Shown: positions 1 through 64,000 of the stretch, in pieces | How the letters are laid out: every line of letters starts with the position of its first letter | Position numbering within the stretch: position 1 is the first letter of the stretch | NCBI RefSeq assembly: GCF_030758935.1 | Contig: NZ_CP132333.1 | Coordinates: forward strand, 3,658,992-3,722,991 | Reading direction: 5' to 3' | Source: Geothrix sp. PMB-07 | GTDB lineage: Bacteria > Acidobacteriota > Holophagae > Holophagales > Holophagaceae | Length of the DNA stretch: 64,000 nucleotides | Made by a program: the position numbers and the translations under genes | Notes under the pieces: generated by a model | Database searches by the model: none | What the model was told of the DNA's origin: nothing | Seen by the model: only the letters and a program-made list of their open reading frames with translations

Positions 1-177
1 TCGGCCCTGCGCACGGATGCCGCCCAGCGGGCCCGCATCGCGGCCAACTTCCCCTTGGGTCGCATTCCCGAAGCAGAGGACCTGGCCGGTCCCCTGGTCT
101 TCCTCCTGAGCCCCTGGGCCGCCGCCATCACCGGCGAAGTGCTCAACGTGAACGGGGGCACCGTCCTCTGCGGCTAG
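1..177 (+). CDS. short-chain dehydrogenase/reductase, C-terminal fragment (cut by window edge)
   Basis: Reading frame open from base 1 to a TAG at 175-177, 58 codons. The visible part has the classical SDR C-terminus: a PLGR-type motif followed by a pE(D/E)lA segment (residues 19-29), then fLlSpwAaaiTGevLnVnGG, the segment near the dimer interface in FabG-like enzymes. The NAD(P) fold and the Ser-Tyr-Lys catalytic residues lie upstream of the window, so substrate and cofactor cannot be judged. Confidence in the family is high; the specific reaction is unknown. Confidence 0.85.
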   Translation, partial: SALRTDAAQRARIAANFPLGRIPEAEDLAGPLVFLLSPWAAAITGEVLNVNGGTVLCG

Positions 178-205
178 AGGAGAGCCTCATGCTCAGGGAC
201 CCTTC

Positions 206-436
206 TCAGCCCTGGCGCAGCAACCAGGCCGTGAGCCGGGAATGGAAGTCCTGAGGGTCCTCTAAGTCCGAGGGACGCAACCGGGCCGGGTGGGAAGGAT
301 CCCCCACCACCAGGGGAGCCGCCTCCAGCAGGTTGGGCAGGCGCTGGCCATCGGGAAGGGACCAAAGGGCCCCCCGGGCGTCGGCATCCCTGGGCTCAGA
401 CCCCTGCCGCCGCTCACCCCGAGTCTCACAGACCAT
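206..436 (-). CDS. small hypothetical protein, 76 aa
   Basis: The frame is open further upstream (to 502), but the ATG at 436 is preceded by GGGAG seven bases away, so I start there. The product is a short, charged, proline-containing protein with no signal peptide, membrane segment or motif I recognise. It lies on the minus strand between two SDR genes. The ribosome-binding site and the uninterrupted frame are the only support. It could be spurious, because long chance frames are common at this GC content. Confidence 0.4.
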   Translation of the reverse strand: MVCETRGERRQGSEPRDADARGALWSLPDGQRLPNLLEAAPLVVGDPSHPARLRPSDLEDPQDFHSRLTAWLLRQG

Positions 437-546
437 TCCATTTCTCCCGTGGAATCTAAAAGATAGGCCTTCCGCCTCCCCGCGCCAGCCTTCCCCTGGC
501 ACCCTCTAGGGACGCGTCCAAACCATCAGCTTGGCGGGAGGTCCCC

Positions 547-1299
547 ATGGCCCGAACGATCCTCATCACCGGCGGCTCCCGGGGCATCGGCCGGGCCTGC
601 GCCCTGCACCTGGCCCGCACCGAGGCGGCCCATCTGGTCCTCCTGGGCCGGGATGCCGCCGGTTTGGCCGCCACCGCCGAAGCCGTCCACCAGGCCGGAG
701 GCACTGCTGAAACCCATGGCGCCGATGTGACCGACCGGGCCCGGCTGGCGGAGGTGGCCCGTGCCCTGCCGCCTCTGCATGGCCTGGTGGCCGCCGCGGG
801 CATTTCGGGCATGACGCCGGTGGATGGGGATTCGGATGCCTTCTTCGATCAGATCCTGGCGGCAGACCTCACGGGCCCCTGGAACACCGTGCGGGCCTTC
901 CTGCCCCGAATGGGCCACGGGGGCCGCATCGTGCTGGTCTCCAGCGTGCTGGGCCGCTTCGGGGTGCCGGGCTACGGGGCCTACTGCGCCGCCAAGCATG
1001 GCCTCATCGGCCTGGCCAAGGCCCTGGCGCTTGAACTCATCGACCGCGGCATTGTGGTGAACGCCGTGGCTCCGGGCTGGGTGGACACGGACATGGCGCA
1101 GACCGGCATCCGCCAGATCGCCGCGGCCACGGGTCAGACCGAGGCCGCGTTCCGGGCCCAGGCCGAGGCCGCCGTCCCCGTGAAGCGTTTCTTCCAGCCC
1201 GAGGAGATCGCCCATGGCGTCGCCTGGCTGCTGAACCCGGCCAACACCATGCAGGTGGGCCAGTGCCTCAACCTGGATGGCGGGGTCGTACAGGTTTAG
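547..1299 (+). CDS. SDR-family oxidoreductase, FabG-like
   Basis: A 250-aa classical short-chain dehydrogenase. The N-terminal nucleotide loop TGGSRGIG is at residues 8-15, the catalytic Ser is at about 132-133, and Tyr146 and Lys150 form the YxxxK motif (GAYCAAK). The usual NNAG motif is AAAG here (residues 82-85), a modest deviation. The C-terminus has the NLDGG segment typical of 3-oxoacyl-ACP reductases and related dehydrogenases. GGGAGG precedes the ATG by a few bases. The next gene starts 2 bp after the stop, so the two are probably cotranscribed. The reaction is NAD(P)-dependent carbonyl/alcohol interconversion; the substrate cannot be predicted. Confidence 0.9.
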   Translation: MARTILITGGSRGIGRACALHLARTEAAHLVLLGRDAAGLAATAEAVHQAGGTAETHGADVTDRARLAEVARALPPLHGLVAAAGISGMTPVDGDSDAFFDQILAADLTGPWNTVRAFLPRMGHGGRIVLVSSVLGRFGVPGYGAYCAAKHGLIGLAKALALELIDRGIVVNAVAPGWVDTDMAQTGIRQIAAATGQTEAAFRAQAEAAVPVKRFFQPEEIAHGVAWLLNPANTMQVGQCLNLDGGVVQV

Positions 1300-1301
1300 A
1301 G

Positions 1302-2255
1302 ATGAACCCTCTGCAGACCCTCGTCGCCATCCTGGGCCTCTCGACGGTCTCGGGAATCAACCTCTACCTGACGGTGCTCCTGGTGGGCCTGGGCCAGCGC
1401 TTCGGCTGGATCCATGGCCTGCCCCCGGATCTGGCCATCCTCAGCCACCCTCTGGTGCTCGCTGTGGCGGGGCTCCTCTTCCTCCTGGAATTCCTGGCGG
1501 ACAAGGTGCCCTTCGTGACGCCCCTCTGGGATGGGGTCCACACCTTCATCCGGCCTGTGGGCGGAGCCCTGCTGGCCCTGGGCGCGGCGGCGGACCTGCA
1601 TCCCGTGGCCAAGGTACTGGCCATGCTGGCCGGCGGCACCATCGCCCTCAGCACCCATGGCAGCAAGATGGGCCTGCGCCTGCTGGCCCATGTGGCGCCC
1701 GAGCCCACCAGCCACATCGCCATCAGCGTGGCGGAGGATGTGGGCGTGGTGGCCCTGCTGGCACTGGCCTACAGCCATCCGGCCATCGCCCTGGCCGTGC
1801 TGGCCGCGATCCTGCTCGGCACGGCCCTGCTGCTGCCGCTGCTCCGGCGCAGCCTGGTGCTGGCGCTGCACGGCTGCCGCAGCGCGATGCGGGCCCTGGC
1901 CGGCATCGACAGCCGCCCTCAGCCCGTCCCCTGGGTGGAACTGGCGGCCCTGGAGCAGGGCATCGCGCCGCCTCCGGAGAACCCTTCCCTGGCCCTGCCC
2001 TGTTTCGCCCGCCGGGTGAAGGGGGTGCCCCGCTTTCAGTCGGCCTACCTGACGCGCGTGGACGGGCACTGGCACCTGATCTACCGGCGCTGGTTCCGCA
2101 CCCGCAGCCTGCCCTTCGAGGGCGGGCCTCTGCGAACGTTCCCGGGCTTTCCCTGGGACCGGGCCCTGTTTCTCCGGGAAGGGAAACCCCAGCTGCTCCT
2201 CCTCGGGCGGGAGTGGCGCAGGGTCTTCCAGGCTGAGACCGGCGCGCAACTTTGA
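1302..2255 (+). CDS. DUF4126 family integral membrane protein
   Basis: A 317-aa protein. The N-terminal 200 residues hold several hydrophobic helices (about 6-28, 45-62, 83-105, 140-175) in the pattern of DUF4126 proteins, including the region around residue 65 where a phenylalanine/leucine-rich helix leads into a DKVPFVTPLWD-type loop. The remaining C-terminal part (about 200-317) is soluble and has no domain I recognise. The ATG at 1302 is chosen because it follows the SDR stop by 2 bp; the frame could extend into the SDR. The function is unknown. Coupling with the SDR suggests a shared operon only. Confidence 0.75.
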   Translation: MNPLQTLVAILGLSTVSGINLYLTVLLVGLGQRFGWIHGLPPDLAILSHPLVLAVAGLLFLLEFLADKVPFVTPLWDGVHTFIRPVGGALLALGAAADLHPVAKVLAMLAGGTIALSTHGSKMGLRLLAHVAPEPTSHIAISVAEDVGVVALLALAYSHPAIALAVLAAILLGTALLLPLLRRSLVLALHGCRSAMRALAGIDSRPQPVPWVELAALEQGIAPPPENPSLALPCFARRVKGVPRFQSAYLTRVDGHWHLIYRRWFRTRSLPFEGGPLRTFPGFPWDRALFLREGKPQLLLLGREWRRVFQAETGAQL

Positions 2256-2311
2256 ACCCCATCTTCCGGAAGCCGACCATCTGATCCACCATGTGGGTCC
2301 GAGGTTCTTTC

Positions 2312-4369
2312 ATGCGCCGACTGATCACCCCCCTGGCCCTCTGTTTGACGGTTCCCGCCCTGGTGGCATCCGCCCCTAAACAAGGGGGTGCGGCCTCGCA
2401 GGGCCTCGATGTGGCAGGCATGGATCGCCGCGTGGCGCCCGGGGAGGATTTCTACGCCTACGCCAACGGTGCCTGGGTGAAGCGCACGGTGATCCCCGCG
2501 GACCGGGGCGCCTTCGGCGTGGGCGACGAGGTGGCGGATCTCACGGACAAGCGCACGGCCGCCCTCATCAAGGCCGCCGCCGCGTCCAAGGCGCCCACGG
2601 GCTCGGACCTGCGCAAGATCGGCGACTACTACACCAGCTTCATGGATGAAAAGGGCATCGAAGCCAAGGGCCTGAAGCCCCTCGCTCCGGCCTTCAAGGC
2701 CATCGCGGACATCCAGAACCGGCAGCAGCTGGCTCAGTATCTGGGTACCACCCTGCGTGCCGATGTCGATGTGCTGAACGCCACCAACTACTACACGGCG
2801 AACCTCTTCGGCCTCTGGGTGGCCCAGGATCTGGATGAGCCCACCCGCTATTCGCCCTTCCTCCTGCAGGGTGGCCTGGGCCTGCCGGAACGCAGCTATT
2901 ACCTGGATCCCGCTGAGGGCATGGCCAAGGTGCGCACCCAGTATCTGGCCCACGTCACGGCCATGCTGAAGCTGGCGGGCCTCGCCGATCCGGCCACCCG
3001 CGCGGCGGCGGTGGTGGCGTTGGAAACCCGCATGGCCAAGGTGCACGCCAGCCGCGAGGAATCCGGCGATGTGCTGAAGGGCAACAACCACTGGAGCCGC
3101 GCCGATTTCGCGGCCAAAGCCCCGGGCCTCGATTGGGAGGCCTTCTTCGCCGCGGCCCAGCTCAAGCAGGCCGATACATTCGTGGTCTGGCAGCCTGCGG
3201 CCTTCACTGGCCTATCGGCCCTGACCGCCGAGGCTCCCCTCGACACTTGGAAGGACTACCTCACCTTCCACACGCTCCAGAGCCGCGTGCAGGTGCTGCC
3301 CAAGGCCGTCGTGAACCAATCCTTCTCCTTCTACGGCAAGGTGCTCAACGGCGCCACCCAGGCGAGGCCCCGCTGGCAGATTGGCGTCGCCGCGACCAAC
3401 CAGGCCCTGGGCGAGGTGGTGGGCAAGGCCTTCGTCGCAAAGTATTTCCCGCCCGCCGAAAAGGCCCGCGCCGAGCAGATGGTGGCCCACATCATCGAAG
3501 CCTTCCGCGCCCGCATCGAACACCTGGATTGGATGTCGCCCGCCACCAAGGCCAAGGCCGTCGCCAAGCTGGCCACCCTCAAGGTGGGCGTGGGCTACCC
3601 GGACCGCTGGCAGGACTACAGCGGACTGGAGATCCTGGCCGGTGATGCCTTCGGCAACGCCGAGCGCGCGGGCCGCTTTGAATACCTGCGCAACGTGAAG
3701 AAGCTGGGCCAACCCATCGACCGCACCGAATGGGTGATGACGCCGCAGACCGTGAACGCCGTGAACCTGCCGGTGATGAACGCCCTCAACTTCCCCGCGG
3801 CCATCCTGCAGCCGCCCTACTTCGATCCCAAGCGCCCCATGGTCATGGACTACGGCTCCATCGGCGCCGTCATCGGCCACGAGATCAGCCACAGCTTCGA
3901 TGATTCCGGCTCGCTCTTCGATGCCACCGGCAAGCTGAACAACTGGTGGACGCCCGAGGACCTCAAGCACTTCGAAGCCTCCGCCAACCAGCTGGTGAAG
4001 CAGTTCGACGCCTACCGCCCCTTCCCGGACATCCACATCAACGGCAAGCAGACGCTGGGCGAGAACATCGCCGATGTGGCAGGCCTGGCCGCCGCCTACG
4101 ACGCCTACCTCCTCTCCCTGGGCGGCCAGCCCGCGCCGAAGGTGCACGGATTCACCGGCGACCAGCAGTTCTTCATCAGCTACGCCCAGAGCTGGCGCGA
4201 GAAGACACGCGAACCGCGGCTCCGCCAGCAGATCCTCACCGATGGCCACGCCCCCGCCGAATACCGGCCCTTCACCGTGCGCAACCTGGACAGCTGGTAC
4301 ACCGCCTTCCAGGTAAAACCGGGACAGGCCCTCTACCTCGAACCCAAAGACCGCGTGAAGGTCTGGTAG
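2312..4369 (+). CDS. M13 family zinc metallopeptidase (neprilysin/PepO-like), secreted
   Basis: A 685-aa protein with an N-terminal signal peptide (MRRLITPLALCLTVPALVAS). GAGG lies 8 bases before the ATG at 2312, which is why this start is preferred to the upstream in-frame ATG at 2291. The gluzincin motif HEISH is at residues 523-527 and the third zinc ligand is in ENIAD (Glu584), with the family's NAYY-like substrate region and the conserved C-terminal R-N-x-D/SxWY-x-AF block. The length matches the family (about 650-750). It is expected to cleave oligopeptides in the periplasm or outside the cell. An isochorismatase-like gene follows after 8 bp, probably in the same transcript. Confidence 0.95.
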   Translation: MRRLITPLALCLTVPALVASAPKQGGAASQGLDVAGMDRRVAPGEDFYAYANGAWVKRTVIPADRGAFGVGDEVADLTDKRTAALIKAAAASKAPTGSDLRKIGDYYTSFMDEKGIEAKGLKPLAPAFKAIADIQNRQQLAQYLGTTLRADVDVLNATNYYTANLFGLWVAQDLDEPTRYSPFLLQGGLGLPERSYYLDPAEGMAKVRTQYLAHVTAMLKLAGLADPATRAAAVVALETRMAKVHASREESGDVLKGNNHWSRADFAAKAPGLDWEAFFAAAQLKQADTFVVWQPAAFTGLSALTAEAPLDTWKDYLTFHTLQSRVQVLPKAVVNQSFSFYGKVLNGATQARPRWQIGVAATNQALGEVVGKAFVAKYFPPAEKARAEQMVAHIIEAFRARIEHLDWMSPATKAKAVAKLATLKVGVGYPDRWQDYSGLEILAGDAFGNAERAGRFEYLRNVKKLGQPIDRTEWVMTPQTVNAVNLPVMNALNFPAAILQPPYFDPKRPMVMDYGSIGAVIGHEISHSFDDSGSLFDATGKLNNWWTPEDLKHFEASANQLVKQFDAYRPFPDIHINGKQTLGENIADVAGLAAAYDAYLLSLGGQPAPKVHGFTGDQQFFISYAQSWREKTREPRLRQQILTDGHAPAEYRPFTVRNLDSWYTAFQVKPGQALYLEPKDRVKVW

Positions 4370-4377
4370 GAGTTTTC

Positions 4378-4965
4378 ATGCCGCTTCTTGATGCCTCCCG
4401 CAGCATCCTGGTGCTCATCGATTTCCAGGGCAAGCTCGTGCACATGGTGCACCGCCCGGCCATGGTGCTGGAAACGGCGCGACGCCTCATGCGTCTCGCC
4501 GACCTCTTCGCCGTGCCCGTGGTGCTGACCGAGCAGTACCCCAAGGGCATCGGCCCCACCGAGGAAGGCTTGCGCGCCCTGTACGACGGCCTCAGCACGC
4601 CGAAGTACTTCCTGGAGAAGACCGCCTTCGGCTGCTGTGGCGACGCGGGGTTCGAGAGCCTCCTCCAGCAGGCGCGGCCGGGACTTCCGGCTGGGAAGCG
4701 CCAGGTGGTCATCGCGGGCATCGAGGCCCACGTCTGCGTCATGCAGACGGTGCTGGAGCTGCTGGCATCTGGCCATGAGGTGCACCTCTGCTGGGATGGC
4801 ATCAGCGGCCGGGGCGAGGAATACCGTCGCCACGCCCTCGAGCGCATGGTTGCCGCGGGCGCCACGATCACCAACCATGAGTCCGTGGCCTTCGAGTGGG
4901 CCCGCGACAAGAACCATCCGCAGTTCAAGGCGCTCTCAGCGCTCATGAAGGAAGGCCAACCCTAG
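4378..4965 (+). CDS. isochorismatase-family cysteine hydrolase
   Basis: A 195-aa protein with the family's Asp-Lys-Cys triad: Asp15 in LIDFQ, Lys81 in EKTAF, and Cys120 in EAHVCV, a common motif in YcaC-like members. GGAG precedes the ATG at 4378. Such enzymes hydrolyse amide or vinyl-ether bonds (nicotinamidase, isochorismatase, biuret-type amidases). The substrate cannot be assigned; the YcaC-like subgroup has an unknown substrate. It lies directly downstream of the M13 peptidase and ends 7 bp from the convergent histidine kinase gene. Confidence 0.88.
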   Translation: MPLLDASRSILVLIDFQGKLVHMVHRPAMVLETARRLMRLADLFAVPVVLTEQYPKGIGPTEEGLRALYDGLSTPKYFLEKTAFGCCGDAGFESLLQQARPGLPAGKRQVVIAGIEAHVCVMQTVLELLASGHEVHLCWDGISGRGEEYRRHALERMVAAGATITNHESVAFEWARDKNHPQFKALSALMKEGQP

Positions 4966-4972
4966 ATCGAAC

Positions 4973-7090
<2,118 letters not shown>

Positions 7091-7218
7091 CCGTTCGCTC
7101 CAGCCTTCCCTTTCGGCAGGGCCGCAGGAATCTTGCGTCTGGGCCAGGGCCAGCCCCAGGCATTGCCCCTGGGGCTGGCCCCACCACATGATGGAAACCC
7201 GACCGCAAGGAAGAACCC

Positions 7219-7872
7219 ATGCCCCGCCCCATTTCACGTCCCCTGCCACAGGCGGAATCGCCCACCGGTTCTCGCATTCAGGGCCACGCTGTACCCGCCC
7301 TGTTCCCGGAAAAGGGGTCCGTCTCGGTCATGCTCTTCGGGGAGGCACCCGGTCCCCGAGGCGCCGACCAATCGGGCATTCCCTTCTGGGGCGATGGCGC
7401 GGGCATCACGGTGTATCGCGCCCTGGCCACCACCGGGCGGGCCGAGGTGCCAGAGGCTGCGTGGGAGGATTGGAATGGTGGAAGGTTCCGGACTCTGGGC
7501 CTGCGGCCCAAGCTGCACGGCACGGCCCTCAGCAATGCCTATCCCGCCTGCCCCACCAAGGATGGGGAGCATTTCCACGCCCCCTCCAACCGCGACCTGC
7601 TGGCCCCCGCCAACCTGGCCCGGCTGTCTGAAGAATTGGGCCGGGCCAGGGCAGACCGCAGCTTTCCGCTGCAAGTCATCGCCTTTGGCAAACGCGCCGA
7701 GTGGGTGCTGAGCCGTCTGCCCGAGGCCGCCTCCTTCGAGTTGCACGCCCTGCCCCACCCCAGCGCCCAGGGCCTGCTTCAGGGCGCACCCAATCGCGGC
7801 AAGGGCTTGAAGCTGGAGGATCTGAGAGAAGCCTGGCAGGCCCGGTTGGTGGCCCTTCTCAGCCTGCGCTGA
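7219..7872 (+). CDS. uracil-DNA glycosylase superfamily protein
   Basis: A 217-aa protein. The segment GEAPG followed by a PFWGDG segment (residues 41-60) matches the water-activating loop of the uracil-DNA glycosylase fold, SNAYPACP (105-112) is a plausible uracil-recognition strand, and HPS at 180-182 is the minor-groove intercalation loop common to the superfamily. No four-cysteine pattern for an Fe-S cluster is present, so it is not a typical family 4/5 enzyme. It could act on uracil in DNA or be a divergent member of unknown substrate. AAGGAAG precedes the ATG. The gene diverges from the hybrid kinase. Confidence 0.7.
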   Translation: MPRPISRPLPQAESPTGSRIQGHAVPALFPEKGSVSVMLFGEAPGPRGADQSGIPFWGDGAGITVYRALATTGRAEVPEAAWEDWNGGRFRTLGLRPKLHGTALSNAYPACPTKDGEHFHAPSNRDLLAPANLARLSEELGRARADRSFPLQVIAFGKRAEWVLSRLPEAASFELHALPHPSAQGLLQGAPNRGKGLKLEDLREAWQARLVALLSLR

Positions 7873-8082
7873 AAGTGGACCACTGGAAATAATCAAAGAG
7901 TGGCCCTGTCCGGCGCCTGGGTTCATCACCAAGCTAAGGGGGATTTTCGGCGCACCTTCGGGGCTGTCGCGTCACGTTAAAGGTTGGGACAGCCCTTAAC
8001 AATTCTTAACCCTGCGATCCCTTGCTTCTCTCGTAAGCTGAGGGCCACCCCCCAGAGGGATCTTTCACAGCTTGGAGGCACC

Positions 8083-10926
8083 ATGCCCTTCTCCCGTCGA
8101 TTCACGCTGCCCCTGTGCGGGGCCCTGGCCTTCGTGCTGGTGGCAGGAGATGCCCCCAAGCCTGCAGCACCGGCCGTGAAAGTCGCGGCCAAGGGCAAGG
8201 CCGCCAAGCCGGTGGCGCCCGCCATCCTGCCCGCACCCGTGAAGGGCCCCTCGGTGGAAGGCATCACCGAATACCGCCTGGCCAACGGCCTGCGTGTGCT
8301 CCTCTTCCCCGATCCCAGCAAGCCCACCATCACCACCAACATCACCTACCTCGTGGGCAGCCGCCACGAGAGCTACGGCGAAACGGGCATGGCCCACCTG
8401 CTGGAGCACCTGGTCTTCAAGCCCAGCAAGAACTTCAGCGGCAAGAATGGCCAGCTGAACATCGTGCAGGCCCTGAACAAGGTGGGCGCCCGCTTCAACG
8501 GCACCACCTCGCTGGACCGCACCAACTACTTCGTGACCTTCCCCGCCACGGACGAGAACCTGAAGCTCATCCTCGACATGGAAGCGGATCGCATGGTTAA
8601 TGCCAACATCGACCAGAACGACCTGTGGAATCCCGCCGAGAAGAAGGGCGAGATGACCGTGGTGCGCAACGAAATGGAGGGGGGCGAAAACAACCCCCTC
8701 GAGATCACCATGGAGCGCACCGCCGCCTCTGCCTACGAGTGGCACAACTACGGCAAGTCCACCATCGGCGCCCGCACCGACGTGGAGCACGTGAACATCG
8801 ACCACCTGCGGGCTTTCTACCGCAATTACTACCAGCCGGATAACGCGGTGTTCCTCGTGGCGGGCAAGTTCGACGAGGCCAGCACCCTGGCGTTGATCAA
8901 CGAGCGCTTCGGCCGCATCCCCAAACCATCACGGGTCATCGAGCCCACCTACACACTGGATCCCACCCAGGACGGTGAACGCTCTGTCATGGTCCGCCGC
9001 GTGGGCGATGTGCAGATCCTCATGGCCGCCTACCACATCCCCGCGGGCACGGATGCGGCTTCTCCCGCCCTGGCCATTCTCGGCCAGATCTTGGCCGACA
9101 CGCCGGCCGGCCGCCTGCACAAGGCCCTGGTGGACACCAAGCGTGCCGCCTTCGTGTTCGCCGACATCCAGGGCAACAAGGAGCCCGGTCTGGCCCTCTT
9201 TGCCACCCAGCTCCCGAAGGATTCCAACCTGGAGGAAGCCAAGGCCATCCTGCTCAAAACCATTGAGGAGGCCGCTGCCCAGCCCTTCACCCAGGAGGAG
9301 CTGGACCGCGCCAAGCAGCAGATCCTGAAGCAGGTGGACCTCAACCTGAACCAGAGTGACCGCCTGGGCGTGGCCCTGTCGGAGTACATCGCCCAGGGCG
9401 ACTGGCGCCTCTTCTTCCTGCAGCGCGACCAGATCAAGCAGGTCACCCTCGACCAGGTGCGCGAGGCCGCCGCCAAGTATTTCAAGCGTGAGAACCGCAC
9501 CCTCGGCCAGTTCATTCCCACGGAGAAGCCCGACCGCGCCGAGATCCCCGCCATCGCCGATGCCGAAGCCCTGGTGAAGAATTACAAGGGACAGGCCGCC
9601 GTGGCCAAGGGCGATGCCTTTGACGCCTCGCCCGCCCACATCGATGCCACCACCCAGCGCTTCGTCAGCGCCGCCGGGATGAAGGTGGCCCTGCTGCCCA
9701 AGAAGACCCGCGGGGAAAGCGTCAGCCTGCAGCTGAACCTCCACCTGGGCAGCGAAGCCAGCCTGAAGGGCAAGGACATCGCCGGTTCCCTGGCGGCGCA
9801 GATGCTCATGCGCGGCAGCGCCAAGCACAGCCGCCAGCAGATCCAAGACGAGCTGGACCACCTGAAGGCGGAGTTGTCCCTGGGTGGTGATGCGGAAACG
9901 GTGCGCGCCTCGCTGACCACGGTGCGGGCCCACCTGCCCGCCGTGCTCGACCTGCTTGCGGAACTCCTGAAACAGCCGGCCTACGATCAGGACGAGTTCG
10001 CCAAGCTGGTGAATGAATCGTCTGCCTCCATCGAAGCCAGCCGCAAGGAGCCCGGCATGGTGGCCCAGATGGCCCTGCGCACCCACCTGGATCCCTTCCC
10101 GCAGGGCCACGTGCGGCACGTCCTCAGCATCGACGAGAGCATCGCGGCCATCAAGGGCGCCAAGCTCGAAGAGGTCAAGGCCTTCCACCAGGCCTTCTAC
10201 GGCGCCTCGGCCGCCGAGCTGTCCGTGGTCGGCGATTTCGATGCCGCCGCCATCCAGTCCCAGGTGCAGGCTCTGTTCGGCTCCTGGAAGGCGCCCGAAG
10301 CCTTCCAGCGCATCCCCGGAAAGTTGAAGACGGATGCGGCCCCCCTGAATGCCCGCCTCGAAACGCCTGAGAAGGCCCAGGCCTTCTTCCTGGCCACCCT
10401 GTCCCTCCCCGTGAAGGACAGCGATGCCGATTACCCCGCCCTGGTGCTGGGCAACCACCTTCTGGGCGGCGGCGCCATCAACAGCCGCATCGCCAACCGC
10501 CTGCGGCAGAAGGAGGGCCTCTCCTACGGTGCGGGCTCCCAGCTCATGGCCAGTGCGCAGGATCAGGTGGGCCAGTGGCTGGCCTATGCCATCTACGCGC
10601 CCGAAAACCTGGAGCGCCTGGAAGCCGCCTTCCGCGAAGAGCTGACCCTGGCTCTGGACAAGGGCTTCACGGCCGAAGAGATCGCCGCCGCCAAGACCAG
10701 CTGGCTGCAGGCCCAGGCCACCGGCCGGGCTCAGGATCGTCCCCTCGCTGGTCGGCTCAGCGCCGATCAGTTCAATGGCCGCACCCAGGCCTTCCAGGCC
10801 GATCTGGAATCCAAGGTGCAGGCCCTGGGCAATGACCAGATCCTGGCTGCGCTCCGCAAGTATTTCGCCGTGGACAAACTGAACATTGCCCGCGCGGGCG
10901 ACTTCGCCAAGTCCGCCAAGAAGTAG
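8083..10926 (+). CDS. M16 family (pitrilysin/insulinase) zinc peptidase, two-unit, secreted
   Basis: A 947-aa protein with a signal peptide (residues 1-22) and an Ala/Pro/Lys linker. The inverted zinc motif HLLEH is at residues 105-109, with a downstream glutamate in VVRNEMEGG (Glu197) as the third ligand. The second half repeats the M16 fold without the zinc motif and carries the family's substrate-binding segment with Arg/Tyr (RLRQKEGLSYGAGS). Both units on one chain give the usual length of about 900. It is expected to degrade peptides in the periplasm. GGAGG lies 4-8 bases before the ATG at 8083; upstream in-frame ATG 7984 lacks this. A strong terminator follows the stop. Confidence 0.95.
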   Translation: MPFSRRFTLPLCGALAFVLVAGDAPKPAAPAVKVAAKGKAAKPVAPAILPAPVKGPSVEGITEYRLANGLRVLLFPDPSKPTITTNITYLVGSRHESYGETGMAHLLEHLVFKPSKNFSGKNGQLNIVQALNKVGARFNGTTSLDRTNYFVTFPATDENLKLILDMEADRMVNANIDQNDLWNPAEKKGEMTVVRNEMEGGENNPLEITMERTAASAYEWHNYGKSTIGARTDVEHVNIDHLRAFYRNYYQPDNAVFLVAGKFDEASTLALINERFGRIPKPSRVIEPTYTLDPTQDGERSVMVRRVGDVQILMAAYHIPAGTDAASPALAILGQILADTPAGRLHKALVDTKRAAFVFADIQGNKEPGLALFATQLPKDSNLEEAKAILLKTIEEAAAQPFTQEELDRAKQQILKQVDLNLNQSDRLGVALSEYIAQGDWRLFFLQRDQIKQVTLDQVREAAAKYFKRENRTLGQFIPTEKPDRAEIPAIADAEALVKNYKGQAAVAKGDAFDASPAHIDATTQRFVSAAGMKVALLPKKTRGESVSLQLNLHLGSEASLKGKDIAGSLAAQMLMRGSAKHSRQQIQDELDHLKAELSLGGDAETVRASLTTVRAHLPAVLDLLAELLKQPAYDQDEFAKLVNESSASIEASRKEPGMVAQMALRTHLDPFPQGHVRHVLSIDESIAAIKGAKLEEVKAFHQAFYGASAAELSVVGDFDAAAIQSQVQALFGSWKAPEAFQRIPGKLKTDAAPLNARLETPEKAQAFFLATLSLPVKDSDADYPALVLGNHLLGGGAINSRIANRLRQKEGLSYGAGSQLMASAQDQVGQWLAYAIYAPENLERLEAAFREELTLALDKGFTAEEIAAAKTSWLQAQATGRAQDRPLAGRLSADQFNGRTQAFQADLESKVQALGNDQILAALRKYFAVDKLNIARAGDFAKSAKK

Positions 10927-10938
10927 CCAGAGCCCGGC

Positions 10939-10972
10939 AAAAAGGGAGCAGCCATTGGCTGCTCCCTTTTTT
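10939..10972 (+). terminator. Rho-independent terminator of the M16 peptidase gene
   Basis: A 15-bp perfect stem, AAAAAGGGAGCAGCC paired with its complement around an ATT loop, ends in a run of six T. It lies 12 bases after the M16 stop codon. The A-run and T-run on both sides mean it could also terminate minus-strand transcription. Confidence 0.9.
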
Positions 10973-11059
10973 GGGTTAGGGAATACAAGCATTCCGTGTT
11001 CTGCTGGTTGTCCGCTTGGCGTTGCTCAGGGACGCACGGCGATGACGGAGGGCGTTGCC

Positions 11060-13036
11060 ATGGCACGCATCGAACGGGAATGGCAGGCGGAACACGAGAG
11101 TGCCGCACTGGCTTCGGAACTGCATCGGGTGATGGTGATCAGCCATCGCCAGGCCAAGGGTTTCATCGATTGCAGCTGCGTCACGGTCAATGGTGAGATT
11201 GTGCAGAAGCACGGCCATCGGCTGAAGGCGGGCGATGCCATCAAGGTGGCCTTCGACCCCGAGCAGACCTATGAGGTGCTGCCCCCGGCCCGCAAGCTGC
11301 AGGCTGGTCCCTTTGAAACGCTCTGGGAAGACACCCACCTGCTCTTCGTCTTCAAGCCCGCAGGGCTGCTCACGGTGCCCACCGAACAGGCCGGGGAAGC
11401 CAGCCTGGCCGAGGCCATCACGGAATCCTACCGGCGGCGCGGCTTCAAGCGGTTCCAGCTCTACATCGTGCACCGCCTGGATCGCTTCACCAGCGGCGTC
11501 CTGGTCTTCGCCAAAACGCCCGAGGCCTTGCATGGCCTCAAAAAGCACTTCGAGCTGCACCGCCTCCAGCGTGTGTACTTCGCCGTGCTCGTGGGCGAAC
11601 TGCCTGAGAACAGCGGCACCCTGGCGGGCCATCTCATCGAGCACGCCAAATCCCTGAAGATGTCCGTGGCCACGGCCCGCAAGGGTCCCGGCGGCGGCAA
11701 GCGCATGCCCGCGGGTGCCAAGGAGGCCGTGACCCACTACCGCGTGATCGAACGCCTGCCGGGCCACACCGTGGTGGAAGTCAAACTCGAAACGGGACGC
11801 CGCAACCAGATCCGCGTGCAATTCGCGGACCGCGGCTTTCCCCTGCTGGGCGATCAGGTCTACGGCGTGGAGAGCCCCCTGCTCGACCGCCAGGCCTTGC
11901 ACGCGGAATTGCTGGGCTTCAAGCATCCCATCACCGATGAGCAGGTCACGGTGACGGCCCCCATGCCCGCGGACATGGAGGCGGCTCTCAAGGCCCTCCG
12001 CAACCAGGCCCGCATCCAGCGCGCCGCCACCGGCGTCAAGGGCGAGGAGGGCATCTTCCAGCCCACGGAAAGCCGCGACCACAAGCTCAAGCGCGTGGCC
12101 CGCGCCAAGCGCTATGAAGACCGGGACGAGGCCCCCGCCCGACCCACCGACCGTCCTGCGGGCCCGCGCCGAGGCGACAGCGACGAGCGGCCCCGACGCA
12201 GTTTCGGCAGCGCGGATCGCCCCGCCCGTCCCCGTTCCGAGGGCCCTGACGAGCGGCCCCGCCGCAGCTTCGGCGCTTCGGACCGTCCCGCTCGCCCCCG
12301 CCGCGAAGAGGGCGAAGCCCGGCCGCGCACGGCCCACAGCCGCGAGGATCGTCCCGCACGACCCCGTTCCGAGGGCCCTGACGAGCGGCCCCGCCGCAGC
12401 TTCGGCGCTTCGGACCGTCCCGCTCGCCCCCGCCGCGAAGAGGGCGAAGCCCGGCCGCGCACGGCCCACAGCCGCGAGGATCGTCCCGCACGACCCCGTT
12501 CCGAGGGCCCTGACGAGCGGCCCCGCCGCAGCTTCGGCGCTTCGGACCGTCCCGCTCGCCCCCGCCGCGAAGAGGGCGAAGCCCGGCCGCGCACAGCCCA
12601 CAGCCGCGAGGATCGTCCCGCACGACCCCGTTCCGAGGGCCCTGACGAGCGGCCCCGCCGCAGCTTCGGCGCTTCGGACCGTCCCGCTCGCCCCCGCCGC
12701 GAAGAGGGCGAAGCCCGGCCGCGCACGGCCCGCAGCCGCGAGGATCGTCCTGCCCGACCCCGTTCTGAAGGTCACGACGAACGGCCCCGCCGCAGCTTCG
12801 GCGCTTCGGACCGTCCCGCTCGCCCCCGCCGCGAAGAGGGCGAAGCCCGGCCGCGCGCGGCCCACAGCCGCGAGGATCGCCCCGCCCGACCCCGTTCCGA
12901 GGGCCCTGACGAACGGCCCCGCCGCAGCTTCGGCGCTTCGGACCGTCCCGCAGGTCCCCGCAGGGAAGGCTCCAGTGGTCGGCCCGCGGGCAAGTTCGCG
13001 CCCCGTGCAGGCAAGCCGAAACCCCGGAAACCCTGA
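11060..13036 (+). CDS. RluA-family 23S rRNA pseudouridine synthase with a long Arg-rich repetitive tail
   Basis: A 658-aa protein, about twice the family length. Residues 10-70 form an S4-like RNA-binding domain. Residues 85-335 form the pseudouridine synthase core with catalytic Asp141 in HRLDRFTSG, and the later motif TGRRNQIRVQF is present. From about residue 355 the chain is a low-complexity tail rich in Arg, Pro, Glu and Ser, with five full 44-aa repeats plus a partial sixth (residues 393-634). GGAGG lies 8 bases before the ATG at 11060, so I prefer it to ATG 11042. The core should convert specific uridines in rRNA; the tail probably adds RNA or ribosome binding, which is inference. Confidence 0.9.
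   Translation: MARIEREWQAEHESAALASELHRVMVISHRQAKGFIDCSCVTVNGEIVQKHGHRLKAGDAIKVAFDPEQTYEVLPPARKLQAGPFETLWEDTHLLFVFKPAGLLTVPTEQAGEASLAEAITESYRRRGFKRFQLYIVHRLDRFTSGVLVFAKTPEALHGLKKHFELHRLQRVYFAVLVGELPENSGTLAGHLIEHAKSLKMSVATARKGPGGGKRMPAGAKEAVTHYRVIERLPGHTVVEVKLETGRRNQIRVQFADRGFPLLGDQVYGVESPLLDRQALHAELLGFKHPITDEQVTVTAPMPADMEAALKALRNQARIQRAATGVKGEEGIFQPTESRDHKLKRVARAKRYEDRDEAPARPTDRPAGPRRGDSDERPRRSFGSADRPARPRSEGPDERPRRSFGASDRPARPRREEGEARPRTAHSREDRPARPRSEGPDERPRRSFGASDRPARPRREEGEARPRTAHSREDRPARPRSEGPDERPRRSFGASDRPARPRREEGEARPRTAHSREDRPARPRSEGPDERPRRSFGASDRPARPRREEGEARPRTARSREDRPARPRSEGHDERPRRSFGASDRPARPRREEGEARPRAAHSREDRPARPRSEGPDERPRRSFGASDRPAGPRREGSSGRPAGKFAPRAGKPKPRKP
12236..12961 (+). repeat. 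tandem 132-bp coding repeats, five full copies plus a half copy
   Basis: Units start at 12236, 12368, 12500, 12632 and 12764; a 66-bp partial unit begins at 12896. Each unit encodes 44 residues beginning SEGPDERPRRSFGASDRPAR. Units 1-4 are almost identical at the base level and copies 4-5 carry a few substitutions (TAH to TAR, P to H). The period is a multiple of 3, so copy number can change without a frameshift. This is not a CRISPR array: there are no unique spacers and the unit is coding. Confidence 0.95.
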
Positions 13037-13143
13037 GGCACTGCCTCCTTCTGGCGCCAGGCCGACCTCGCAACGGTCTGCAAATCGAGATCCGCACCTC
13101 AACTCCAGGAATCTTTCCTAGGCACTTGGGGCATCCTGTTTCC

Positions 13144-13596
13144 ATGGGTGTCTCACTCGGTTTTCTGCTCGCCTCGCTTCTCACCACACAGGTGGAGCCT
13201 GTCTTTCAGACCACCCTCGACCTGCGGACGGAACTCGGTTCGGATTCAGCCGCACGGATCCAGCTGGCCCCCCACGGCTGCTTTGAGGGCCTGATTCTGG
13301 GCGCAGTGTCGCGCACGGCGCCCACGGCAGCGCGCACAGGCCAGGCCACGGTGGAGGTATGGGATCTCCTGCCCCCCGCCTCGCCTCGCCGCGAAGCCTT
13401 CGCCCTCTACCTGGCCACGCTGCGCGAACGGTTATCCAGGGCCTGGCTGGCACCCCCGCCGAGCCATGGGTTCATCGAGTTGGGAGAGTTCATGCTCAGT
13501 GACCCCAGCTCACCGCAAACGCTGGATCTCACCAAGGTGAAATCCATGCAGGAGCGCTTCAACCAGCTGCCCCCCAACGGCTCACCGGTGCGGTGA
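13144..13596 (+). CDS. small secreted protein of unknown function, paralogue of the next gene
   Basis: A 150-aa protein with an N-terminal hydrophobic segment that looks like a signal peptide (residues 1-18). I do not recognise a family. It shares an ordered set of segments with the following gene: TLD(L/V)R near the mature N-terminus, then (A)AxIQL-P, ATVEVWD in the middle, a block resembling RxExFxLyxxaLrexLxxxW-LaPPSH, and QxRFNxLPPNGSPV at the C-terminus. The start could also be a TTG at 13126; neither candidate has a strong ribosome-binding site. No catalytic motif is evident. Confidence 0.65.
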   Translation: MGVSLGFLLASLLTTQVEPVFQTTLDLRTELGSDSAARIQLAPHGCFEGLILGAVSRTAPTAARTGQATVEVWDLLPPASPRREAFALYLATLRERLSRAWLAPPPSHGFIELGEFMLSDPSSPQTLDLTKVKSMQERFNQLPPNGSPVR

Positions 13597-13639
13597 GGGG
13601 CGCCGGAACCCCGCCTGCATCCGCGACATCCCTGATCTC

Positions 13640-14122
13640 ATGCGCCCCCTTCCCTGGATCCTGGCCCCGGCCTTCCTGACTGCCCAAGCGCCCGGCGCCA
13701 TGGAAGCGCCAACCCTGGATGTGCGTCCGCAGCTGGGTATCGACCCTGCCGCGCAAATCCAACTTGTGCCCGCCGGAAGCTGGGCAGGGCTGATGCTGAG
13801 CGTGACGACCCAGCCGATCCATCCGCCTGCTTCTCGTCGCCGGCGCGTGGCGGAAGCCACGGTGGAGGTCTGGGATGTGGCGTTCCGGGAAACCCCGCGT
13901 CAGGAGACCTTCCGGTTGTTCCGCGAAGCGCTGATCCAGAGCCTCCGGGGCATCTGGCGCTTGGCGCCGCCCTCCCATTCGCGAATCGATGCCAGCATCC
14001 GCGCTGGGAATGGCAGCGGGGCCGGTACGGATACCGCCATGGTCCAGTCGCTGCAACAGCGGTTCAATTCGCTGCCACCCAACGGGTCGCCGGTCGCGTC
14101 GGGCGGTGGCCGTTACAGGTGA
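13640..14122 (+). CDS. small secreted protein of unknown function, tandem paralogue
   Basis: A 160-aa protein with a short signal-like N-terminus (MRPLPWILAPAFLTAQAPGA). It is paralogous to the gene 44 bp upstream: both contain IQL, ATVEVWD, LAPPSH and the C-terminal signature RFN-LPPNGSPV in the same order, separated by similar distances. The region between LAPPSH and the C-terminal signature differs most. No domain is recognised. Its stop overlaps the end of the convergent dehydratase gene by 10 bp. Confidence 0.65.
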   Translation: MRPLPWILAPAFLTAQAPGAMEAPTLDVRPQLGIDPAAQIQLVPAGSWAGLMLSVTTQPIHPPASRRRRVAEATVEVWDVAFRETPRQETFRLFREALIQSLRGIWRLAPPSHSRIDASIRAGNGSGAGTDTAMVQSLQQRFNSLPPNGSPVASGGGRYR

Positions 14123-14421
14123 TCCACGTAGAGCCGGTCGAGCGCCTCGGCCAGGTCCAGGTCCCGTTGGGTGATGCCCAGGCTCACATGGGTCATGAGC
14201 ACCGCCACCACCCAGCGGTAGCCCAGGGTGAGGTCGGGATGGTGATTCACCCGCTCGGCATGTTCGGCGGCGGCCACCACGAAACCGAGACCCCGCGGAT
14301 AGGCGGAAAACACATAGCGCCGCCGCAGCGTCAAGCCATGAGAGTCACCCAGAGCGACCCATTCCGGATGTTTCTCCAGAAAAGCCTCCATGGCCTCAGG
14401 GCTGACCAGATCCTTGGACAT
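14113..14421 (-). CDS. 4a-hydroxytetrahydrobiopterin dehydratase (pterin-4a-carbinolamine dehydratase)
   Basis: A 102-aa protein of typical family size. The family signature is clear: HHP at residues 60-62, the W at 70, and a second histidine in THVSLGIT (His78), followed by the usual (L/I)TxxDlxlAxaid helix. It dehydrates the carbinolamine formed by pterin-dependent aromatic hydroxylases. No phenylalanine hydroxylase is in view, but hpd lies at 27.5 kb. The ATG at 14421 follows a G-rich site; longer in-frame starts run into the divergent SDR gene. Confidence 0.88.
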   Translation of the reverse strand: MSKDLVSPEAMEAFLEKHPEWVALGDSHGLTLRRRYVFSAYPRGLGFVVAAAEHAERVNHHPDLTLGYRWVVAVLMTHVSLGITQRDLDLAEALDRLYVDHL

Positions 14422-14467
14422 GCTTTCCCCCCTGGTGCATCCTAGTCTGTTGTCTTCGAGTCGCGCC

Positions 14468-15226
14468 ATGCCCTTCAACCAGCCCCCTTTGCTCGGCCGC
14501 ATCGCCTTCGTCACCGGCTCCTCCCGTGGCATCGGGCGGGCCATTGCCGTCGAATTGGGCCGCTGGGGCGCCGATGTGGTGGTTCACGCCCAAAAGAACC
14601 TGGACTTGGCCGAATCCGTGGCTGAAGAAGTCCGCAGGCTGGGGCGCCGCTCTGTGGCCGTGCTCGCGGATGTGCGCGTGAAGGCCGAGCTGGAAGCCGC
14701 GGCAGACCGTGTGAAGGCAGAGCTGGGGCCGGTGGACATCCTGGTGAACAACGTGGGCACCCGGAAAGACGGCCCCTTCATTCTCATGGGTGACGAGAAG
14801 TGGGAGGAGGTCATGAACGTGAACCTCCGCGGCACGGTCTACGCCACCAAGGCCTTCGTGCGGGGCATGATGAACCGCAAATGGGGGCGCATCGTCAACA
14901 TCGTGAGCCCCACCGGCATCATCGGCCAGGCGGGGCAGACCAACTACGGAGCCAGCAAGGGCGCCATCATCGCCCTCACCAAGAGCCTGGCCCGGGAAAT
15001 GGCCCCCTTCGGCGTGCTGGTGAACGCGGTGAACCCTGGCCTCATCCACACGGAGCTCACCCAGGATGTTCCCGAAGAAAAGCGTCGGGAAATGCTGGCC
15101 CCCACCATTCTCAAGCGCGAGGGCGAGCCCGAGGAAGTGGCGGGCGTGGTGGCCTTCCTCTGCTCCGACTGGGCCAGCTACATGAGCGGCCAGATCATCA
15201 ACGTGGATGGCGGGCTCTGCCCCTAG
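14468..15226 (+). CDS. SDR-family 3-oxoacyl-ACP reductase-like protein
   Basis: A 252-aa classical SDR with GSSRGIG (residues 17-23), NNVG (94-97), Ser147, Tyr160 and Lys164 (YGASK), and the C-terminal GQIINVDGG. This is closer to canonical FabG than the SDR at 547. The ATG at 14468 is chosen as the first good start within the divergent intergenic region. FabG proper reduces 3-oxoacyl-ACP in fatty-acid elongation, but this copy is not in a fab cluster, so another substrate is possible. Its stop is 5 bp from the convergent signalling operon. Confidence 0.9.
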   Translation: MPFNQPPLLGRIAFVTGSSRGIGRAIAVELGRWGADVVVHAQKNLDLAESVAEEVRRLGRRSVAVLADVRVKAELEAAADRVKAELGPVDILVNNVGTRKDGPFILMGDEKWEEVMNVNLRGTVYATKAFVRGMMNRKWGRIVNIVSPTGIIGQAGQTNYGASKGAIIALTKSLAREMAPFGVLVNAVNPGLIHTELTQDVPEEKRREMLAPTILKREGEPEEVAGVVAFLCSDWASYMSGQIINVDGGLCP

Positions 15227-15231
15227 CAGGC

Positions 15232-16428
15232 TTACGGCTTTAACGGCATCTCGCTGATGAGGGGGATCTCCACCAGGAAGGTGGCGCCTTGGCCTTGCTG
15301 GCTTTCAATCCACACCCAGCCGCCATGGAGTTCCACCATCTGCTTGACGATGGAAAGGCCGAGGCCGGTGCTGTACTCGCCTCCGGTGGGCTGGGCGGAG
15401 AGACGCTGAAACGGGCCGAAGGCCCGGGCCATGTCCTCGGCAGAAAGGCCCGGGCCCTGGTCCTGCACTTCGATGTGCACCCGGTCCATGCCATCGACGA
15501 TGCGAAGCCCCAATTCCACCCGCACCGTGCTTCCAAAAGGCGAGTACTTGACGGCGTTGTTCACCAGATTGTCCATCGCCTGGGAGATCCGCATCTGGTC
15601 GAGCATCCCCCAGCATTCGGCGGCGAAGCTTTCCACGTAGACCAGGCGGATGTTCTTGCTCTCGGCGTAGGCCTCGTTCTCGCGAACCACGCCATGAACC
15701 AGATCGCCCAGGTTGGTCATCTCCAGGGAGAGGCTCACTTCACCCAGTTCCTGAACCGCCGCGTCCAGCAGGCTGTTGATGATCTGGATCATCTTCTGGA
15801 CCATGTCGTGGATGCGCGTCGCCTGGCCAAGCGTGGCCTCGCGGACATGGCCGATCTGGGCTTCTTCCCGGATGCGGTCCGCCATGAGCAGGATGCCGCC
15901 CAGGGGGTTTTTCAGATCATGGGCGGCCGTGGCCAGGAAACGCGTTTTCATACGGTTGGCCTGGCGAAGCTGCTCATTCATGGCCTGCAGCTGGGCCCCC
16001 ATGGATTCCACACGCAAGGTGTATTCCCGCTCCAGATCGTGGATCCGCTTCCGCTCCAGGCAGGCTGAGATGCGGGCCTTCAGCAGCTGCTGGTTGATGG
16101 GTTTGGGCAGATAGTCCTGGGCCCCGAGCTGGATGCACTTGAGCACCGTATCCTGCTCATTGAGGGCCGAAAGCATGATGACTGGCAGGCGCTTGAGGGC
16201 GGGATCAGCGTGCATGGCCTCGATCACCTGGACCCCATCCACGCCGGGCATCATCACATCCAGCAGCACCGTATCGTACGCCGTCTGGTGGATCTTCTCG
16301 AGGGCTTCCGCCCCGTCCATGGCGGAATCCACCTGGTAACCCTCGCGTTCGAGGATGCGCGTCAACACTTCCCGGTTGAACTCGGCATCATCCACCACGA
16401 GGATGCGGGCGGGCCCAGCCTGGTTCAT
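15232..16428 (-). CDS. receiver-histidine kinase
   Basis: A 398-aa protein with an N-terminal receiver (residues 7-122, phospho-Asp57, Lys109), a coiled coil, HisKA with His170 in ATAAHDLKNPLG, and a C-terminal HATPase with the GLGLSIVKQ box. A receiver placed before a kinase means its activity can be set by phosphorylation from another kinase, presumably the hybrid kinase two genes upstream in the operon. ATG at 16428 overlaps the preceding stop by 4 bp (ATGA), and GGAGGAAGG sits just upstream. Last gene of a four-gene operon. Confidence 0.92.
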   Translation of the reverse strand: MNQAGPARILVVDDAEFNREVLTRILEREGYQVDSAMDGAEALEKIHQTAYDTVLLDVMMPGVDGVQVIEAMHADPALKRLPVIMLSALNEQDTVLKCIQLGAQDYLPKPINQQLLKARISACLERKRIHDLEREYTLRVESMGAQLQAMNEQLRQANRMKTRFLATAAHDLKNPLGGILLMADRIREEAQIGHVREATLGQATRIHDMVQKMIQIINSLLDAAVQELGEVSLSLEMTNLGDLVHGVVRENEAYAESKNIRLVYVESFAAECWGMLDQMRISQAMDNLVNNAVKYSPFGSTVRVELGLRIVDGMDRVHIEVQDQGPGLSAEDMARAFGPFQRLSAQPTGGEYSTGLGLSIVKQMVELHGGWVWIESQQGQGATFLVEIPLISEMPLKP

Positions 16429-16802
16429 CGGCCTTCCTCCGGCCCCAGCAGGGCGCGGATCTTGCCGACCAGCCGGGCCAGATCCGCGGGTTTGGTGTCG
16501 TAATCGTCGCACCCCGCAGCGAAGGCCGCTTCCTGATCGGAGGTGAGCACACGGGCGGTGAGGGCCACCACGGGAATGCGCGCCGTGGCGGGGTCGGCCT
16601 TGATCTGCCGCGTGGCCTCGAAGCCGTCCATGCCCGGAAGGCCGAGATCCATCAGCACCAGATCCGGCAGCTGTTCCCGGCAGATCCGCACGCCCTCTTC
16701 GCCATCCACCGCGATGATCACCGTGAAGCCGCGCCGCTCCAGCAGGCGGGAGATCGCATCGCGGTTCATCTCATTGTCTTCCACCAGCAGAAGTGTCGTC
16801 AT
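16425..16802 (-). CDS. single-domain response regulator
   Basis: A 125-aa stand-alone receiver with acidic pocket Glu8-Asp9, phospho-Asp52 (MDLGLPGMDG) and Lys104. It has no output domain, so it probably shuttles phosphate between the upstream hybrid kinase and the downstream receiver-kinase, or acts through protein contacts. It overlaps both neighbours by 4 bp (ATGA at 16425-16428 and 16799-16802), showing tight translational coupling. Confidence 0.93.
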   Translation of the reverse strand: MTTLLLVEDNEMNRDAISRLLERRGFTVIIAVDGEEGVRICREQLPDLVLMDLGLPGMDGFEATRQIKADPATARIPVVALTARVLTSDQEAAFAAGCDDYDTKPADLARLVGKIRALLGPEEGR

Positions 16803-19165
16803 GGGTGGACTCCCTTTCGGTTTCCGGCCAATCCACGCTGAACGGCGCGCCGCACTTCATCGACCAGCTCAACCTTGGTGTACAGGCCTTTTTGGAGCAC
16901 TGCGGCGACCTGGGCCTGGCGGAGCTGCTCCCGCTCCTTGGCTGTCAGATCACGGGCCGTCACCACGATGACGGGAATCGCGCCCCAGGCCGGATGCTGC
17001 TGTTTTTCTGCCAGGAAACTGAAGCCATCCATGCCAGGCATCAACAGGTCCAACAGGATCAGGCTGGGCCTTTCCAGGCGCAGCTGGTCCAGGGCGGCGC
17101 GGCCATCCAGGGCCGGCCAGGAATCCCACCCTTCGGCCAGCAGGCTGCGCTGCAGGAGCTGCTGGCTCTCCACATCGTCATCCACCACCAGCACCCGGCC
17201 CGGTGCATGCTCCAGCCGGAACCGCTTCAGCGCACCGGACAGGTGGGCATGATCGATGGGCTTGAAGAGGTAGTCCGAGGCACCAAGGGCCAGTCCCTTT
17301 TCCACTTCTTCCAGGATGGTCAGCATGACGACGGGGATCTCCGCCAGGGCAGGATCGGCCTTGAGGGCCTTCAGCACCGTCCAGCCATCCACCTGGGGCA
17401 TCGTGACATCGAGCAGGATCAGGCCAGGGTGAATCTCTGCAGCCAACCGCAGGCCTTCGATCCCGTCATGGGCCGCCACCACCTGGTGGCCATCCAGCAT
17501 CAGCAGGCGCGTCAAGGCGTTGAGCAGGAAGGGATCGTCATCGATGAGAAGGATGGGCCCCTGATTCGGCAATGGTGCAGCTTTCTCCACCACCGGGGCC
17601 GGGGCTTCAGGCGCCGGTTCCTGAAAGGTCAGAGGGAGCACGATGGTAAAAATGGAACCCTGGCCGAGCACGCTGTGGAGACGGATATCGCCACCCAGCA
17701 GTTGGCAGAACCGGCGGCTTAGGGCCAGCCCCAGCCCCGTGCCGCCATATTGGCGCGTGGTGTTCTCCTGAGCCTGGATGAACTCATGGAAGATGCGGGT
17801 CTGCTGTTCCGGACTGATACCGATGCCGGTGTCCTCCACCGCGATGTGGAGCCATTCATCCTCGTAACCTTCGGCCTTGGCCAGGTAGGCGCGGACCGTG
17901 ATGCGCCCTTGCTGGGTGAATTTGCAGGCATTGCTCAGCAGGTTGAACAAGGACTGCCGCATCTTGGTGGCATCAGACACCATCGTGCCCAGAGCCGGAG
18001 CCGCCTCCAGTTCCAGAGTGTTTCCATTTTGCGCCGCCAGGGGCCCGACCGTACCAAGCACATCCTTGATCAAGGGAAGGATCTCGATGGAATCCCGGTT
18101 GAGGGTCATCTTCCCCGCTTCGATCTTGGAGAGGTCCAACACATCATTGATGAGGCTCAGCAGATGGCGGCCCGAGGTTTCGATGCGCTGGGCATCTGCC
18201 AAGATGCCTTCGTGGCCCGCCTCTTCAGATTCCTCCCGGATGAGTTCGCTGTACAGCAGGATCGCGTTGAGGGGCGTCCGCAGCTCATGGCTCATGTTGG
18301 CCAGGAAGGCGCTCTTGGCCTTGTTCGAGACGTCGGCCCGCTCCTTCGCCACCAGCAGCTCGTTGTTGGCGCTCACCAGTTCCGCGGTGCGGGCTGCCAC
18401 CTGGCGCTCCAGTTGCCAACGGTGGTCCTCCAGCCGCTCGTCCTGCTCCTGGATGCGCTCCAGCATGCCGTTGAACGCATGCACCAGCACCGCCATCTCA
18501 TCATTGGACGGGACCGCCCGCGCCCGCAAACTGAAATCCGCGGTTTGGGATACCTCGAAGGCCACGTCGGCCAAATCCCGCACAGGGGCTGTAATGACAT
18601 GGGCCCAGCGCCGTCCCAGAAACCACACCGGCAGACCCACCAGGGTTAGCACCCCCAGCAGGAACAGGGTCGTGAAAGCCATCTTCTTGCCGCGATCAGC
18701 CTGGTCCATCTCCAGAAAAAGGCTGCCGACGATGCGCCCCTCGGGTGTGTAGATGCGCTTGCTGGCACAGATGCGTCCAGCTTCGAACCAGACCCGGTCC
18801 TCCTGCCCCACCCGGATCCGGGATGCGGGCGTCGCCAGCGCCGGGTAACTCGTCAGCATGGCGCCCGAGGCGCTGTACACACGCGCCTCGGTGATGTGAC
18901 CGTGGGCCTTCAGCCCCTTGAGAACCTCCACCGAGGCTCCAGCGTCATCGAATGTGACCGGCAGCGCCAGGTTGACCGAGATGATTTCCGCGAGCGAACT
19001 CAGTGCCCGGGCATCGGACTTCCGCGAAGCGAAATCCTCGAAGGTGAGGAAGGCCGTGGCGCCAACCATGAGCGCCATGGCCGTGAGGCCCATCACCAGG
19101 AACATCACCTTTTGCCGGAGGGAGGTCTTCGGAGGTACCAGGAGCTTTCGGAACGTGGACCTCAT
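16799..19165 (-). CDS. membrane hybrid histidine kinase with CHASE8-like sensor and two receivers
   Basis: A 788-aa protein: TM1 at about 19-41, a periplasmic region (about 43-160) resembling the CHASE8 domain found in YfiN (the SVNLALPVTFDD and VLKGLKAHGHITEARVYS segments), TM2 at about 163-183, HAMP (about 185-240), coiled coil, HisKA with His293 in NMSHELRTPLN, HATPase with GGTGLGL, then two receivers (about 525-640 and 650-770), each with a phospho-Asp (LLDVTMP and LLDLLMP). It is preceded by a YfiR-like gene with a 4-bp overlap. By analogy with YfiN/YfiR, a periplasmic partner would set its activity, but the output here is a phosphorelay instead of a diguanylate cyclase. Confidence 0.92.
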   Translation of the reverse strand: MRSTFRKLLVPPKTSLRQKVMFLVMGLTAMALMVGATAFLTFEDFASRKSDARALSSLAEIISVNLALPVTFDDAGASVEVLKGLKAHGHITEARVYSASGAMLTSYPALATPASRIRVGQEDRVWFEAGRICASKRIYTPEGRIVGSLFLEMDQADRGKKMAFTTLFLLGVLTLVGLPVWFLGRRWAHVITAPVRDLADVAFEVSQTADFSLRARAVPSNDEMAVLVHAFNGMLERIQEQDERLEDHRWQLERQVAARTAELVSANNELLVAKERADVSNKAKSAFLANMSHELRTPLNAILLYSELIREESEEAGHEGILADAQRIETSGRHLLSLINDVLDLSKIEAGKMTLNRDSIEILPLIKDVLGTVGPLAAQNGNTLELEAAPALGTMVSDATKMRQSLFNLLSNACKFTQQGRITVRAYLAKAEGYEDEWLHIAVEDTGIGISPEQQTRIFHEFIQAQENTTRQYGGTGLGLALSRRFCQLLGGDIRLHSVLGQGSIFTIVLPLTFQEPAPEAPAPVVEKAAPLPNQGPILLIDDDPFLLNALTRLLMLDGHQVVAAHDGIEGLRLAAEIHPGLILLDVTMPQVDGWTVLKALKADPALAEIPVVMLTILEEVEKGLALGASDYLFKPIDHAHLSGALKRFRLEHAPGRVLVVDDDVESQQLLQRSLLAEGWDSWPALDGRAALDQLRLERPSLILLDLLMPGMDGFSFLAEKQQHPAWGAIPVIVVTARDLTAKEREQLRQAQVAAVLQKGLYTKVELVDEVRRAVQRGLAGNRKGVHP

Positions 19166-19713
19166 GAGCTCGCCCCAGAAGCGCGGATGGGGCGCGCGAG
19201 GGCCATGAGCCGGGAGCCCAGGGTCAAGCCAGATCCCTGGACGGCCTCGGGGTTCGCGGCCAGCCTCACAAAGCCTTCCTCCAGGAGGAGGTTGAGCATG
19301 ATGCCCCGCTTGGCGAGAGCGGGATCGTCAGACAGGGTCAGCACCTCCCGGCCGCGGGTCCAGGCGAAGATGCCATCCAGGCGCCGCGCCTCGGAGGAAC
19401 AGACGAAGAGGGCATGACAACCCTCCGCCTCCCGCACCCGGGTGATGTACCGGATCTTGATGGGCCGATGGTGAATGGTGAGGCTGCGGGCGCCTTCATC
19501 CAGGTGGTAGCCGAAGGGGGAATCCCCCAGCACCGCGATGACGAAGGGGCCATCCTTCCAGCTGCTCTCGCTGGACCACTGGATGTAGGGAAGCACCATC
19601 AGCAAGATCCGGGCCTTGGTCTCGTACTCGGTCGGTGGGGTCGTCACCGGATCGGAAGCCAGGAAGGCCATGAGGCAGAACGTCGGAAAGAATCCGCTCA
19701 TCGCACCACCCAT
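19162..19713 (-). CDS. YfiR-like (DUF4154) periplasmic regulatory protein
   Basis: A 183-aa protein with a signal peptide (about 5-22). The mature part matches the YfiR family pattern: EYETKARILLMVLPYIQWS near the N-terminus, then FVIAVLGDSPFG, RPIKIRYITRVREAEGCHALFV, and a C-terminal GIMLNLLLEEGFVRLAANPEA block. In Pseudomonas, YfiR sits in the periplasm and restrains the diguanylate cyclase YfiN. Here the partner would be the CHASE8-like kinase encoded immediately downstream (ATGA overlap). An alternative start is ATG 19701. It heads the operon. Confidence 0.85.
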   Translation of the reverse strand: MGGAMSGFFPTFCLMAFLASDPVTTPPTEYETKARILLMVLPYIQWSSESSWKDGPFVIAVLGDSPFGYHLDEGARSLTIHHRPIKIRYITRVREAEGCHALFVCSSEARRLDGIFAWTRGREVLTLSDDPALAKRGIMLNLLLEEGFVRLAANPEAVQGSGLTLGSRLMALARPIRASGASS

Positions 19714-20001
19714 GCCGACTCACCCCTCTGCTGTAGGGGTGGACCTAAGGGGATGGGCGAGGGCAGGGATCGCATGGGCGCTGGAGGAATCCTTCAGCTC
19801 AGGGAATGGAACGGGCCATCAAAGGTTTGCCATAAGGGTCACATGAACTGACGTTTCGGATGGGATGACTTGGCCCATAAGAACTTGCCGAGTCATTCCT
19901 GCGCTGCCGGGAAGATTTTGACGCATTCTTCTCCCTGGGCGCGTGACCAGACGCACCCTTTGCCGCCGTTCTCCAAACCCTGACTGGAAACCCAGAGGAG
20001 T
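19714..20001 (-). other. intergenic region upstream of the YfiR-headed operon
   Basis: About 290 bases with no convincing ORF. It must contain the promoter for the minus-strand signalling operon, but I see no clear -35/-10 pair or sigma-54 site. The IS481 element now separates this region from the 3' end of folD, with which it was originally contiguous. Confidence 0.5.
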
Positions 20002-20007
20002 CCTAGG

Positions 20008-21018
20008 TGTAAGTGCCAATCAGGTTGTTCACCCGAGATCTGGGAAGCTGAAAGCGCCAACAAACAGCTTTCTCGGAGCCTCGGGTGAACCTCCACAGTT
20101 CAGCAAAGTCTTGCCCCGCCAGTCGAGCATTAATGGTGAAGCGCGTTCTGGAGGAGGACTGGACGGTCCGGGATGCGGCTGAATCCATAGGAATCAGCAC
20201 GCGCAGGGCCTACCGATGGCTCGCTCGGTTCAAAACAGAGGGTCCGGCCGGACTCCTGGATCGCTCCAGCCAGCCGCATCGCCTGGCGCGAAGCCACGAG
20301 CTTGGCCTCGTCGTCGAGGCCGTAGGTCGAAGGCGGCGGGGCCAGGCGGCGATCCGGATTGCCTCGGAACTGGGCGTGCCCCGTTCCACCGTGGGCTTCT
20401 GGCTCCGCAAGGCGCGCATCTCCAAGGCTTCGGACCTCCAGCCCAAGGAACCCGACAACCGCTACGAACACGCGGCCCCCGGCGACCTCCTCCACCTGGA
20501 CACCAAGAAGCTCGCCAACTTCCACGAAGTGGGCCACCGCGCCACAGGCATCCGCCACCACAAGAACCGCGATGCGGGCTACCAGGTGCTCCATGTCTGC
20601 TCGGACGACCACTCGCGGGCCTGCTACATGGAAGTGCTCCCGGACGAGAAGAAGGAGACCACTGCCTCATTCCTCCAGAGGGCGCTGTTGCACTTCCAGG
20701 CCCGGGGCGTCACCGCCCGCAAGCTGCTGACCGACAACGGCTCGCCCTACCGGTCCAAGGCGTTCAAGGCCATGCGCGAAGCCTTCGGCCTCACGCACAG
20801 CCGCACCCGCCCCTACCGCCCACGGACCAACGGCAAGGCCGAGCGCCTCATCCAGACGGCCCTGCGAGAGTGGGCCTACGGTCCCACCTGGCAGAGCTCA
20901 GACGAAAGAAACCAGGCGCTCGGCGCCTGGCTCCACTTCTACAATCACCACAGGCCCCACAAGGCCTTAGGTGGTCAGCCCCCGGTTACCCGGCTGGTCA
21001 ACCTCGTTGGCACCGACA
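20008..21018 (+). mobile_element. IS481-family insertion sequence, 1011 bp, intact
   Basis: The element starts TGT and ends ACA, as in IS481. Imperfect terminal inverted repeats of about 30 bp match at both ends: TGTaaGTGCCAAtcAGGTTG on the left (20008) and, read from the right end (21018), TGTcgGTGCCAAcgAGGTTG. It is flanked by a 6-bp direct repeat CCTAGG at 20002-20007 and 21019-21024, which fits the NCTAGN target reported for IS481. It carries one transposase gene. Intact ends and target duplication point to a recent, possibly still mobile, insertion. Confidence 0.95.
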
Positions 21019-21023
21019 CCTAG
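20085..21023 (+). CDS. IS481-family DDE transposase
   Basis: A 312-aa protein starting at GTG 20085 with GGAG about 6 bases upstream; the N-terminus (MNLHSSAK...[12 protein letters not shown]) matches IS481 transposases, so this start is preferred to ATG 20133. Helix-turn-helix at about residues 15-110, then an integrase core with Asp139 (LLHLDT), Asp217 (LLTDNGS) and Glu253 (NGKAERLIQ), and the RPHKALGG-type C-terminus. The TAG stop (21021-21023) lies in the target duplication outside the element's right end, so the host sequence provides the stop codon. Confidence 0.95.
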
Positions 21024-21934
21024 GCCACCCCGTTCGCCGCCGTAAGGGTATTGGTCAGCAGCCCGGCAATGGTCAAAGGCCCCACACCTCCCGGCACGGG
21101 GGTGACAGCCGAAGCCACGGCCATCGCCTCGCCGTAGCGTACATCGCCGCACAGCACGCCGCCCTTCGCCCGGAGGGCCTCCAGCTTCTTGGGTTCCTGG
21201 GCGAAAATTCGCTCGCCGAGGATCTCATCCTCCACCCGGTTGATCCCCACATCCACCACCACCGCACCGGGCTTGATCCAGGAGCCTTCCACCAGGCCCG
21301 GCCTCCCCACGGCCGCCACCAGCAGATCCGCCTCGCGGCAGACCCCCGGCAGGTCCTTGGTCCGGCTGTGGGCGATCGTCACGGTGGCGTGCTGTTCCAG
21401 AAGCATCAGGGCCATGGGCTTGCCCACGATCTCGCTGCGCCCCAGGACCACAGCCCGCAGGCCCTTGAGCGCCAGGCCGTGATGGGCCAGCAGGGACATG
21501 CAGGCACTGGGGGTGCAGGGCCGCAGGCCCGGCAGGCCCTCCAGCAGCAGGCCCTGATTCACAGGATGAAAGCCGTCCACATCCTTGGCCGGGCTGATGC
21601 GGTGCAGGGCCCGCTTGGAATCCAGGCCCTGGGGCAAGGGCAGCTGCACCAGGATGCCATCCACACCGGGATCGGCGTTCAGACGGTCGATGAGGGCATC
21701 CAGATCCGCCTGGGCTGTCGCGGCTGGAAGCCGGTGCTCGATGGAGGTGATGCCTACCTTGGCGCAGGCCGCCGATTTGTTGCGCACATAGACCTGGCTG
21801 GCCGGATCTTCGCCCACCAGCACCACCGCCAGCCCCGGGGCCCGCAGCCCCTTGGCCAGCCGGGCCTCTACGCCCAGCCGAACCGTCTCCAGCATGCGGT
21901 CCGCGTGCGCCTTGCCGTCCAGGATCGTGGCCAT
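21020..21934 (-). CDS. folD: bifunctional methylenetetrahydrofolate dehydrogenase/cyclohydrolase FolD
   Basis: A 304-aa protein with the FolD signatures: the substrate segment with Tyr and Lys in [30 protein letters not shown], the NADP-binding loop GRSEIVGKP, and the C-terminal [13 protein letters not shown]. It interconverts methylene-, methenyl- and 10-formyl-tetrahydrofolate. ATG 21934 has GGGGGA 5 bases upstream. The TAG stop (21022-21020) lies within the palindromic CTAG of the IS481 target duplication, so the IS inserted at the last codon without altering the protein. Confidence 0.97.
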
Positions 21935-22042
21935 GGTTCCCCCTGACTTCCATTGAAGCCCACGGGACCTGTGGATCTCATCAAGAATTAAGGCGAGGTA
22001 AGGTTGACCCGCAACGGGCAACCGCGCCCCACATTGGGCAAA

Positions 22043-22111
22043 GCCTTGGCCCGGCTCCGCCGAGCCAAGGCGTGGGGGCCCGGGGGTGTCCGCGCAGCGG
22101 AGGCCCCCCGG
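22043..22111. repeat. two adjacent GC-rich hairpins, REP-like
   Basis: First hairpin at 22043-22071: arms GCCTTGGC and GCCAAGGC with an inner CGGC/GCCG stem around TCC. The second follows at 22074-22111: GGGGGCC/GGCCCCC or CCGGGGG/CCCCCGG with an inner TCCGC/GCGGA stem. They sit between folD and the rimP promoter, without T-tracts. They may be repetitive extragenic palindromes or structural spacers; no second copy occurs in this window. Confidence 0.5.
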
Positions 22112-22127
22112 ACAGCATTAACCTGCC

Positions 22128-22156
22128 TTGAGATTCCTGGGAAAAGGCGCTAGACT
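22128..22156 (+). promoter_or_regulatory. sigma-70-type promoter of the rimP-nusA-infB operon
   Basis: TTGAGA at 22128-22133, a 17-bp spacer, then TAGACT at 22151-22156. Both hexamers are close to consensus and the spacing is optimal. Transcription would begin near 22163, giving a leader of about 85 bases before rimP that contains the hairpin at 22203. Confidence 0.65.
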
Positions 22157-22202
22157 CCAAGCTCAATTCGGCCATGGCTTCCCGTTTCGGGCGCCAAGAC
22201 TG

Positions 22203-22225
22203 GGTGGGTTCGACCCACCTTTTTT
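22203..22225 (+). terminator. leader hairpin with T-tract upstream of rimP (probable attenuator)
   Basis: A 7-bp stem GGTGGGT/ACCCACC around a TCG loop is followed by six T. It lies 24 bases before the rimP start and after the promoter, so it can stop transcription before the operon. Similar leader terminators are known upstream of rimP-nusA in many bacteria and are thought to link expression to NusA or readthrough. The regulation here is inferred. Confidence 0.65.
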
Positions 22226-22248
22226 GTTGTTCTGTCGTCGGAGTGTCA

Positions 22249-22818
22249 GTGGATTTGAAGAAAGTGCAGGCTCCCCTTGAACGCCAGCTGGCCCTGCTGG
22301 GCTACGAGCTGGTGCATCTGGAGACCGTCCGCGAAGGCAAGGACGAGATGCTGCGCCTCTACATCGACCACCTTGATGCCGAAACCAGCCACCGCAAGGT
22401 CACGCTGGACGACTGCACCACCGCCCACGAGGGCTTGCTGCTCTGGATGGACGTGGAATTCCCTGACCTGCGGGAACACCTCGGCGTGGAAGTGAGCAGC
22501 CCCGGCATGGAACGCCCCTTGGTGAAGGCCGACCACTTCCGCCGGTTCGCAGGACGGCTCTGCCGCGTCCAGACCGCAGCACCCATCAATGGTCAGAAAC
22601 GCTTCAAAGGCTGGATCGGCCCTGTGGCTGATGGCAGCGTCACCCTTGAAGAAGATGGCGTGCTCAAGACCGTGCCCATCGAGGCCATGCAGAAGGCTCG
22701 TTTGGCCCCGTTTGATGAAGACAAGACCCCCCGGCCCAAGCACTTGACGGGCCGGTTCACTGAACTGCCTGATGCCGATGGCGTAGAGACAAGCGCCATC
22801 GAGGAAGAGGAGGCCTGA
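22249..22818 (+). CDS. rimP: ribosome maturation factor RimP
   Basis: A 189-aa protein. GTG 22249 is preceded by GGAG five bases away; the frame is open to 22174, but that would include the leader terminator hairpin, so I reject the longer form. Features: an N-terminal alpha/beta domain with the conserved (L)GYELVHLE and a DDCTxAHEGLLL-like segment, the family motif EVSSPGMERPL, then a C-terminal SH3-like barrel. RimP helps mature the 30S subunit. First gene of the rimP-nusA-infB operon; nusA starts 1 bp after its stop. Confidence 0.92.
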   Translation: MDLKKVQAPLERQLALLGYELVHLETVREGKDEMLRLYIDHLDAETSHRKVTLDDCTTAHEGLLLWMDVEFPDLREHLGVEVSSPGMERPLVKADHFRRFAGRLCRVQTAAPINGQKRFKGWIGPVADGSVTLEEDGVLKTVPIEAMQKARLAPFDEDKTPRPKHLTGRFTELPDADGVETSAIEEEEA

Positions 22819-22819
22819 G

Positions 22820-24148
22820 ATGGCAAACGTCGCAACGACCTTTTTCGACAGCGTGAAGATGATCGCCGCTGAAAAGGGCATCCCTGAAGAAGATGTGTTC
22901 GCCGCCGTCGAGGAAGCCCTCGCCAAGGCCGCTGACAAATACTTCAATGCCCAGGATTTCTACGGCAACTTCCAGGCCCAGATGGACCGGGAGACCGGCG
23001 AGTTCCATGTCTACGCCCTGAAGCAGGTGGTGGCCGAAGTGGAGGAAGAGGACCTGGAGATCAGCCTGGCTGAAGCTCAGGTGCTGAATCCGGATGCTGC
23101 CGAGGGCGACACCCTGTGGCTGCCCCAGGACACCAGCCAGCTGGGCCGCATCGCCGCCCAGGCTGCCAAGCAGGTGCTGGTGCAGAAGGTCCGCGAGGCC
23201 GAGCGCGAGCGCATCTTCACCGAGTTCGCCGACCGCATCGGTGAGGTGGTGGTGGCCGAGGTCAAGCGCTTCGAGAAGAGCGCCATCATTCTTGAAATCG
23301 ACCGGGTGGAAGCCATGCTGCGCCGCAGTGAGGCGCTCCGCGGCGACCGCTTCGACAAGGGCCAGCGCATCAAGGTGGTCATCGTCAGCGTCGACCGCAG
23401 CGCCAAGGATCCCCAGGTGCAGGTCAGCCGGACCGATCCGCGGCTGCTCATCAAGCTCTTTGAGAACGAAGTGCCTGAAATCCATGACGGCACCGTGGTC
23501 ATCCGCAACTGCGTGCGCGAAGCGGGCGACCGCGCCAAGGTGGCCGTCCACAGCCTCGATCCGGATGTGGATCCCGTGGGCGCCTGCGTGGGCCTCAAGG
23601 GCAGCCGTGTGCAGGCCATCATCCGCGAGCTGAAGAACGAGAAAATCGACATCGTCCGCTACTCCGACGATCCGGCCCAGTTCATCGCCAACGCCCTGAA
23701 CCCTGCCAAGGCCATCCGCGTGAACCTCGGCGACCCCGAGGGCCGCCGGGTGGAAGTGGTGGTGGATGACGAGCAGCTCAGTGTCGCCATCGGCAAGCGC
23801 GGCCAAAACGTGCGCCTCGCCGCCAAGCTCACGGGCTGGAACATCGACGTCCGCAGCGAAGCTGACAAGCGCCGCGAAGCCGAAGTCGCCATGGGCCTGG
23901 CCCTCCCCGAGGTCCACGCCGACACTGACGAGGCGGAAGAAGCCGCTTCCCCCGCCTCCAGCCTCCTCGACACGCTCCAGGTCGAGGGTCTGGACGCCGC
24001 CCTGGCGGAGCGTCTCGCCAATGCGGGCTATCCTGACGCCAAATCCCTTTACACTGTCACTGCCGAGCAGCTCATGCAGGTTGAGGGCATGGATCAGGAT
24101 CTGGCCTTCCGTCTCATCGATGCCGTGCAGGCTCACTTCGGGGAGTAG
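22820..24148 (+). CDS. nusA: transcription termination/antitermination factor NusA
   Basis: A 442-aa protein. Order: N-terminal RNA-polymerase-binding domain (1-125), S1 domain (about 130-200), KH1 ([19 protein letters not shown] at about 252-270), KH2 with the [17 protein letters not shown] motif (about 318-334), and a C-terminal helix-hairpin-helix segment (about 375-442). It binds RNA polymerase and the nascent RNA to modulate pausing and termination. The ATG has GAGG upstream and lies 1 bp after rimP. Confidence 0.97.
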
Positions 24149-24206
24149 GCTGTAGTCCTGCAGCCCTTCCCGTTCCCCACCCCCCAGGCCGAGGTAGTCC
24201 GCTTAC

Positions 24207-27200
24207 ATGCTGCGTATCAACCAACTCGCCAAAGAGCTCGGAGTCGCCAATCAGGAGGTCATCGAGGCCTGTGAGAAGCGTCTGGGCCTCCAAGGGAAGA
24301 GCCACAGCTCCAACCTTACCGATGACCAGGCGGATCAGCTCCGCCGCGGCTTCCAGGGCAAGGGCAAAGGTGAGGACGAAGCCTCGCCCCTCGCCCTGCA
24401 CAAGCCTTCCGCCGCCGTGAAGGTGGTCAAGGGCCCCGCCCCTTCCCACCAGCCGGAAGCCAAGCCCGAGCCCAAGCATGAGCCTCAGGTCGAGGCGCCC
24501 CGCCCCGCCCCGGCCGTGCTGGTGAAGAAGGCCGAGCCGAAGCCGGAGGCCCGGCCTGAGACCCGGCCCGAGCCCGAGGCACCCAAAGCCGAGGCCCCGG
24601 CCCCTTCCGTGACGGCCGTGGCTCCCGCCGCCCCGGTGCCCCAGGCAACCACCCCCGTGCCGGAAAGCCCTGCAGCCGCCCCGGTCCGCCCCGCGGCCCC
24701 AGAGGCACCCGTGGAGACCTTCTCCCGGCTGAAGATCTCCACCGCGGCACCCGCCCCGCCCCCGCGCGAGGACAAGCCTGCGCGATACATCCAATTGCCC
24801 CCGGCCCGGCCCACGGGCCCCGGTGCCCAGCGTCCCGCCCAGCCCTCGGCCCAGAACCCGGCCTCTGGCAGCGGCCCCCGTCCTGAGGCGGGCGCCCGTC
24901 CCATCGTCCAGCGCCCAGGCCAGTCGCCCAGCAATGTCCAGCGTTCGGGCATGCCGCAGAAGGAAAAGGCCGTCCTCCAGATGGCCACCAACACTGGCCG
25001 CGGTGAAGTTCGCCATGAGCCCCCCGCCCCGGTGCAGCCTTCGCGACGCCCCTACATTCCGCCCGCCATCACCGAGATGCGCCCGGATCAGGGCTTCAGC
25101 CGCATCAAGACTTCAGACACGCCGGCGCCGCCGCCCCGCTCCACGGAGCCCGCCCGTTACATCCAACTGCCCCAGGCACGGCCTGCGCCCGGCAGCCGCC
25201 CCAGCGGCCCTGGTGGTCGCCCCGGTGGTCCTGGTGGTCCCGGCAGCCGCGGTCCCGGTGGCCCCGGCGGTCGTCCCGGTGGTCCCGGTGCCCGTCCCGG
25301 TGGCCCTGGTGGTCGTCCTGGTGGCCCTGGTGGCCGCCCCGGCGGTCCCGGCCGCGGTCCCTCCATTCCCGCCTCCGGCCCCATCGATCCCAACAGCCAG
25401 AAGGGCCCCGGTCGCGGCGCCCATGTGGGCGGCAAGAAGAAGAAGGGCGGCTACGTCCGGAGCAAGGAAGAAGAGCTCGACCTCAAGCTCCGCCAGCCCC
25501 GTTCCCGCGCCCAGCAGGTGGCCAGCGAGTACATCGAAGAGGAAATCGGCATCGTCATGCTGTCTGAAGGCGTGACGGTGAAGGAACTGGCGGAGAAGTG
25601 CAACCGCCCTGCCAAGGATGTGGTGGCCAAGCTGCTCCACCGCGGCATCTTCGCCACCATCAACCAGCCCCTCGACACCGAGATGGCCAAGGACATCGCC
25701 CGCGAATTCGGCTACCTGGCCGACATCGTCTCCTTCGAGGAGGATGTCCAGATCATGGCCGACGAGTCCGCCGAGGTGCAGGGCGAGAAGCGCCCCCGTC
25801 CTCCGGTCGTCACCATCATGGGCCACGTCGACCACGGCAAGACCTCGCTGCTGGACGCCATCCGCAAGACCAAGGTGGCCGCGGGCGAAGCCGGTGGCAT
25901 CACCCAGCACGTGGGTGCCTACCATGTGGATGTGAAGGATCCGAACACTGGCGAACTGCGCCAGGTGGTCTTCCTCGACACCCCGGGTCACGAGGCCTTC
26001 ACCAAGATGCGCGCCCGCGGCGCCAAGGTCACGGACATCGCCATCCTGGTGGTGGCCGCGGACGACGGCGTCATGCCGCAGACCGTGGAATCCATCAACC
26101 ACGCCAAGGCTGCGGATGTGCCGCTGGTGGTCGCCGTCAACAAGATCGACAAGCCCGGCGCCAACCCGGACAAGGTCCAGCAGGGCCTGCTCCAGCACAG
26201 CGTCCAGACTGAAGCCTACGGCGGCGATGTGCCCGCTGTGCTCGTCAGCGCCAAGACCAAGCAGGGCCTCGACGAACTGCTCGAGACGCTGCTCCTGGTG
26301 GCCGATCTCAAGGAACTCAAGGCCGTCTATGACTGCCCTGCCGCCGGTTCCATTATTGAAGGCCGCCTCGACCGGGGCCGCGGCCCCGTGGCCACGGTGC
26401 TGGTACAGAACGGCACCCTGAAGGCCGGCGACATCTTCGTGGCCGGTGCCACCATGGGCCGCGTCCGCGCCATGTTCGACGATCTGGGCCGCAAGGTCAC
26501 GGAAGCTGGTCCTTCAAGCGCCGTGCAGATCCTCGGCTTCGAGGAAGTGCCCAGCGCCGGCGACAACTTCCAGGTGGTGGAAGACGAGGCCAAGGCCCGC
26601 ACCATCGCCACCTTCCGCCAGGAGAAGGCCAAGCAGGCCGCCCAGCAGAAGCAGCGCGCCACGCTCGAGACCCTCTTCAGTACCATCAAGGACGGTCAGG
26701 TCAAAGAGCTGCCTCTCATCATCAAGGCCGACACCCAGGGTTCCGTGGAGTCCCTCGTGGGACAGCTGGAGCGCCTCAGCACCGAAAAGGTCCGCGTGCG
26801 CATCATCCACAGCGCCGCTGGCACCGTCACCGAGAACGACGTGCTCCTGGCCGAGGCCTCCAAGGCCACCATCATCGGCTTCCACACCAAGGCCGAGAAG
26901 AAGACCGAGGAACTGGCCCGGGAAGAGGGCGTGGATCTGCGTTTCCACGACATCATCTACAAGGTCACCGAGGAGATCGAGCAGGCCATGGTCGGCATGC
27001 TGGATGCGACCGAGAAGGAAACCATCCACGGCCAGGCCGAGGTTCGCCAGCTCTTCAAGATCGGCCGCACCGTCATCGCCGGCTCCTTCGTCACCGAAGG
27101 CAAGGTGCAGAAGACCTTCAAGGTGCGCGTCAAGCGGGGCGAAGACGTCCTGTTCGAGGGTGGCCTGAAGAACCTGAAGCGTTTCAAGGAAGACGTGACC

Positions 27201-27317
27201 GAGGTGAAGAACGGCCTCGACTGCGGCATCTCCCTCGACGGCTTCGACGAGCTGAAGGAAGGCGATGTGCTCGAGTTCTACAGCAAGGAAAAGGTCATCG
27301 CCACTTCACTAAGTTAA
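24207..27317 (+). CDS. infB: translation initiation factor IF-2
   Basis: A 1036-aa protein. The N-terminus (1-55) has the IF-2 N1 fold ([21 protein letters not shown]). Residues 60-430 are a Pro/Ala-rich then Gly/Pro/Arg-rich linker. The GTPase domain carries GHVDHGKT (539-546), DTPGHE (from 591) and NKID (645-648), followed by domains II-IV. It places initiator fMet-tRNA on the 30S subunit. The linker is long and contains a GGRPGGPGG-type repeat (about 325-388). It follows nusA by 58 bp, without the YlxR or L7Ae genes often found there. Confidence 0.97.
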
Positions 27318-27345
27318 GCTTGATCCGCGCTTCGCGCAGATCGCT

Positions 27346-27373
27346 AACGGGCCCGCTTTGCGGGCCCGTTTCA
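27346..27373 (+). terminator. terminator of the rimP-nusA-infB operon
   Basis: An 11-bp perfect stem, AACGGGCCCGC against GCGGGCCCGTT with a TTT loop, begins about 29 bases after the infB stop and is followed by T-rich sequence (tcatttt). Confidence 0.85.
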
Positions 27374-27496
27374 TTTTCACTCAAAAACGACTCAATGGTA
27401 TTCAAATATTGTTTTCATTGAACTAATCATAGGCAGTGTGACTCCCGTCACGCCCTTGGCCTCGCACACTGGGAATCCCCCAACCAAGGATCTCCC

Positions 27497-28606
27497 ATGT
27501 CCACGCCCAGCTTTGCCCTCAGCGCTCCCACCGAAGCGAAGGCCGCCAGCAATCCCATGGGCCTCAGCCGCATCGACCACTTCCAGCTGACGGGCTCCAT
27601 CGCCCGGCTGGAGCCCCTCTACCGGAATCTGGGGTTCGCCCGCGTGGCCAGCGGCCAGCAGTCTTGGGGCCGCCTGGTCCACCTCCGCCAGCAGCGCATG
27701 GACATCCTCATCTTCGAGGCCGATGCCACCCACCCGGCGGGGCGCTACTTCCAGGCCCACGGCGAAGGCGTGTGCGCCCTGAACTTCCTGGTGGAAGACC
27801 TGGATGCCGCCCTGGCCCACGCCCGGTCCAACCGGGCCCGCATCATGCTCGAGCCTGAATCCCACACGCTGGGTGAAGGCACCCTCCGCTTCGCGGCCAT
27901 CCAGGGCGTGGGCGATGTCTGGAACTTCCTCGTCGAACGGAAGGGCGTGACCGACGCCTTCTGGCCCGGGCTCTCGCCCGATCCCGCCCCAGCCTTCTGC
28001 GACCCCGGCCTGGTGCGCGTGGATCACCTCACCAACAACGTGGGCCCCGCCGAGATGGACGCGCTGGTGGATTTCTACGAGCGCCTCTATGGCTTCGGCG
28101 TCACCCGGGAGTTCCACATCCGTGGTGCCCTGGGCACGGGGCTGGATTCCAAGGTGGTGCAGAGCGCCAACAACCAGATCATCATCCCCATCAATCAGCC
28201 CACGGACGAGAAGAGCCAGGTGCAGGAGTACGTCAACCGGCACAAGGGCCAGGGCGTCCAGCACATCGCCATGTCCACCAACGACATCTTCCACACCCTC
28301 CGCACCCTCCAGGCCCAGGGCCTCAAGTTCCTCCGCGTGCCCGACACCTACTACGAACTGCTGCCCGGCCGCATCGCCAAGGGTGGCTACACCGTGCGCG
28401 AAGACCTCGACCAGGTGAAGGAGATCGGCGTCCAGATCGACGGCGATGAAACCGGCTACCTGCTGCAGATCTTCACGGAGGATCAGATCGGGCCGCTGTT
28501 CTTCGAGATCATCCAGCGGAGGGGGAACATGGGCTTTGGCGAGGGCAACTTCCAGGCCCTGTACGACTCCATTGAGTTGGATCAGAAGAAGCGCGGCGTT
28601 CTCTAA
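27497..28606 (+). CDS. hpd: 4-hydroxyphenylpyruvate dioxygenase
   Basis: A 369-aa protein. Two vicinal-oxygen-chelate halves; the C-terminal half has the iron ligands His177 (VDHLTNN), His256 (VQHIAM) and Glu337 (FFEIIQRRG), then the NMGFGEGNF signature. It converts 4-hydroxyphenylpyruvate to homogentisate in tyrosine catabolism. AAGGA precedes the ATG. No other homogentisate-pathway gene is adjacent. The last 25 codons are partly duplicated about 170-270 bp downstream (see the repeat at 28697). A terminator hairpin lies 53 bp after the stop. Confidence 0.95.
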   Translation: MSTPSFALSAPTEAKAASNPMGLSRIDHFQLTGSIARLEPLYRNLGFARVASGQQSWGRLVHLRQQRMDILIFEADATHPAGRYFQAHGEGVCALNFLVEDLDAALAHARSNRARIMLEPESHTLGEGTLRFAAIQGVGDVWNFLVERKGVTDAFWPGLSPDPAPAFCDPGLVRVDHLTNNVGPAEMDALVDFYERLYGFGVTREFHIRGALGTGLDSKVVQSANNQIIIPINQPTDEKSQVQEYVNRHKGQGVQHIAMSTNDIFHTLRTLQAQGLKFLRVPDTYYELLPGRIAKGGYTVREDLDQVKEIGVQIDGDETGYLLQIFTEDQIGPLFFEIIQRRGNMGFGEGNFQALYDSIELDQKKRGVL

Positions 28607-28658
28607 CGCGCCCATGCTCCCCACGGCCGGGGCCCCTGCCCCTGCCTACCCTGCTCGG

Positions 28659-28688
28659 GAAGGAGGCTGCACCGCAGCCTCCTTCTTG
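28659..28688 (+). terminator. hairpin terminator downstream of hpd
   Basis: A 12-bp perfect stem GAAGGAGGCTGC/GCAGCCTCCTTC around ACC, followed by TTG. The T-tract is weak on the plus strand, so termination may be partial. It separates hpd from the duplicated tail. Confidence 0.65.
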
Positions 28689-28696
28689 TCCTCGCG

Positions 28697-28871
28697 ACAT
28701 GGGCTTTGGCGAGGGCAACCTCTTCGCCCTCCGGGCTCAGACTTCTCCTGGAATGGATACAGCCGCCCGATTCCTCCGTGCTCCTGGTAGGGCTTGTTCA
28801 CCACCCATCGTCGTTCTCCAGGCCCTGTACGACTCCATTGAGTTGGATCAGAAGAAGCGCGGCGTTCTCTA
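28697..28871 (+). repeat. interrupted partial duplication of the hpd 3' end
   Basis: Two blocks of hpd coding sequence recur exactly: 28527-28549 at 28697-28719 (23 bp) and 28551-28605 at 28817-28871 (55 bp). In hpd the blocks are one base apart; here 97 bases lie between them, a net +96. The frame stays open from ATG 28699 to TAG 28872, so the copy reads as a 57-aa peptide: the hpd tail with 32 extra codons. No ribosome-binding site is evident. The TAG overlaps the stop of the convergent XRE gene. Probably a recombination relic and not a gene. Confidence 0.85.
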
Positions 28872-29591
28872 GGCCCGAAACATCGTCGGCGTCCAGGGGC
28901 GCAGCGCTGTGAACACGGTGAGGGTACCCACCACCTCCGGGTCGGCCAGGAGGTCTTCCCGAGACAGGCGGTTGAGGTTCTGGATGAAGCGCTTTTCCAT
29001 GAGCAGGGCCACCTTTTTGGAACGTTCGGAGAGCACCAGGGACAGAAAGTGGCTGGACTCTCCTGGGCCGTTGAATGGGGCGTCCAGAAAATCCGCTCGC
29101 AGGGCTGGACCGTAGCGTTTTGCCAGAGGTCCACCCGATAACCACTGGTAGCGCCGCTCCGCCAGCACCTGCGGGCCGTTCGGCGTGAAACGCGCCAGGC
29201 CCAGCCGCACCAGTTGATTCAACAGGAGGTCCACCCGCTCTGCCTCCGGTCCTGAAAGAGACCCGTCCTGGAAGGTCAGGCCTTTGAGGAGCCCGGAAAA
29301 GACGCCGAACAGCTCGGTGTCCTTGGCCAGGGCCGCCTCCTGCTCCCAGCTAAGCACGGCCCGAGGCACCTCCACGCCCACGGTCGCCTCGCGCAACACT
29401 TCCGCCGGGGTGACGCCCAGCGCCTGGCAGAGCTCATCCACCCGCTGCAACGTGAGGGCTGTATGGCCCGAGAGCAGACGCTTCAAGGTGGCCTCGCTGA
29501 GGCCCAGGCGCTGGGCCACCTCCTTGTAGGTGAGCCGCTGCCGCCGCAGCAGAGCCCGCAGGTTGTCCCGAACCTTGGACGCCGTGGCCAT
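28869..29591 (-). CDS. XRE-family transcriptional regulator
   Basis: A 240-aa protein with an N-terminal Cro/CI-type helix-turn-helix (residues 8-62: TYKEVAQRLGLSEATLKRLLSG), and a C-terminal domain of about 150 residues that I do not recognise but that resembles the regulatory part of DUF4423-type regulators. GGAGGGG precedes the ATG. Its stop shares the CTAG at 28869-28872 with the hpd tail copy. Two ATCATTTT direct repeats upstream may be its operator. A link to hpd regulation is possible from position only. Confidence 0.85.
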   Translation of the reverse strand: MATASKVRDNLRALLRRQRLTYKEVAQRLGLSEATLKRLLSGHTALTLQRVDELCQALGVTPAEVLREATVGVEVPRAVLSWEQEAALAKDTELFGVFSGLLKGLTFQDGSLSGPEAERVDLLLNQLVRLGLARFTPNGPQVLAERRYQWLSGGPLAKRYGPALRADFLDAPFNGPGESSHFLSLVLSERSKKVALLMEKRFIQNLNRLSREDLLADPEVVGTLTVFTALRPWTPTMFRA

Positions 29592-29605
29592 GCCCCCTCC
29601 TGTAG

Positions 29606-29633
29606 ATCATTTTCTGCTATTCAGTATCATTTT
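29606..29633 (-). promoter_or_regulatory. candidate operator upstream of the XRE gene
   Basis: An AT-rich island in otherwise GC-rich DNA carries two direct repeats of ATCATTTT (29606-29613 and 29626-29633), spaced 20 bp, two helical turns. GATCA and TGATC flank the set. The location fits an autoregulatory site of the XRE protein; this is inference from spacing. Confidence 0.35.
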
Positions 29634-29726
29634 TTGATCCTTCCTCGAGGAGCCCCCTGAAGGCAGGCCCCGTCTGGATTATTCATGGAACCCCGGGCCG
29701 AGCCCCGTCCCCCATGGAGATATCCC

Positions 29727-30278
29727 ATGCCCACCCGCTCCCCCCTTCCCCTCCTCTGCCTGGCGACGGTTCTGTCTGCCCAGGCCCCCTCGACCACCAC
29801 CGAGGCCATGGCCAAGCTCTCATTCATGCGCGGCACCTGGGTGGGCGAGGCCTCCGGGGTTGCCATGGATGGCAGCCGCTACAAGGTCACCCAGACCGAG
29901 CGCATGGGCCCCCTGCTGGGCGGCGACATCATCCTCGTCGAGGGCCGCGGCTATAAAGCGGATGGCAGCACCGGCTTCAATGCTTTCGGCGTGGTGTCCT
30001 ACAGTGCGCAGACGAAAACCTACGAGTTCCGCTCCTACGCCATGGGCTATGCCGGCACCTTCACCCTCACCCCCACCGCCGGGGGCTACACCTGGGACAT
30101 CCCCATCGGCCCTGGGGTGATCCGCTACACCGCCACGGTGAAAGACGGAGTCTGGCATGAGGTAGGCGACCGCATCTTCCCAGGAGCCGCGCCAGTCCGC
30201 ACCTTCGAGATGACTCTCAAGCGCACGGGGGATACGGATTGGCCGGGGGCGAATCCGGTGGCCTTCACCGCCAAGTGA
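29727..30278 (+). CDS. secreted DUF1579-like/lipocalin-type protein
   Basis: A 183-aa protein with a signal peptide (MPTRSPLPLLCLATVLSAQA). The mature part has the (L)sFMrGTWVGEA...DG...TQTERMGPLLGGDIILVEGRG pattern seen in DUF1579 and related small beta-barrel proteins, with alternating beta-strands to the end. GGAG lies 7 bases before ATG 29727, which decides the start over the in-frame ATG at 29685. Ligand and role are unknown. Confidence 0.7.
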   Translation: MPTRSPLPLLCLATVLSAQAPSTTTEAMAKLSFMRGTWVGEASGVAMDGSRYKVTQTERMGPLLGGDIILVEGRGYKADGSTGFNAFGVVSYSAQTKTYEFRSYAMGYAGTFTLTPTAGGYTWDIPIGPGVIRYTATVKDGVWHEVGDRIFPGAAPVRTFEMTLKRTGDTDWPGANPVAFTAK

Positions 30279-30351
30279 TTCCGGACCAACAGCGGGGCGC
30301 TCCAATAGAACCTGCATAGGCCCCGCCTCATCCCTGCGGTAAGGTGGTTCC

Positions 30352-30753
30352 ATGCACGTCCAGCCCATCCGCCAGCGGGGGTTCACCCTCATCGAGCTCA
30401 TCGTGGTCATGACCATCCTGGCCTTGCTGGCCACGGTGGGATTGGCTGGGTACCGCCATAAGACGCTGGTGGCCCGGGAATCGGTGCTGCGGGAGAATAT
30501 CTTCCAGCTGAACCATGCCCTGGAGCAGTACCGGGCGGACCGGGGCAAGTACCCCTCCAGCCTCAACGCCCTGCGCGAACTGGGCTACCTGCGGGACATG
30601 CCCTGGGATCCCATGACGCGGTCCCGCGATACCTGGCAGACCGAACTGGAGCCACCGGATCCCGAAAACCCTGATGCAGAACTGGGAATCTGGCGCGTCC
30701 GCAGTGGTTCTGCGGATAAGAGCGAGGACGGCATCCCCTACAACGAGTGGTAG
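30352..30753 (+). CDS. type II secretion-type pseudopilin (GspG-like)
   Basis: A 133-aa protein with a type IV prepilin leader cleaved at RG/FTLIEL (residues 9-10), followed by a hydrophobic helix, then a globular domain ending in DGIPYNEW, typical of the major pseudopilin of type II secretion (GspG). No other gsp gene is adjacent, so it may work with a system encoded elsewhere or be a minor pilin. The ATG at 30352 is the only sensible start. Confidence 0.85.
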   Translation: MHVQPIRQRGFTLIELIVVMTILALLATVGLAGYRHKTLVARESVLRENIFQLNHALEQYRADRGKYPSSLNALRELGYLRDMPWDPMTRSRDTWQTELEPPDPENPDAELGIWRVRSGSADKSEDGIPYNEW

Positions 30754-30779
30754 AACCCCCCTCCCGCCTTCAGGAAGCC

Positions 30780-31307
30780 ATGAGTCCGCGTTCGCTGCAC
30801 CGCCTCGATCAAATCACCCAGATCCTTCTTCTCCTGTGGGCGGGCGCCGCCCTGGGCTTCGGCGTGTTCTCCGCCCCCGTCTTCTTCCGGGAACTGCCCA
30901 GCCGCGATGTGGCCGGACGCATCGCCGGACTCATCATCGGGCGCCTGGACTGGGCGGCCTGGGCGGTCTTCGCGCTGGCCGGACTCAGCTGGGTCGGCCG
31001 CTGGATGGCTGAGGTGAAGGAGGATGTCATCGGCCCCCTTCGCCTCTGGAGTTCCGCCCTGCTGGTGGCCCTGCTCATGTGCCTGGCCAGCAGCTTCGTC
31101 ATCACGCCCAAGATCCAGGCCATCCGTGCCCGCATCGATGCACCCATCGAGAGTCTGGCGCCGGATCACACGGATCGCGTGGCCTACAACAAGGCCCACG
31201 GCACCAGCCGGAACCTCTTCTTCCTGCGCATCCTGCTGGCGGTGGGCCTGGCGGCCACGGTAGGTCTGCTGCCCCTGAAGAACGAGGATCAGGCGCCTGT
31301 GGCCTGA
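30780..31307 (+). CDS. DUF4149 family membrane protein
   Basis: A 175-aa protein with four hydrophobic helices (about 14-35, 48-68, 86-106, 147-165) in the DUF4149 pattern: an early GFGVFSAPVFF segment and a later FVITPKIQAIR motif after the third helix. AGGA lies 5 bases before ATG 30780. It overlaps the 3' end of the convergent RND adaptor gene by 19 bp. Function unknown. Confidence 0.8.
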   Translation: MSPRSLHRLDQITQILLLLWAGAALGFGVFSAPVFFRELPSRDVAGRIAGLIIGRLDWAAWAVFALAGLSWVGRWMAEVKEDVIGPLRLWSSALLVALLMCLASSFVITPKIQAIRARIDAPIESLAPDHTDRVAYNKAHGTSRNLFFLRILLAVGLAATVGLLPLKNEDQAPVA

Positions 31308-32392
31308 ACCTTGTCTCCGTCCTTCAGGCCGAAGGGCGGGTTGAGCACCACGGTATCGCCAGGCTGCAGGCCGCCCAGCACGCGGATGCGCTGATCCTCT
31401 TCCTCGCCCAGCTGCAGCACCTGAAAGCGAACTCGGCCATCAGCTTGAACCACGGCAGCCAGGGACTTGCCGTCCCTCAGCACCACGGCCTCCGTGGGCA
31501 CGGCGAAGCGGCTGGAGGCCTTCACCTTCAGACTCACCTGCACGAACCCGCCCGCCAGGAAGGCCCCATCCCGGTTGTCCAGATCGGCCTCCGCCAGCAG
31601 GGTTCGGGTACGGGGATCCAGGGCCCCGGCCACGCGGCTCACCGTCACGGGACGGACCAGCTCCGGCCGCTCCGCGGGCCGCACGTCCACCAGGGTGCCC
31701 GGCTTCACCAGAGAGGCCACGGAGGCATCCAGATAGAAGGTCACCCGCAGCCGATCCACCTGGGCCAGGGTGACCAGGGGCTGGGCCGAACTGGTGGTGC
31801 CCCCGTTCTGCACCAGGGCGCCTGGATCGGCGAAGCGCTGAGTCACCACCCCGCTGAAGGGGGCCCTCACCACCTGGTAGCCCTTGAGGGTGGTCTGGGA
31901 GGCCAGCTTTTCCGCCGCCACCTTGGCATCAGCCTCGGCCTGTTCCACATCCCGGGGGCTCAGGAGACCGTCCTTCCCCAGGGCCCGGCTGCGTTCCGCG
32001 TTGCGCCGCTTGTTGTCCGCATCAGCCTGGAGGGCCTGGGTGTCGCGGTCCGTTTCGGGAGACTCCACCACGGCCACCACCTGGCCCGCACTCACGGCTG
32101 AGCCCTTGTCCACGGGGATGCTGCGCAGGAAGCCGCTCACCTTGGCGTAGAGGGTGGTGCTGGCGAAGGGCAGCGCCTCGCCCTGGAGGCTGAGGTTCCG
32201 GTCAGAGGATTGGGCGCCCAGCCGGAGGACGCGCACCCGCGGGCCCGCCTCCACCTCGGCCTTGCGCTGACGGGTCTCCTCCTTCAGGCCGGATTGCTTG
32301 GACCATAGGATGACGCCCAGGCCCAGGGCCGCTGCGGCCACCGTGAGGAGGCCCCCCAGCTTGAAGGTCGGGGATTCCGGTCGCTCGCTCAT
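31289..32392 (-). CDS. RND efflux periplasmic adaptor subunit
   Basis: A 367-aa membrane-fusion protein: N-terminal membrane anchor (about 10-30), a lipoyl half-motif (AKVSGFLRSIPVDKGSAVSAGQ), a short alpha-helical hairpin, the second lipoyl half (VRAPFSGVVTQRFADPGALV), a beta-barrel and a membrane-proximal domain. It links the inner-membrane RND permease to an outer-membrane channel. ATGA overlap (32389-32392) with the permease gene. No TolC-type gene is in this operon. Confidence 0.93.
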   Translation of the reverse strand: MSERPESPTFKLGGLLTVAAAALGLGVILWSKQSGLKEETRQRKAEVEAGPRVRVLRLGAQSSDRNLSLQGEALPFASTTLYAKVSGFLRSIPVDKGSAVSAGQVVAVVESPETDRDTQALQADADNKRRNAERSRALGKDGLLSPRDVEQAEADAKVAAEKLASQTTLKGYQVVRAPFSGVVTQRFADPGALVQNGGTTSSAQPLVTLAQVDRLRVTFYLDASVASLVKPGTLVDVRPAERPELVRPVTVSRVAGALDPRTRTLLAEADLDNRDGAFLAGGFVQVSLKVKASSRFAVPTEAVVLRDGKSLAAVVQADGRVRFQVLQLGEEEDQRIRVLGGLQPGDTVVLNPPFGLKDGDKVQATGA

Positions 32393-35300
32393 GCTTCACT
32401 TCCTTCCTGTTCCCTTTGGAACTTGCTCTCCAGCAGATGCGCCGTGGGCGGCTTCTTCCGCAGCAGGCTGTAGACGACGGGCACGATGAAGAGGGTGACG
32501 AAGGTGGCCATGAGCAGGCCGCCGATGACCGCCCGGCCCAGGGGCGCGTTCTGGCTGCCCGCCTCGCCCAGGGCCAAGGCCATGGGCACCATGCCGATGA
32601 TCATGGCCAGCGCCGTCATGAGCACGGGGCGCAGGCGCACCTTGCCCGCCTCCAGGGCCGCTTCGACGGCGCTGAGCCCGGGGTTCCCCGCGCGCACCTC
32701 GTTGGCGAAGCTCACGATGAGGATGGCGTTGGAGGTGGCGATGCCCACGGCCATGATGGCTCCCATGAGCGATTCGACATTGAATGTCGTTCCGGTGAGC
32801 GCCAGCATCCACAGGATGCCCACCAGGGCTCCCGGCACCGCCATGATGATGATGAAAGGATCCAGCCAGCTCTGGAACAGCACCACCATGAGCAGGTAGA
32901 CCAGCGCAATGGCGATGACCAGGCCACCGCCCAGGCTGCGGAAGGATTCGGTCATCACTTCGTTCTGGCCCCGGATGCGGATCTTCATGGGCGGAGGCAG
33001 CGGCCCCAGCGCCTTGATCTGGGTTTCGATGTCCCGCACCACGCTGCCCAGGTCGCGGCCTTCGGCGTTGGCCATCACATCGAGCACCCGCTGCACCGTG
33101 TAGTGGTTGATCTCGCTGGGAGTGCTGATGCGCTGGATGGAAGCCAGGTTCGACAGCGGCTGGAAGGCGGTCTGGGCGCCGGGCCCGGCAGCTTTGAAGG
33201 GATCGGCCTGCAGGAGGTTGGCAGAGCCGGGCAGGCCGAAGGGAGTGCCCATCAGGCGATCCGGCGAATCCAGGCTGGCCAGGGGCGACTTCACCACCAC
33301 CGTGTAGTTCACGCCGTTGGCCGGGTTGAGGAAATAGGAGGGCGCCAGCTGGCCATTGCCCGACAGCGACACCAGCAGACCATTGGCCACGTCGCGCTGA
33401 GCCACGCCCACCCGCGCCGCGCTCAGGCGATCCACCTCCACGCGGTAGGCCGGGGATTCCGTCACCTGCTTGATGCGCACATCCACGGCGCCCGGCACCT
33501 GCTGCATGGCGGTTTTCAGGCGCTGGGCCACCTCGGCGCTGGCCTTCAGGTTGGGGCCTTCGATTTGGACATCGATGGGTGCGGCCACGCCGAAATTCAG
33601 CACCTGGCTCACGATGTCGGCGGGCTGGAAGTAGAAGCTGAGGCCGGGCAGGCGCTTGGGCAGTTCCGTCCGCAGCTTCGCCATGTGCTCGCGGGTGTGG
33701 TGGCCCTCAGGCGCCAGCGAGAGGAAGATGTCCGCATCCTGGCTGGTGACGTTGTCACTGGGCATGTAGGCCATGTTGAAGGCGTTGGCCACCCCGATGT
33801 TGCTGTTGACGGAGCGCAGTTCCGAGGCAGGGATGAGCGCACGGATTTCGGTCTCCACCTGGGCCACGAGGCGCTCGGTCTCCTCCAGCCGTGTGCCCAC
33901 CGGAGCGCGCACGTGCAGCTTCATGAGGCCCACATCCACCGTGGGGAAGAAGTCGCGGCCGATGCCGAAGAGCAGGCCGGAGCTCACCAGCAGGAAGGCG
34001 ATGGAGATCACGAGCACGAACACACGATGGTGCAGCACCTGGTCCAGGGCCCTGCCGTAGGCCTCCTGAAGGCGGCCCAGCCACTTCTCCCGCCAGGCAT
34101 TGAAGCGGCCTGTGAGGCTCTCCGGCTCGGGATGATCATGGCCCATGAGCATGCGGGCCATGGTCGGAACCAAGGTGCGCGACAGCACGTAGGAGGCCAG
34201 CATCGAGAACACCACGGCCATGGCCAGGGGCGTGAAGAGGTACTTGGCCGGGCCCACCAGCAGCACCACCGGGAAGAACACAATGCAGATGGCCAGCGTG
34301 GCCACGATGGCCGGCACGGCGATCTGGCTGGCGCCATCGAGAATGGCCACCGTGAGCGGCTTGCCCATGGCCTGGTTGCGGTGGATATTCTCCACCTCCA
34401 CCGTGGCATCGTCCACCAGCATGCCGATGGCCAGGCTGAGGCCGCCCAGGGTCATGATGTTGAGCGTCTGGCCCGACAATTTCAGCCCCACCAGGCCCAC
34501 CAGAATGGCCAGGGGAATGCTGGTGCAGACGATGAGCATGCTGCGCCAGGAGCCCAGGAAGAGCAGGATCATGAGCGAGACGAGCAGCGAGGAGGCCAGG
34601 GCCTCCTTGGCCACATCCAGGATGGCTGCCCGCACGAAGTGGCTCTGGTCGAAGTCGAAGTGCAGTTCCATGCCCTTGGGCGCCGCCGCCTGGATGCTGG
34701 GCAGCACCTCCTTGGCCGCGTCCACCACCGCCAGCGTGGAGGCATCCGCCTTCTTCAGAATGGCCAGGTAGGTGGCGCGCTGGCCGTTGATGCGCACGAT
34801 GTTGGTCTGATCGGCAAAACCATCGTAGACCCGCGCCACGTCCCCCAGCAGCACTGGCGCGCCGTTCACCAGCTTCAGAGGAAGCCCCTTGAACTCCTCG
34901 ATGGAAGCCGGGCTGGAGTTGGTCAGCACGGGGATTTCACGGCTGCCCATGCGGGCGGAACCCGCCGGGGTGATGACGTTCTCCGCCGAGAGCGCGTTCA
35001 CCACATCCGCCGGGCTGAGGCCACGAGCCGCGAGCTTGGCGGTGTCGATGTCCACGGAGACCTGCCGCTGCTTGCCGCCGTACGGCAGTGGCGTGGACAA
35101 GCCAGGGATGGTGAAGAGCCGAAGGCGGATGAAGTTGGAGGCGTAGTCCACGACTTGCTGCTCGGGCAGGGTGTCGCTGCGCGCGGCCAGCTGTACCACG
35201 GGCACATTGCTGGCGTTGAACTGGATGACCGCCGGGGCCGTCATGCCCGGCGGCATGATGCGCAGGATGGGGCCGCTGATGGCGGATATCTGGGCGATGG

Positions 35301-35613
35301 CCGCGCCGATGTCCGTGCCGGGCTGGAAGTACACCCGCAGGAGGCCGATGCCCTGGATGCTCTGCGATTCGATGCGCTCGATGCCGTTCACCGTGGTGGA
35401 CATGGCCCGTTCGCTGATGGTCACCACCCGGCGTTCCATCTCCTCGGGGGACAGGCCGCCGTACTGCCAGACCACCGCCACCACGGGAATATCAATGCTG
35501 GGGAAGATGTCCACGGCCATGCGCTGGATGGAGAGCACGCCCATCATCAGCACCAGCAGGCACATCACGGCCGTCGTATAGGGGCGACGCAGCGCAAGTC
35601 GGACGATCCACAT
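32389..35613 (-). CDS. RND multidrug efflux permease (AcrB-type)
   Basis: A 1074-aa protein with the RND architecture: TM1 near the N-terminus, a large periplasmic loop, TM2-6, a second periplasmic loop and TM8-12. The proton-relay Asp pair is visible in GGLSLAIGMLVDDATVEVENI in TM4. Length matches AcrB/HAE1 pumps. GGAG lies 8 bases before ATG 35613. It is 12 bp downstream of a MarR gene and coupled to the adaptor by ATGA. Substrates unknown; organic or aromatic compounds are typical. Confidence 0.95.
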   Translation of the reverse strand: MWIVRLALRRPYTTAVMCLLVLMMGVLSIQRMAVDIFPSIDIPVVAVVWQYGGLSPEEMERRVVTISERAMSTTVNGIERIESQSIQGIGLLRVYFQPGTDIGAAIAQISAISGPILRIMPPGMTAPAVIQFNASNVPVVQLAARSDTLPEQQVVDYASNFIRLRLFTIPGLSTPLPYGGKQRQVSVDIDTAKLAARGLSPADVVNALSAENVITPAGSARMGSREIPVLTNSSPASIEEFKGLPLKLVNGAPVLLGDVARVYDGFADQTNIVRINGQRATYLAILKKADASTLAVVDAAKEVLPSIQAAAPKGMELHFDFDQSHFVRAAILDVAKEALASSLLVSLMILLFLGSWRSMLIVCTSIPLAILVGLVGLKLSGQTLNIMTLGGLSLAIGMLVDDATVEVENIHRNQAMGKPLTVAILDGASQIAVPAIVATLAICIVFFPVVLLVGPAKYLFTPLAMAVVFSMLASYVLSRTLVPTMARMLMGHDHPEPESLTGRFNAWREKWLGRLQEAYGRALDQVLHHRVFVLVISIAFLLVSSGLLFGIGRDFFPTVDVGLMKLHVRAPVGTRLEETERLVAQVETEIRALIPASELRSVNSNIGVANAFNMAYMPSDNVTSQDADIFLSLAPEGHHTREHMAKLRTELPKRLPGLSFYFQPADIVSQVLNFGVAAPIDVQIEGPNLKASAEVAQRLKTAMQQVPGAVDVRIKQVTESPAYRVEVDRLSAARVGVAQRDVANGLLVSLSGNGQLAPSYFLNPANGVNYTVVVKSPLASLDSPDRLMGTPFGLPGSANLLQADPFKAAGPGAQTAFQPLSNLASIQRISTPSEINHYTVQRVLDVMANAEGRDLGSVVRDIETQIKALGPLPPPMKIRIRGQNEVMTESFRSLGGGLVIAIALVYLLMVVLFQSWLDPFIIIMAVPGALVGILWMLALTGTTFNVESLMGAIMAVGIATSNAILIVSFANEVRAGNPGLSAVEAALEAGKVRLRPVLMTALAMIIGMVPMALALGEAGSQNAPLGRAVIGGLLMATFVTLFIVPVVYSLLRKKPPTAHLLESKFQREQEGSEA

Positions 35614-35625
35614 GACTGGCGCTCC

Positions 35626-36120
35626 TTAGGCTTTCTTGGGGGCGGGCTCACTCAGCTCCGCCTCCATGCGATCGAGGTTGTCCATCACCGAACCCAGGAG
35701 GGCTCGCAGCTGCTGGCGTTCGGCTGGGCCCAGCCCCTGCTCCATGCCCTCCCGCATGAAGCGGCGGAATTCCAGAAGGGCGTCCACCATGGCCAGCCCC
35801 TTCGGCTCCAGACTGAAGAGCACCCGGCGGCGCTGGGTGGGGTCCACCTCGGAGCGCACGAGCCCGCGTTCCTGGAGGATCCGCAGGGTCCGGCTGGCGG
35901 TGGGCTTGTCCATCCAGGTGCACTTGGCCAGGTCGCCATGGCAGCGTTGATCCTTTTCAGCCATGGCCATGATGAGCTGGTACTGCTGGGGCGAAATGCC
36001 AAAGGGCGCCAGGCCCCGCCAGGCCACTTGCCGCATGCGGCTCTTCACGGCGGTGATGGCGTGGGGCAGGCTCGCGGTGGTCCAGGCGGCAGATCGTTGC
36101 ATAAGCAACAAACTACGCAA
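35626..36120 (-). CDS. MarR-family transcriptional regulator of the RND operon
   Basis: A 164-aa protein with the MarR winged helix (residues 42-110: SPQQYQLIMAMAEKD, then KCTWMDKPTASRTLRILQERGLV as recognition helices and the DPTQRRRVLFSLEPKG wing). The TTG at 36120 has GGGGGA six bases upstream; the alternative ATG at 36102 has no ribosome-binding site. An inverted repeat over the start region may be its operator. First gene of the MarR-permease-adaptor operon, so it probably represses the pump. Confidence 0.88.
   Translation of the reverse strand: MRSLLLMQRSAAWTTASLPHAITAVKSRMRQVAWRGLAPFGISPQQYQLIMAMAEKDQRCHGDLAKCTWMDKPTASRTLRILQERGLVRSEVDPTQRRRVLFSLEPKGLAMVDALLEFRRFMREGMEQGLGPAERQQLRALLGSVMDNLDRMEAELSEPAPKKA
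36096..36109 (-). promoter_or_regulatory. candidate MarR operator
   Basis: GTTGC-ATAA-GCAAC is a 5-4-5 perfect inverted repeat, with another GCAAC at 36117-36121. MarR proteins often bind TTGC-GCAA sites. It overlaps the start region of the marR gene, which would fit autorepression of the pump operon. Unproven. Confidence 0.4.
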
Positions 36121-36166
36121 CAGAAGTCCCCCTGTCTACCCCAATCCACCTGGAGGGGGGTTTTGT

Positions 36167-37357
36167 TCAGGGAGCAGGCGTGGCTTCCGGCAACTCCCAG
36201 GCTTCCAGTTCCCGGGGCTTGGCGGGCCCGGGAATCAGCTCCCGCAACCACAGCCGGATCTCATCCAGGCCCAGGTTTTCAATGGCACAGGACTGCACGG
36301 CGCCAGGGTGGCGTTTCTTCAGATCCAGCTTCTGGGGGCGGTGCAGGCGATCCACCTGGTTGAGCACCAGCAGCCGGGGCTGGGCTTCGATGCCCTCGGG
36401 CTCACAGCCGATCTCCCGCAGGGTGGCCCCCACCACCTTGAGGTGATCCTCCAGGTCCGGGTGGGCGGCATCCGCCACCACCAGCAGGGCATCGGCGGTG
36501 CGGACCTCTCCCAGGGTGCTACGGAAGGCGGCCACCAGTTGATGGGGCAGCTTGCGGATGAAGCCCACGGTGTCGGCCACGAGGCAGTGCTTGGGCTCCA
36601 GGCTGCCCTCCCCGGTCTCCGGGTTGAAGTCCTGGCCCAGCCAGGCCTTGCGGGTGGTGGTGTCCAGGGTGGCGAAGAGCAGGTCGCGGGGTTCCCCCTC
36701 GCCCGTCAAAGCCTTCAGAAGGCTGGTTTTGCCCGCGTTGGTGTAGCCCACCAGGGCCACCCGGGGCAGGCCCTTGGGGCGGCCGTCCCGCTGGGTCTTC
36801 CGCACCTGCTCCAGGTGGCTGAGCTCCCGTTTGAGCTGGCTGATGCGGGTGCGCACCATGCGGCGGTCGACCTCGATCTGGGTCTCGCCCGGTCCCCCAC
36901 GCAGGCCCACACCCCCGCCCTGGCGCTCCAAGTGGGTCCAGGCCCCCTTCAGGCGGGGGAGTTCGTATTCACAGCGGGCCAGCTCCACCTGGGCCTTGGC
37001 CTCCCGGGTCTGCGCCCGCTGCTCGAAGATGCTGAGGATGAGGCCCGTGCGGTCCAGGCAGATGAGCCCCGTCAGCTTCTCGATGGCGTTCACCTGACTG
37101 CCGGTCAGCTCGTCGTCGCAGATCAGGTGGGTCACCCCGTGGCGACCGGCCTCCTGGGCCAGGGCCTCCAGCTGCCCGGAGCCGTAGAAGGTCTTGGGGG
37201 CAATCTGAGGGCGCTTCAGGACCCGCCTGGACTGCACCTCGAAGCCGCAGCTGCGGGCCAGCTCGGCCAGTTCCAGCAGGTGGTCCTGGATGCGGTCCTC
37301 CCGGTCCTCGGGGCCTTGGCGGGCAATGAGCAGACAGCGGAGGGGCGATGCATCCAT
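36167..37357 (-). CDS. hflX: GTPase HflX
   Basis: A 396-aa protein. N-terminal HflX domain with the KTFYGSGQLEAL motif and the conserved GPGETQIEVDRR loop (about 150-165), a coiled coil, then the G domain: GYTNAGKTSLL (P-loop, about 207-217), DTT switch, VADTVGFIRKLPHQLVAAFRSTL (G3 region), and NQVD (G4). HflX acts on ribosomes, splitting or rescuing stalled 50S/70S. It lies upstream of the marR operon on the same strand and diverges from the PilZ gene. Confidence 0.95.
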   Translation of the reverse strand: MDASPLRCLLIARQGPEDREDRIQDHLLELAELARSCGFEVQSRRVLKRPQIAPKTFYGSGQLEALAQEAGRHGVTHLICDDELTGSQVNAIEKLTGLICLDRTGLILSIFEQRAQTREAKAQVELARCEYELPRLKGAWTHLERQGGGVGLRGGPGETQIEVDRRMVRTRISQLKRELSHLEQVRKTQRDGRPKGLPRVALVGYTNAGKTSLLKALTGEGEPRDLLFATLDTTTRKAWLGQDFNPETGEGSLEPKHCLVADTVGFIRKLPHQLVAAFRSTLGEVRTADALLVVADAAHPDLEDHLKVVGATLREIGCEPEGIEAQPRLLVLNQVDRLHRPQKLDLKKRHPGAVQSCAIENLGLDEIRLWLRELIPGPAKPRELEAWELPEATPAP

Positions 37358-37438
37358 ATGGCAAAGCTGCCTGTCCGGCCCTCAATAATCAAGCCCCCAG
37401 CGCGGGGGACGATGCAGTGAACCTGGAGTCCCTCATTC

Positions 37439-38770
37439 ATGGCCATGTTCGGAACCAAAAAAACCAAGTCCTCGGAAGGTTCCGAGCTGGTCTTGGCCTA
37501 CTTTGAAGAGGTCCAGCGCCTGCGGGTCTCCCTGAGCATCGTGGATGGCCGGGGCCGCGCCGTTCCGGCGAGCCTGACCAGCGTGTCTGAGGACCGCCTC
37601 GCCGTCTCGCCCCAGGGGCCCCTCACCGTGGACAAAGGGGCCTCCGTCGATCTGTTCTTCCTGCTGGATGGCCTCCGGTTCAAGGCCTCGACCAAACTGC
37701 TGGAGAACAAGCCAGGCCTGGTGGCCCTGGATCTGCCCTCGGGGATCAGCCTGGCCGAGCGACGAAAGAAGCCCCGCGCCCGCCTGAATGCCCGGGAAGG
37801 GGCCACAGCCATCGCCCTCACGGGGCTCTTTGATGGCGTGGGCCTGAACGGCAGCATCGAGAACATCTCCGAGGGCGGCCTCTGCATCCGGGTTGAGAAG
37901 GTCATGGAGGTCAAGACCCAGCGCAAGATGCACATGGGCGCCAACGTGCTGGCCGTGGGCCAGCCCCTGATGCTCATCAAGCTCAACAAGCTGCCCAAGT
38001 GCGGCCCCATTGAGCTGGCGGGCACCGTGGCCTGGGTGGATGCCAGCCAGGGCCTGCTGGTGGGCATCACCTTCGAGAAAGGCAAGGAATCCCTGCTGGG
38101 GCCTGTCCGCAGTCTGGTGTCCAGCCGCACCACGGCCATTCCCACCTCGGTGCCCATGAAGACCCGCCGATCCCAGGAAGCGCCCCCCGAGCCGGAAGAG
38201 CCTTATCAGCGCCCGGTCGCCAGGAAGGAACCCGAGCCGGTCTCAGAAACGCCTGTGGCCTCGGCCCCCATCCCGGAACCGCCAGCCCCCGAGCCGCCAC
38301 CGGCGCCGAAACCAGAGCCGGAACCGGAAGTGGAGTCAAGCCCGACGCCCCCTCCGGATGAGCGCTCCCTGGCCCTCCTGCGCGTCAAGAAACGCTCCCG
38401 GGGCATCCTCCTGGCCATGCCCGCCGGTCCCGAACGGGATGCCGTGGCCGGCTTCCTCAGCGAAGACGGTTATGGCCGCGTGCTGCTCACCGACACCCTC
38501 ACCAACCTGTTGGAGCAGGTGGAGAAGCCGGGCATCCACCTGATCTTCGTGGATGGCGGTGTGGCCGAGCTGCAGGACCTCGCCCTGGCCTCCCTTCTGC
38601 GGCACAAATTGGCAGACGCCATGCCGCCGGTGGTGCTGGCGGAGGCCTTTGTGGACGCCGAGCTGGTGCTGGGCGCCCAGGAGACAGGTGTGGCCCAGAT
38701 CCTGGTGAAGCCCTACGAACTGGACACCGAATTCCAGCGCATGATCGAGGGGCACCTGGGCCTCGGCTAG
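37439..38770 (+). CDS. PilZ-domain protein with C-terminal receiver-like domain
   Basis: A 443-aa protein. Residues about 20-100 form a YcgR-like N-terminal domain; the PilZ domain begins at RRKKPRARL (about 108-116) with the expected basic RxxxR motif and continues with the (S)EGGLCI segment, so it should bind c-di-GMP. A Pro/Glu-rich linker (about 240-305) leads to a receiver-like fold (about 318-435) with an Asp in FVDGG and a Lys in LVKPYE. Acidic pocket residues are poor, so this may be a pseudo-receiver. No membrane segment. Role: a c-di-GMP effector, target unknown. Confidence 0.85.
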   Translation: MAMFGTKKTKSSEGSELVLAYFEEVQRLRVSLSIVDGRGRAVPASLTSVSEDRLAVSPQGPLTVDKGASVDLFFLLDGLRFKASTKLLENKPGLVALDLPSGISLAERRKKPRARLNAREGATAIALTGLFDGVGLNGSIENISEGGLCIRVEKVMEVKTQRKMHMGANVLAVGQPLMLIKLNKLPKCGPIELAGTVAWVDASQGLLVGITFEKGKESLLGPVRSLVSSRTTAIPTSVPMKTRRSQEAPPEPEEPYQRPVARKEPEPVSETPVASAPIPEPPAPEPPPAPKPEPEPEVESSPTPPPDERSLALLRVKKRSRGILLAMPAGPERDAVAGFLSEDGYGRVLLTDTLTNLLEQVEKPGIHLIFVDGGVAELQDLALASLLRHKLADAMPPVVLAEAFVDAELVLGAQETGVAQILVKPYELDTEFQRMIEGHLGLG

Positions 38771-38793
38771 CCCGCTGCGGCTAACCTGGAGCC

Positions 38794-40020
38794 ATGGCCC
38801 TGTTTGAACGCACCATCGCCGACCGCTACCTGAAGACCCACCACAAGGGGGCCTTCGTGCGCATCATGGTTCGCTTCGCCCGGGGCGGCACGGCCCTGGG
38901 TGTCTTCGCCATGGTGGTGACCCTGGCCGTGATGAACGGCTTTCGCGAGGAGATCCAGGCCACCCTCTTCAGCGGCACCGCCCACTTCACCGTCTTCCAT
39001 CTGGCGGGAGACATCCCCGACACCCAGGGCACCCTCCAGGCCATCCGCGCCGTGCCCGGCGTGAAGGCCGCCTCCCCCATCCGCCTGGAGAAGGGATTGC
39101 TGCGCCGCACGGACAGCGAAATGCCGCCCGAAGCCGTGGTGGTGAAAGCCGTGGATCCCGCCAGCGCCCATGGCACGTCGAGCATTTTCGACACCCAACA
39201 GCCGACTCCCATCGAACAGCTCAAGGAGGGGGAAATCGTGCTGGGCAAGGAACTGGCCCAGCGCCTCGGCCTGCGCATCGGCGATACCGTGGCACTGGTG
39301 TTCTTCCGCATGGAACTGGGTCTGGGCGGCCAGCAGCCCAAGGTCGCAGCGTTCAAAGTCGCTGCCACCTTCCACAGCCACAGCTCGGAGTACGACAAGG
39401 CCTGGGCCATCATCCACCTGGGTGATGCCATGCGGCTGGCCCGCACCGAGGGCCGCGCCGAGATGATCGAGGTGCGGGCCAAGAGCATCGACGCCATCGC
39501 CGAGGTGAAGCCGCGGGTGCTAGAGGCCCTGGGCCCCGCCTACCAGGCCACGGACCTGCGCGATTCCAACAAATCCCTCTTCGCCGCGCTCACGGTGGAA
39601 AAATGGGCCTTCGCGGCCATTCTCAGCCTCATCGTGCTGGTGGCCGCCTTCAACATCGTCGCTTCCCTGGTGCTGCTGGTGACCGAGAAGCGCCGCGACC
39701 TGGGCGTGCTGCTGGCCCTGGGCGCCACGCCGCGACAGATCCAGCGGCTCTTCGAGCTGCAGGGCCTGCGCATCGGCGCCGTGGGCACGGCCTGGGGGCT
39801 GGGTACCAGCGTGCCGCTGTGCCTGATTCTCGATCATTTCAAGCTCCTGAAGCTGCCCGCCGCCGTCTACGACTTCATCACCTACATGCCCTTCCGCCTC
39901 AAGCTGCTGGACATCGTGCTGGTGGGCCTCTTCCCCCTGCTGGTGTCCTGGCTCGCGGCGCGGTACCCCGCCAAGAAGGCCGCCTCCCTGGATCCCGTTG
40001 ACGCGCTGAGGGCGGAATGA
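38794..40020 (+). CDS. ABC transporter permease, LolC/E family
   Basis: A 408-aa protein of the FtsX/MacB-type permease family: one N-terminal TM (about 30-50), a large periplasmic domain, and three C-terminal TMs (about 268-292, 318-342, 370-395), with the typical EKRRDLGVLLALGAT motif. It would extract lipoproteins from the inner membrane for sorting to the outer membrane. ATGA overlap (40017-40020) with its ATPase. There is one permease, so it may work as a homodimer (LolF-like). Confidence 0.9.
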   Translation: MALFERTIADRYLKTHHKGAFVRIMVRFARGGTALGVFAMVVTLAVMNGFREEIQATLFSGTAHFTVFHLAGDIPDTQGTLQAIRAVPGVKAASPIRLEKGLLRRTDSEMPPEAVVVKAVDPASAHGTSSIFDTQQPTPIEQLKEGEIVLGKELAQRLGLRIGDTVALVFFRMELGLGGQQPKVAAFKVAATFHSHSSEYDKAWAIIHLGDAMRLARTEGRAEMIEVRAKSIDAIAEVKPRVLEALGPAYQATDLRDSNKSLFAALTVEKWAFAAILSLIVLVAAFNIVASLVLLVTEKRRDLGVLLALGATPRQIQRLFELQGLRIGAVGTAWGLGTSVPLCLILDHFKLLKLPAAVYDFITYMPFRLKLLDIVLVGLFPLLVSWLAARYPAKKAASLDPVDALRAE

Positions 40021-40667
40021 TCGGACAGCCCCTTTCCATCCAGGACCTGCACAAGACCTATCCCGGCAATGCCCGTCCGGTCTTCGACGGCTTCGCCCTG
40101 GAGGTAGAGGCCGGGAGCCTCTGCGCCCTGGTGGGCGTCTCCGGCGTGGGCAAGACCACCTTGCTGAACTGCGTGGCGGGGCTGGATCACTGGGAGGGCG
40201 GCACCATCCGCGTGGGCGGCGAGCCCGTACCCGAGGGCGCCGAGGCCCGCTCCCTCTACCGCCGCCGCCGGGTGGGCCTGGCCTTTCAGCAGCCCCACCT
40301 GCTGCCCGAGTTCACAGTGCGGGAGAACCTCCGCATGCCTCTGCTCATCGATGGCGATGTTTCAGCGGAAGTCGAGGCCTGGATCGGCCAGCTTCTGGCC
40401 ACCGTAGGCCTGGGCGATCTCGGCGAGCGGCTGCCCAATCAGCTTTCCGGCGGCCAGGCCGCCCGGGCGGGGCTGGCCCGTGCCCTGGTTCGCAAGCCCG
40501 CCCTGTGGCTACTGGATGAACCCACCGGCAACCTCGATCCCGCCACCGCCGAAGAAGTGTTCGGCTTCCTGCTCAGTCTCCACGCCGAGCTGCGCCCCAC
40601 CACCCTGCTGGTGACGCACAACCCGGGGCTGGCAGAGCGGTGCATGCGCACCGTGCGGCTGGGGTAA
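40017..40667 (+). CDS. lolD: ABC transporter ATP-binding protein, LolD-like
   Basis: A 216-aa ATPase with Walker A GVSGVGKTT (about residues 39-47), Q-loop FQQPHLLPEFT, signature LSGGQAARAGLARAL, Walker B LWLLDEPTGNLD, and the switch His in VTHN. It belongs to the LolD/MacB subfamily and is coupled to the permease. A missing R in the usual LSGGQQQRVA (here LSGGQAARAG) is a mild deviation. It drives lipoprotein release. Confidence 0.9.
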   Translation: MIGQPLSIQDLHKTYPGNARPVFDGFALEVEAGSLCALVGVSGVGKTTLLNCVAGLDHWEGGTIRVGGEPVPEGAEARSLYRRRRVGLAFQQPHLLPEFTVRENLRMPLLIDGDVSAEVEAWIGQLLATVGLGDLGERLPNQLSGGQAARAGLARALVRKPALWLLDEPTGNLDPATAEEVFGFLLSLHAELRPTTLLVTHNPGLAERCMRTVRLG

Positions 40668-40685
40668 CCGCGAAAAATCTTTGCT

Positions 40686-40710
40686 AACCCGCCACCCCGG
40701 CCATCGTCTA
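40686..40710 (+). promoter_or_regulatory. candidate ECF-sigma-dependent promoter
   Basis: AACC at 40686-40689 and CGTCTA at 40705-40710 resemble ECF -35 (GGAAC-type) and -10 (CGTC) elements with a 15-base gap between them. The site is 22 bases upstream of the ECF sigma start, the classical position for autoregulation. Based on consensus only. Confidence 0.4.
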
Positions 40711-40731
40711 TATGGATGTGGCGGGGTTCCT

Positions 40732-41283
40732 GTGACATTGCGATCCGACAAGGAGCTGGTGGCGGCTGCCCTGGAGCAGGATCTGGGCGCCTTTGACGAG
40801 CTCATGCAGCGGTACGAGCGGCTGGTCTACAAGGTCGCCTTCAACTTCGTGCATGATTCCGAAACCGCTTTCGATGTGTCCCAGACCGTGTTCCTGAAGG
40901 CCTTTCAGCGCCTCGCCCAGTTCCGGCACGAAGCCCAAGTGAAGACCTGGCTCATGCGGATCACCCACAACGAAAGCATCGACTGCCTCCGCCACCACCG
41001 CGCCCGTGGCGCCGATCTTGACCCTCTGGAGGAGGCCTCCCCCCATCTCGCCATGGAGGCCGCCCAGGAACGGGACCTGCTCCAGCGGGATGACCGGGCC
41101 CAGCTTTCCCGCGCCCTGGCGCGCCTCAACGAGCGTCACCGGCTCGCCGTCATCCTGCGCTATTTCCAGGGACTGGGCATCCAGGAGGTCGCCCTGATCC
41201 TGGGCTGCAGCGAAGGCGTCACCAAGAACATGCTCTTCCGCAGTGTGCGCACCCTGCGGGAAGCCTTGAGCGGAAGTCTGTGA
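40732..41283 (+). CDS. ECF RNA polymerase sigma factor
   Basis: A 183-aa protein. Sigma region 2 (about 18-85, with FDELMQRYERLVYKVAFNF and a CLRHHRARG-like end) and region 4 (about 125-175, ERHRLAVILRYFQGLGIQEVALILGCSEGVTKNMLFRS). GTG 40732 has GGGG five bases upstream; an earlier TTG is less likely. It is followed by a zinc-type anti-sigma gene and a DUF4097 gene. An ECF-like promoter precedes it, suggesting positive autoregulation released by a cell-envelope signal. Confidence 0.9.
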   Translation: MTLRSDKELVAAALEQDLGAFDELMQRYERLVYKVAFNFVHDSETAFDVSQTVFLKAFQRLAQFRHEAQVKTWLMRITHNESIDCLRHHRARGADLDPLEEASPHLAMEAAQERDLLQRDDRAQLSRALARLNERHRLAVILRYFQGLGIQEVALILGCSEGVTKNMLFRSVRTLREALSGSL

Positions 41284-41291
41284 GGCCCACC

Positions 41292-42236
41292 ATGTCGAAC
41301 CGCACCTGCGAAGCCGTCCAGCGTTCCCTGTCCGAACGGGATGGAGACATCCCCCCCGAGCTGCGCGACCACCTGCAGCACTGCCGGGAATGCGCCCAAA
41401 TGCAATCGCTCATGGGACGCCTGCGGAAGACCGACATGCATCCCGAACCCTCCGACGCCGATTTTCTCGCCCTGCGCCGAGGCGTGCTGAGGGACATCCG
41501 GCGCCACCAGGACCGGAAACCGGGCTTGTTCAAACGCCTGGCGGCCTCTTTCCGCCGACCCGCCTTCGCCCTTTCCGGCTCAGGCCTGTTGGCGGTGGCG
41601 GGCTTCCTGGCAGGGCGACACTCTGGACATCCGGCCACCGTCGCGCCCACTTCCTGGTCCAGTTCTGAAGATGCCATGGTGCGCGAGATCCAGCTGGCAG
41701 CTCTCCAGAACCGCGGGCGCCGGGATGTCGACCAGGCCACCTACCGGTACGAGAACGTCTGGATGGAGGATCGCGCCGACGGTCAGGTGGCGCTCCGCTT
41801 CGACGTCACCCGGCAAGTGGCCCTGGCTCTCCCCAGGAACAATGCCCTCGTATCCGATGTCCTGGCCCAAGTGCTGGCGAGCACCTCTCCGGTCGGCGAG
41901 AAGTTGCGGGCCATCGATTGCGCCGGAACCACCCTCGAACCCGCGGTGCGCCGCGGGCTCATCCAGGTGATGCTGACCGACGCCAACCTGGGCGTGCGTC
42001 TCAAGGCCCAGGCAAAACTCATTGAACAGAACGGTGATCCCGAGATCCAGGAGGCCCTGCTCCGCGTGCTGCAGAACGAGGTGTCAGTGCAGATGAGGCT
42101 GGTGGCCATCGACCACCTGACCCGCCACCGCATCAACCCGGATGTCCTGAGGCAGGCCCTCGCCCCTGCTGCAAGGCCGGATGCCGTGCACCTGAAGGCG
42201 ATGACCTACCTGAACGAACAAGGAGGAACCCTATGA
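41292..42236 (+). CDS. zinc-binding anti-sigma factor with extended C-terminal region
   Basis: A 314-aa protein. The N-terminal domain has the anti-sigma zinc motif H-x3-C-x2-C (His27, Cys31, Cys34 in HLQHCREC). A single TM follows (about 95-111). The periplasmic part is longer than usual and contains helical repeats (about 200-314) resembling HEAT-type repeats (LGVRLKAQAKLIEQNGDPEIQEALL). Expected to hold the ECF factor until an envelope signal. The ATGA at 42233-42236 couples it to the DUF4097 gene. Confidence 0.85.
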   Translation: MSNRTCEAVQRSLSERDGDIPPELRDHLQHCRECAQMQSLMGRLRKTDMHPEPSDADFLALRRGVLRDIRRHQDRKPGLFKRLAASFRRPAFALSGSGLLAVAGFLAGRHSGHPATVAPTSWSSSEDAMVREIQLAALQNRGRRDVDQATYRYENVWMEDRADGQVALRFDVTRQVALALPRNNALVSDVLAQVLASTSPVGEKLRAIDCAGTTLEPAVRRGLIQVMLTDANLGVRLKAQAKLIEQNGDPEIQEALLRVLQNEVSVQMRLVAIDHLTRHRINPDVLRQALAPAARPDAVHLKAMTYLNEQGGTL

Positions 42237-43366
42237 ATGCCCTCATCAAACACCTCGGCCTGAGCCTGGGCCTGAGCCTCTGCCTGCTGGCCCAGCCCCA
42301 AGTACCGGACAAGAAGCTGGAAGCCAGCCCTGGCCAAACCCTCGACGTGAAGCTGGAGACGGGCGGGTCGATCCACATCCGGGGCGGCGCTGAGCATGCC
42401 GTCACGGTGAAGACGAAACTCACGGGCCGGGATGCGGATCAGATCCGCGTGAGTGTCGAGCGCAGCAGCGGCGGTGTCAGCATCGTGTCGAAGTACGAAA
42501 CCAACCGGTCGCGCCAGAGCGGCAGCGCCGATTTGGAAATCACCGTTCCCGGCCGCTTCGACCTGGATCTCAAGAGTGCCGGGGGCGATCTCCGCATCGA
42601 GGGCGTCGAAGGCAACCTGCGCGGAAAGACCATGGGTGGTGGCCTGGACCTCAGCCACCTCAAGGGGAAAGTGGCCCTCTCCAGCATGGGCGGCAGCATC
42701 AGCCTCGTGTCCTCCCAGGTGGAGGGCAAGGTGAGCACCATGGGCGGAACCGTGACCATCAAGGATGTCGTCGGCGACATCAAAGGGTCCTCCATGGGCG
42801 GAAATGTCGTCTATGACAACGTGCAGCGCCCCGGAAAAACGGCGGACGAGAAGGAGGTTGTCATTTCCACCATGGGCGGCGAAATCCGCGTGCCCGCTGC
42901 GCCCTCCGGCGCCAACGTGAAGACGATGGGCGGCAGCATCCACATCGGATCGGCCAAGACCTTCGTGAAGGCCACCACCATGGGCGGGAGCATCGACATC
43001 AAGGAGCTGGATGGCGGCGCCATCGCGACCACCATGGGCGGCGACATCTCCGTGACCATGGTGGGCGATCCGGCGGTGGGCAACCGCGACGTGCGGCTGG
43101 AATCCAAGGGCGGCGAGATCCACCTGACCCTGCCGGCGGGCCTGTCCATGACGGTCGACGTGGAGATCGAGCACACCAAGAACAGCACCCGCACGTTCAA
43201 GATCGACAGTGAATTCCCCCTGGCCATCAGTGAAACGCCGGAATGGAGCGAAAGCCGCGGCACCGCCCGCAAGACCCTCAAGGGCACCGCCTCCATCGGC
43301 GGGGGCAAGCACAAGATCGTGATCCGCACCATCAACGGCAACGTGGTCATCAAGAAGGGCCGCTGA
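42233..43366 (+). CDS. DUF4097-family repetitive secreted protein
   Basis: A 377-aa protein with a signal peptide (about 1-20) and a predicted right-handed beta-helix: eight [ST]MGG motifs recur (KTMGG, SSMGG, STMGG, SSMGG, STMGG, KTMGG, TTMGG, TTMGG), with related SAGG and SKGG turns, typical of DUF4097 putative adhesins. Its third place in the ECF/anti-sigma operon suggests an envelope-stress or surface role. No catalytic residue is evident. The gene ends 29 bp before a large hairpin. Confidence 0.85.
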   Translation: MNALIKHLGLSLGLSLCLLAQPQVPDKKLEASPGQTLDVKLETGGSIHIRGGAEHAVTVKTKLTGRDADQIRVSVERSSGGVSIVSKYETNRSRQSGSADLEITVPGRFDLDLKSAGGDLRIEGVEGNLRGKTMGGGLDLSHLKGKVALSSMGGSISLVSSQVEGKVSTMGGTVTIKDVVGDIKGSSMGGNVVYDNVQRPGKTADEKEVVISTMGGEIRVPAAPSGANVKTMGGSIHIGSAKTFVKATTMGGSIDIKELDGGAIATTMGGDISVTMVGDPAVGNRDVRLESKGGEIHLTLPAGLSMTVDVEIEHTKNSTRTFKIDSEFPLAISETPEWSESRGTARKTLKGTASIGGGKHKIVIRTINGNVVIKKGR

Positions 43367-43395
43367 TCCCGTTCCGCCTTCAACCTCGAAGGATC

Positions 43396-43453
43396 CACCA
43401 CGGAGGCACGGAGGCCTCTGCGCCAACGCAGTGGCCTCCGTGCCTCCGTGGTG
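43396..43453. terminator. large REP-like palindrome between convergent genes
   Basis: A 21-bp perfect stem built on CACCACGGAGGCACGGAGGC (43396-43416 with 43433-43453), then a T/T mismatch and an inner CTGCG/CGCAG stem around CCAA. It lies between the convergent DUF4097 gene and the GH9-GH18 gene. CACGGAGG-type motifs recur in intergenic repeats of many bacteria, so this is probably a REP-like element used as a bidirectional terminator. No T-tract. Confidence 0.75.
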
Positions 43454-43480
43454 AATCACTATCGCTAAGACGACTTGGAA

Positions 43481-46315
43481 TCAGTGGCTGGGCGCGGCCT
43501 TGGGCGCGAAGCCCTTGCGGATGACCTCCAGCAGCCTCCCGTCATCGCCGTGGTATTCCCAGAACATCACACCGCCCAGGCCGCGATCCACGATGTAGCG
43601 GCATTTGGCGCCGAGGCTTTCCTCGTCCTCGTAGGTGATCCAGAGGCCCTTGGCAGGGTTGTAGAGGTAGGGCGCCTGGGCCAGATCGTCCCAGAAGCGC
43701 TGGAAGCCGTCCTTGTTCTCCAGCTTGTCCTTGAGGTTGGTGAAGGAGGTGAAGAGGTTCAGCTTCGCGGCGCCGCCAGGCTGGTAGAGGCCGTGGGCCT
43801 TGTTCCGCACGCCGCCCCAGGGCTTGCCGTAGAAGGGAACGCCCAGCACCAGCTTCCGCTCGGGCACGCCCGCAGCCACGAAGTGATCCACGATGGTGCT
43901 CGCCGCATAGCCCTTGGGGTTCGCGGGGTTGGTGAACAAAGGCGCGTGGTGGCCCGTGGTGGCATCGGCCTCGGCCTCGTACTGGTCGTAGGTCATGAGG
44001 TTCACGTAGTCGAGGTGGCGGGACATCTGGTCCATTTCGGTGTTGGCCAGGAAGCTGTCCATGGCGCCCGCCGCGATGGTCAGGAGCAGGCGGCGGCCCT
44101 TGCGCTCGCCCAGGCGATCCAGACCGGCCCGCAGATCCGCCATCAGCAGGGTGGCGTTGTGCTTGTCCTCGGGCCGGTTCACATTGCCGTAGCCCGGCAG
44201 GCCCGGGTATTCCCAGTCCACATCCAGGCCATCGAGGTCGTGCCGGTCCACGTAGGCCATGGCGCTCTCCACGAAGACCTTCCGGGATTCCGCCGTGAGG
44301 GAGGCATCCGAGAAACCTCCGGACCAGGTCCAGCCGCCCACGGAAACCAGCACCTTGAGGGCGGGATTCTTCGCCTTGAGGCCGTTGAGCACCCGGTAAT
44401 TCTCGGTGTCGTGTTTGAAGCCTTCCACCATGCGACCGTTCTTGATGTCGGCGAAGGCGTAGTTGATGTGCGTCAGCCGGGTGGGATCCACCTCCTGGGG
44501 GCCCAGGCGGCGATCCTGCGGGAACACATAGGCGATGACTGTTTTCGGCGCCGGGCTGGGCATGGCATGATCGCCCGCAGCCACGGCCAGCAGGTACCAG
44601 GCGCCGTGGGGCAGCCACTGCTCGCCCCAGCGCCAGTCGTCATCCTTGCCGGTCACGGAATAGGGCACGTTGAAGGAGATGTCGTGCTCATCCGTCAGGC
44701 CCGAGCAGATGCCGTTGACGATGCCGCCCGGAACATTCTGGTACTGCCAGGTGCCCAGCCAGCCGTACTCGGGATTGTTGTGGCCCGTGCCATGCAGCAT
44801 GGACGCGTCGAAGGGATTGAGGCCCAGGATCCAGTTCAACTGGTCGACCGCATAGCTCCTGAGCTTCACCAGGAAGGGGCTTTCCTCCGCAAAGAGGGGC
44901 GCAGCGAGACGCGCCGCCGCCGCCAAGGAGCCCAGGCGCGCGTTCTCGCCCTGCCACCAGGGCGCCGTTTCGGTGTCGTGGGGAAAGAAGAAGGCGGTGC
45001 GCCGCTCTCCGGCTTTGTTCTGCACCTTCTGCCGAGCTAGGCCAAAAGGATTTGCCACCTCACCGGTCACCGTCAATTCGTACTGCAGTGATTTGCGCAC
45101 CACCTCCAGCAGGCGGGGCTGCAGGGCCTTGGGCGCCAGGTCGTGGAAGGCCAGCAGCGCGACGACCGGAAGTCCGGCGTCGGAGGGGTGGAAGAAGGGA
45201 CGGTCTTTGTCGTCCGCCCGCCAGGAGCCATCAGGCAGCAGCCGCGCCATCAGGCGCTCGGCGCGGGCCGCGGCGGCGGCCAGGTGGCGTGGATTTGAGG
45301 TGGTGCGGGCCAGCTCCGTGGCGGCCGTGAGGGCCGTCATGTCGTCCAGGAGGTTTTCTTTGTGATCGTTCAGCAGCTCCGTGTTGTGGGCTTCCAGGTA
45401 GTCGAAGGCCGCTTCGGCGGTCTTACGGTAGGTGGCCGGATCAAAATCGCCGCCCTGGGGCAGTCGTGCCGCCATGGCCAACGCCGCGATGGCCATGCCC
45501 GCACCACCGCGGTAGCCCACCTGGCTGCCCACGGTCTTGTCGTACTGGGCGATCTGGCGATCCTCGGGTTTCTTGCCCGGGCCCGGGGACATCACGGTCT
45601 GGTGGAAGGAGCCCTTGGGATCCCTGATGCGCACTAGGTAGTCGGCTCCGAAGAGGGCCTCGTCCACCAGCCGCCGACGGATCTGCGCATGGTTCACGTC
45701 CTGGCGGGCGGCCAGCAGGTCGTGGCTGCGCAGCAGGCTGTAGACCACCAGGGGAATCTGCTGGGTGTTGAAGTAGGTGGCGGAGCTGAGCTGGGAGAAG
45801 TGCTTGCCGTAGTCGCCGGTGGCGTCGAACCACCCGCCGCGGGCATCCATGCGCTGGCCGGTTTCCTTCACCATCACGTTGCGATCAGCCTTGTCCAGGA
45901 GGCCCGAGCTGCGCTGCCCCTTGAAGTAGGCCAGCACGTTGGAAAGGGTGTGCCGCTCGAGCACCTGGGCCTGCACCTTGAAGGGCAGGGAACGAATCGC
46001 CCGGTCCCCATGGTAGGCCACCAGCACGTAGTCGCCTTCCAGCTGCAGGTCCGTGAAGTCCAGGGGCCAGAAGGTCCAGTCGCGCCAGCGGTCCACCGGC
46101 GTGCCCACGCCGATGTCGCCCTTGAACACCACCCGGTCCGCGGGCCAGGTGCGGATCTCATAGCGGTCGAAAGTTTCGCCTGCCCCGGCCCGGACGACGG
46201 CGTGTTTCGCACCGTAGCGTTCATAGCCCAGGTGGTTGGTGAGCACCAGGGGAACCTCCGCCGCGAGCAGGCTCGCAGCGAACAGACAACAGGCCAGGCG
46301 AAGCAGCAGCTTCAT
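43481..46315 (-). CDS. GH9-GH18 fusion glycoside hydrolase, secreted
   Basis: A 944-aa protein with a signal peptide (about 1-19). Residues 20-110 form a CelD_N-type immunoglobulin-like domain. About 115-585 is a GH9 (alpha/alpha)6-barrel with GGWFDATGDYGKH (Asp164, Asp168) and a C-terminal LNPFDASMLHGTGHNNP block. About 590-940 is a GH18 (beta/alpha)8-barrel with the complete motif DGLDVDWE (acid Glu702, Asp700, Asp698). GH18 cleaves chitin and GH9 cuts beta-1,4 glucans or, in some members, glucosamine units. GGAGG lies 7 bases before the ATG. It follows the acyltransferase gene by 13 bp. Confidence 0.92.
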   Translation of the reverse strand: MKLLLRLACCLFAASLLAAEVPLVLTNHLGYERYGAKHAVVRAGAGETFDRYEIRTWPADRVVFKGDIGVGTPVDRWRDWTFWPLDFTDLQLEGDYVLVAYHGDRAIRSLPFKVQAQVLERHTLSNVLAYFKGQRSSGLLDKADRNVMVKETGQRMDARGGWFDATGDYGKHFSQLSSATYFNTQQIPLVVYSLLRSHDLLAARQDVNHAQIRRRLVDEALFGADYLVRIRDPKGSFHQTVMSPGPGKKPEDRQIAQYDKTVGSQVGYRGGAGMAIAALAMAARLPQGGDFDPATYRKTAEAAFDYLEAHNTELLNDHKENLLDDMTALTAATELARTTSNPRHLAAAAARAERLMARLLPDGSWRADDKDRPFFHPSDAGLPVVALLAFHDLAPKALQPRLLEVVRKSLQYELTVTGEVANPFGLARQKVQNKAGERRTAFFFPHDTETAPWWQGENARLGSLAAAARLAAPLFAEESPFLVKLRSYAVDQLNWILGLNPFDASMLHGTGHNNPEYGWLGTWQYQNVPGGIVNGICSGLTDEHDISFNVPYSVTGKDDDWRWGEQWLPHGAWYLLAVAAGDHAMPSPAPKTVIAYVFPQDRRLGPQEVDPTRLTHINYAFADIKNGRMVEGFKHDTENYRVLNGLKAKNPALKVLVSVGGWTWSGGFSDASLTAESRKVFVESAMAYVDRHDLDGLDVDWEYPGLPGYGNVNRPEDKHNATLLMADLRAGLDRLGERKGRRLLLTIAAGAMDSFLANTEMDQMSRHLDYVNLMTYDQYEAEADATTGHHAPLFTNPANPKGYAASTIVDHFVAAGVPERKLVLGVPFYGKPWGGVRNKAHGLYQPGGAAKLNLFTSFTNLKDKLENKDGFQRFWDDLAQAPYLYNPAKGLWITYEDEESLGAKCRYIVDRGLGGVMFWEYHGDDGRLLEVIRKGFAPKAAPSH

Positions 46316-46328
46316 GAGCCATCCTCCA

Positions 46329-47555
46329 TCAAAGTTTCAGGGCGAATCCACGGCGCAGGGACACCCCTGCGAGCCAGGTGAAGGCCACGGCCACAACGGC
46401 CGCCCGCAGCGCCCCACTCGGAAATCCCGGCGCCAGATGGTTCCAGGTCCAGCCATGACCCACGGAGAGACAGAACAGATCCACGGCCACGAAAACCATG
46501 GGCACGATGAGGTAAACCCACAAAGCATTGCCACCCGCAGCGGCCAGCCACTCGGTGCCCTTGCGCCGTCCCGCCACGTCCACCACCAGGTAGATGGCCA
46601 GCCAGAGCAGCGCGCTGTAGGCGGCGCTGCGAAGACACCAGGCCGGCGTGCCGAGCACCTTGCTGAGGGTGAAGACCGGGTGCCAGGCGGCAGCCGCGTG
46701 GACGCACCAGCTTGCCGCGTAGAGCACGAGCACGAAACCGAGGGTCCAGCGCACCCGCGCACGGGGACTCGGTTCGCCACGCAGGAAGGTGCCCAGTCCC
46801 GCGCCCGCCAGGGCGATGGCCGCGTGGGGCGCCATGGCGGGCACCGGGTTCCACGGGCTTCGCCAGAGGAACCAGCCATCCAGCGCCTTGGCTTCCATGG
46901 CCAGGATGAACACCAGCCACAGCGCCATGCCCCCGAGGATCACCTCCATCCGTTTCCGCCCCCGGATGTAGACGAGACAGGCGCCCAGGTAGGCCCAGCC
47001 GATGAGGCCGATGATCCCCCACCAGGAGGGCGCCAAGGCCGAAAGGCCGGAGCCATGGCGGCCGGGATACCACGTCAGAAGCATGCCGAGCGTCAGCGCG
47101 CCCCCAAGCCGGAGCGCACGGACGCGCCTCGGCCGCGTGGCCCGCCAGCCTTCGTACGTGTGCCACACCAGGATGAGGCTGCCGAAGGTGGCCAACTGCC
47201 AAAGGCCCACAAGCCATGCGGGTTCAGCGGCGGCGCTTTCTGAGTTCACCATCACGAATCCGATGACCACCAGCCCGGCGGTGCGCGAGGCGACATGGCG
47301 CCACACGAGGCCTGCCGGCGCGCCGCCCTCCAGGCGTCGGCCCAGGGCGAAGGGCAGCGCCATGCCCACCATGAAGAGGAAGGCCGGAAACACCAGATCG
47401 GTGAAGCTCATGTAGTCAGCCCGGAAGGGCGCGTGGCGCAGCCACCAGGGCACCCCCGGAACGCCCTCCAGGTCGTTCACGAAGAGCATGGCCAGGACGA
47501 TGGCGCCCCGGAAGACATCCAACGAATGCAGGCGGGCTGGGGCGGCTGGAGCCAC
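46329..47555 (-). CDS. HGSNAT/DUF5009-like membrane acyltransferase
   Basis: A 408-aa protein with about ten TM helices and the family's N-terminal signature LDVFRGAIVLAMLFVND followed by DYMSFTDLVFPAFLFMVGMALPFALGRR. Human HGSNAT transfers acetyl from cytosolic acetyl-CoA across a membrane to glucosamine residues. The start is GTG 47555 with GGAG seven bases upstream; the longer TTG start at 47624 has weak support. It lies in the operon before the GH9-GH18 gene, which suggests acetylating an amino sugar from chitin or chitosan. Inferred from neighbours. Confidence 0.85.
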   Translation of the reverse strand: MAPAAPARLHSLDVFRGAIVLAMLFVNDLEGVPGVPWWLRHAPFRADYMSFTDLVFPAFLFMVGMALPFALGRRLEGGAPAGLVWRHVASRTAGLVVIGFVMVNSESAAAEPAWLVGLWQLATFGSLILVWHTYEGWRATRPRRVRALRLGGALTLGMLLTWYPGRHGSGLSALAPSWWGIIGLIGWAYLGACLVYIRGRKRMEVILGGMALWLVFILAMEAKALDGWFLWRSPWNPVPAMAPHAAIALAGAGLGTFLRGEPSPRARVRWTLGFVLVLYAASWCVHAAAAWHPVFTLSKVLGTPAWCLRSAAYSALLWLAIYLVVDVAGRRKGTEWLAAAGGNALWVYLIVPMVFVAVDLFCLSVGHGWTWNHLAPGFPSGALRAAVVAVAFTWLAGVSLRRGFALKL

Positions 47556-47667
47556 GGCGGTTCTCCAGGATGGTGGCTGGGGGTGAGCCGCCCCCCATCT
47601 TGCCAGCGCCCACGCCAGCCTCAAGGGAGATTCGCCGGGAGACCCAAAGATGAGTAGAACTACTCAG

Positions 47668-47829
47668 AGGTCGTAACAAAATCCGACGATGCCGCGCGAG
47701 GGATGAAGCCAGGCAAGCGCCCCGCGGCGTCAGGTCCCTTGAACAACGAACCACGTTGCCCTGCGGGCCCTTCCTTGCGGCGTATCCTGCCTGGCTTCAT
47801 CGCGGCATCGTGGGGTTTTGTTACGACCT
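47668..47829. mobile_element. MITE-like palindromic element, 162 bp
   Basis: Arms of 48 and 42 bp are inverted repeats starting AGGTCGTAACAAAA at both ends, with two mismatches, then ACGATGCCGCG, a 6-base insertion in the left arm, and ATGAAGCCAGGCA. The centre has a small CAACG/CGTTG hairpin. CTCAG direct repeats flank it (47663-47667 and 47830-47834), a 5-bp target duplication. No coding sequence. It lies at the stop codon of the minus-strand kinase gene and may also act as its terminator. Confidence 0.8.
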
Positions 47830-47830
47830 C

Positions 47831-50473
47831 TCAGCGCATCTGGGCCAGCTTCACCCGGAGATCCATGATCGTGAAGGGTTTCGTGATCACGCCCACATCG
47901 CTGAAATGCTCGAGGATCCGCTCGTGGCGCTCATCCTTGTAGCCCGTGGCCAGAAGCACCGGCAGGTCGCGCTTCAACCCGCGAAGGCGAGTGAGGGTTT
48001 CCTCGCCATCCATGCCGGGCATGCTGAGATCGAGAATCACCAGATCGGGAATGGGGCCCGACTGCACCCGCTGGATGGCCTCGGGTCCGCTGCTCACGGC
48101 TTCCACCTCATGCCCGAGGACCTCGAGCATGTCCGGCACCGTGCTCCGGATCAGGTCATCATCGTCCACCAGCAAAATCCGAAGGTGGCTGGCGGGCCCT
48201 TCGGCAGGCTGCGGATGGGCCGCGGTCCAGGCTGCGTTGGTGGCCAGGCTCGGGAAAGAAAGGGTGATCTCTGTTCCTTGGCCCGGTGCGCTTTGAATCT
48301 CCACGCGACCGGCATGGGCCTTCATGATGCCGTAGACCAGGGCCAGTCCCAGCCCCGTGCCCTTGCCCGTGGGCTTGGTGGTGAAGAAGGGTTCCATGGC
48401 CCGCTGCAACACTTCAGGCGGCATGCCGCTGCCGTTGTCTTGCACGGTCAGCGCCACCTGCCCCCCGGGCCCCGCCCAGGTGCGGAGCACCAGTCGCCCA
48501 CCGCCCGGCATCGCATCCAGCGCGTTCACGCTGAGATTCATCAGCGCGTTCGAGATGGAGCTTTCGTCGCCCAGAACGTAGGGCAGCCCCTCTTCCAGAT
48601 CCAGTTCCACCTGCACCTTCTGGAGGGTGGTACGCGTGAGCAGCGCGGATTCCTTGCGCACCACCTCGTTGAGGTTCAAGGGCCGCGGCTCCGAGACATC
48701 CTTGCGGGCGAAATCCGTAAGGCCCTTCACCAGATCCCGCCCCCGGCCTGCGGCGTGCAGCAGCACATCCATGGATTTGGACAGGGAGGGGTCGTTCTTG
48801 TGCTTCTCCTTAAGGGCTGAGCCCAGGGACATGACCGCGCCCAGCACGTTGTTCATGTCATGGGACACACCACCGGCCAGGGCGCCAAGGGATTCCAGCT
48901 TCTGCGCGTGAGCCACCTCGGCTTCGAGGCGCCGACGGTCGTCCTCGGCTTTGCGGCGGGCCGTCTCATCCTGGATCAGATTCACCAGGACCCGTTCGCC
49001 GCCCAGTTCCACTTGCTCGGTCGACCAGAATACCGAAACCACTTCGCCCGAACGGGTTCTCAGCTCCGCGTCCATGTGGCGTACCCGCCCCGTGTTCTGA
49101 AGCTGCCGGATGGCTTCCTCCCGGTCTGCCGGATTCACCCAGAGCCCCAGCTCGATGCTGGAGCGCCCCCGCATCTCGTCCAATCCAAACCCCACCAGCT
49201 CCTGAAAGGCCGGGTTGGCGTCGATGATCTGCCCTGTTCCCGGTTGGCTGAGGACGATGCCCGCCGGAGAGGCATTGAACACCGCCTGAAAGCGGGTCTG
49301 GCTCGCCTTCAACGCCGCTTCGGCCTCCTTGCGGTCTGTGATGTTGTCGAGCATCACCACGAATTCGCCGGGTGCGGGCCGGTAGGCTGACACGGCCAGC
49401 CATCGTCCCTGGTCCGGAATGAAGGTCTCGAACTTGGCAGGAACGCCTGTAGAGGCCACTCCGCCCAGGGTGTCGAACAGCTCGGGGTTGTCCTCACGGA
49501 GCCTGGGAATCACTTCGCTGAGCCGCCGCCCCACCACATCCCGGAAGCCTGTCACCTGCTCGTAGGCCGGATTCACCGCAAGGTATTCCCAGTCATCGGG
49601 CCCGCCTTCTTCGTGAATCCAGCGGCAGTGGGCAAACCCCTCGGACATGTTCTCGAACAGCGACCGGTAGCGCCCTTCACTCGCCTGCAGTGACCGCTCG
49701 GCGGTGCGAAGGGGCGTGATGTCGGAGACCATGCCCAACAGGTAGGCTTCACCGCCCAGCAGGATCCGCTCTCCGGACATGAGCATGTCCCGCAGAGCCC
49801 CATCGCGGCCGCGGAACTGGAACTGGAAGTTGCGGACGCGACCGCGTTCCTTCACCTGGGCGATCATCCGGTCGCGGTCCCCGGGATACAGAAAGAGCCC
49901 AGCCTCCACCGCAGTCTGTCCGATGAGGTCTTCACGGCTCATCTGAAGCAGCTCGAGCAGAGCCTCGTTCACCTCCACGAACTTGGCATCGGAGAATTTG
50001 CTTACGCCGATGCCAAGCGGGTTGGAGCGAAACATGATGGCGAAGCGCGATTCGCTTTCCAGCAGGGCCGCCTCGGCGATGCGCTGAGCCTTCAGCACCT
50101 GGGCCGCTTCCAGGCTGTGGTGCAGGGCGCCGGCCAAACGCGTGGGTCGGTCCTTCAGCACGAAATCAGACAGGCCGCTTCGCAGCAAGTCCAGGGCCAT
50201 CTCCTCCCCAATGCTCCCAGACACCAAGATCACGGGGAGGTCGGGCACGCGCTGTTTGAGAAGGGCCAGGCTGGCACGGAAATCCATGCCCGGCACGTTG
50301 TAATCCGAAAGGATGGCGTCCCACCCACCGGCATCCAGGGCCAGTTCCAAGTCCTGGAGGTTGTCCACCCGATGGTAGTCCGCCTCTACGCCGTGTTGCT
50401 TCAGGTTGCGCCGCACCAGCAGGAAGTCCGCTTCGGAATCCTCGATGACCAGAAGCCGCATCACAGCCTTCAT
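47831..50473 (-). CDS. REC-PAS-hybrid histidine kinase
   Basis: An 880-aa soluble protein. Receiver 1 (about 6-125, phospho-Asp57), three PAS/PAC domains (about 140-265, 270-390, 395-515), an NtrB-type HisKA with His538 (GGVSHDMNNVLGAV), HATPase with GKGTGLGLALVYG, and a C-terminal receiver with Asp815 (LDLSMPGMDG). No membrane segment. It overlaps the preceding receiver gene by ATGA. The TGA stop lies in the CTCAG target duplication of the MITE. Last gene of the second signalling operon. Confidence 0.92.
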   Translation of the reverse strand: MKAVMRLLVIEDSEADFLLVRRNLKQHGVEADYHRVDNLQDLELALDAGGWDAILSDYNVPGMDFRASLALLKQRVPDLPVILVSGSIGEEMALDLLRSGLSDFVLKDRPTRLAGALHHSLEAAQVLKAQRIAEAALLESESRFAIMFRSNPLGIGVSKFSDAKFVEVNEALLELLQMSREDLIGQTAVEAGLFLYPGDRDRMIAQVKERGRVRNFQFQFRGRDGALRDMLMSGERILLGGEAYLLGMVSDITPLRTAERSLQASEGRYRSLFENMSEGFAHCRWIHEEGGPDDWEYLAVNPAYEQVTGFRDVVGRRLSEVIPRLREDNPELFDTLGGVASTGVPAKFETFIPDQGRWLAVSAYRPAPGEFVVMLDNITDRKEAEAALKASQTRFQAVFNASPAGIVLSQPGTGQIIDANPAFQELVGFGLDEMRGRSSIELGLWVNPADREEAIRQLQNTGRVRHMDAELRTRSGEVVSVFWSTEQVELGGERVLVNLIQDETARRKAEDDRRRLEAEVAHAQKLESLGALAGGVSHDMNNVLGAVMSLGSALKEKHKNDPSLSKSMDVLLHAAGRGRDLVKGLTDFARKDVSEPRPLNLNEVVRKESALLTRTTLQKVQVELDLEEGLPYVLGDESSISNALMNLSVNALDAMPGGGRLVLRTWAGPGGQVALTVQDNGSGMPPEVLQRAMEPFFTTKPTGKGTGLGLALVYGIMKAHAGRVEIQSAPGQGTEITLSFPSLATNAAWTAAHPQPAEGPASHLRILLVDDDDLIRSTVPDMLEVLGHEVEAVSSGPEAIQRVQSGPIPDLVILDLSMPGMDGEETLTRLRGLKRDLPVLLATGYKDERHERILEHFSDVGVITKPFTIMDLRVKLAQMR

Positions 50474-50919
50474 GGACGTCCTCCCCTGGCCGGCGCCTCG
50501 TTGACCGCCATCCAGTAGATGCCCAGGCGGGCCACGGTTTCGGCGAACTGGGCGAAATCCACGGGTTTCCTCACGTAGCTATTGGCGCCGCCCAGATAGC
50601 TCTGCAGACGATCCTGCTCTTCATCGGAAGAGGTAAGGATCACCACGGGCAGCAGTCGGGTCCGCTCGTCCTGACGCAGGCGCTTCAGCACATCCAGCCC
50701 TCCGATCTTGGGCAGGCCCAAGTCCAACAGCACCACCGCGGGCAGATCCACACCCTCTTGCGCCGCGAACTCGCCTTCGTGGAAGAGGAAGTCGAGGGCC
50801 TGCTGCCCGTCTCGAACCACCTCCACCTGGTTGGCGAGGTTCACTTTGCCCAGGGAGCGGAGCGTCAGCATCTCGTCCTGGGGATTGTCTTCAACCAAAA
50901 GGATGCGACGAGGTGTCAT
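50470..50919 (-). CDS. single-domain response regulator (Rcp1-like)
   Basis: A 149-aa receiver with Glu10-Asp11, phospho-Asp66 (LLDLGLPKIGG) and Lys118 (YVRKPVDF), plus a C-terminal helix (FAETVARLGIYWMAVNE) characteristic of Rcp1-like regulators that pair with phytochrome-type or PAS kinases. Overlaps both neighbours by ATGA. Likely phosphorylated by the upstream kinase. Confidence 0.92.
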   Translation of the reverse strand: MTPRRILLVEDNPQDEMLTLRSLGKVNLANQVEVVRDGQQALDFLFHEGEFAAQEGVDLPAVVLLDLGLPKIGGLDVLKRLRQDERTRLLPVVILTSSDEEQDRLQSYLGGANSYVRKPVDFAQFAETVARLGIYWMAVNEAPARGGRP

Positions 50920-53180
50920 GGCTCTGGGTCCTTGGGGGGAGCAGAAAGGGTGAAGAGGAAGGTGGCGCCACGGCCCGGTGCAGCTTCGGCGTGAATCTCC
51001 CCGCCGTGGCGGTGGACGATGCGCTGGACGGTGGCCAGGCCGATGCCCATGCCCGGGAACTCATCCTGGCGGTGGAGGCGCTGGAAGGGCTGGAACAGCT
51101 TGGCTGCATAGGTCATATCAAAACCGGCGCCGTTATCCGCGACGCGGAAGAACCGGCGCCCGTCGCGCTCCACGGAATCGAGACCGATGGCGGGTTCCGG
51201 TTGGTTCAGGGTGTATTTCCAGGCATTGCCCAGCAGGTTGCGGAGGACGACCAGAAGCATGCGGGCATCCCCCCAGGCCTCCAGCCCCGGCTCGATGCGC
51301 CAGGCCAGCTGCCGATCCGGCTCCCTCATCTCCAGATCCCGCCGCACCTCATCGGCCAAGCCCGACAGGTCCACCATGTGCCGCTCAAGCTGGCCCTGAG
51401 TGCTCCGCGACAGGGTCAGCAGGCCATCGATCAGGGAACCCATGCGCTCACTGCCCACCTGGATCTGATCCAGATAAGTCATCGCCTGGGGTGGAAGGCT
51501 GGCGCCGAAATCCTCCAGCAGGGCCTGGCTGAAACCGCTCATGGCGCGGAGGGGCGCCCGCAGGTCGTGGGAGACCGCGTAGGCAAATGCCTCCAATTCC
51601 GTGTTCGCCGCGCTCAGTTCGGCAGTGCGCTCATCGACTCGCCGCTCCAGAGTGGCATTCAGGGTCTCGATCTCCCCCTGGGCCCGCTTCCTTTCGGTGA
51701 TGTCCACCAGGGTGGACAAGACATAAGCCTCGCCTTGCACCATCAGGGCTTTCGCGGCCAGTTGCGTCACGAAGGTGCTGCCCTGGCGGTTCCGAAAGGC
51801 CTGTTCCCAGTTCCGCAGCACACCGTGCGCCTTCAGGTCGCGCACGAAGCCCGCGGCCTCCTCCGCCGAGGGCCAGATCTCCAGGGACCGGACTGATTGG
51901 CCGAGCACTTCATCTCGCCGCCAGCCGGTAAGGGTTTCCCAGGTGTCGTTCACATCGAGCACCAGGCCATCCTCGAGCCTCGTCAAGGCGATGGCGGCGG
52001 GGTTTTCGGCAAAAGCCGAAGCGAACATCTCGCGAGACGCGCGCAGCTCCCCCTCGGCCTCCTTGGCCTCGGTGATGTCTTCAGAGAAGACCACGATGCC
52101 ACCGGTGTCGCCATGACCATCGCGCCAGGGCCGCACCTCCCACCGCAACCACTGCACGCTGCCATCCTGGCGCTGGAAGCGGTCCTCCTCGGAGCGGATG
52201 ACCTCACCCGCGAGGGCACGGCGATGGATGGCCTTCCAGTCCTCGCTGATCTCGGGGAACACCTCGTAGTGGGATTTCCCGATCAGCTCTGACGGTTCCA
52301 GGCCATAGTCCTGCCGCCAGCGCCGGCTCACGGCCAGATAGCGCATGGCCTTATCGAACATGGCCAAGGAAGCAGGTGCGTGATCGATGAAGAGTTGGAG
52401 ACGGTTTTCGCTTTCCCGCAGGGCGAGTTCCGCGTGCTTCCATGCCGTGATGTCCTGGAAGGCTCCCTGCAAGCGCGCGACTTTCCCGTCGACAATCACC
52501 GGCTGGCCCTGGGTCCGCACCCACTTGAGCACCCCCTTGGCGCTGATCAATTCCAGTTCGAGATCGTAGGGCCTGCCCAGTTCGATGGCCTCCTTCACCG
52601 CGCGCTCGATGGCTTCTTTGTACTTCCCCTGGTAGAAGCTGAGCCCTTGGGCCGCGGTGGCCGTGGTGCTGGGCTCCAGGTCATGGATGCGCGCCACTTC
52701 TTCGGTCCACTCCCCCGCACCGGTGGCCACATCAAAGCTCCAGCCGCCCACCTTGGCGAGGCGGCTCATGCGCACCAGCAGCTCTTCCCGGGATTTCGCA
52801 ACCTCTCGCTTGGCCGCATCAAGGCGATCATGGAGCCGGCCGAACAGGGCCGCCATGCCCATGAACACGATGACCGAGGGCAGGAAGGCCAGGTTCGCCT
52901 TGTGGAAGGTCAGAGCCGGGGGGTGGAAACAGAACACAGCGAGCATCGCGGCCAGGGCTGCTGCGGGAAGGGCCCCAGCCAGCCCGCCCACCCAGGCGCT
53001 CATGAACACGGCAGGATAGAAGAGGAACCAGATGAACGGCTTGAACTGCCCCCAGAACACCCACTGGACCCCACAGGCCACCAGGGGAAGGGAAAGGGCC
53101 ACGAGCATCCGTTGCGGTCGGCTCAGCCTGATCGGGAAGGGCCCCTTCTGAGTCATCGCGGGCATCGAAGCGGCGTCCAT
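50916..53180 (-). CDS. DUF4118-PAS histidine kinase
   Basis: A 754-aa protein. Four short TM helices in the N-terminal 110 residues match the KdpD-type DUF4118 domain. Three PAS/PAC domains follow (about 130-250, 255-380, 385-505), then HisKA with His538 (AVSHDLRAPLRAM) and HATPase with MGIGLATVQRIVHRHGG. This HisKA/HATPase type pairs with Rcp1-like regulators, which is the next gene (ATGA overlap). The start is uncertain: ATG 53180 is chosen; GTG 53222 and ATG 53165 are alternatives, none with a strong ribosome-binding site. Confidence 0.88.
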   Translation of the reverse strand: MDAASMPAMTQKGPFPIRLSRPQRMLVALSLPLVACGVQWVFWGQFKPFIWFLFYPAVFMSAWVGGLAGALPAAALAAMLAVFCFHPPALTFHKANLAFLPSVIVFMGMAALFGRLHDRLDAAKREVAKSREELLVRMSRLAKVGGWSFDVATGAGEWTEEVARIHDLEPSTTATAAQGLSFYQGKYKEAIERAVKEAIELGRPYDLELELISAKGVLKWVRTQGQPVIVDGKVARLQGAFQDITAWKHAELALRESENRLQLFIDHAPASLAMFDKAMRYLAVSRRWRQDYGLEPSELIGKSHYEVFPEISEDWKAIHRRALAGEVIRSEEDRFQRQDGSVQWLRWEVRPWRDGHGDTGGIVVFSEDITEAKEAEGELRASREMFASAFAENPAAIALTRLEDGLVLDVNDTWETLTGWRRDEVLGQSVRSLEIWPSAEEAAGFVRDLKAHGVLRNWEQAFRNRQGSTFVTQLAAKALMVQGEAYVLSTLVDITERKRAQGEIETLNATLERRVDERTAELSAANTELEAFAYAVSHDLRAPLRAMSGFSQALLEDFGASLPPQAMTYLDQIQVGSERMGSLIDGLLTLSRSTQGQLERHMVDLSGLADEVRRDLEMREPDRQLAWRIEPGLEAWGDARMLLVVLRNLLGNAWKYTLNQPEPAIGLDSVERDGRRFFRVADNGAGFDMTYAAKLFQPFQRLHRQDEFPGMGIGLATVQRIVHRHGGEIHAEAAPGRGATFLFTLSAPPKDPEP

Positions 53181-53541
53181 GATCAGCGGCCATCCCCTGG
53201 CGCCGGGAAACCGGAGACCCACGGCGGGAAACGGATGGAGCCGACCATGCTGGTCCTTCCGAAAGGTTTAGGAGATCGAATGATCCATAAGATCGGCGGT
53301 TCCGTGTCCACAGTCAATTTTTGAGGCCTGTTCTGAAAGCGAATAGGTTGATTCCGGCAACATCATGCGCCAAGCAGTCCCCCTTCTTGCGATGATGCGT
53401 CATCCCAAATACCCCCAGGCGAAGGATTGGCGATGCCCGTCGAGAATCTACCCGCCAAGCCCTTCCCTGAGCGGGAAAAGGAGGACAATGTGCCGACATC
53501 AGGTGCCGACATCAGCCTGCCTGGATAGGGAAGGAGCGGTC
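53181..53541. other. divergent intergenic region between the kinase operon and iorA-like gene
   Basis: About 360 bases with no supported ORF. It should hold promoters for both directions, but I see no convincing -35/-10. It contains a 13-bp tandem repeat at 53490-53515, and an in-frame ATG (53488) preceded by GGAGG, which would add 18 codons to the downstream gene. Confidence 0.5.
53490..53515 (+). repeat. two tandem copies of a 13-bp repeat
   Basis: GTGCCGACATCAG occurs twice in direct succession (53490-53502 and 53503-53515), just upstream of the iorA-like start. Possibly a replication-slippage product or a paired regulatory site; unknown. Confidence 0.7.
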
Positions 53542-54015
53542 ATGGCCAAGACCATCGCGTTCACTCTGAATGGCAAGAAGGTGTCGGTGGAAACCGATGA
53601 CACCCGCATGCTGGCCACCATCCTTCGTGAGGACCTGGGCCACACGGGCACGAAGATGGGCTGCGGCCAGGGCTACTGCGGCGCCTGCACGGTGCTGGTG
53701 GATGGCGAAGCCGTGCGCTCCTGCTCCACGTCTCTCACCTCCGTGGCAGGCAGGGAGGTGCTCACCATCGAAGGCCTGGGCCTGCCCGACCACCTGCATC
53801 CCGTGCAGGAAGCCTTCGTCGCGCACCACGCCTTCCAGTGCGGTTTCTGCACGCCGGGCATGGTGCTCAGCGCCTATGCCCTGCTGAAGAAAACGCCGAA
53901 GCCCGATCGCCGGCAGGTGGCCGAGGCGCTCGATGGCAACCTCTGCCGCTGTGGCGCCCATGTTCGGATCCTCGCCGCCATCGAAGATGTCGCAGCCAAG
54001 GGAGGTGTCCGATGA
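53542..54015 (+). CDS. [2Fe-2S] small subunit of molybdenum hydroxylase (IorA-like)
   Basis: A 157-aa protein with two iron-sulfur sites: plant-ferredoxin type Cys41, Cys46, Cys49, Cys61, and the four-helix domain Cys100, Cys103, Cys135, Cys137. This is the small subunit of xanthine-oxidase-family enzymes. ATG 53542 has AAGGAG upstream, so it is preferred to 53488. It passes electrons from the molybdenum subunit encoded 70 bp downstream. No FAD subunit gene is present, as in isoquinoline 1-oxidoreductase. Confidence 0.95.
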   Translation: MAKTIAFTLNGKKVSVETDDTRMLATILREDLGHTGTKMGCGQGYCGACTVLVDGEAVRSCSTSLTSVAGREVLTIEGLGLPDHLHPVQEAFVAHHAFQCGFCTPGMVLSAYALLKKTPKPDRRQVAEALDGNLCRCGAHVRILAAIEDVAAKGGVR

Positions 54016-54085
54016 GGCCGAAGCAGGAGCAGAGGGCCACGGGCCGAAGGCCCGCCCCGAAGGGGTTGGGCACAGGAGGTGCCCA

Positions 54086-56191
54086 ATGAACCGCCGCGAC
54101 TTCCTCAAAACCACCGGCGCCGCCACTCTAGGCGCAGGCCTGCTCATCACCTTCCCCATCACCGCGCAGGAACCCGAGAAGATCCCCAACGAAGTGCCTG
54201 AGTATCCGAAGGACTTCAACGCCTACCTCAAGATCAGCCCCGATGGCCGCGTGGGCTGCTTCGTGGGCAAGATCGAAATGGGCCAGGGCAACATGACGGC
54301 CCTGGCCATGCTCACGGCCGAAGAACTCGACGTGCCGCTCGATCAGGTGGACATGCTCATGGGCGACACGGATCTCTGCCCATGGGATGGCGGCACCTGG
54401 GGCTCTCTGAGCATCTGGCAGTTCGGCCCCGTGCTTCGCGGTGCCGCCGCTGAAGCGAAGGCCGTGCTGCTGCAGCTGGCCTCCGACAAGCTGGGCATCG
54501 CGCCGGATCGCCTGCAGGTGAAAGCGGGCGTGGTATCTGCCGTCAGCGACGCCACGAAGCGGGTGTCCTACGGTGAGCTGGTGCAGGGGAAACGGATCGA
54601 GCGTCACCTCGCCCACGTGAAGGTGAAACCGGTGTCTGAGTTCACCCTGGTGGGCAAGGATGCGCCCCGCAAGGATGCGCGGCTCAAGGTGAGCGGCGCC
54701 GCCCAGTACACCGCCGACATCATGCCTGCGGGCCTGCTGCACGCCTGCATCCTGCGCCCCCCCGCCCACGGCGCCAAGCTGCTTGCGGCCGATGCCTCCG
54801 CCGCCGAGAGGCTGCCCGGCGTGAAGGTCATCCAGATCGGCGAACTGGTGGCCACCCTCCATGCGCGCAGCGATCAGGCGCGCGAAGCCCTGAGTCACAT
54901 CAAGGCCAAGTTCTCGCCCTCGCCTTCCACCCTGGACGACCAGAGCATCCACCAGCATCTGCTCAAAGCCGCGCCACCCGCGAAGGAGCTGGCGGCCAGG
55001 GGTTCCCTGGCCACAGGAGAAGCCCAGTCCGTTCATCGGGTGGAGGCCACCTACCGCGACGGCTACGTGGCCCACGCGCCCATGGAGCCGCATTCGGCGG
55101 TCGCCCAATGGGAGCGGGGCAAGCTCACCGTCTGGGCCTCCACCCAGGCCCCCTTCCTGCTGCGCAGCCAACTGGCCAAGGCCCAGGGCCTGAGCGCCCG
55201 GAATGTCCGCGTCATCACGCCCTTCCTGGGCGGCGGCTTCGGCGGCAAGGGCTCCTGCCCCCAGGCCATGGAAGCTGCCCGCCTGGCCAAGATCGCCGGT
55301 TGCCCCGTGCAGGTGACCTTGAACCGCCAGGAGGAGTTCTTTCTCGACAGCTTCCGCCCCGCGGGCATCGTCAAGATCCGCTCGGGCCTCGACAAGCACG
55401 GCCGGATCACCTTCTGGGAACACCAGGTCACCAGCGCCGGGGAATCCGAAGCGGAAACCATGTACGACATCCCCCATCAGCGCATCACGTCCGCGGGCAC
55501 CTGGATGGGCGGCGGGCCTGCGGGCTACCACCCCTTCGCCATCGGCGCCTGGCGGGCCCCGGCGGCCAACACCAATGTGTTCGCCAAGGAATCCCACATG
55601 GATGCCCTCGCTGCCAAGGCAGGCGTGGATCCGGTCGAATTCCGCCTGCGGCACCTGAAGGATCCGCGCGTCATCGCCGCGCTGCAGGTGGCCGAGAAGG
55701 CCTTCGGCTGGACGCGCAAACCCGGGCCCACAGGCCGCGGCTTCGGCGTGGCCTGCGCCAACCACCGCGACACCATCGTGGCGGCCATGGCCGAAGTGGC
55801 CGTCGACAAGGCCACCGGCGCCGTGAAGGTGAAACGCGTGGTCATGGCCCAGGACATGGGCGTGGTGGTGAATCCCGATGGCGCGCGCCAGCAGGTGGAA
55901 GGCTGCGTGGTGATGGGCCTGGGCTACGGTCTGATGGAGGAAGTGAAGTTCAAGAGCGGCCAGGTGCTCAGCGAGAACTTCGACACCTACCAGCTGCCGC
56001 GCTTCTCGGACATGCCCACCATCGAGACCATCCTCATTCCCAACCCAGGCCTGGCCGCCCAGGGCGGCGGCGAACCCGCCATCGTCGTCATGGGCGCCCT
56101 CCTCGCCAACGCCATCCACGATGCCATCGGTGTTCGGATGCTGCAGATGCCCATGACACCGGAGCGGATCAAGGCGGCGCTGAAGGGCTGA
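54086..56191 (+). CDS. molybdopterin large subunit of IorAB-type oxidoreductase, Tat-exported
   Basis: A 701-aa protein with a Tat signal (MNRRDFLKTTGAATLG). The molybdopterin domains include the GGGFGGKG and GGGPAGYHP cofactor loops and the catalytic Glu663 in GGGEPAIVV. The whole layout matches IorB (isoquinoline 1-oxidoreductase beta). It hydroxylates N-heterocycles or aldehydes in the periplasm. AGGAGG precedes ATG 54086. Electron acceptor, probably a cytochrome, is not encoded nearby. Confidence 0.93.
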   Translation: MNRRDFLKTTGAATLGAGLLITFPITAQEPEKIPNEVPEYPKDFNAYLKISPDGRVGCFVGKIEMGQGNMTALAMLTAEELDVPLDQVDMLMGDTDLCPWDGGTWGSLSIWQFGPVLRGAAAEAKAVLLQLASDKLGIAPDRLQVKAGVVSAVSDATKRVSYGELVQGKRIERHLAHVKVKPVSEFTLVGKDAPRKDARLKVSGAAQYTADIMPAGLLHACILRPPAHGAKLLAADASAAERLPGVKVIQIGELVATLHARSDQAREALSHIKAKFSPSPSTLDDQSIHQHLLKAAPPAKELAARGSLATGEAQSVHRVEATYRDGYVAHAPMEPHSAVAQWERGKLTVWASTQAPFLLRSQLAKAQGLSARNVRVITPFLGGGFGGKGSCPQAMEAARLAKIAGCPVQVTLNRQEEFFLDSFRPAGIVKIRSGLDKHGRITFWEHQVTSAGESEAETMYDIPHQRITSAGTWMGGGPAGYHPFAIGAWRAPAANTNVFAKESHMDALAAKAGVDPVEFRLRHLKDPRVIAALQVAEKAFGWTRKPGPTGRGFGVACANHRDTIVAAMAEVAVDKATGAVKVKRVVMAQDMGVVVNPDGARQQVEGCVVMGLGYGLMEEVKFKSGQVLSENFDTYQLPRFSDMPTIETILIPNPGLAAQGGGEPAIVVMGALLANAIHDAIGVRMLQMPMTPERIKAALKG

Positions 56192-56207
56192 CCCACCCCA
56201 CGGAAGC

Positions 56208-56852
56208 TCAGCTCTGGATGGCTTCGAGGAAACGTCCGGCGGCGATCAGGAATTCCGGTGCCCAGGCATGGCCGCCCTCGAAGCGGACCACCTCGGGTTT
56301 GACGCCGCGATTGGCCAGGGTCGCGAGATCCTGGTCAAGCTGTGCGGCCGTGTAGAAGGGATCCTCTTCCCCCCGCCCAAGCAGGATGCGAGGCAGCTGG
56401 AGATCCGCAGCCTCGGCCACATCCATGGGCAGGTCCCCGCCCAGCACCATCAGCCCCTCACACGGGCCGCAGTGCGCAACGGCACGCCAGGCCATGGCGG
56501 CCCCTTGCGAGAACCCCGCGTACACGAGGCGCCCATTTCCCTGACTCACCCGCAGCTCGGCCAGCACCCGCCGCACGTAGGCCACGTTGTCCAGGATGGC
56601 CTGTTCGCGGTCCTGTCGGGTCATCCAGGAAGCCACCACCTCCTGGGACTTCGGGCTGTAGAATCGGTGCAGGGCCTGGATCGCCACCCGAGTCCAGCGC
56701 TCCGCCCCAGGAATGCCGCGCAGGTCCTCCAGCAGCTGCTCGGCGTTCTGCCCATAGCCATGGAAGCCCACCAGCAGCGGGGCGCCCACCCCCGCTGACG
56801 CCACCAGGTAGCGCCCCTGAATGGTGGTGGAAAGGGTGCGGATCTCGCTCAT
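56208..56852 (-). CDS. alpha/beta-hydrolase (carboxylesterase/phospholipase family)
   Basis: A 214-aa protein with the nucleophile elbow GFSQG (Ser115), a probable Asp in EEDPFY and His in GGHAW as the triad, and an oxyanion segment HGYGQNAE. It matches the esterase/phospholipase_2-type family. GAGG lies 7 bases before ATG 56852. Substrate unknown. It is 22 bp downstream of ruvX on the same strand. Confidence 0.88.
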   Translation of the reverse strand: MSEIRTLSTTIQGRYLVASAGVGAPLLVGFHGYGQNAEQLLEDLRGIPGAERWTRVAIQALHRFYSPKSQEVVASWMTRQDREQAILDNVAYVRRVLAELRVSQGNGRLVYAGFSQGAAMAWRAVAHCGPCEGLMVLGGDLPMDVAEAADLQLPRILLGRGEEDPFYTAAQLDQDLATLANRGVKPEVVRFEGGHAWAPEFLIAAGRFLEAIQS

Positions 56853-56874
56853 GGCCACGCCTCGAATCTGCGGA

Positions 56875-57312
56875 TCAATCCAACTGGGCCGCGGGGATTC
56901 CCTGGGCACGCCGCGCTTCCAGCAGTTCGCTGAGGATCACCGCCGCCGCCGCCGCATCAAGCATGGCCTTGCGCTTCTCGGGTTTGACACCCCGTTCGCG
57001 CAGGAGGCGCTCAGCCTCAGCGCTGCTCAAGTGTTCGTTCACGAAGCGGAGGGGCAGGCCCGTGCGGGCAGCCAGATCTTCGCCGAAGGCCCGCGCCGCC
57101 GGAGCCGTGGCGCTTTCAGCACCATCTTTGTGGCGCGGCAAGCCCACGGCCAGGGCCTGCACCCCCTCGTCCTTGCAGAGCCGGGCCAGCCTCATGAGGG
57201 TGCGCTCATCGTCCTGGGGCCACACTTCGAAGGGCGACGAAAGGATCTCCAGCTCGTCGGAAAAGGCGAGACCGATCTTCTTCGTTCCGTGGTCGATGGC
57301 GAGCCAGCGCAT
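56875..57312 (-). CDS. ruvX: RuvX/YqgF Holliday-junction resolvase-like nuclease
   Basis: A 145-aa protein with the RNase H-like YqgF fold: AIDHGTKKIGLAFSD at residues 5-19 (first acidic residue Asp7), VGLPRHKDG, FVNEHLSS and a C-terminal KAMLDAAAAAVILSELL with Asp. In E. coli YqgF processes the 16S rRNA 5' end; a resolvase role is also proposed. It diverges from the alkyltransferase gene by 17 bp. Confidence 0.92.
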   Translation of the reverse strand: MRWLAIDHGTKKIGLAFSDELEILSSPFEVWPQDDERTLMRLARLCKDEGVQALAVGLPRHKDGAESATAPAARAFGEDLAARTGLPLRFVNEHLSSAEAERLLRERGVKPEKRKAMLDAAAAAVILSELLEARRAQGIPAAQLD

Positions 57313-57329
57313 CCTGCCATCCTAGCGGC

Positions 57330-57809
57330 ATGGCGCCCCATTCCCTCAGCTTCGCCACTGCCCTGGGCCGGGTTCATCTGGCCTGGACGCCTGAAGGCAT
57401 CTGCGCCCTGCGCTTTCTCGATGGCATCCCGCAGGAGGAGGCCAAGGCGGCGCCCATGTGGGTTCTGAATGCCGTGCGGCGTCTTGGCGCGCACCTGGCC
57501 GGAACGCCCCAGAACCTCAGTGACATCCCCCTGGATCTGGCGGGCCTGACGCCCTTCCAGAGGCGGGTGGCCGAAGTGCTTCGCGGCACCCAGCCGGGCC
57601 AAACCCTCAGCTACGGCGAGGTGGCGCTGCTGGCGGGACGGCCTGGCGCCGCGCGAGCCGTGGGTCAGGCTGTGAAGGCCAATCCCATCCTCATCCTGGT
57701 GCCCTGCCACCGGGTGGTGGCCGCGAACGGGCCAGGAGGCTGGAGCGCCTTCGGCACGCCGGAGCGCAAGGCCCGCCTGCTGGAACTGGAATCGCTCACA
57801 GCCGATTGA
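57330..57809 (+). CDS. methylated-DNA-[protein]-cysteine S-methyltransferase
   Basis: A 159-aa protein with the active site PCHRVV (Cys126) and the preceding GQAVKANP helix, of the Ogt/AGT type. It transfers alkyl groups from O6-alkylguanine to its own cysteine. ATG 57330 is the only plausible start and has no clear ribosome-binding site. Its end overlaps the convergent gene by 14 bp. Confidence 0.93.
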   Translation: MAPHSLSFATALGRVHLAWTPEGICALRFLDGIPQEEAKAAPMWVLNAVRRLGAHLAGTPQNLSDIPLDLAGLTPFQRRVAEVLRGTQPGQTLSYGEVALLAGRPGAARAVGQAVKANPILILVPCHRVVAANGPGGWSAFGTPERKARLLELESLTAD

Positions 57810-58455
57810 TGTCGCGCATCTCCAGCACCGCCTGCGGTGCCCCATGCAGGCCGGCACGAATCATGGCCCTGCCCAGCTGTTCGGTGGTGGTGAGGCTGTC
57901 CGGCGAGAACACTTTCAGCAGCGGCAGGAAGGGGCCCAGCACCACGTAGAGGGCCCGGTACAGCGGCGTGCGCGAGCGAATGCCATGCAGGGGCCGGATG
58001 GCGCCAGGACGGAATAGGTAGACCGCCTTGAAGGGCAGGCGCCGCAGCGCATTCTCGATCTGCCCTTTCACCCGGGCCCACATGACGCGGCCCGTCTCGC
58101 TGCTGTCGGCCCCGGCGCCGGAGATGTAGCCGAAGGTCATGGCGGGGTTCACACGGCAAAGCGTGGTCGCCGCCGCGAGGGGGAGATCGTAGGTCACACG
58201 CCGGTAGGCGGCTTCACTCAGGCCTGCCGAGGACACGCCCAAGCAAAAGAAGCAGGCATCGAGCCCGCGGAGCTGATCTTCGATGGCCGTGAAATCGAGG
58301 AAATCTTCGTGCATGATTTCCACCAGTTTGGGATGAGCTGTGCCGGAGGGCCGCCGCACCACGGAACGCACTTCGCTGATCTCAGGATCGAGCAGGCACT
58401 CCCGCAGCACCCCCTGCCCGATCATGCCCGTGGCGCCGAACAGCAGGACCTTCAT
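57796..58455 (-). CDS. NAD(P)-binding Rossmann-fold protein
   Basis: A 219-aa protein with an N-terminal KVLLFGATGMIGQGVL dinucleotide motif and the extended-SDR-like pattern of NmrA/epimerase relatives; the segment YISGAGAD is consistent with atypical SDR members. No Tyr-x3-Lys active site is evident, so it may be a redox sensor or a non-catalytic family member. ATGA overlap (58452-58455) with the upstream MBL hydrolase gene. Confidence 0.82.
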   Translation of the reverse strand: MKVLLFGATGMIGQGVLRECLLDPEISEVRSVVRRPSGTAHPKLVEIMHEDFLDFTAIEDQLRGLDACFFCLGVSSAGLSEAAYRRVTYDLPLAAATTLCRVNPAMTFGYISGAGADSSETGRVMWARVKGQIENALRRLPFKAVYLFRPGAIRPLHGIRSRTPLYRALYVVLGPFLPLLKVFSPDSLTTTEQLGRAMIRAGLHGAPQAVLEMRDINRL

Positions 58456-59555
58456 GACACACCTCGCACATCCAACTGGGGATGGAGCCCATCCAGGGTG
58501 GCGCGGATGGGCACCTCGGCGCCGGTTTTCCAGGGCAGGGTCGGCCACCAACGCTCGAGCGGCGGCAGCGTGGCGGGCTCGAAACCCTGGCCCGGTCGCG
58601 GCACTGCCACGGTGGCGCCAGCCTCGTGCGCCGCCACCAGCACCCGCTCGATGGGTTCGGTCCAACCGTGGGCCGCCAGATCGAACAGCCCCCAATGGAC
58701 TGGCATGAGCACCCGCCCCTGCACCATGGCGTGGGCCTGCACGGCCTGCTCGGGCCCCAGATGCCAGTCCGGCCAGGCCTGGCCGTAGGCCCCGGCTTCG
58801 ATCAGGGTGAGGTCGAAGGGGCCGAGGCGCGCTCCGATATCAGCCAAGCCAGAGAACATGCCGGTGTCGCCCGAGTAGTACGCGCGGTGGCGGGGACCGG
58901 CGAGGGCGAAGCCGCCCCAGAGCGTGCGGTCCTTGTCTAGCAAGGTGCGGCCGGAGGCATGGCGGGCGGGCGTGCAGGTGATCTCCAGGCTGAGCACGCG
59001 GGTGCTTTCCCACCAGTCCAACTCAGTGACGCGGGAAGCGGGGACACCCCAATCCACGAGGCGCGCCCCCACGCCCAAGGGCACGATGAACCGCGTATCC
59101 CAATGGCGGATGCGGCGAAGGGTGCTGCGGTCGAGATGATCGTAGTGATCATGGGAGATCACCACGGCCTGGGGCACCGGCAGTTCCTCCAGGTCGATCA
59201 GAGGCGCGAAGAAGCGCTTGGGCCCAGCCCAGCGAAAGGGTGAAGCCCGCTTGCCCCACACGGGATCCGTGAGCACGCGGATGCCATTGATCTCCAGATA
59301 CACGGTGGAGTGCCCCAGCCAGGTGGCCCGGAGGCCCGAGGCCGAATCCGTGGCCAGGTCCCTGGCGCTGGGCCGGAGCACCGGAAGCGGCTGCTTGGGC
59401 GTCGAATTCGCATCGCGGCGCAGGATGCTGGCGAGGGCGCCGAGGTAGTCGTTCCAGAGGGGCTGGGGATTGAGGAACCGCCCAGCCTTCCCCCGGGTGG
59501 CACCGGGAAGCGGGGTCCTCGACTTGATTTCGGCCTGCTCCGCAGGAATCGACAT
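58452..59555 (-). CDS. MBL-fold metallo-hydrolase (NAPE-PLD/UlaG-like)
   Basis: A 367-aa protein with the zinc motif SHDHYDHLD (His135, His137, Asp139, His140), later ligands in ARHASGR and SGDTGMF, and the family's TDPVWGKRASPF segment. It resembles NAPE-PLD-like proteins. GGGAG lies 6 bases before the ATG. It diverges from a TetR gene, sharing an intergenic region with two matching operators, so it is probably that regulator's target together with the downstream gene. Confidence 0.9.
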   Translation of the reverse strand: MSIPAEQAEIKSRTPLPGATRGKAGRFLNPQPLWNDYLGALASILRRDANSTPKQPLPVLRPSARDLATDSASGLRATWLGHSTVYLEINGIRVLTDPVWGKRASPFRWAGPKRFFAPLIDLEELPVPQAVVISHDHYDHLDRSTLRRIRHWDTRFIVPLGVGARLVDWGVPASRVTELDWWESTRVLSLEITCTPARHASGRTLLDKDRTLWGGFALAGPRHRAYYSGDTGMFSGLADIGARLGPFDLTLIEAGAYGQAWPDWHLGPEQAVQAHAMVQGRVLMPVHWGLFDLAAHGWTEPIERVLVAAHEAGATVAVPRPGQGFEPATLPPLERWWPTLPWKTGAEVPIRATLDGLHPQLDVRGVS

Positions 59556-59576
59556 AGGTGTCTCCCAGACAATAAT

Positions 59577-59601
59577 TTGACGTTTGGACGAATTTCGTCA
59601 A
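59577..59601. promoter_or_regulatory. probable TetR operator, copy 1
   Basis: A 25-bp site with TTGACG/CGTCAA arms 13 bp apart and an inner GACGAA-T-TTCGTC palindrome. It matches the second copy at TTGAC-TT-GGAC--TTT-GTCAA positions. It overlaps the likely -35 (TTGACG on the minus strand) of the MBL hydrolase gene. Confidence 0.7.
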
Positions 59602-59611
59602 GAAGCCAGTA

Positions 59612-59636
59612 TTGACATTCGGACATTTTTTGTCAA
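59612..59636. promoter_or_regulatory. probable TetR operator, copy 2
   Basis: A second 25-bp site with TTGACA/TGTCAA arms, starting 35 bp after copy 1 and matching it at about 19 of 25 positions. It lies next to the TetR start (59647), with TTGACA able to serve as that gene's -35. Together the two sites suggest TetR controls itself and the divergent pair. Confidence 0.7.
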
Positions 59637-59646
59637 CATCCTCTTC

Positions 59647-60228
59647 ATGCGGGAAGCGAAAAAAGCCAAGGTGCTCGAGGCCGCCCAGGCCTCCTTCCTT
59701 CGTTACGGCTACCGTCGCGTCACCATGGGCGACATCGCCTCGGCGGCGGGCCTTTCCCGCCCCGCCCTGTACCTGCATTTCTGCAACAAGGAGAACATCT
59801 TCGAGGCCGTTCTCCGCGCCTTCATGGCCCGGGCCATCGAGGAAGTGCGCGCGGGCCTGCAGGGACACAGTTCCGTGGAGGATCAGCTCCGCTTCGCCTT
59901 CGAGGTATGGGCCGTGCGCCCCTTCGGCCTCCTCACGGCCACGCCGGATGCCAAGGAGCTCATCGACTGCCGCTTCGAATTTGCACGGGAGGCCATCGAT
60001 CAGGGTGCCCAGGCCTTCGAGGCGGAACTGGCCACCATCCTCGCGCCTTTGCTGGCCCAGACAGCCTCCTCCGGGACTGGGCCTCAGGATGTGGCCCGCA
60101 TCCTCACCCGCGCCGTCCAGGGCTTCAAGCAGACCGCCACCTCACCGGAAGATCTAAGGGCCCTGATCCACGGCCTGTTGAACCTGGTGCTTCCCTCCCT
60201 GGCAGCGGGCCGCGCTCAGGGCGCCTGA
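59647..60228 (+). CDS. TetR-family transcriptional regulator
   Basis: A 193-aa protein with a classical TetR helix-turn-helix (residues 8-50: ASFLRYGYRRVTMGDIASAAGLSRPALYLHFCNKENIFEAVL) and a helical ligand domain. ATG 59647 is chosen; an in-frame start at 59584 would run through the operators. Two matching operators lie in the intergenic region shared with the MBL hydrolase. Effector unknown. Confidence 0.92.
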   Translation: MREAKKAKVLEAAQASFLRYGYRRVTMGDIASAAGLSRPALYLHFCNKENIFEAVLRAFMARAIEEVRAGLQGHSSVEDQLRFAFEVWAVRPFGLLTATPDAKELIDCRFEFAREAIDQGAQAFEAELATILAPLLAQTASSGTGPQDVARILTRAVQGFKQTATSPEDLRALIHGLLNLVLPSLAAGRAQGA

Positions 60229-60257
60229 GCGCCGTCCAGTCATCCATACTGGTTTCG

Positions 60258-61172
60258 ATGACGCGCCCCCTGCCCGATGCCCTGCTGCAGGTCCCCCACC
60301 GCCGGGACGTGCCCTTCTCGAAACTCACGACGCTGGGTGTGGGTGGGCTTTGCCACTGGCTGTTCGAGCCCACCACGGAAGCGGAGGCCCAGACCTTCGT
60401 GCGCGCCTGCGCCCAGGAGGGCCTGCCCTGGCGGGTGCTCGGGGGCGGCTCCAACCTGGTGGTGCTGGGCGATGTGACCACGCCGGTGCTGCGCCTGGCC
60501 CTGCCCAAGACGGTGCAGCGCGAGGGCAACACCCTCTGCGCCACCGCCAGCCACGGCCACATCGCCCTGGCCGAAGCCGCGGCGACCATCGGCCTGTCGG
60601 GCCTGGAATTCGCCAGCGGCATTCCCGGCTCCCTGGGTGGCGCCATCCGCATGAACGCCGGAGCCTACGGCCGCGAGTGGGTGGAGGTGCTGGCCCGCTA
60701 CCGCTTCCTCACGCCAGAAGGCGACCTGGTGGAAAAGGCGCCTGAGCCTGGCGAGTTCCGCTACCGCTGGAGTTTCCTCACCGGAGGCCGGGTGATTCTT
60801 TCGGCCACGGCAGCGCTGGCCGAAGGCGATCCCGCGGGCATCCGCGCCCGGGTGGCGGAGTTCCGCGGGAAGCGTGGCACCAGCCAGCCCCTCTCCAAGC
60901 GCAACGCCGGTTGCATCTTCAAGAACCCGCCCGGCCAGAGCGCCGGCCGCCTCATCGACCAGGCGGGCCTCAAGGGCCTGCGCATCGGCGATGCGGAGGT
61001 GAGCCCCGAGCACGCCAACTTCCTGGTGAATCATGGCAAGGCCACCGCCGCCGAGTTCGCCGAGCTGATGGCCCGGGTTCAGGCGGCGGTGGCAGAGCGC
61101 TGGGGTGTGGCCCTAGAGCCGGAAGTGGAGATCTGGCGGGATGATCCGGATGGATCGTCCTCCGGTCACTAG
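60258..61172 (+). CDS. murB: UDP-N-acetylenolpyruvoylglucosamine reductase MurB
   Basis: A 304-aa FAD protein with the type II MurB pattern: VLGGGSNLVV (about 60-69), the GLSGLEFASGIPGSLGGA segment (113-129), Tyr/Arg in the EFRYRWS loop, and NAGCIFKNP (217-224), where the catalytic Ser is replaced by Cys219 as in many type II enzymes. It reduces UDP-GlcNAc-enolpyruvate to UDP-MurNAc. Part of the dcw cell-division cluster; the next dcw gene, ftsQ, is 1.8 kb away. Confidence 0.95.
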   Translation: MTRPLPDALLQVPHRRDVPFSKLTTLGVGGLCHWLFEPTTEAEAQTFVRACAQEGLPWRVLGGGSNLVVLGDVTTPVLRLALPKTVQREGNTLCATASHGHIALAEAAATIGLSGLEFASGIPGSLGGAIRMNAGAYGREWVEVLARYRFLTPEGDLVEKAPEPGEFRYRWSFLTGGRVILSATAALAEGDPAGIRARVAEFRGKRGTSQPLSKRNAGCIFKNPPGQSAGRLIDQAGLKGLRIGDAEVSPEHANFLVNHGKATAAEFAELMARVQAAVAERWGVALEPEVEIWRDDPDGSSSGH

Positions 61173-61233
61173 GCTTCCCGCCCACCCCAGGTGAATGCTT
61201 GCCGTTGAATAGACGGTTTCAGGAAGGCCGCAC

Positions 61234-61626
61234 CTATTTGGATGCAGCCCGCCGTGCCTGGCTTTCACGGATCACCTGATCCAGGTCCGCCGCTGGCCGG
61301 ACCTCCCAGGGGCCCATCTTCACGCCGGGATGATTTGAGATGAGATGGATGGCGTGGTTGAGATCCCGGGCTTCCAGAATCAGGAGGCCGCCCAGCAGTT
61401 CCTTGGTCTCGGCATAGGGACCGTCGGTGACGGAGACCTTGCCGTCCTGATAGCGCACCATGGCCGCCGTGTCGGGCCCTTGAAGGCCTTCGCCACCGAC
61501 CCAGTGGCCATCCCTTTTGAGGGTTTCGTCGTAGGCGAAGCAGGCGTCCACCATGGCGTTCTGTTCCGCCTGGGGAAGCTTCAGCCACTGCTCGACATCG
61601 AGGTATCCGAAGCAGATGTATTTCAT
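61234..61626 (-). CDS. YCII-related (DGPF) protein
   Basis: A 130-aa protein with the YCII/DGPF fold: MKYICFGYLDVEQWL, then a DGPYAETKELLGG motif (about 68-80) and an EVRPAADL end. AGGAG precedes the ATG. DGPF proteins are typical partners of ECF42 sigma factors, and this gene is 78 bp downstream of one on the same strand. Function is unclear; it may take part in signal sensing for the sigma factor. Confidence 0.88.
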   Translation of the reverse strand: MKYICFGYLDVEQWLKLPQAEQNAMVDACFAYDETLKRDGHWVGGEGLQGPDTAAMVRYQDGKVSVTDGPYAETKELLGGLLILEARDLNHAIHLISNHPGVKMGPWEVRPAADLDQVIRESQARRAASK

Positions 61627-61703
61627 GCAGGACTCCTTTGGGATGGGATGAAGGTTGCCTTCAACCCTAGTCGTTCGGAAGGCCCCGTTTTCGACAGGGC
61701 TCC

Positions 61704-62951
61704 TCACCTTTTTCCGAGCTCCGCCAGCCGTTTTTCGAGAAACCGCCGCTCCGGCTCCTGCCGCGCCCATTGAAGGGCCCGTTGGTAGGAGCCCCGGGCC
61801 TCCTCCGTTCGGCCCAGGCGGCGGCAAAGGTCCGCGTGAACCGCATGGGCCAGGTGGTACGCCTCCAGGCCAGGCCTGGCCATCAGGGCCTCCGTGAGCT
61901 TCAACCCGGCCTCCGGACCATCCCGCATGGCCACCGCCACCGCCCGGTTGAGATCCACCACCGGGGAAGGGGTGAGTCGGGCCAGCAGGGTGTAGAGCCC
62001 AACGATCCGATTCCAATCCGTGCTTGCGGCACTCATGGCCTCAGCGTGGGTTGCGGCGATGGCGGCCTGAAGCGCATAGGGCCCTACCTGGCGCGAGGCC
62101 AGGGCCCGATTCGCCCATGCGCGGCCCTCAGCCACCCTCGCCGCATCCCACAAAGAGCGGTCCTGAGCCTCCAACAGCACAAGCTCGCCCTGGGATCCGG
62201 TTCGCGCGGCGCCCCGGGCACCCTGCAGCAGCATGAGGGCCAAGAGACCCATGACCTCAGGTTCCGGCAACAACTCCAGGAGCAATCGGCCCAGGCGGAT
62301 GGCCTCTTCCGACAGGTCCGGGCGCGTCACGGTGGCCCCCGAGGAGGCTGAGTATCCCTCATTGAACACGAGGTAGACCACCTGCAGCACGGCACCCAAC
62401 CGCTGCGGCAGATGCTCGCGGCCTGGAACCTCGTAGGGAAGGCGCGCCTCCCGGATTCTGGCCTTCGCCCGGACAATCCTTTGCGCCAGGGCGGAAGGAG
62501 CGACCAGGAAGGCGCGGGCGATGGCTTCGGTGGTGAGGCCGCAGACCTCCCGCAACGTCAGCGCAGTGGCGGCTTCCAGAGGCAGGACGGGGTGGCAGCA
62601 TGTGAAGATGAGCCGGAGACGGTCATCCTCCAAGGTTTCATCCAATCCATTGGGCTGGTCTTCCGTGGGCAGATCCACCACGGCCTCGAGAGGCGCCAGG
62701 AAACGTGCGGCTCGGCGCAGCCGGTCGATGGCCTTGAACCGGCCTGTGGATACCAGCCAGGCCCGGGGCTGATCCGGCACGCCATCCTTCGGCCAGGCTT
62801 CCAGGGCAGCGGCGAAGGCGTCATGCAGGCCATCTTCCGCCAGATCAAAATCCCCGAGCAGCCGGATGAGGGAGGCGAGAATCCGGCGCGACTCCGACTG
62901 GAAGAGGGCCTCCACCACCTGCGTAACGCCTTCGGTGCGGGTCGCGGTCAT
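61704..62951 (-). CDS. ECF42-type RNA polymerase sigma factor with C-terminal TPR-like extension
   Basis: A 415-aa protein. Sigma region 2 and region 4 occupy the first 180 residues (LIRLLGDFDLAEDGLHDAF and LREVCGLTTEAIARAFLVAPSALAQRI), then a long C-terminal domain of helical repeats. This layout, with an adjacent DGPF protein and no anti-sigma, is that of ECF42 sigma factors, where the C-terminus is thought to set activity. GGAGG lies about 9 bases before ATG 62951. It splits the murB-ftsQ dcw cluster on the opposite strand. Confidence 0.9.
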   Translation of the reverse strand: MTATRTEGVTQVVEALFQSESRRILASLIRLLGDFDLAEDGLHDAFAAALEAWPKDGVPDQPRAWLVSTGRFKAIDRLRRAARFLAPLEAVVDLPTEDQPNGLDETLEDDRLRLIFTCCHPVLPLEAATALTLREVCGLTTEAIARAFLVAPSALAQRIVRAKARIREARLPYEVPGREHLPQRLGAVLQVVYLVFNEGYSASSGATVTRPDLSEEAIRLGRLLLELLPEPEVMGLLALMLLQGARGAARTGSQGELVLLEAQDRSLWDAARVAEGRAWANRALASRQVGPYALQAAIAATHAEAMSAASTDWNRIVGLYTLLARLTPSPVVDLNRAVAVAMRDGPEAGLKLTEALMARPGLEAYHLAHAVHADLCRRLGRTEEARGSYQRALQWARQEPERRFLEKRLAELGKR

Positions 62952-63016
62952 GCGGGCATCCTCCCATGAAGGCCCGGAGTCGGCCACCCGGCCCCGCAGG
63001 CGTTAGACTGGCAACC

Positions 63017-63805
63017 ATGGCCATGCTTCCCCGAACCCGCCCCAAACGCCCCTGGATGCCCTGGGCGCGAGCAGGCATCACCCTCGCGGTGATCGGCGCC
63101 GCGGGCTGGGGCCTCATGGAGCTGGGAACCCGCTACCTGGGCCTGCAGAAACTGGTCATTGAACAGGTGAACGTGAGCGGCTGCCGGGGTGAACGGCAGG
63201 CCGAGATCCAGAAGCTGGCCGAACAACTGGTCCTGGGCAAGCCCCTGTTCTGGGTGGATGCCGAGGAGCTTCGCGCGCGCATCGAAGCCAAGCGCTGGGT
63301 GCGGGGCCTCCAGATTCGCAAGGACCCACCAGACCGTCTGAGCCTCGCCATCGAGGAGCGACGGCCCGTGCTCTGGCTGGTGCGCAGCAACGGCGTGTTC
63401 CTGGTGTCCGACGACGGCGTGCTGCTGGATCGCGTCAATCCTGCCAACTTAAACCCCATTCCCGTGGTGGTGGATCCCTCCAGCCAGACAGATCAGGGAT
63501 TGGCCCGGTTAGTTAGTGCTGCGCGCATACTCCGGGAAAAACAGCAGGGCTTTTACGAACGCATTACAGAGCTTCGAGACAGCCCAAAGGGGCCTGTGGC
63601 CTACATCGAAGGGCTTAGCGCGCCTATTTTTCTTTCTCGCCAAGATGTGACGAAAAACGTTCCTAATTTTCAAGGACTCTTCGTGGATCGCCTCTCCCAG
63701 CGGCCGGATCTGGCCCGGCTCCGCTACGTGGACCTGCGTTGGGATGACGAAGTCGCCGTGGGCGAACCTGAGGACGCCCCCGCCCCGGCAAAGCCGCCAC
63801 GCTGA
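63017..63805 (+). CDS. ftsQ: cell division protein FtsQ
   Basis: A 262-aa bitopic protein: short cytoplasmic basic N-terminus, TM (about 19-40), POTRA domain (about 46-115: VIEQVNVSGCRG...LFWVDAEELRARIEAKRWVRGLQI), then a beta-domain. It links early and late divisome proteins. ATG 63017 is chosen; the longer in-frame start at 62966 lies over the sigma-factor start. The stretch 63440-63690 uses AT-rich codons (TTA, ATA, AGT, CAA) unlike the rest of the gene and its neighbours. Confidence 0.9.
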   Translation: MAMLPRTRPKRPWMPWARAGITLAVIGAAGWGLMELGTRYLGLQKLVIEQVNVSGCRGERQAEIQKLAEQLVLGKPLFWVDAEELRARIEAKRWVRGLQIRKDPPDRLSLAIEERRPVLWLVRSNGVFLVSDDGVLLDRVNPANLNPIPVVVDPSSQTDQGLARLVSAARILREKQQGFYERITELRDSPKGPVAYIEGLSAPIFLSRQDVTKNVPNFQGLFVDRLSQRPDLARLRYVDLRWDDEVAVGEPEDAPAPAKPPR

Positions 63806-63850
63806 ACTGCGCCAGAACAAATCGCGGTTTTCCCCGCCGGGAATTCTCGA

Positions 63851-63874
63851 TTTCCCGGGGGAAACTGGTATAAA
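63851..63874 (+). promoter_or_regulatory. candidate ftsA promoter with overlapping palindrome
   Basis: An extended -10 (TGg-TATAAA, -10 at 63869-63874) lies 25 bases before the ftsA start. A 14-bp palindrome TTTCCC-GG-GGGAAA (63851-63864) covers the spacer region, a plausible regulator site. No convincing -35 is seen. Confidence 0.4.
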
Positions 63875-63898
63875 CCTAGAGCAAGGAAAAGGACTTTC

Positions 63899-64000
63899 AT
63901 GCAGCAGCGCGCCGTACTTCTGGGACTCGACCTTGGGGCAAGCAAGGTGGTGGCGGTGGTGGCCGTCCAGGAGGAAGACGGGACCCTCAATGTGACCGGC
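63899..64000 (+). CDS. ftsA: cell division protein FtsA, N-terminal fragment (cut by window edge)
   Basis: 34 codons from ATG 63899 (AAGGA upstream). The start MQQRAVLLGLDLGASKVVAVV is the actin-like phosphate-1 motif of FtsA. It follows ftsQ as in dcw clusters; ftsZ is expected next. FtsA tethers FtsZ to the membrane. Confidence 0.85.
   Translation, partial: MQQRAVLLGLDLGASKVVAVVAVQEEDGTLNVTG

Follow-up and report, generated by a model that had tools for sequence, protein, structure and literature searches.

In the acidobacterium Geothrix sp. PMB-07, a single 944-aa open frame joins a CelD_N domain, a GH9 domain and a GH18 domain, and the gene directly upstream of it encodes a membrane acyltransferase that resembles human HGSNAT both in sequence and in predicted fold. 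Chitin in nature is partly deacetylated, and GH18 chitinases need an N-acetyl group on the sugar at the cut site; to our knowledge, there has been little study of how bacteria overcome the block that GlcN residues pose to N-acetyl-dependent chitinases. We consider it moderately probable that the locus handles partly deacetylated chitin, that is, mixed chains of GlcNAc and GlcN, with the GH9 domain trimming GlcN and the acyltransferase acetylating GlcN. An earlier note on this DNA had proposed such a pairing; judged from sequence comparisons and predicted structures, the idea seems largely right but unproven, and is partly supported overall.

A GH9-GH18 fusion gene and its upstream neighbor

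The locus (43481–47555) lies in a window of 64,000 nt, the whole stretch of DNA that was analysed (NZ_CP132333.1, 3,658,992–3,722,991 of the forward strand), and both genes are on the minus strand. The fusion gene (43481–46315) encodes an apparently secreted protein, as its N-terminus, MKLLLRLACCLFAASLLAAE, reads by eye as a probable Sec-type signal peptide (residues 1–20, 46256–46315). It is followed by the CelD_N Ig-like domain and the exo-type GH9 catalytic domain (residues 22–580, 44576–46252) and by the GH18 chitinase domain (residues 600–937, 43505–44518). In Pfam, CelD_N was matched at residues 22–100, GH9 at residues 123–523 (64.5 bits, cut-off 27.7) and GH18 at residues 608–924 (256 bits, cut-off 29.6), with the GH18 motif DxxDxDxE present as DGLDVDWE at residues 695–702. 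The earlier note had thus correctly described one polypeptide with a GH9 and a complete GH18 domain. Modelling of the entire fusion protein gave a poor structure (pLDDT 57.2, pTM 0.48, six sequences).

The acyltransferase gene (46329–47555) encodes 408 aa from a GTG codon and ends 13 bp before the ATG of the fusion at 46315. The gap (46316–46328) holds a GGAGG ribosome site (46327–46323), and from the sequence the two genes apparently form an operon. On the 5' side of the GTG at 47555 stands GGAGAACCGCC. A longer frame would begin at a TTG at 47624; however, the DNA between TTG and GTG differs in length between the window and the close relative G028, while from the GGAG box on it is nearly unchanged, and the TTG start therefore appears less likely than the GTG at 47555, where the earlier note had put the end of the locus. 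Since G028 carries a full-length match to the fusion (87% identity) and, at the corresponding position, the acyltransferase (82% identity), an assembly error can be ruled out as the source of the arrangement.

The GH9 half and its sugar-binding pocket

The activity that marks exo-acting GH9 glucosaminidases is a preference for (GlcN)2 over cellobiose, with (GlcNAc)2 left uncleaved. Searched against solved structures, the GH9 half gave strong matches only to three exo-acting Vibrionaceae enzymes (E 5e-134 to 6e-125); the only further match in a search up to E 1 had an E-value of 1.4e-4. With a 16-sequence GH9 profile, the same three enzymes scored 3.3e-198 or better, compared to 2.7e-18 for the best cellulase-type entry. 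These scores place the GH9 half in the exo-acting glucosaminidase subgroup of VC0615, PBPRA0520 and VP2484, with cellulases far off, as the earlier note had supposed when it suggested a glucosaminidase-type enzyme rather than a cellulase. It had also allowed for the domain falling among endoglucanases; the exo enzymes were closest, and both searches ruled out the endoglucanase assignment. In a detection control with a GH9 protein of another acidobacterium (L017), endoglucanases and a cellulase headed the matches (E 1.6e-18 and 3.4e-18), and the exo enzymes scored less well (E 3.8e-12 to 8.9e-10). The PBPRA0520 enzyme was reportedly described by Honda and co-workers, whose papers are cited in PMC6096475.

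Residues D164, D168 and E565 of the fusion align with the catalytic D140, D144 and E546 of VC0615, and both loops closing the exo site (VC0615 residues 112–162 and 404–442) are present at full length in a gap-free alignment (51 and 39 residues). The Ig-like N-domain is likewise shared with the Vibrionaceae enzymes, whereas the fusion to GH18, the signal peptide (read by eye) and two pocket residues set the Geothrix protein apart. According to the VC0615 paper, Tyr148, Trp220 and Tyr232 lie near the 2-amino group of the sugar. In the fusion, Tyr148 is replaced by His172 and Trp220 by Gly245, while Tyr232 aligns with Tyr258 in a column that is variable among relatives. At the first position, 95 of the 98 ungapped GH9 rows have His, and at the second, 94 of 99 rows have Gly; the 99 rows include records that are present twice (e.g., the contigs of L063 and L083, or of L065 and L108, are the same). 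By these alignments, the GH9 half belongs to a sister branch of the Vibrionaceae enzymes in which two of the three residues are altered, and we found no characterised member of this branch. The specificity may therefore have moved, and the altered pocket weighs against the proposed trimming of GlcN. It is no firm bar to glucosaminidase activity, since the VC0615 paper sees no obvious explanation of the GlcN preference in the three residues.

The acyltransferase and its gene neighborhoods

DUF5009 was the sole Pfam match of the acyltransferase (25.6 bits, cut-off 25). The best structural match of its model (pLDDT 90.2) was human HGSNAT, with Z 33.5 over 324 residues, followed by GWT1 (Z 18.3) and by others at 6.5 or less. 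N27, H41 and D53 correspond to N286, H297 and D307 of HGSNAT; the His and Asp were present in 27 of 27 aligned proteins and the Asn in at least 90%. By sequence and predicted fold the protein is thus HGSNAT-like, as the earlier note had read it. The OpgC-like protein that the note had named as an alternative was ruled out, as Pfam at E 0.001 returned DUF5009 and no OpgC model and HGSNAT headed the structural lists, although such lists do not exclude a family absent from them. The predicted HGSNAT fold and the Asn-His-Asp site are shared with human HGSNAT and bacterial NagX; unlike these, the Geothrix protein is of the DUF5009 type and has no luminal domain. It scored 23.7 bits with the NagX model (NF046061), far under the equivalog cut-off of 480, which weighs against a transfer of NagX function. 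According to PMC9007349, NagX likewise occurs in chitin operons and is required for glucosamine as carbon or nitrogen source.

Association of the three components recurs in several phyla. At least nine Acidobacteriaceae genomes carry GH9 and GH18 as separate genes, spaced by 0.2–5.2 kb in all nine, and in all nine the acyltransferase gene adjoins the GH18 gene, with a 4-bp overlap in eight; with two candidates scored per genome, these counts are lower bounds. Direct adjacency of the acyltransferase to GH18 or GH9 was also seen in Aminicenantes (L094), Hufsiella (L106) and Mucilaginibacter (L090–L092, L131). The organisation that the earlier note called unusual is so as regards the GH9-GH18 fusion, but not as regards the three-part association. 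In a set of 17 GH9-bearing regions, the acyltransferase was present in 10, and one further Acidobacteriaceae genome (G392, L077) has a GH9 gene with neither partner near; both results weigh against a role in partly deacetylated chitin.

We also surveyed 80 loci around the nearest GH9 relatives, the best 80 of at least 529 relatives (at least 591 stretches); 19 of them span under 19 kb. Profiles for GH18, GH20 and the acyltransferase were self-built, that for GH20 from two sequences, and some neighbor genes may therefore be missed. An HGSNAT/NagX-type gene was detected in 19 of these best 80 loci (at least one, L147, being NagX-like), GH18 in 22, both together in 15, and GH20 in six. GH18 was fused in four loci and separate in 19, L116 being counted twice because its frame is broken. 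Mannose-family PTS genes occurred in 12 of the best 80, with NagB also in nine of the 12, named from one Pfam-scanned representative per neighbor cluster, and point to glucosamine as a released sugar. In five of the best 80, PTS, NagB and the acyltransferase occur together; direct use of GlcN is possible there, and acetylating free GlcN would therefore be a detour. None of acyltransferase, GH18 and GH20 was found in the analysed flank of 50 of the best 80 loci, 13 of which are shortened by contig ends. Six of the 50 have PTS genes, and 44 of the 80 thus have no amino-sugar neighbor in the analysed flank, which also counts against the chitin reading. Other common neighbors in this set, ThuA-type genes (16 loci), a regulator (12) and redoxin-type genes (nine), give no hint of amino sugars. 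For some of the relatives, the neighborhoods support amino-sugar use.

Elsewhere in the Geothrix genome, a cluster comprises a TonB-type receptor, GH20, GH2 with an exo-glucosaminidase Ig domain, two MFS transporters, a ROK kinase, a NagB-family protein and a PIG-L protein. GH20 has three matches in the genome, and the GH9 gene of the fusion is the only one of its family. No NagA over the model cut-off was found in the genome; as the model gave some signal in all 14 control genomes but exceeded its cut-off in seven of them, a divergent NagA could be missed. Both this result and the GH2 enzyme already present weigh against the favored reading.

Putative function and history of the fusion

In what follows, we infer which substrates are used, where in the cell, how the labor is divided and what accepts the acetyl group. 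After Sec export of the fusion, the GH18 chitinase would cut where the sugar carries an N-acetyl group, and the exo-acting GH9 domain would take GlcN off non-reducing ends at which GH18 and GH20 would stall. The released GlcN would be catabolized via the sugar transporters, ROK kinase and NagB encoded elsewhere in the genome. The acyltransferase would move the acetyl group from cytosolic acetyl-CoA to the amine of GlcN on the outer (periplasmic) side, where two acceptors come into question: free GlcN, which has been proposed for NagX, and the GlcN at the end of oligosaccharides, in the manner of HGSNAT on heparan sulfate. A narrower version is possible but doubtful: a GH9 branch in which the sugar-2 pocket has been remodelled, paired with a DUF5009 acetyltransferase that re-acetylates the non-reducing-end GlcN of chito-oligosaccharides for the N-acetyl-dependent GH18 and GH20. 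If so, the operon would offer both solutions to a GlcN block, trimming or re-acetylation, and would be a bacterial counterpart of HGSNAT in lysosomal heparan sulfate breakdown.

There are also other readings of the GH9 half. Exchange of Tyr148 for His and of Trp220 for Gly might let a larger 2-substituent fit, and in Hufsiella (L106) two GH9 genes, one per residue type, stand in one cluster, so that the types are probably not redundant. The branch might then be an exo-beta-N-acetylglucosaminidase or act on hetero-ends of GlcNAc and GlcN, the fusion yielding GlcNAc from chitin and the acyltransferase handling leftover GlcN. We regard this as unlikely: the mannose-family PTS and NagB genes near this branch fit release of GlcN, the three GH20 matches would already serve GlcNAc ends, and we know of no GH9 enzyme with such activity. 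Less likely still is an exo-beta-glucosidase on cello-oligosaccharides in a protein for mixed plant and fungal cell-wall material. VC0615 also cleaves beta-glucosides, though more slowly, and PMC4928363 counts six proteins with cellulose- and chitin-targeting domains; an alpha-amylase-type gene lies in L077 and a possible alpha-galactosidase (by eye) in five loci. However, the sampled Pfam-scanned neighbors include GH20, NagB and PTS and no cellulase or beta-glucosidase, and the genome has no second GH9 gene.

The acyltransferase might instead be unconnected with the hydrolase, either modifying another surface sugar or serving as a transporter, as with TfMurT, the relative named in connection with NagX. 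Its low NagX score, the function-unknown status of DUF5009 in Pfam and a second family member in the genome apart from the chitin genes are in line with this, as are three of six fusion records (L064, L089, L097) without an acyltransferase in the flank, which at the same time weigh against the favored reading. Its position right beside GH18 or GH9 genes in four lineages and the invariant His and Asp make such independence rather improbable. The locus and its relatives form a compact testable set, with a fused chitinase-glucosaminidase, a GH9 branch across several phyla in which we found no characterised member, and a function-unknown acyltransferase family whose substrate is strongly hinted at; the fusion is a natural template for enzymes processing mixed chitin and chitosan.

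The GH18 half resembles chitinases of the 5gzu, 6kst and 1itx kind in its full domain and DxxDxDxE motif, but forms the C-terminal half of a GH9 protein. Two catalytic domains per polypeptide are shared with multi-activity glycoside hydrolases (PMC4928363) and with CmChi3 (PMC8908422), which has two GH18 domains. Literature searches found no GH9-GH18 fusion or bifunctional chitinase-glucosaminidase among the titles and abstract openings listed, though the protein architectures compiled with PMC4928363 may include one. The fusion and this GH9 branch look unstudied, while the component enzymes are of known kinds. Outside the genus, four fusion records were among the matches listed, two of them broken or ambiguous. 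The flanking gene at 42233–43366 was searched across the genus for an empty site, and even G028 gave only a weak match. One old fusion with later losses is possible, if weakly supported: in a GH9 tree of 95 leaves, from which identical sequences and domains shorter than 230 residues were dropped, the six fused domains descend from one ancestor together with only two unfused ones (support 0.64), and the six fused GH18 halves cluster in a midpoint-rooted tree of 33 leaves (support 0.67).

The two-gene locus and its surroundings

The GH9-GH18 fusion is encoded by a single frame of 944 aa on the minus strand (43481-46315), in which Pfam recognises CelD_N, GH9 and GH18 domains. The gene of a membrane protein, here called the acyltransferase, lies on the same strand and ends at 46329, 13 bp upstream of the fusion frame. 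Both genes are kept in G028, a genome of the same genus, with identities of 87% (fusion) and 82% (acyltransferase); the pair described in an earlier note is therefore real. The GTG start at 47555 chosen there for the acyltransferase is also preferred over a longer TTG start, since a GGAGAACCGCC box precedes it and the stretch from TTG to GTG differs in length between the window and G028.

Between a histidine kinase gene and the acyltransferase, a hairpin insertion of about 163 bp was observed (47667-47830). Its terminal inverted repeats measure 15 bp, and CTGAG may be its target duplication. It is absent from G028, has two more partial copies elsewhere in the genome (92-93% identity) and looks like a MITE. 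The protein encoded at 42233-43366 carries repeated TMGG motifs, recognised by eye, and had no Pfam match; of 25 relatives in the genus that were searched for it, 24 gave nothing beyond weak and partial matches.

Relationships of the GH9 half and the acyltransferase

When the GH9 half was compared with all solved structures, three exo-acting Vibrionaceae glucosaminidases (VC0615, PBPRA0520 and VP2484) were matched with E-values of 5e-134 to 6e-125, and the sole further match up to E 1 was at 1.4e-4. A profile built from 16 GH9 relatives placed the exo enzymes at 3.3e-198 or better and cellulase-type entries at 2.7e-18 or worse. Both comparisons place the GH9 half with the glucosaminidases and not with the cellulases, an option that the earlier note had raised.

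VC0615 is reported to split (GlcN)2 fast and cellobiose at a slow rate, and to leave (GlcNAc)2 uncut; D140 is its postulated base, E546 the acid and D144 the likely water-holding residue, and two long loops close the active site (PMC6096475). In our alignment the window GH9 retains D140, D144 and E546 as well as the length of each loop, but it does not retain two of the three VC0615 residues placed near the 2-amino group (Tyr148, Trp220 and Tyr232; PMC6096475): while Tyr232 aligns with Tyr258, Tyr148 and Trp220 are replaced by His172 and Gly245. Among 99 GH9 rows drawn from 100 loci and the window, with some records in twice, His occupied the Tyr148 position in 95 of the 98 rows having a letter there and Gly the Trp220 position in 94 of 99. 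A Tyr as in Vibrio occurred in three rows, two of which also had Trp. As His and Gly prevail across most rows, we assign the window GH9 to a sister branch. No characterised member of this branch was found.

The acyltransferase (46329-47555, minus strand) matched Pfam DUF5009 slightly above the cut-off and reached 23.7 bits against the model of NagX, the bacterial glucosamine N-acetyltransferase (cut-off 480). The sequence of HGSNAT, the human counterpart, was matched at E 4e-11 with the active His aligned, and the structure model (pLDDT 90.2) matched HGSNAT with Z 33.5 over 324 residues, followed by GWT1 (Z 18.3) and all others at 6.5 or below. HGSNAT has an Asn-His-Asp active site (PMC11199644); neither the His nor the Asp varies among the 27 proteins aligned, and the Asn is present in at least 90%. 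Sequence match, predicted fold and active-site residues thus agree with the HGSNAT-like identity proposed earlier, and, judged from sequence and model, the protein is of an HGSNAT type distinct from NagX.

Gene neighbourhoods and distribution of the fusion

In named genomes, we inspected the 80 loci around the nearest GH9 relatives (the best 80 of 529, to which all counts in this paragraph refer). An HGSNAT/NagX-type acyltransferase was present in 19 loci, GH18 in 22 (four fused), both together in 15 and GH20 in six; in 50, none of the three was found in the available flank of GH9. As a rough yardstick of chance, the two acyltransferase-family members in the window's 4.24-Mb genome would place one in about 1% of random 20-kb stretches. 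At least two proteins of mannose-family PTS clusters (enzyme I counted) occurred in 12 loci, nine of them with a NagB cluster, the PTS and NagB clusters each being named from one Pfam-scanned member. GlcN can be taken up by mannose-family PTS, and these neighbours would fit GlcN as the sugar released. Neither context was found in 44 loci. Other recurring neighbours were ThuA-type, regulator and redoxin-type proteins. One Hufsiella ginkgonis stretch (L106:177-18347) carries two GH9 genes, one per pocket type, together with two acyltransferases, GH18, GH20, PTS and NagB genes.

Within the phylum, 396 genomes were surveyed with two candidates scored per genome, so that counts are lower bounds. 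A single match spanning GH9 and GH18 was found in at least three (the window's genome, G028 and G358), and separate genes, 0.2-5.2 kb apart, in at least nine Acidobacteriaceae genomes. In all nine the acyltransferase gene adjoins the GH18 gene, with a 4-bp overlap in eight; at L072, the one of these nine loci for which Pfam was run, the gene immediately upstream of GH18 encodes a TonB-type receptor. The acyltransferase was present in 10 of 17 GH9-bearing regions taken from the phylum. G125 and G311 had GH20 in its place, G358 had a fused GH18 without it, and four regions, including Acidobacteriaceae genome G392 and one 5.3-kb contig, lacked acyltransferase, GH18 and GH20.

Fusion records comprise the window, G028, G358 (L064, in which bases close to the end are undetermined or masked), the acidobacterial assembly L116 (frame broken near the end) and two Lysobacterales assemblies, L089 (969 aa) and L097 (1004 aa). 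The window, G028 and L116 each have the acyltransferase beside the fusion; for L064, L089 and L097 it was not found in the available flank. Our literature search found no published description of a GH9-GH18 fusion; neither the fusion nor the GH9 branch seems to have been studied, and the component parts are of known kinds. In three loci (L102:9001-12009, L127:4765-7815 and L137:8989-11931) GH9 of the same branch is fused to a redoxin/thioredoxin protein instead, and in L131 an unfused redoxin-type gene follows GH9, its cluster occurring in nine loci (among the best 80 of 529 relatives).

A proposed route and the amino-sugar genes of the genus

GH18 and GH20 rely on the N-acetyl group of the sugar being cleaved, and are therefore blocked by GlcN. 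One fusion protein would combine GlcN trimming with cutting at GlcNAc units, and the acyltransferase would acetylate GlcN on the outer face. Since PTS and NagB could let several relatives use free GlcN directly, acetylation at the ends of oligosaccharides has to be weighed beside the NagX-like route, in which free GlcN would be acetylated. The observed basis comprises the domain make-up, conserved active sites, GH9 subgroup, predicted acyltransferase fold and repeated linkage. The main proposal of the earlier note, breakdown of partly deacetylated chitin by the pair and re-acetylation of the product, stood up to the comparisons of sequence, fold and linkage and is a prediction with regard to activity.

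The fusion gene was present in only 1 of 36 genus relatives. GH20 gave three matches each in the window's genome and G028 and was absent from both other genus members searched; GH18 was found in none of four other genus members searched. Near 3.43 Mb the window's genome has a second cluster (L177:1-16106, L182:14931-16695) with a TonB-type receptor, GH20, GH2 that carries an exo-glucosaminidase Ig domain, a pair of MFS transporters, a ROK kinase and a NagB-family protein. NagA was not found above the cut-off in this genome (top match, a 70-residue stretch at 24.8 bits); a PIG-L protein, encoded in the cluster tail to tail with the NagB-family gene, might substitute for it.
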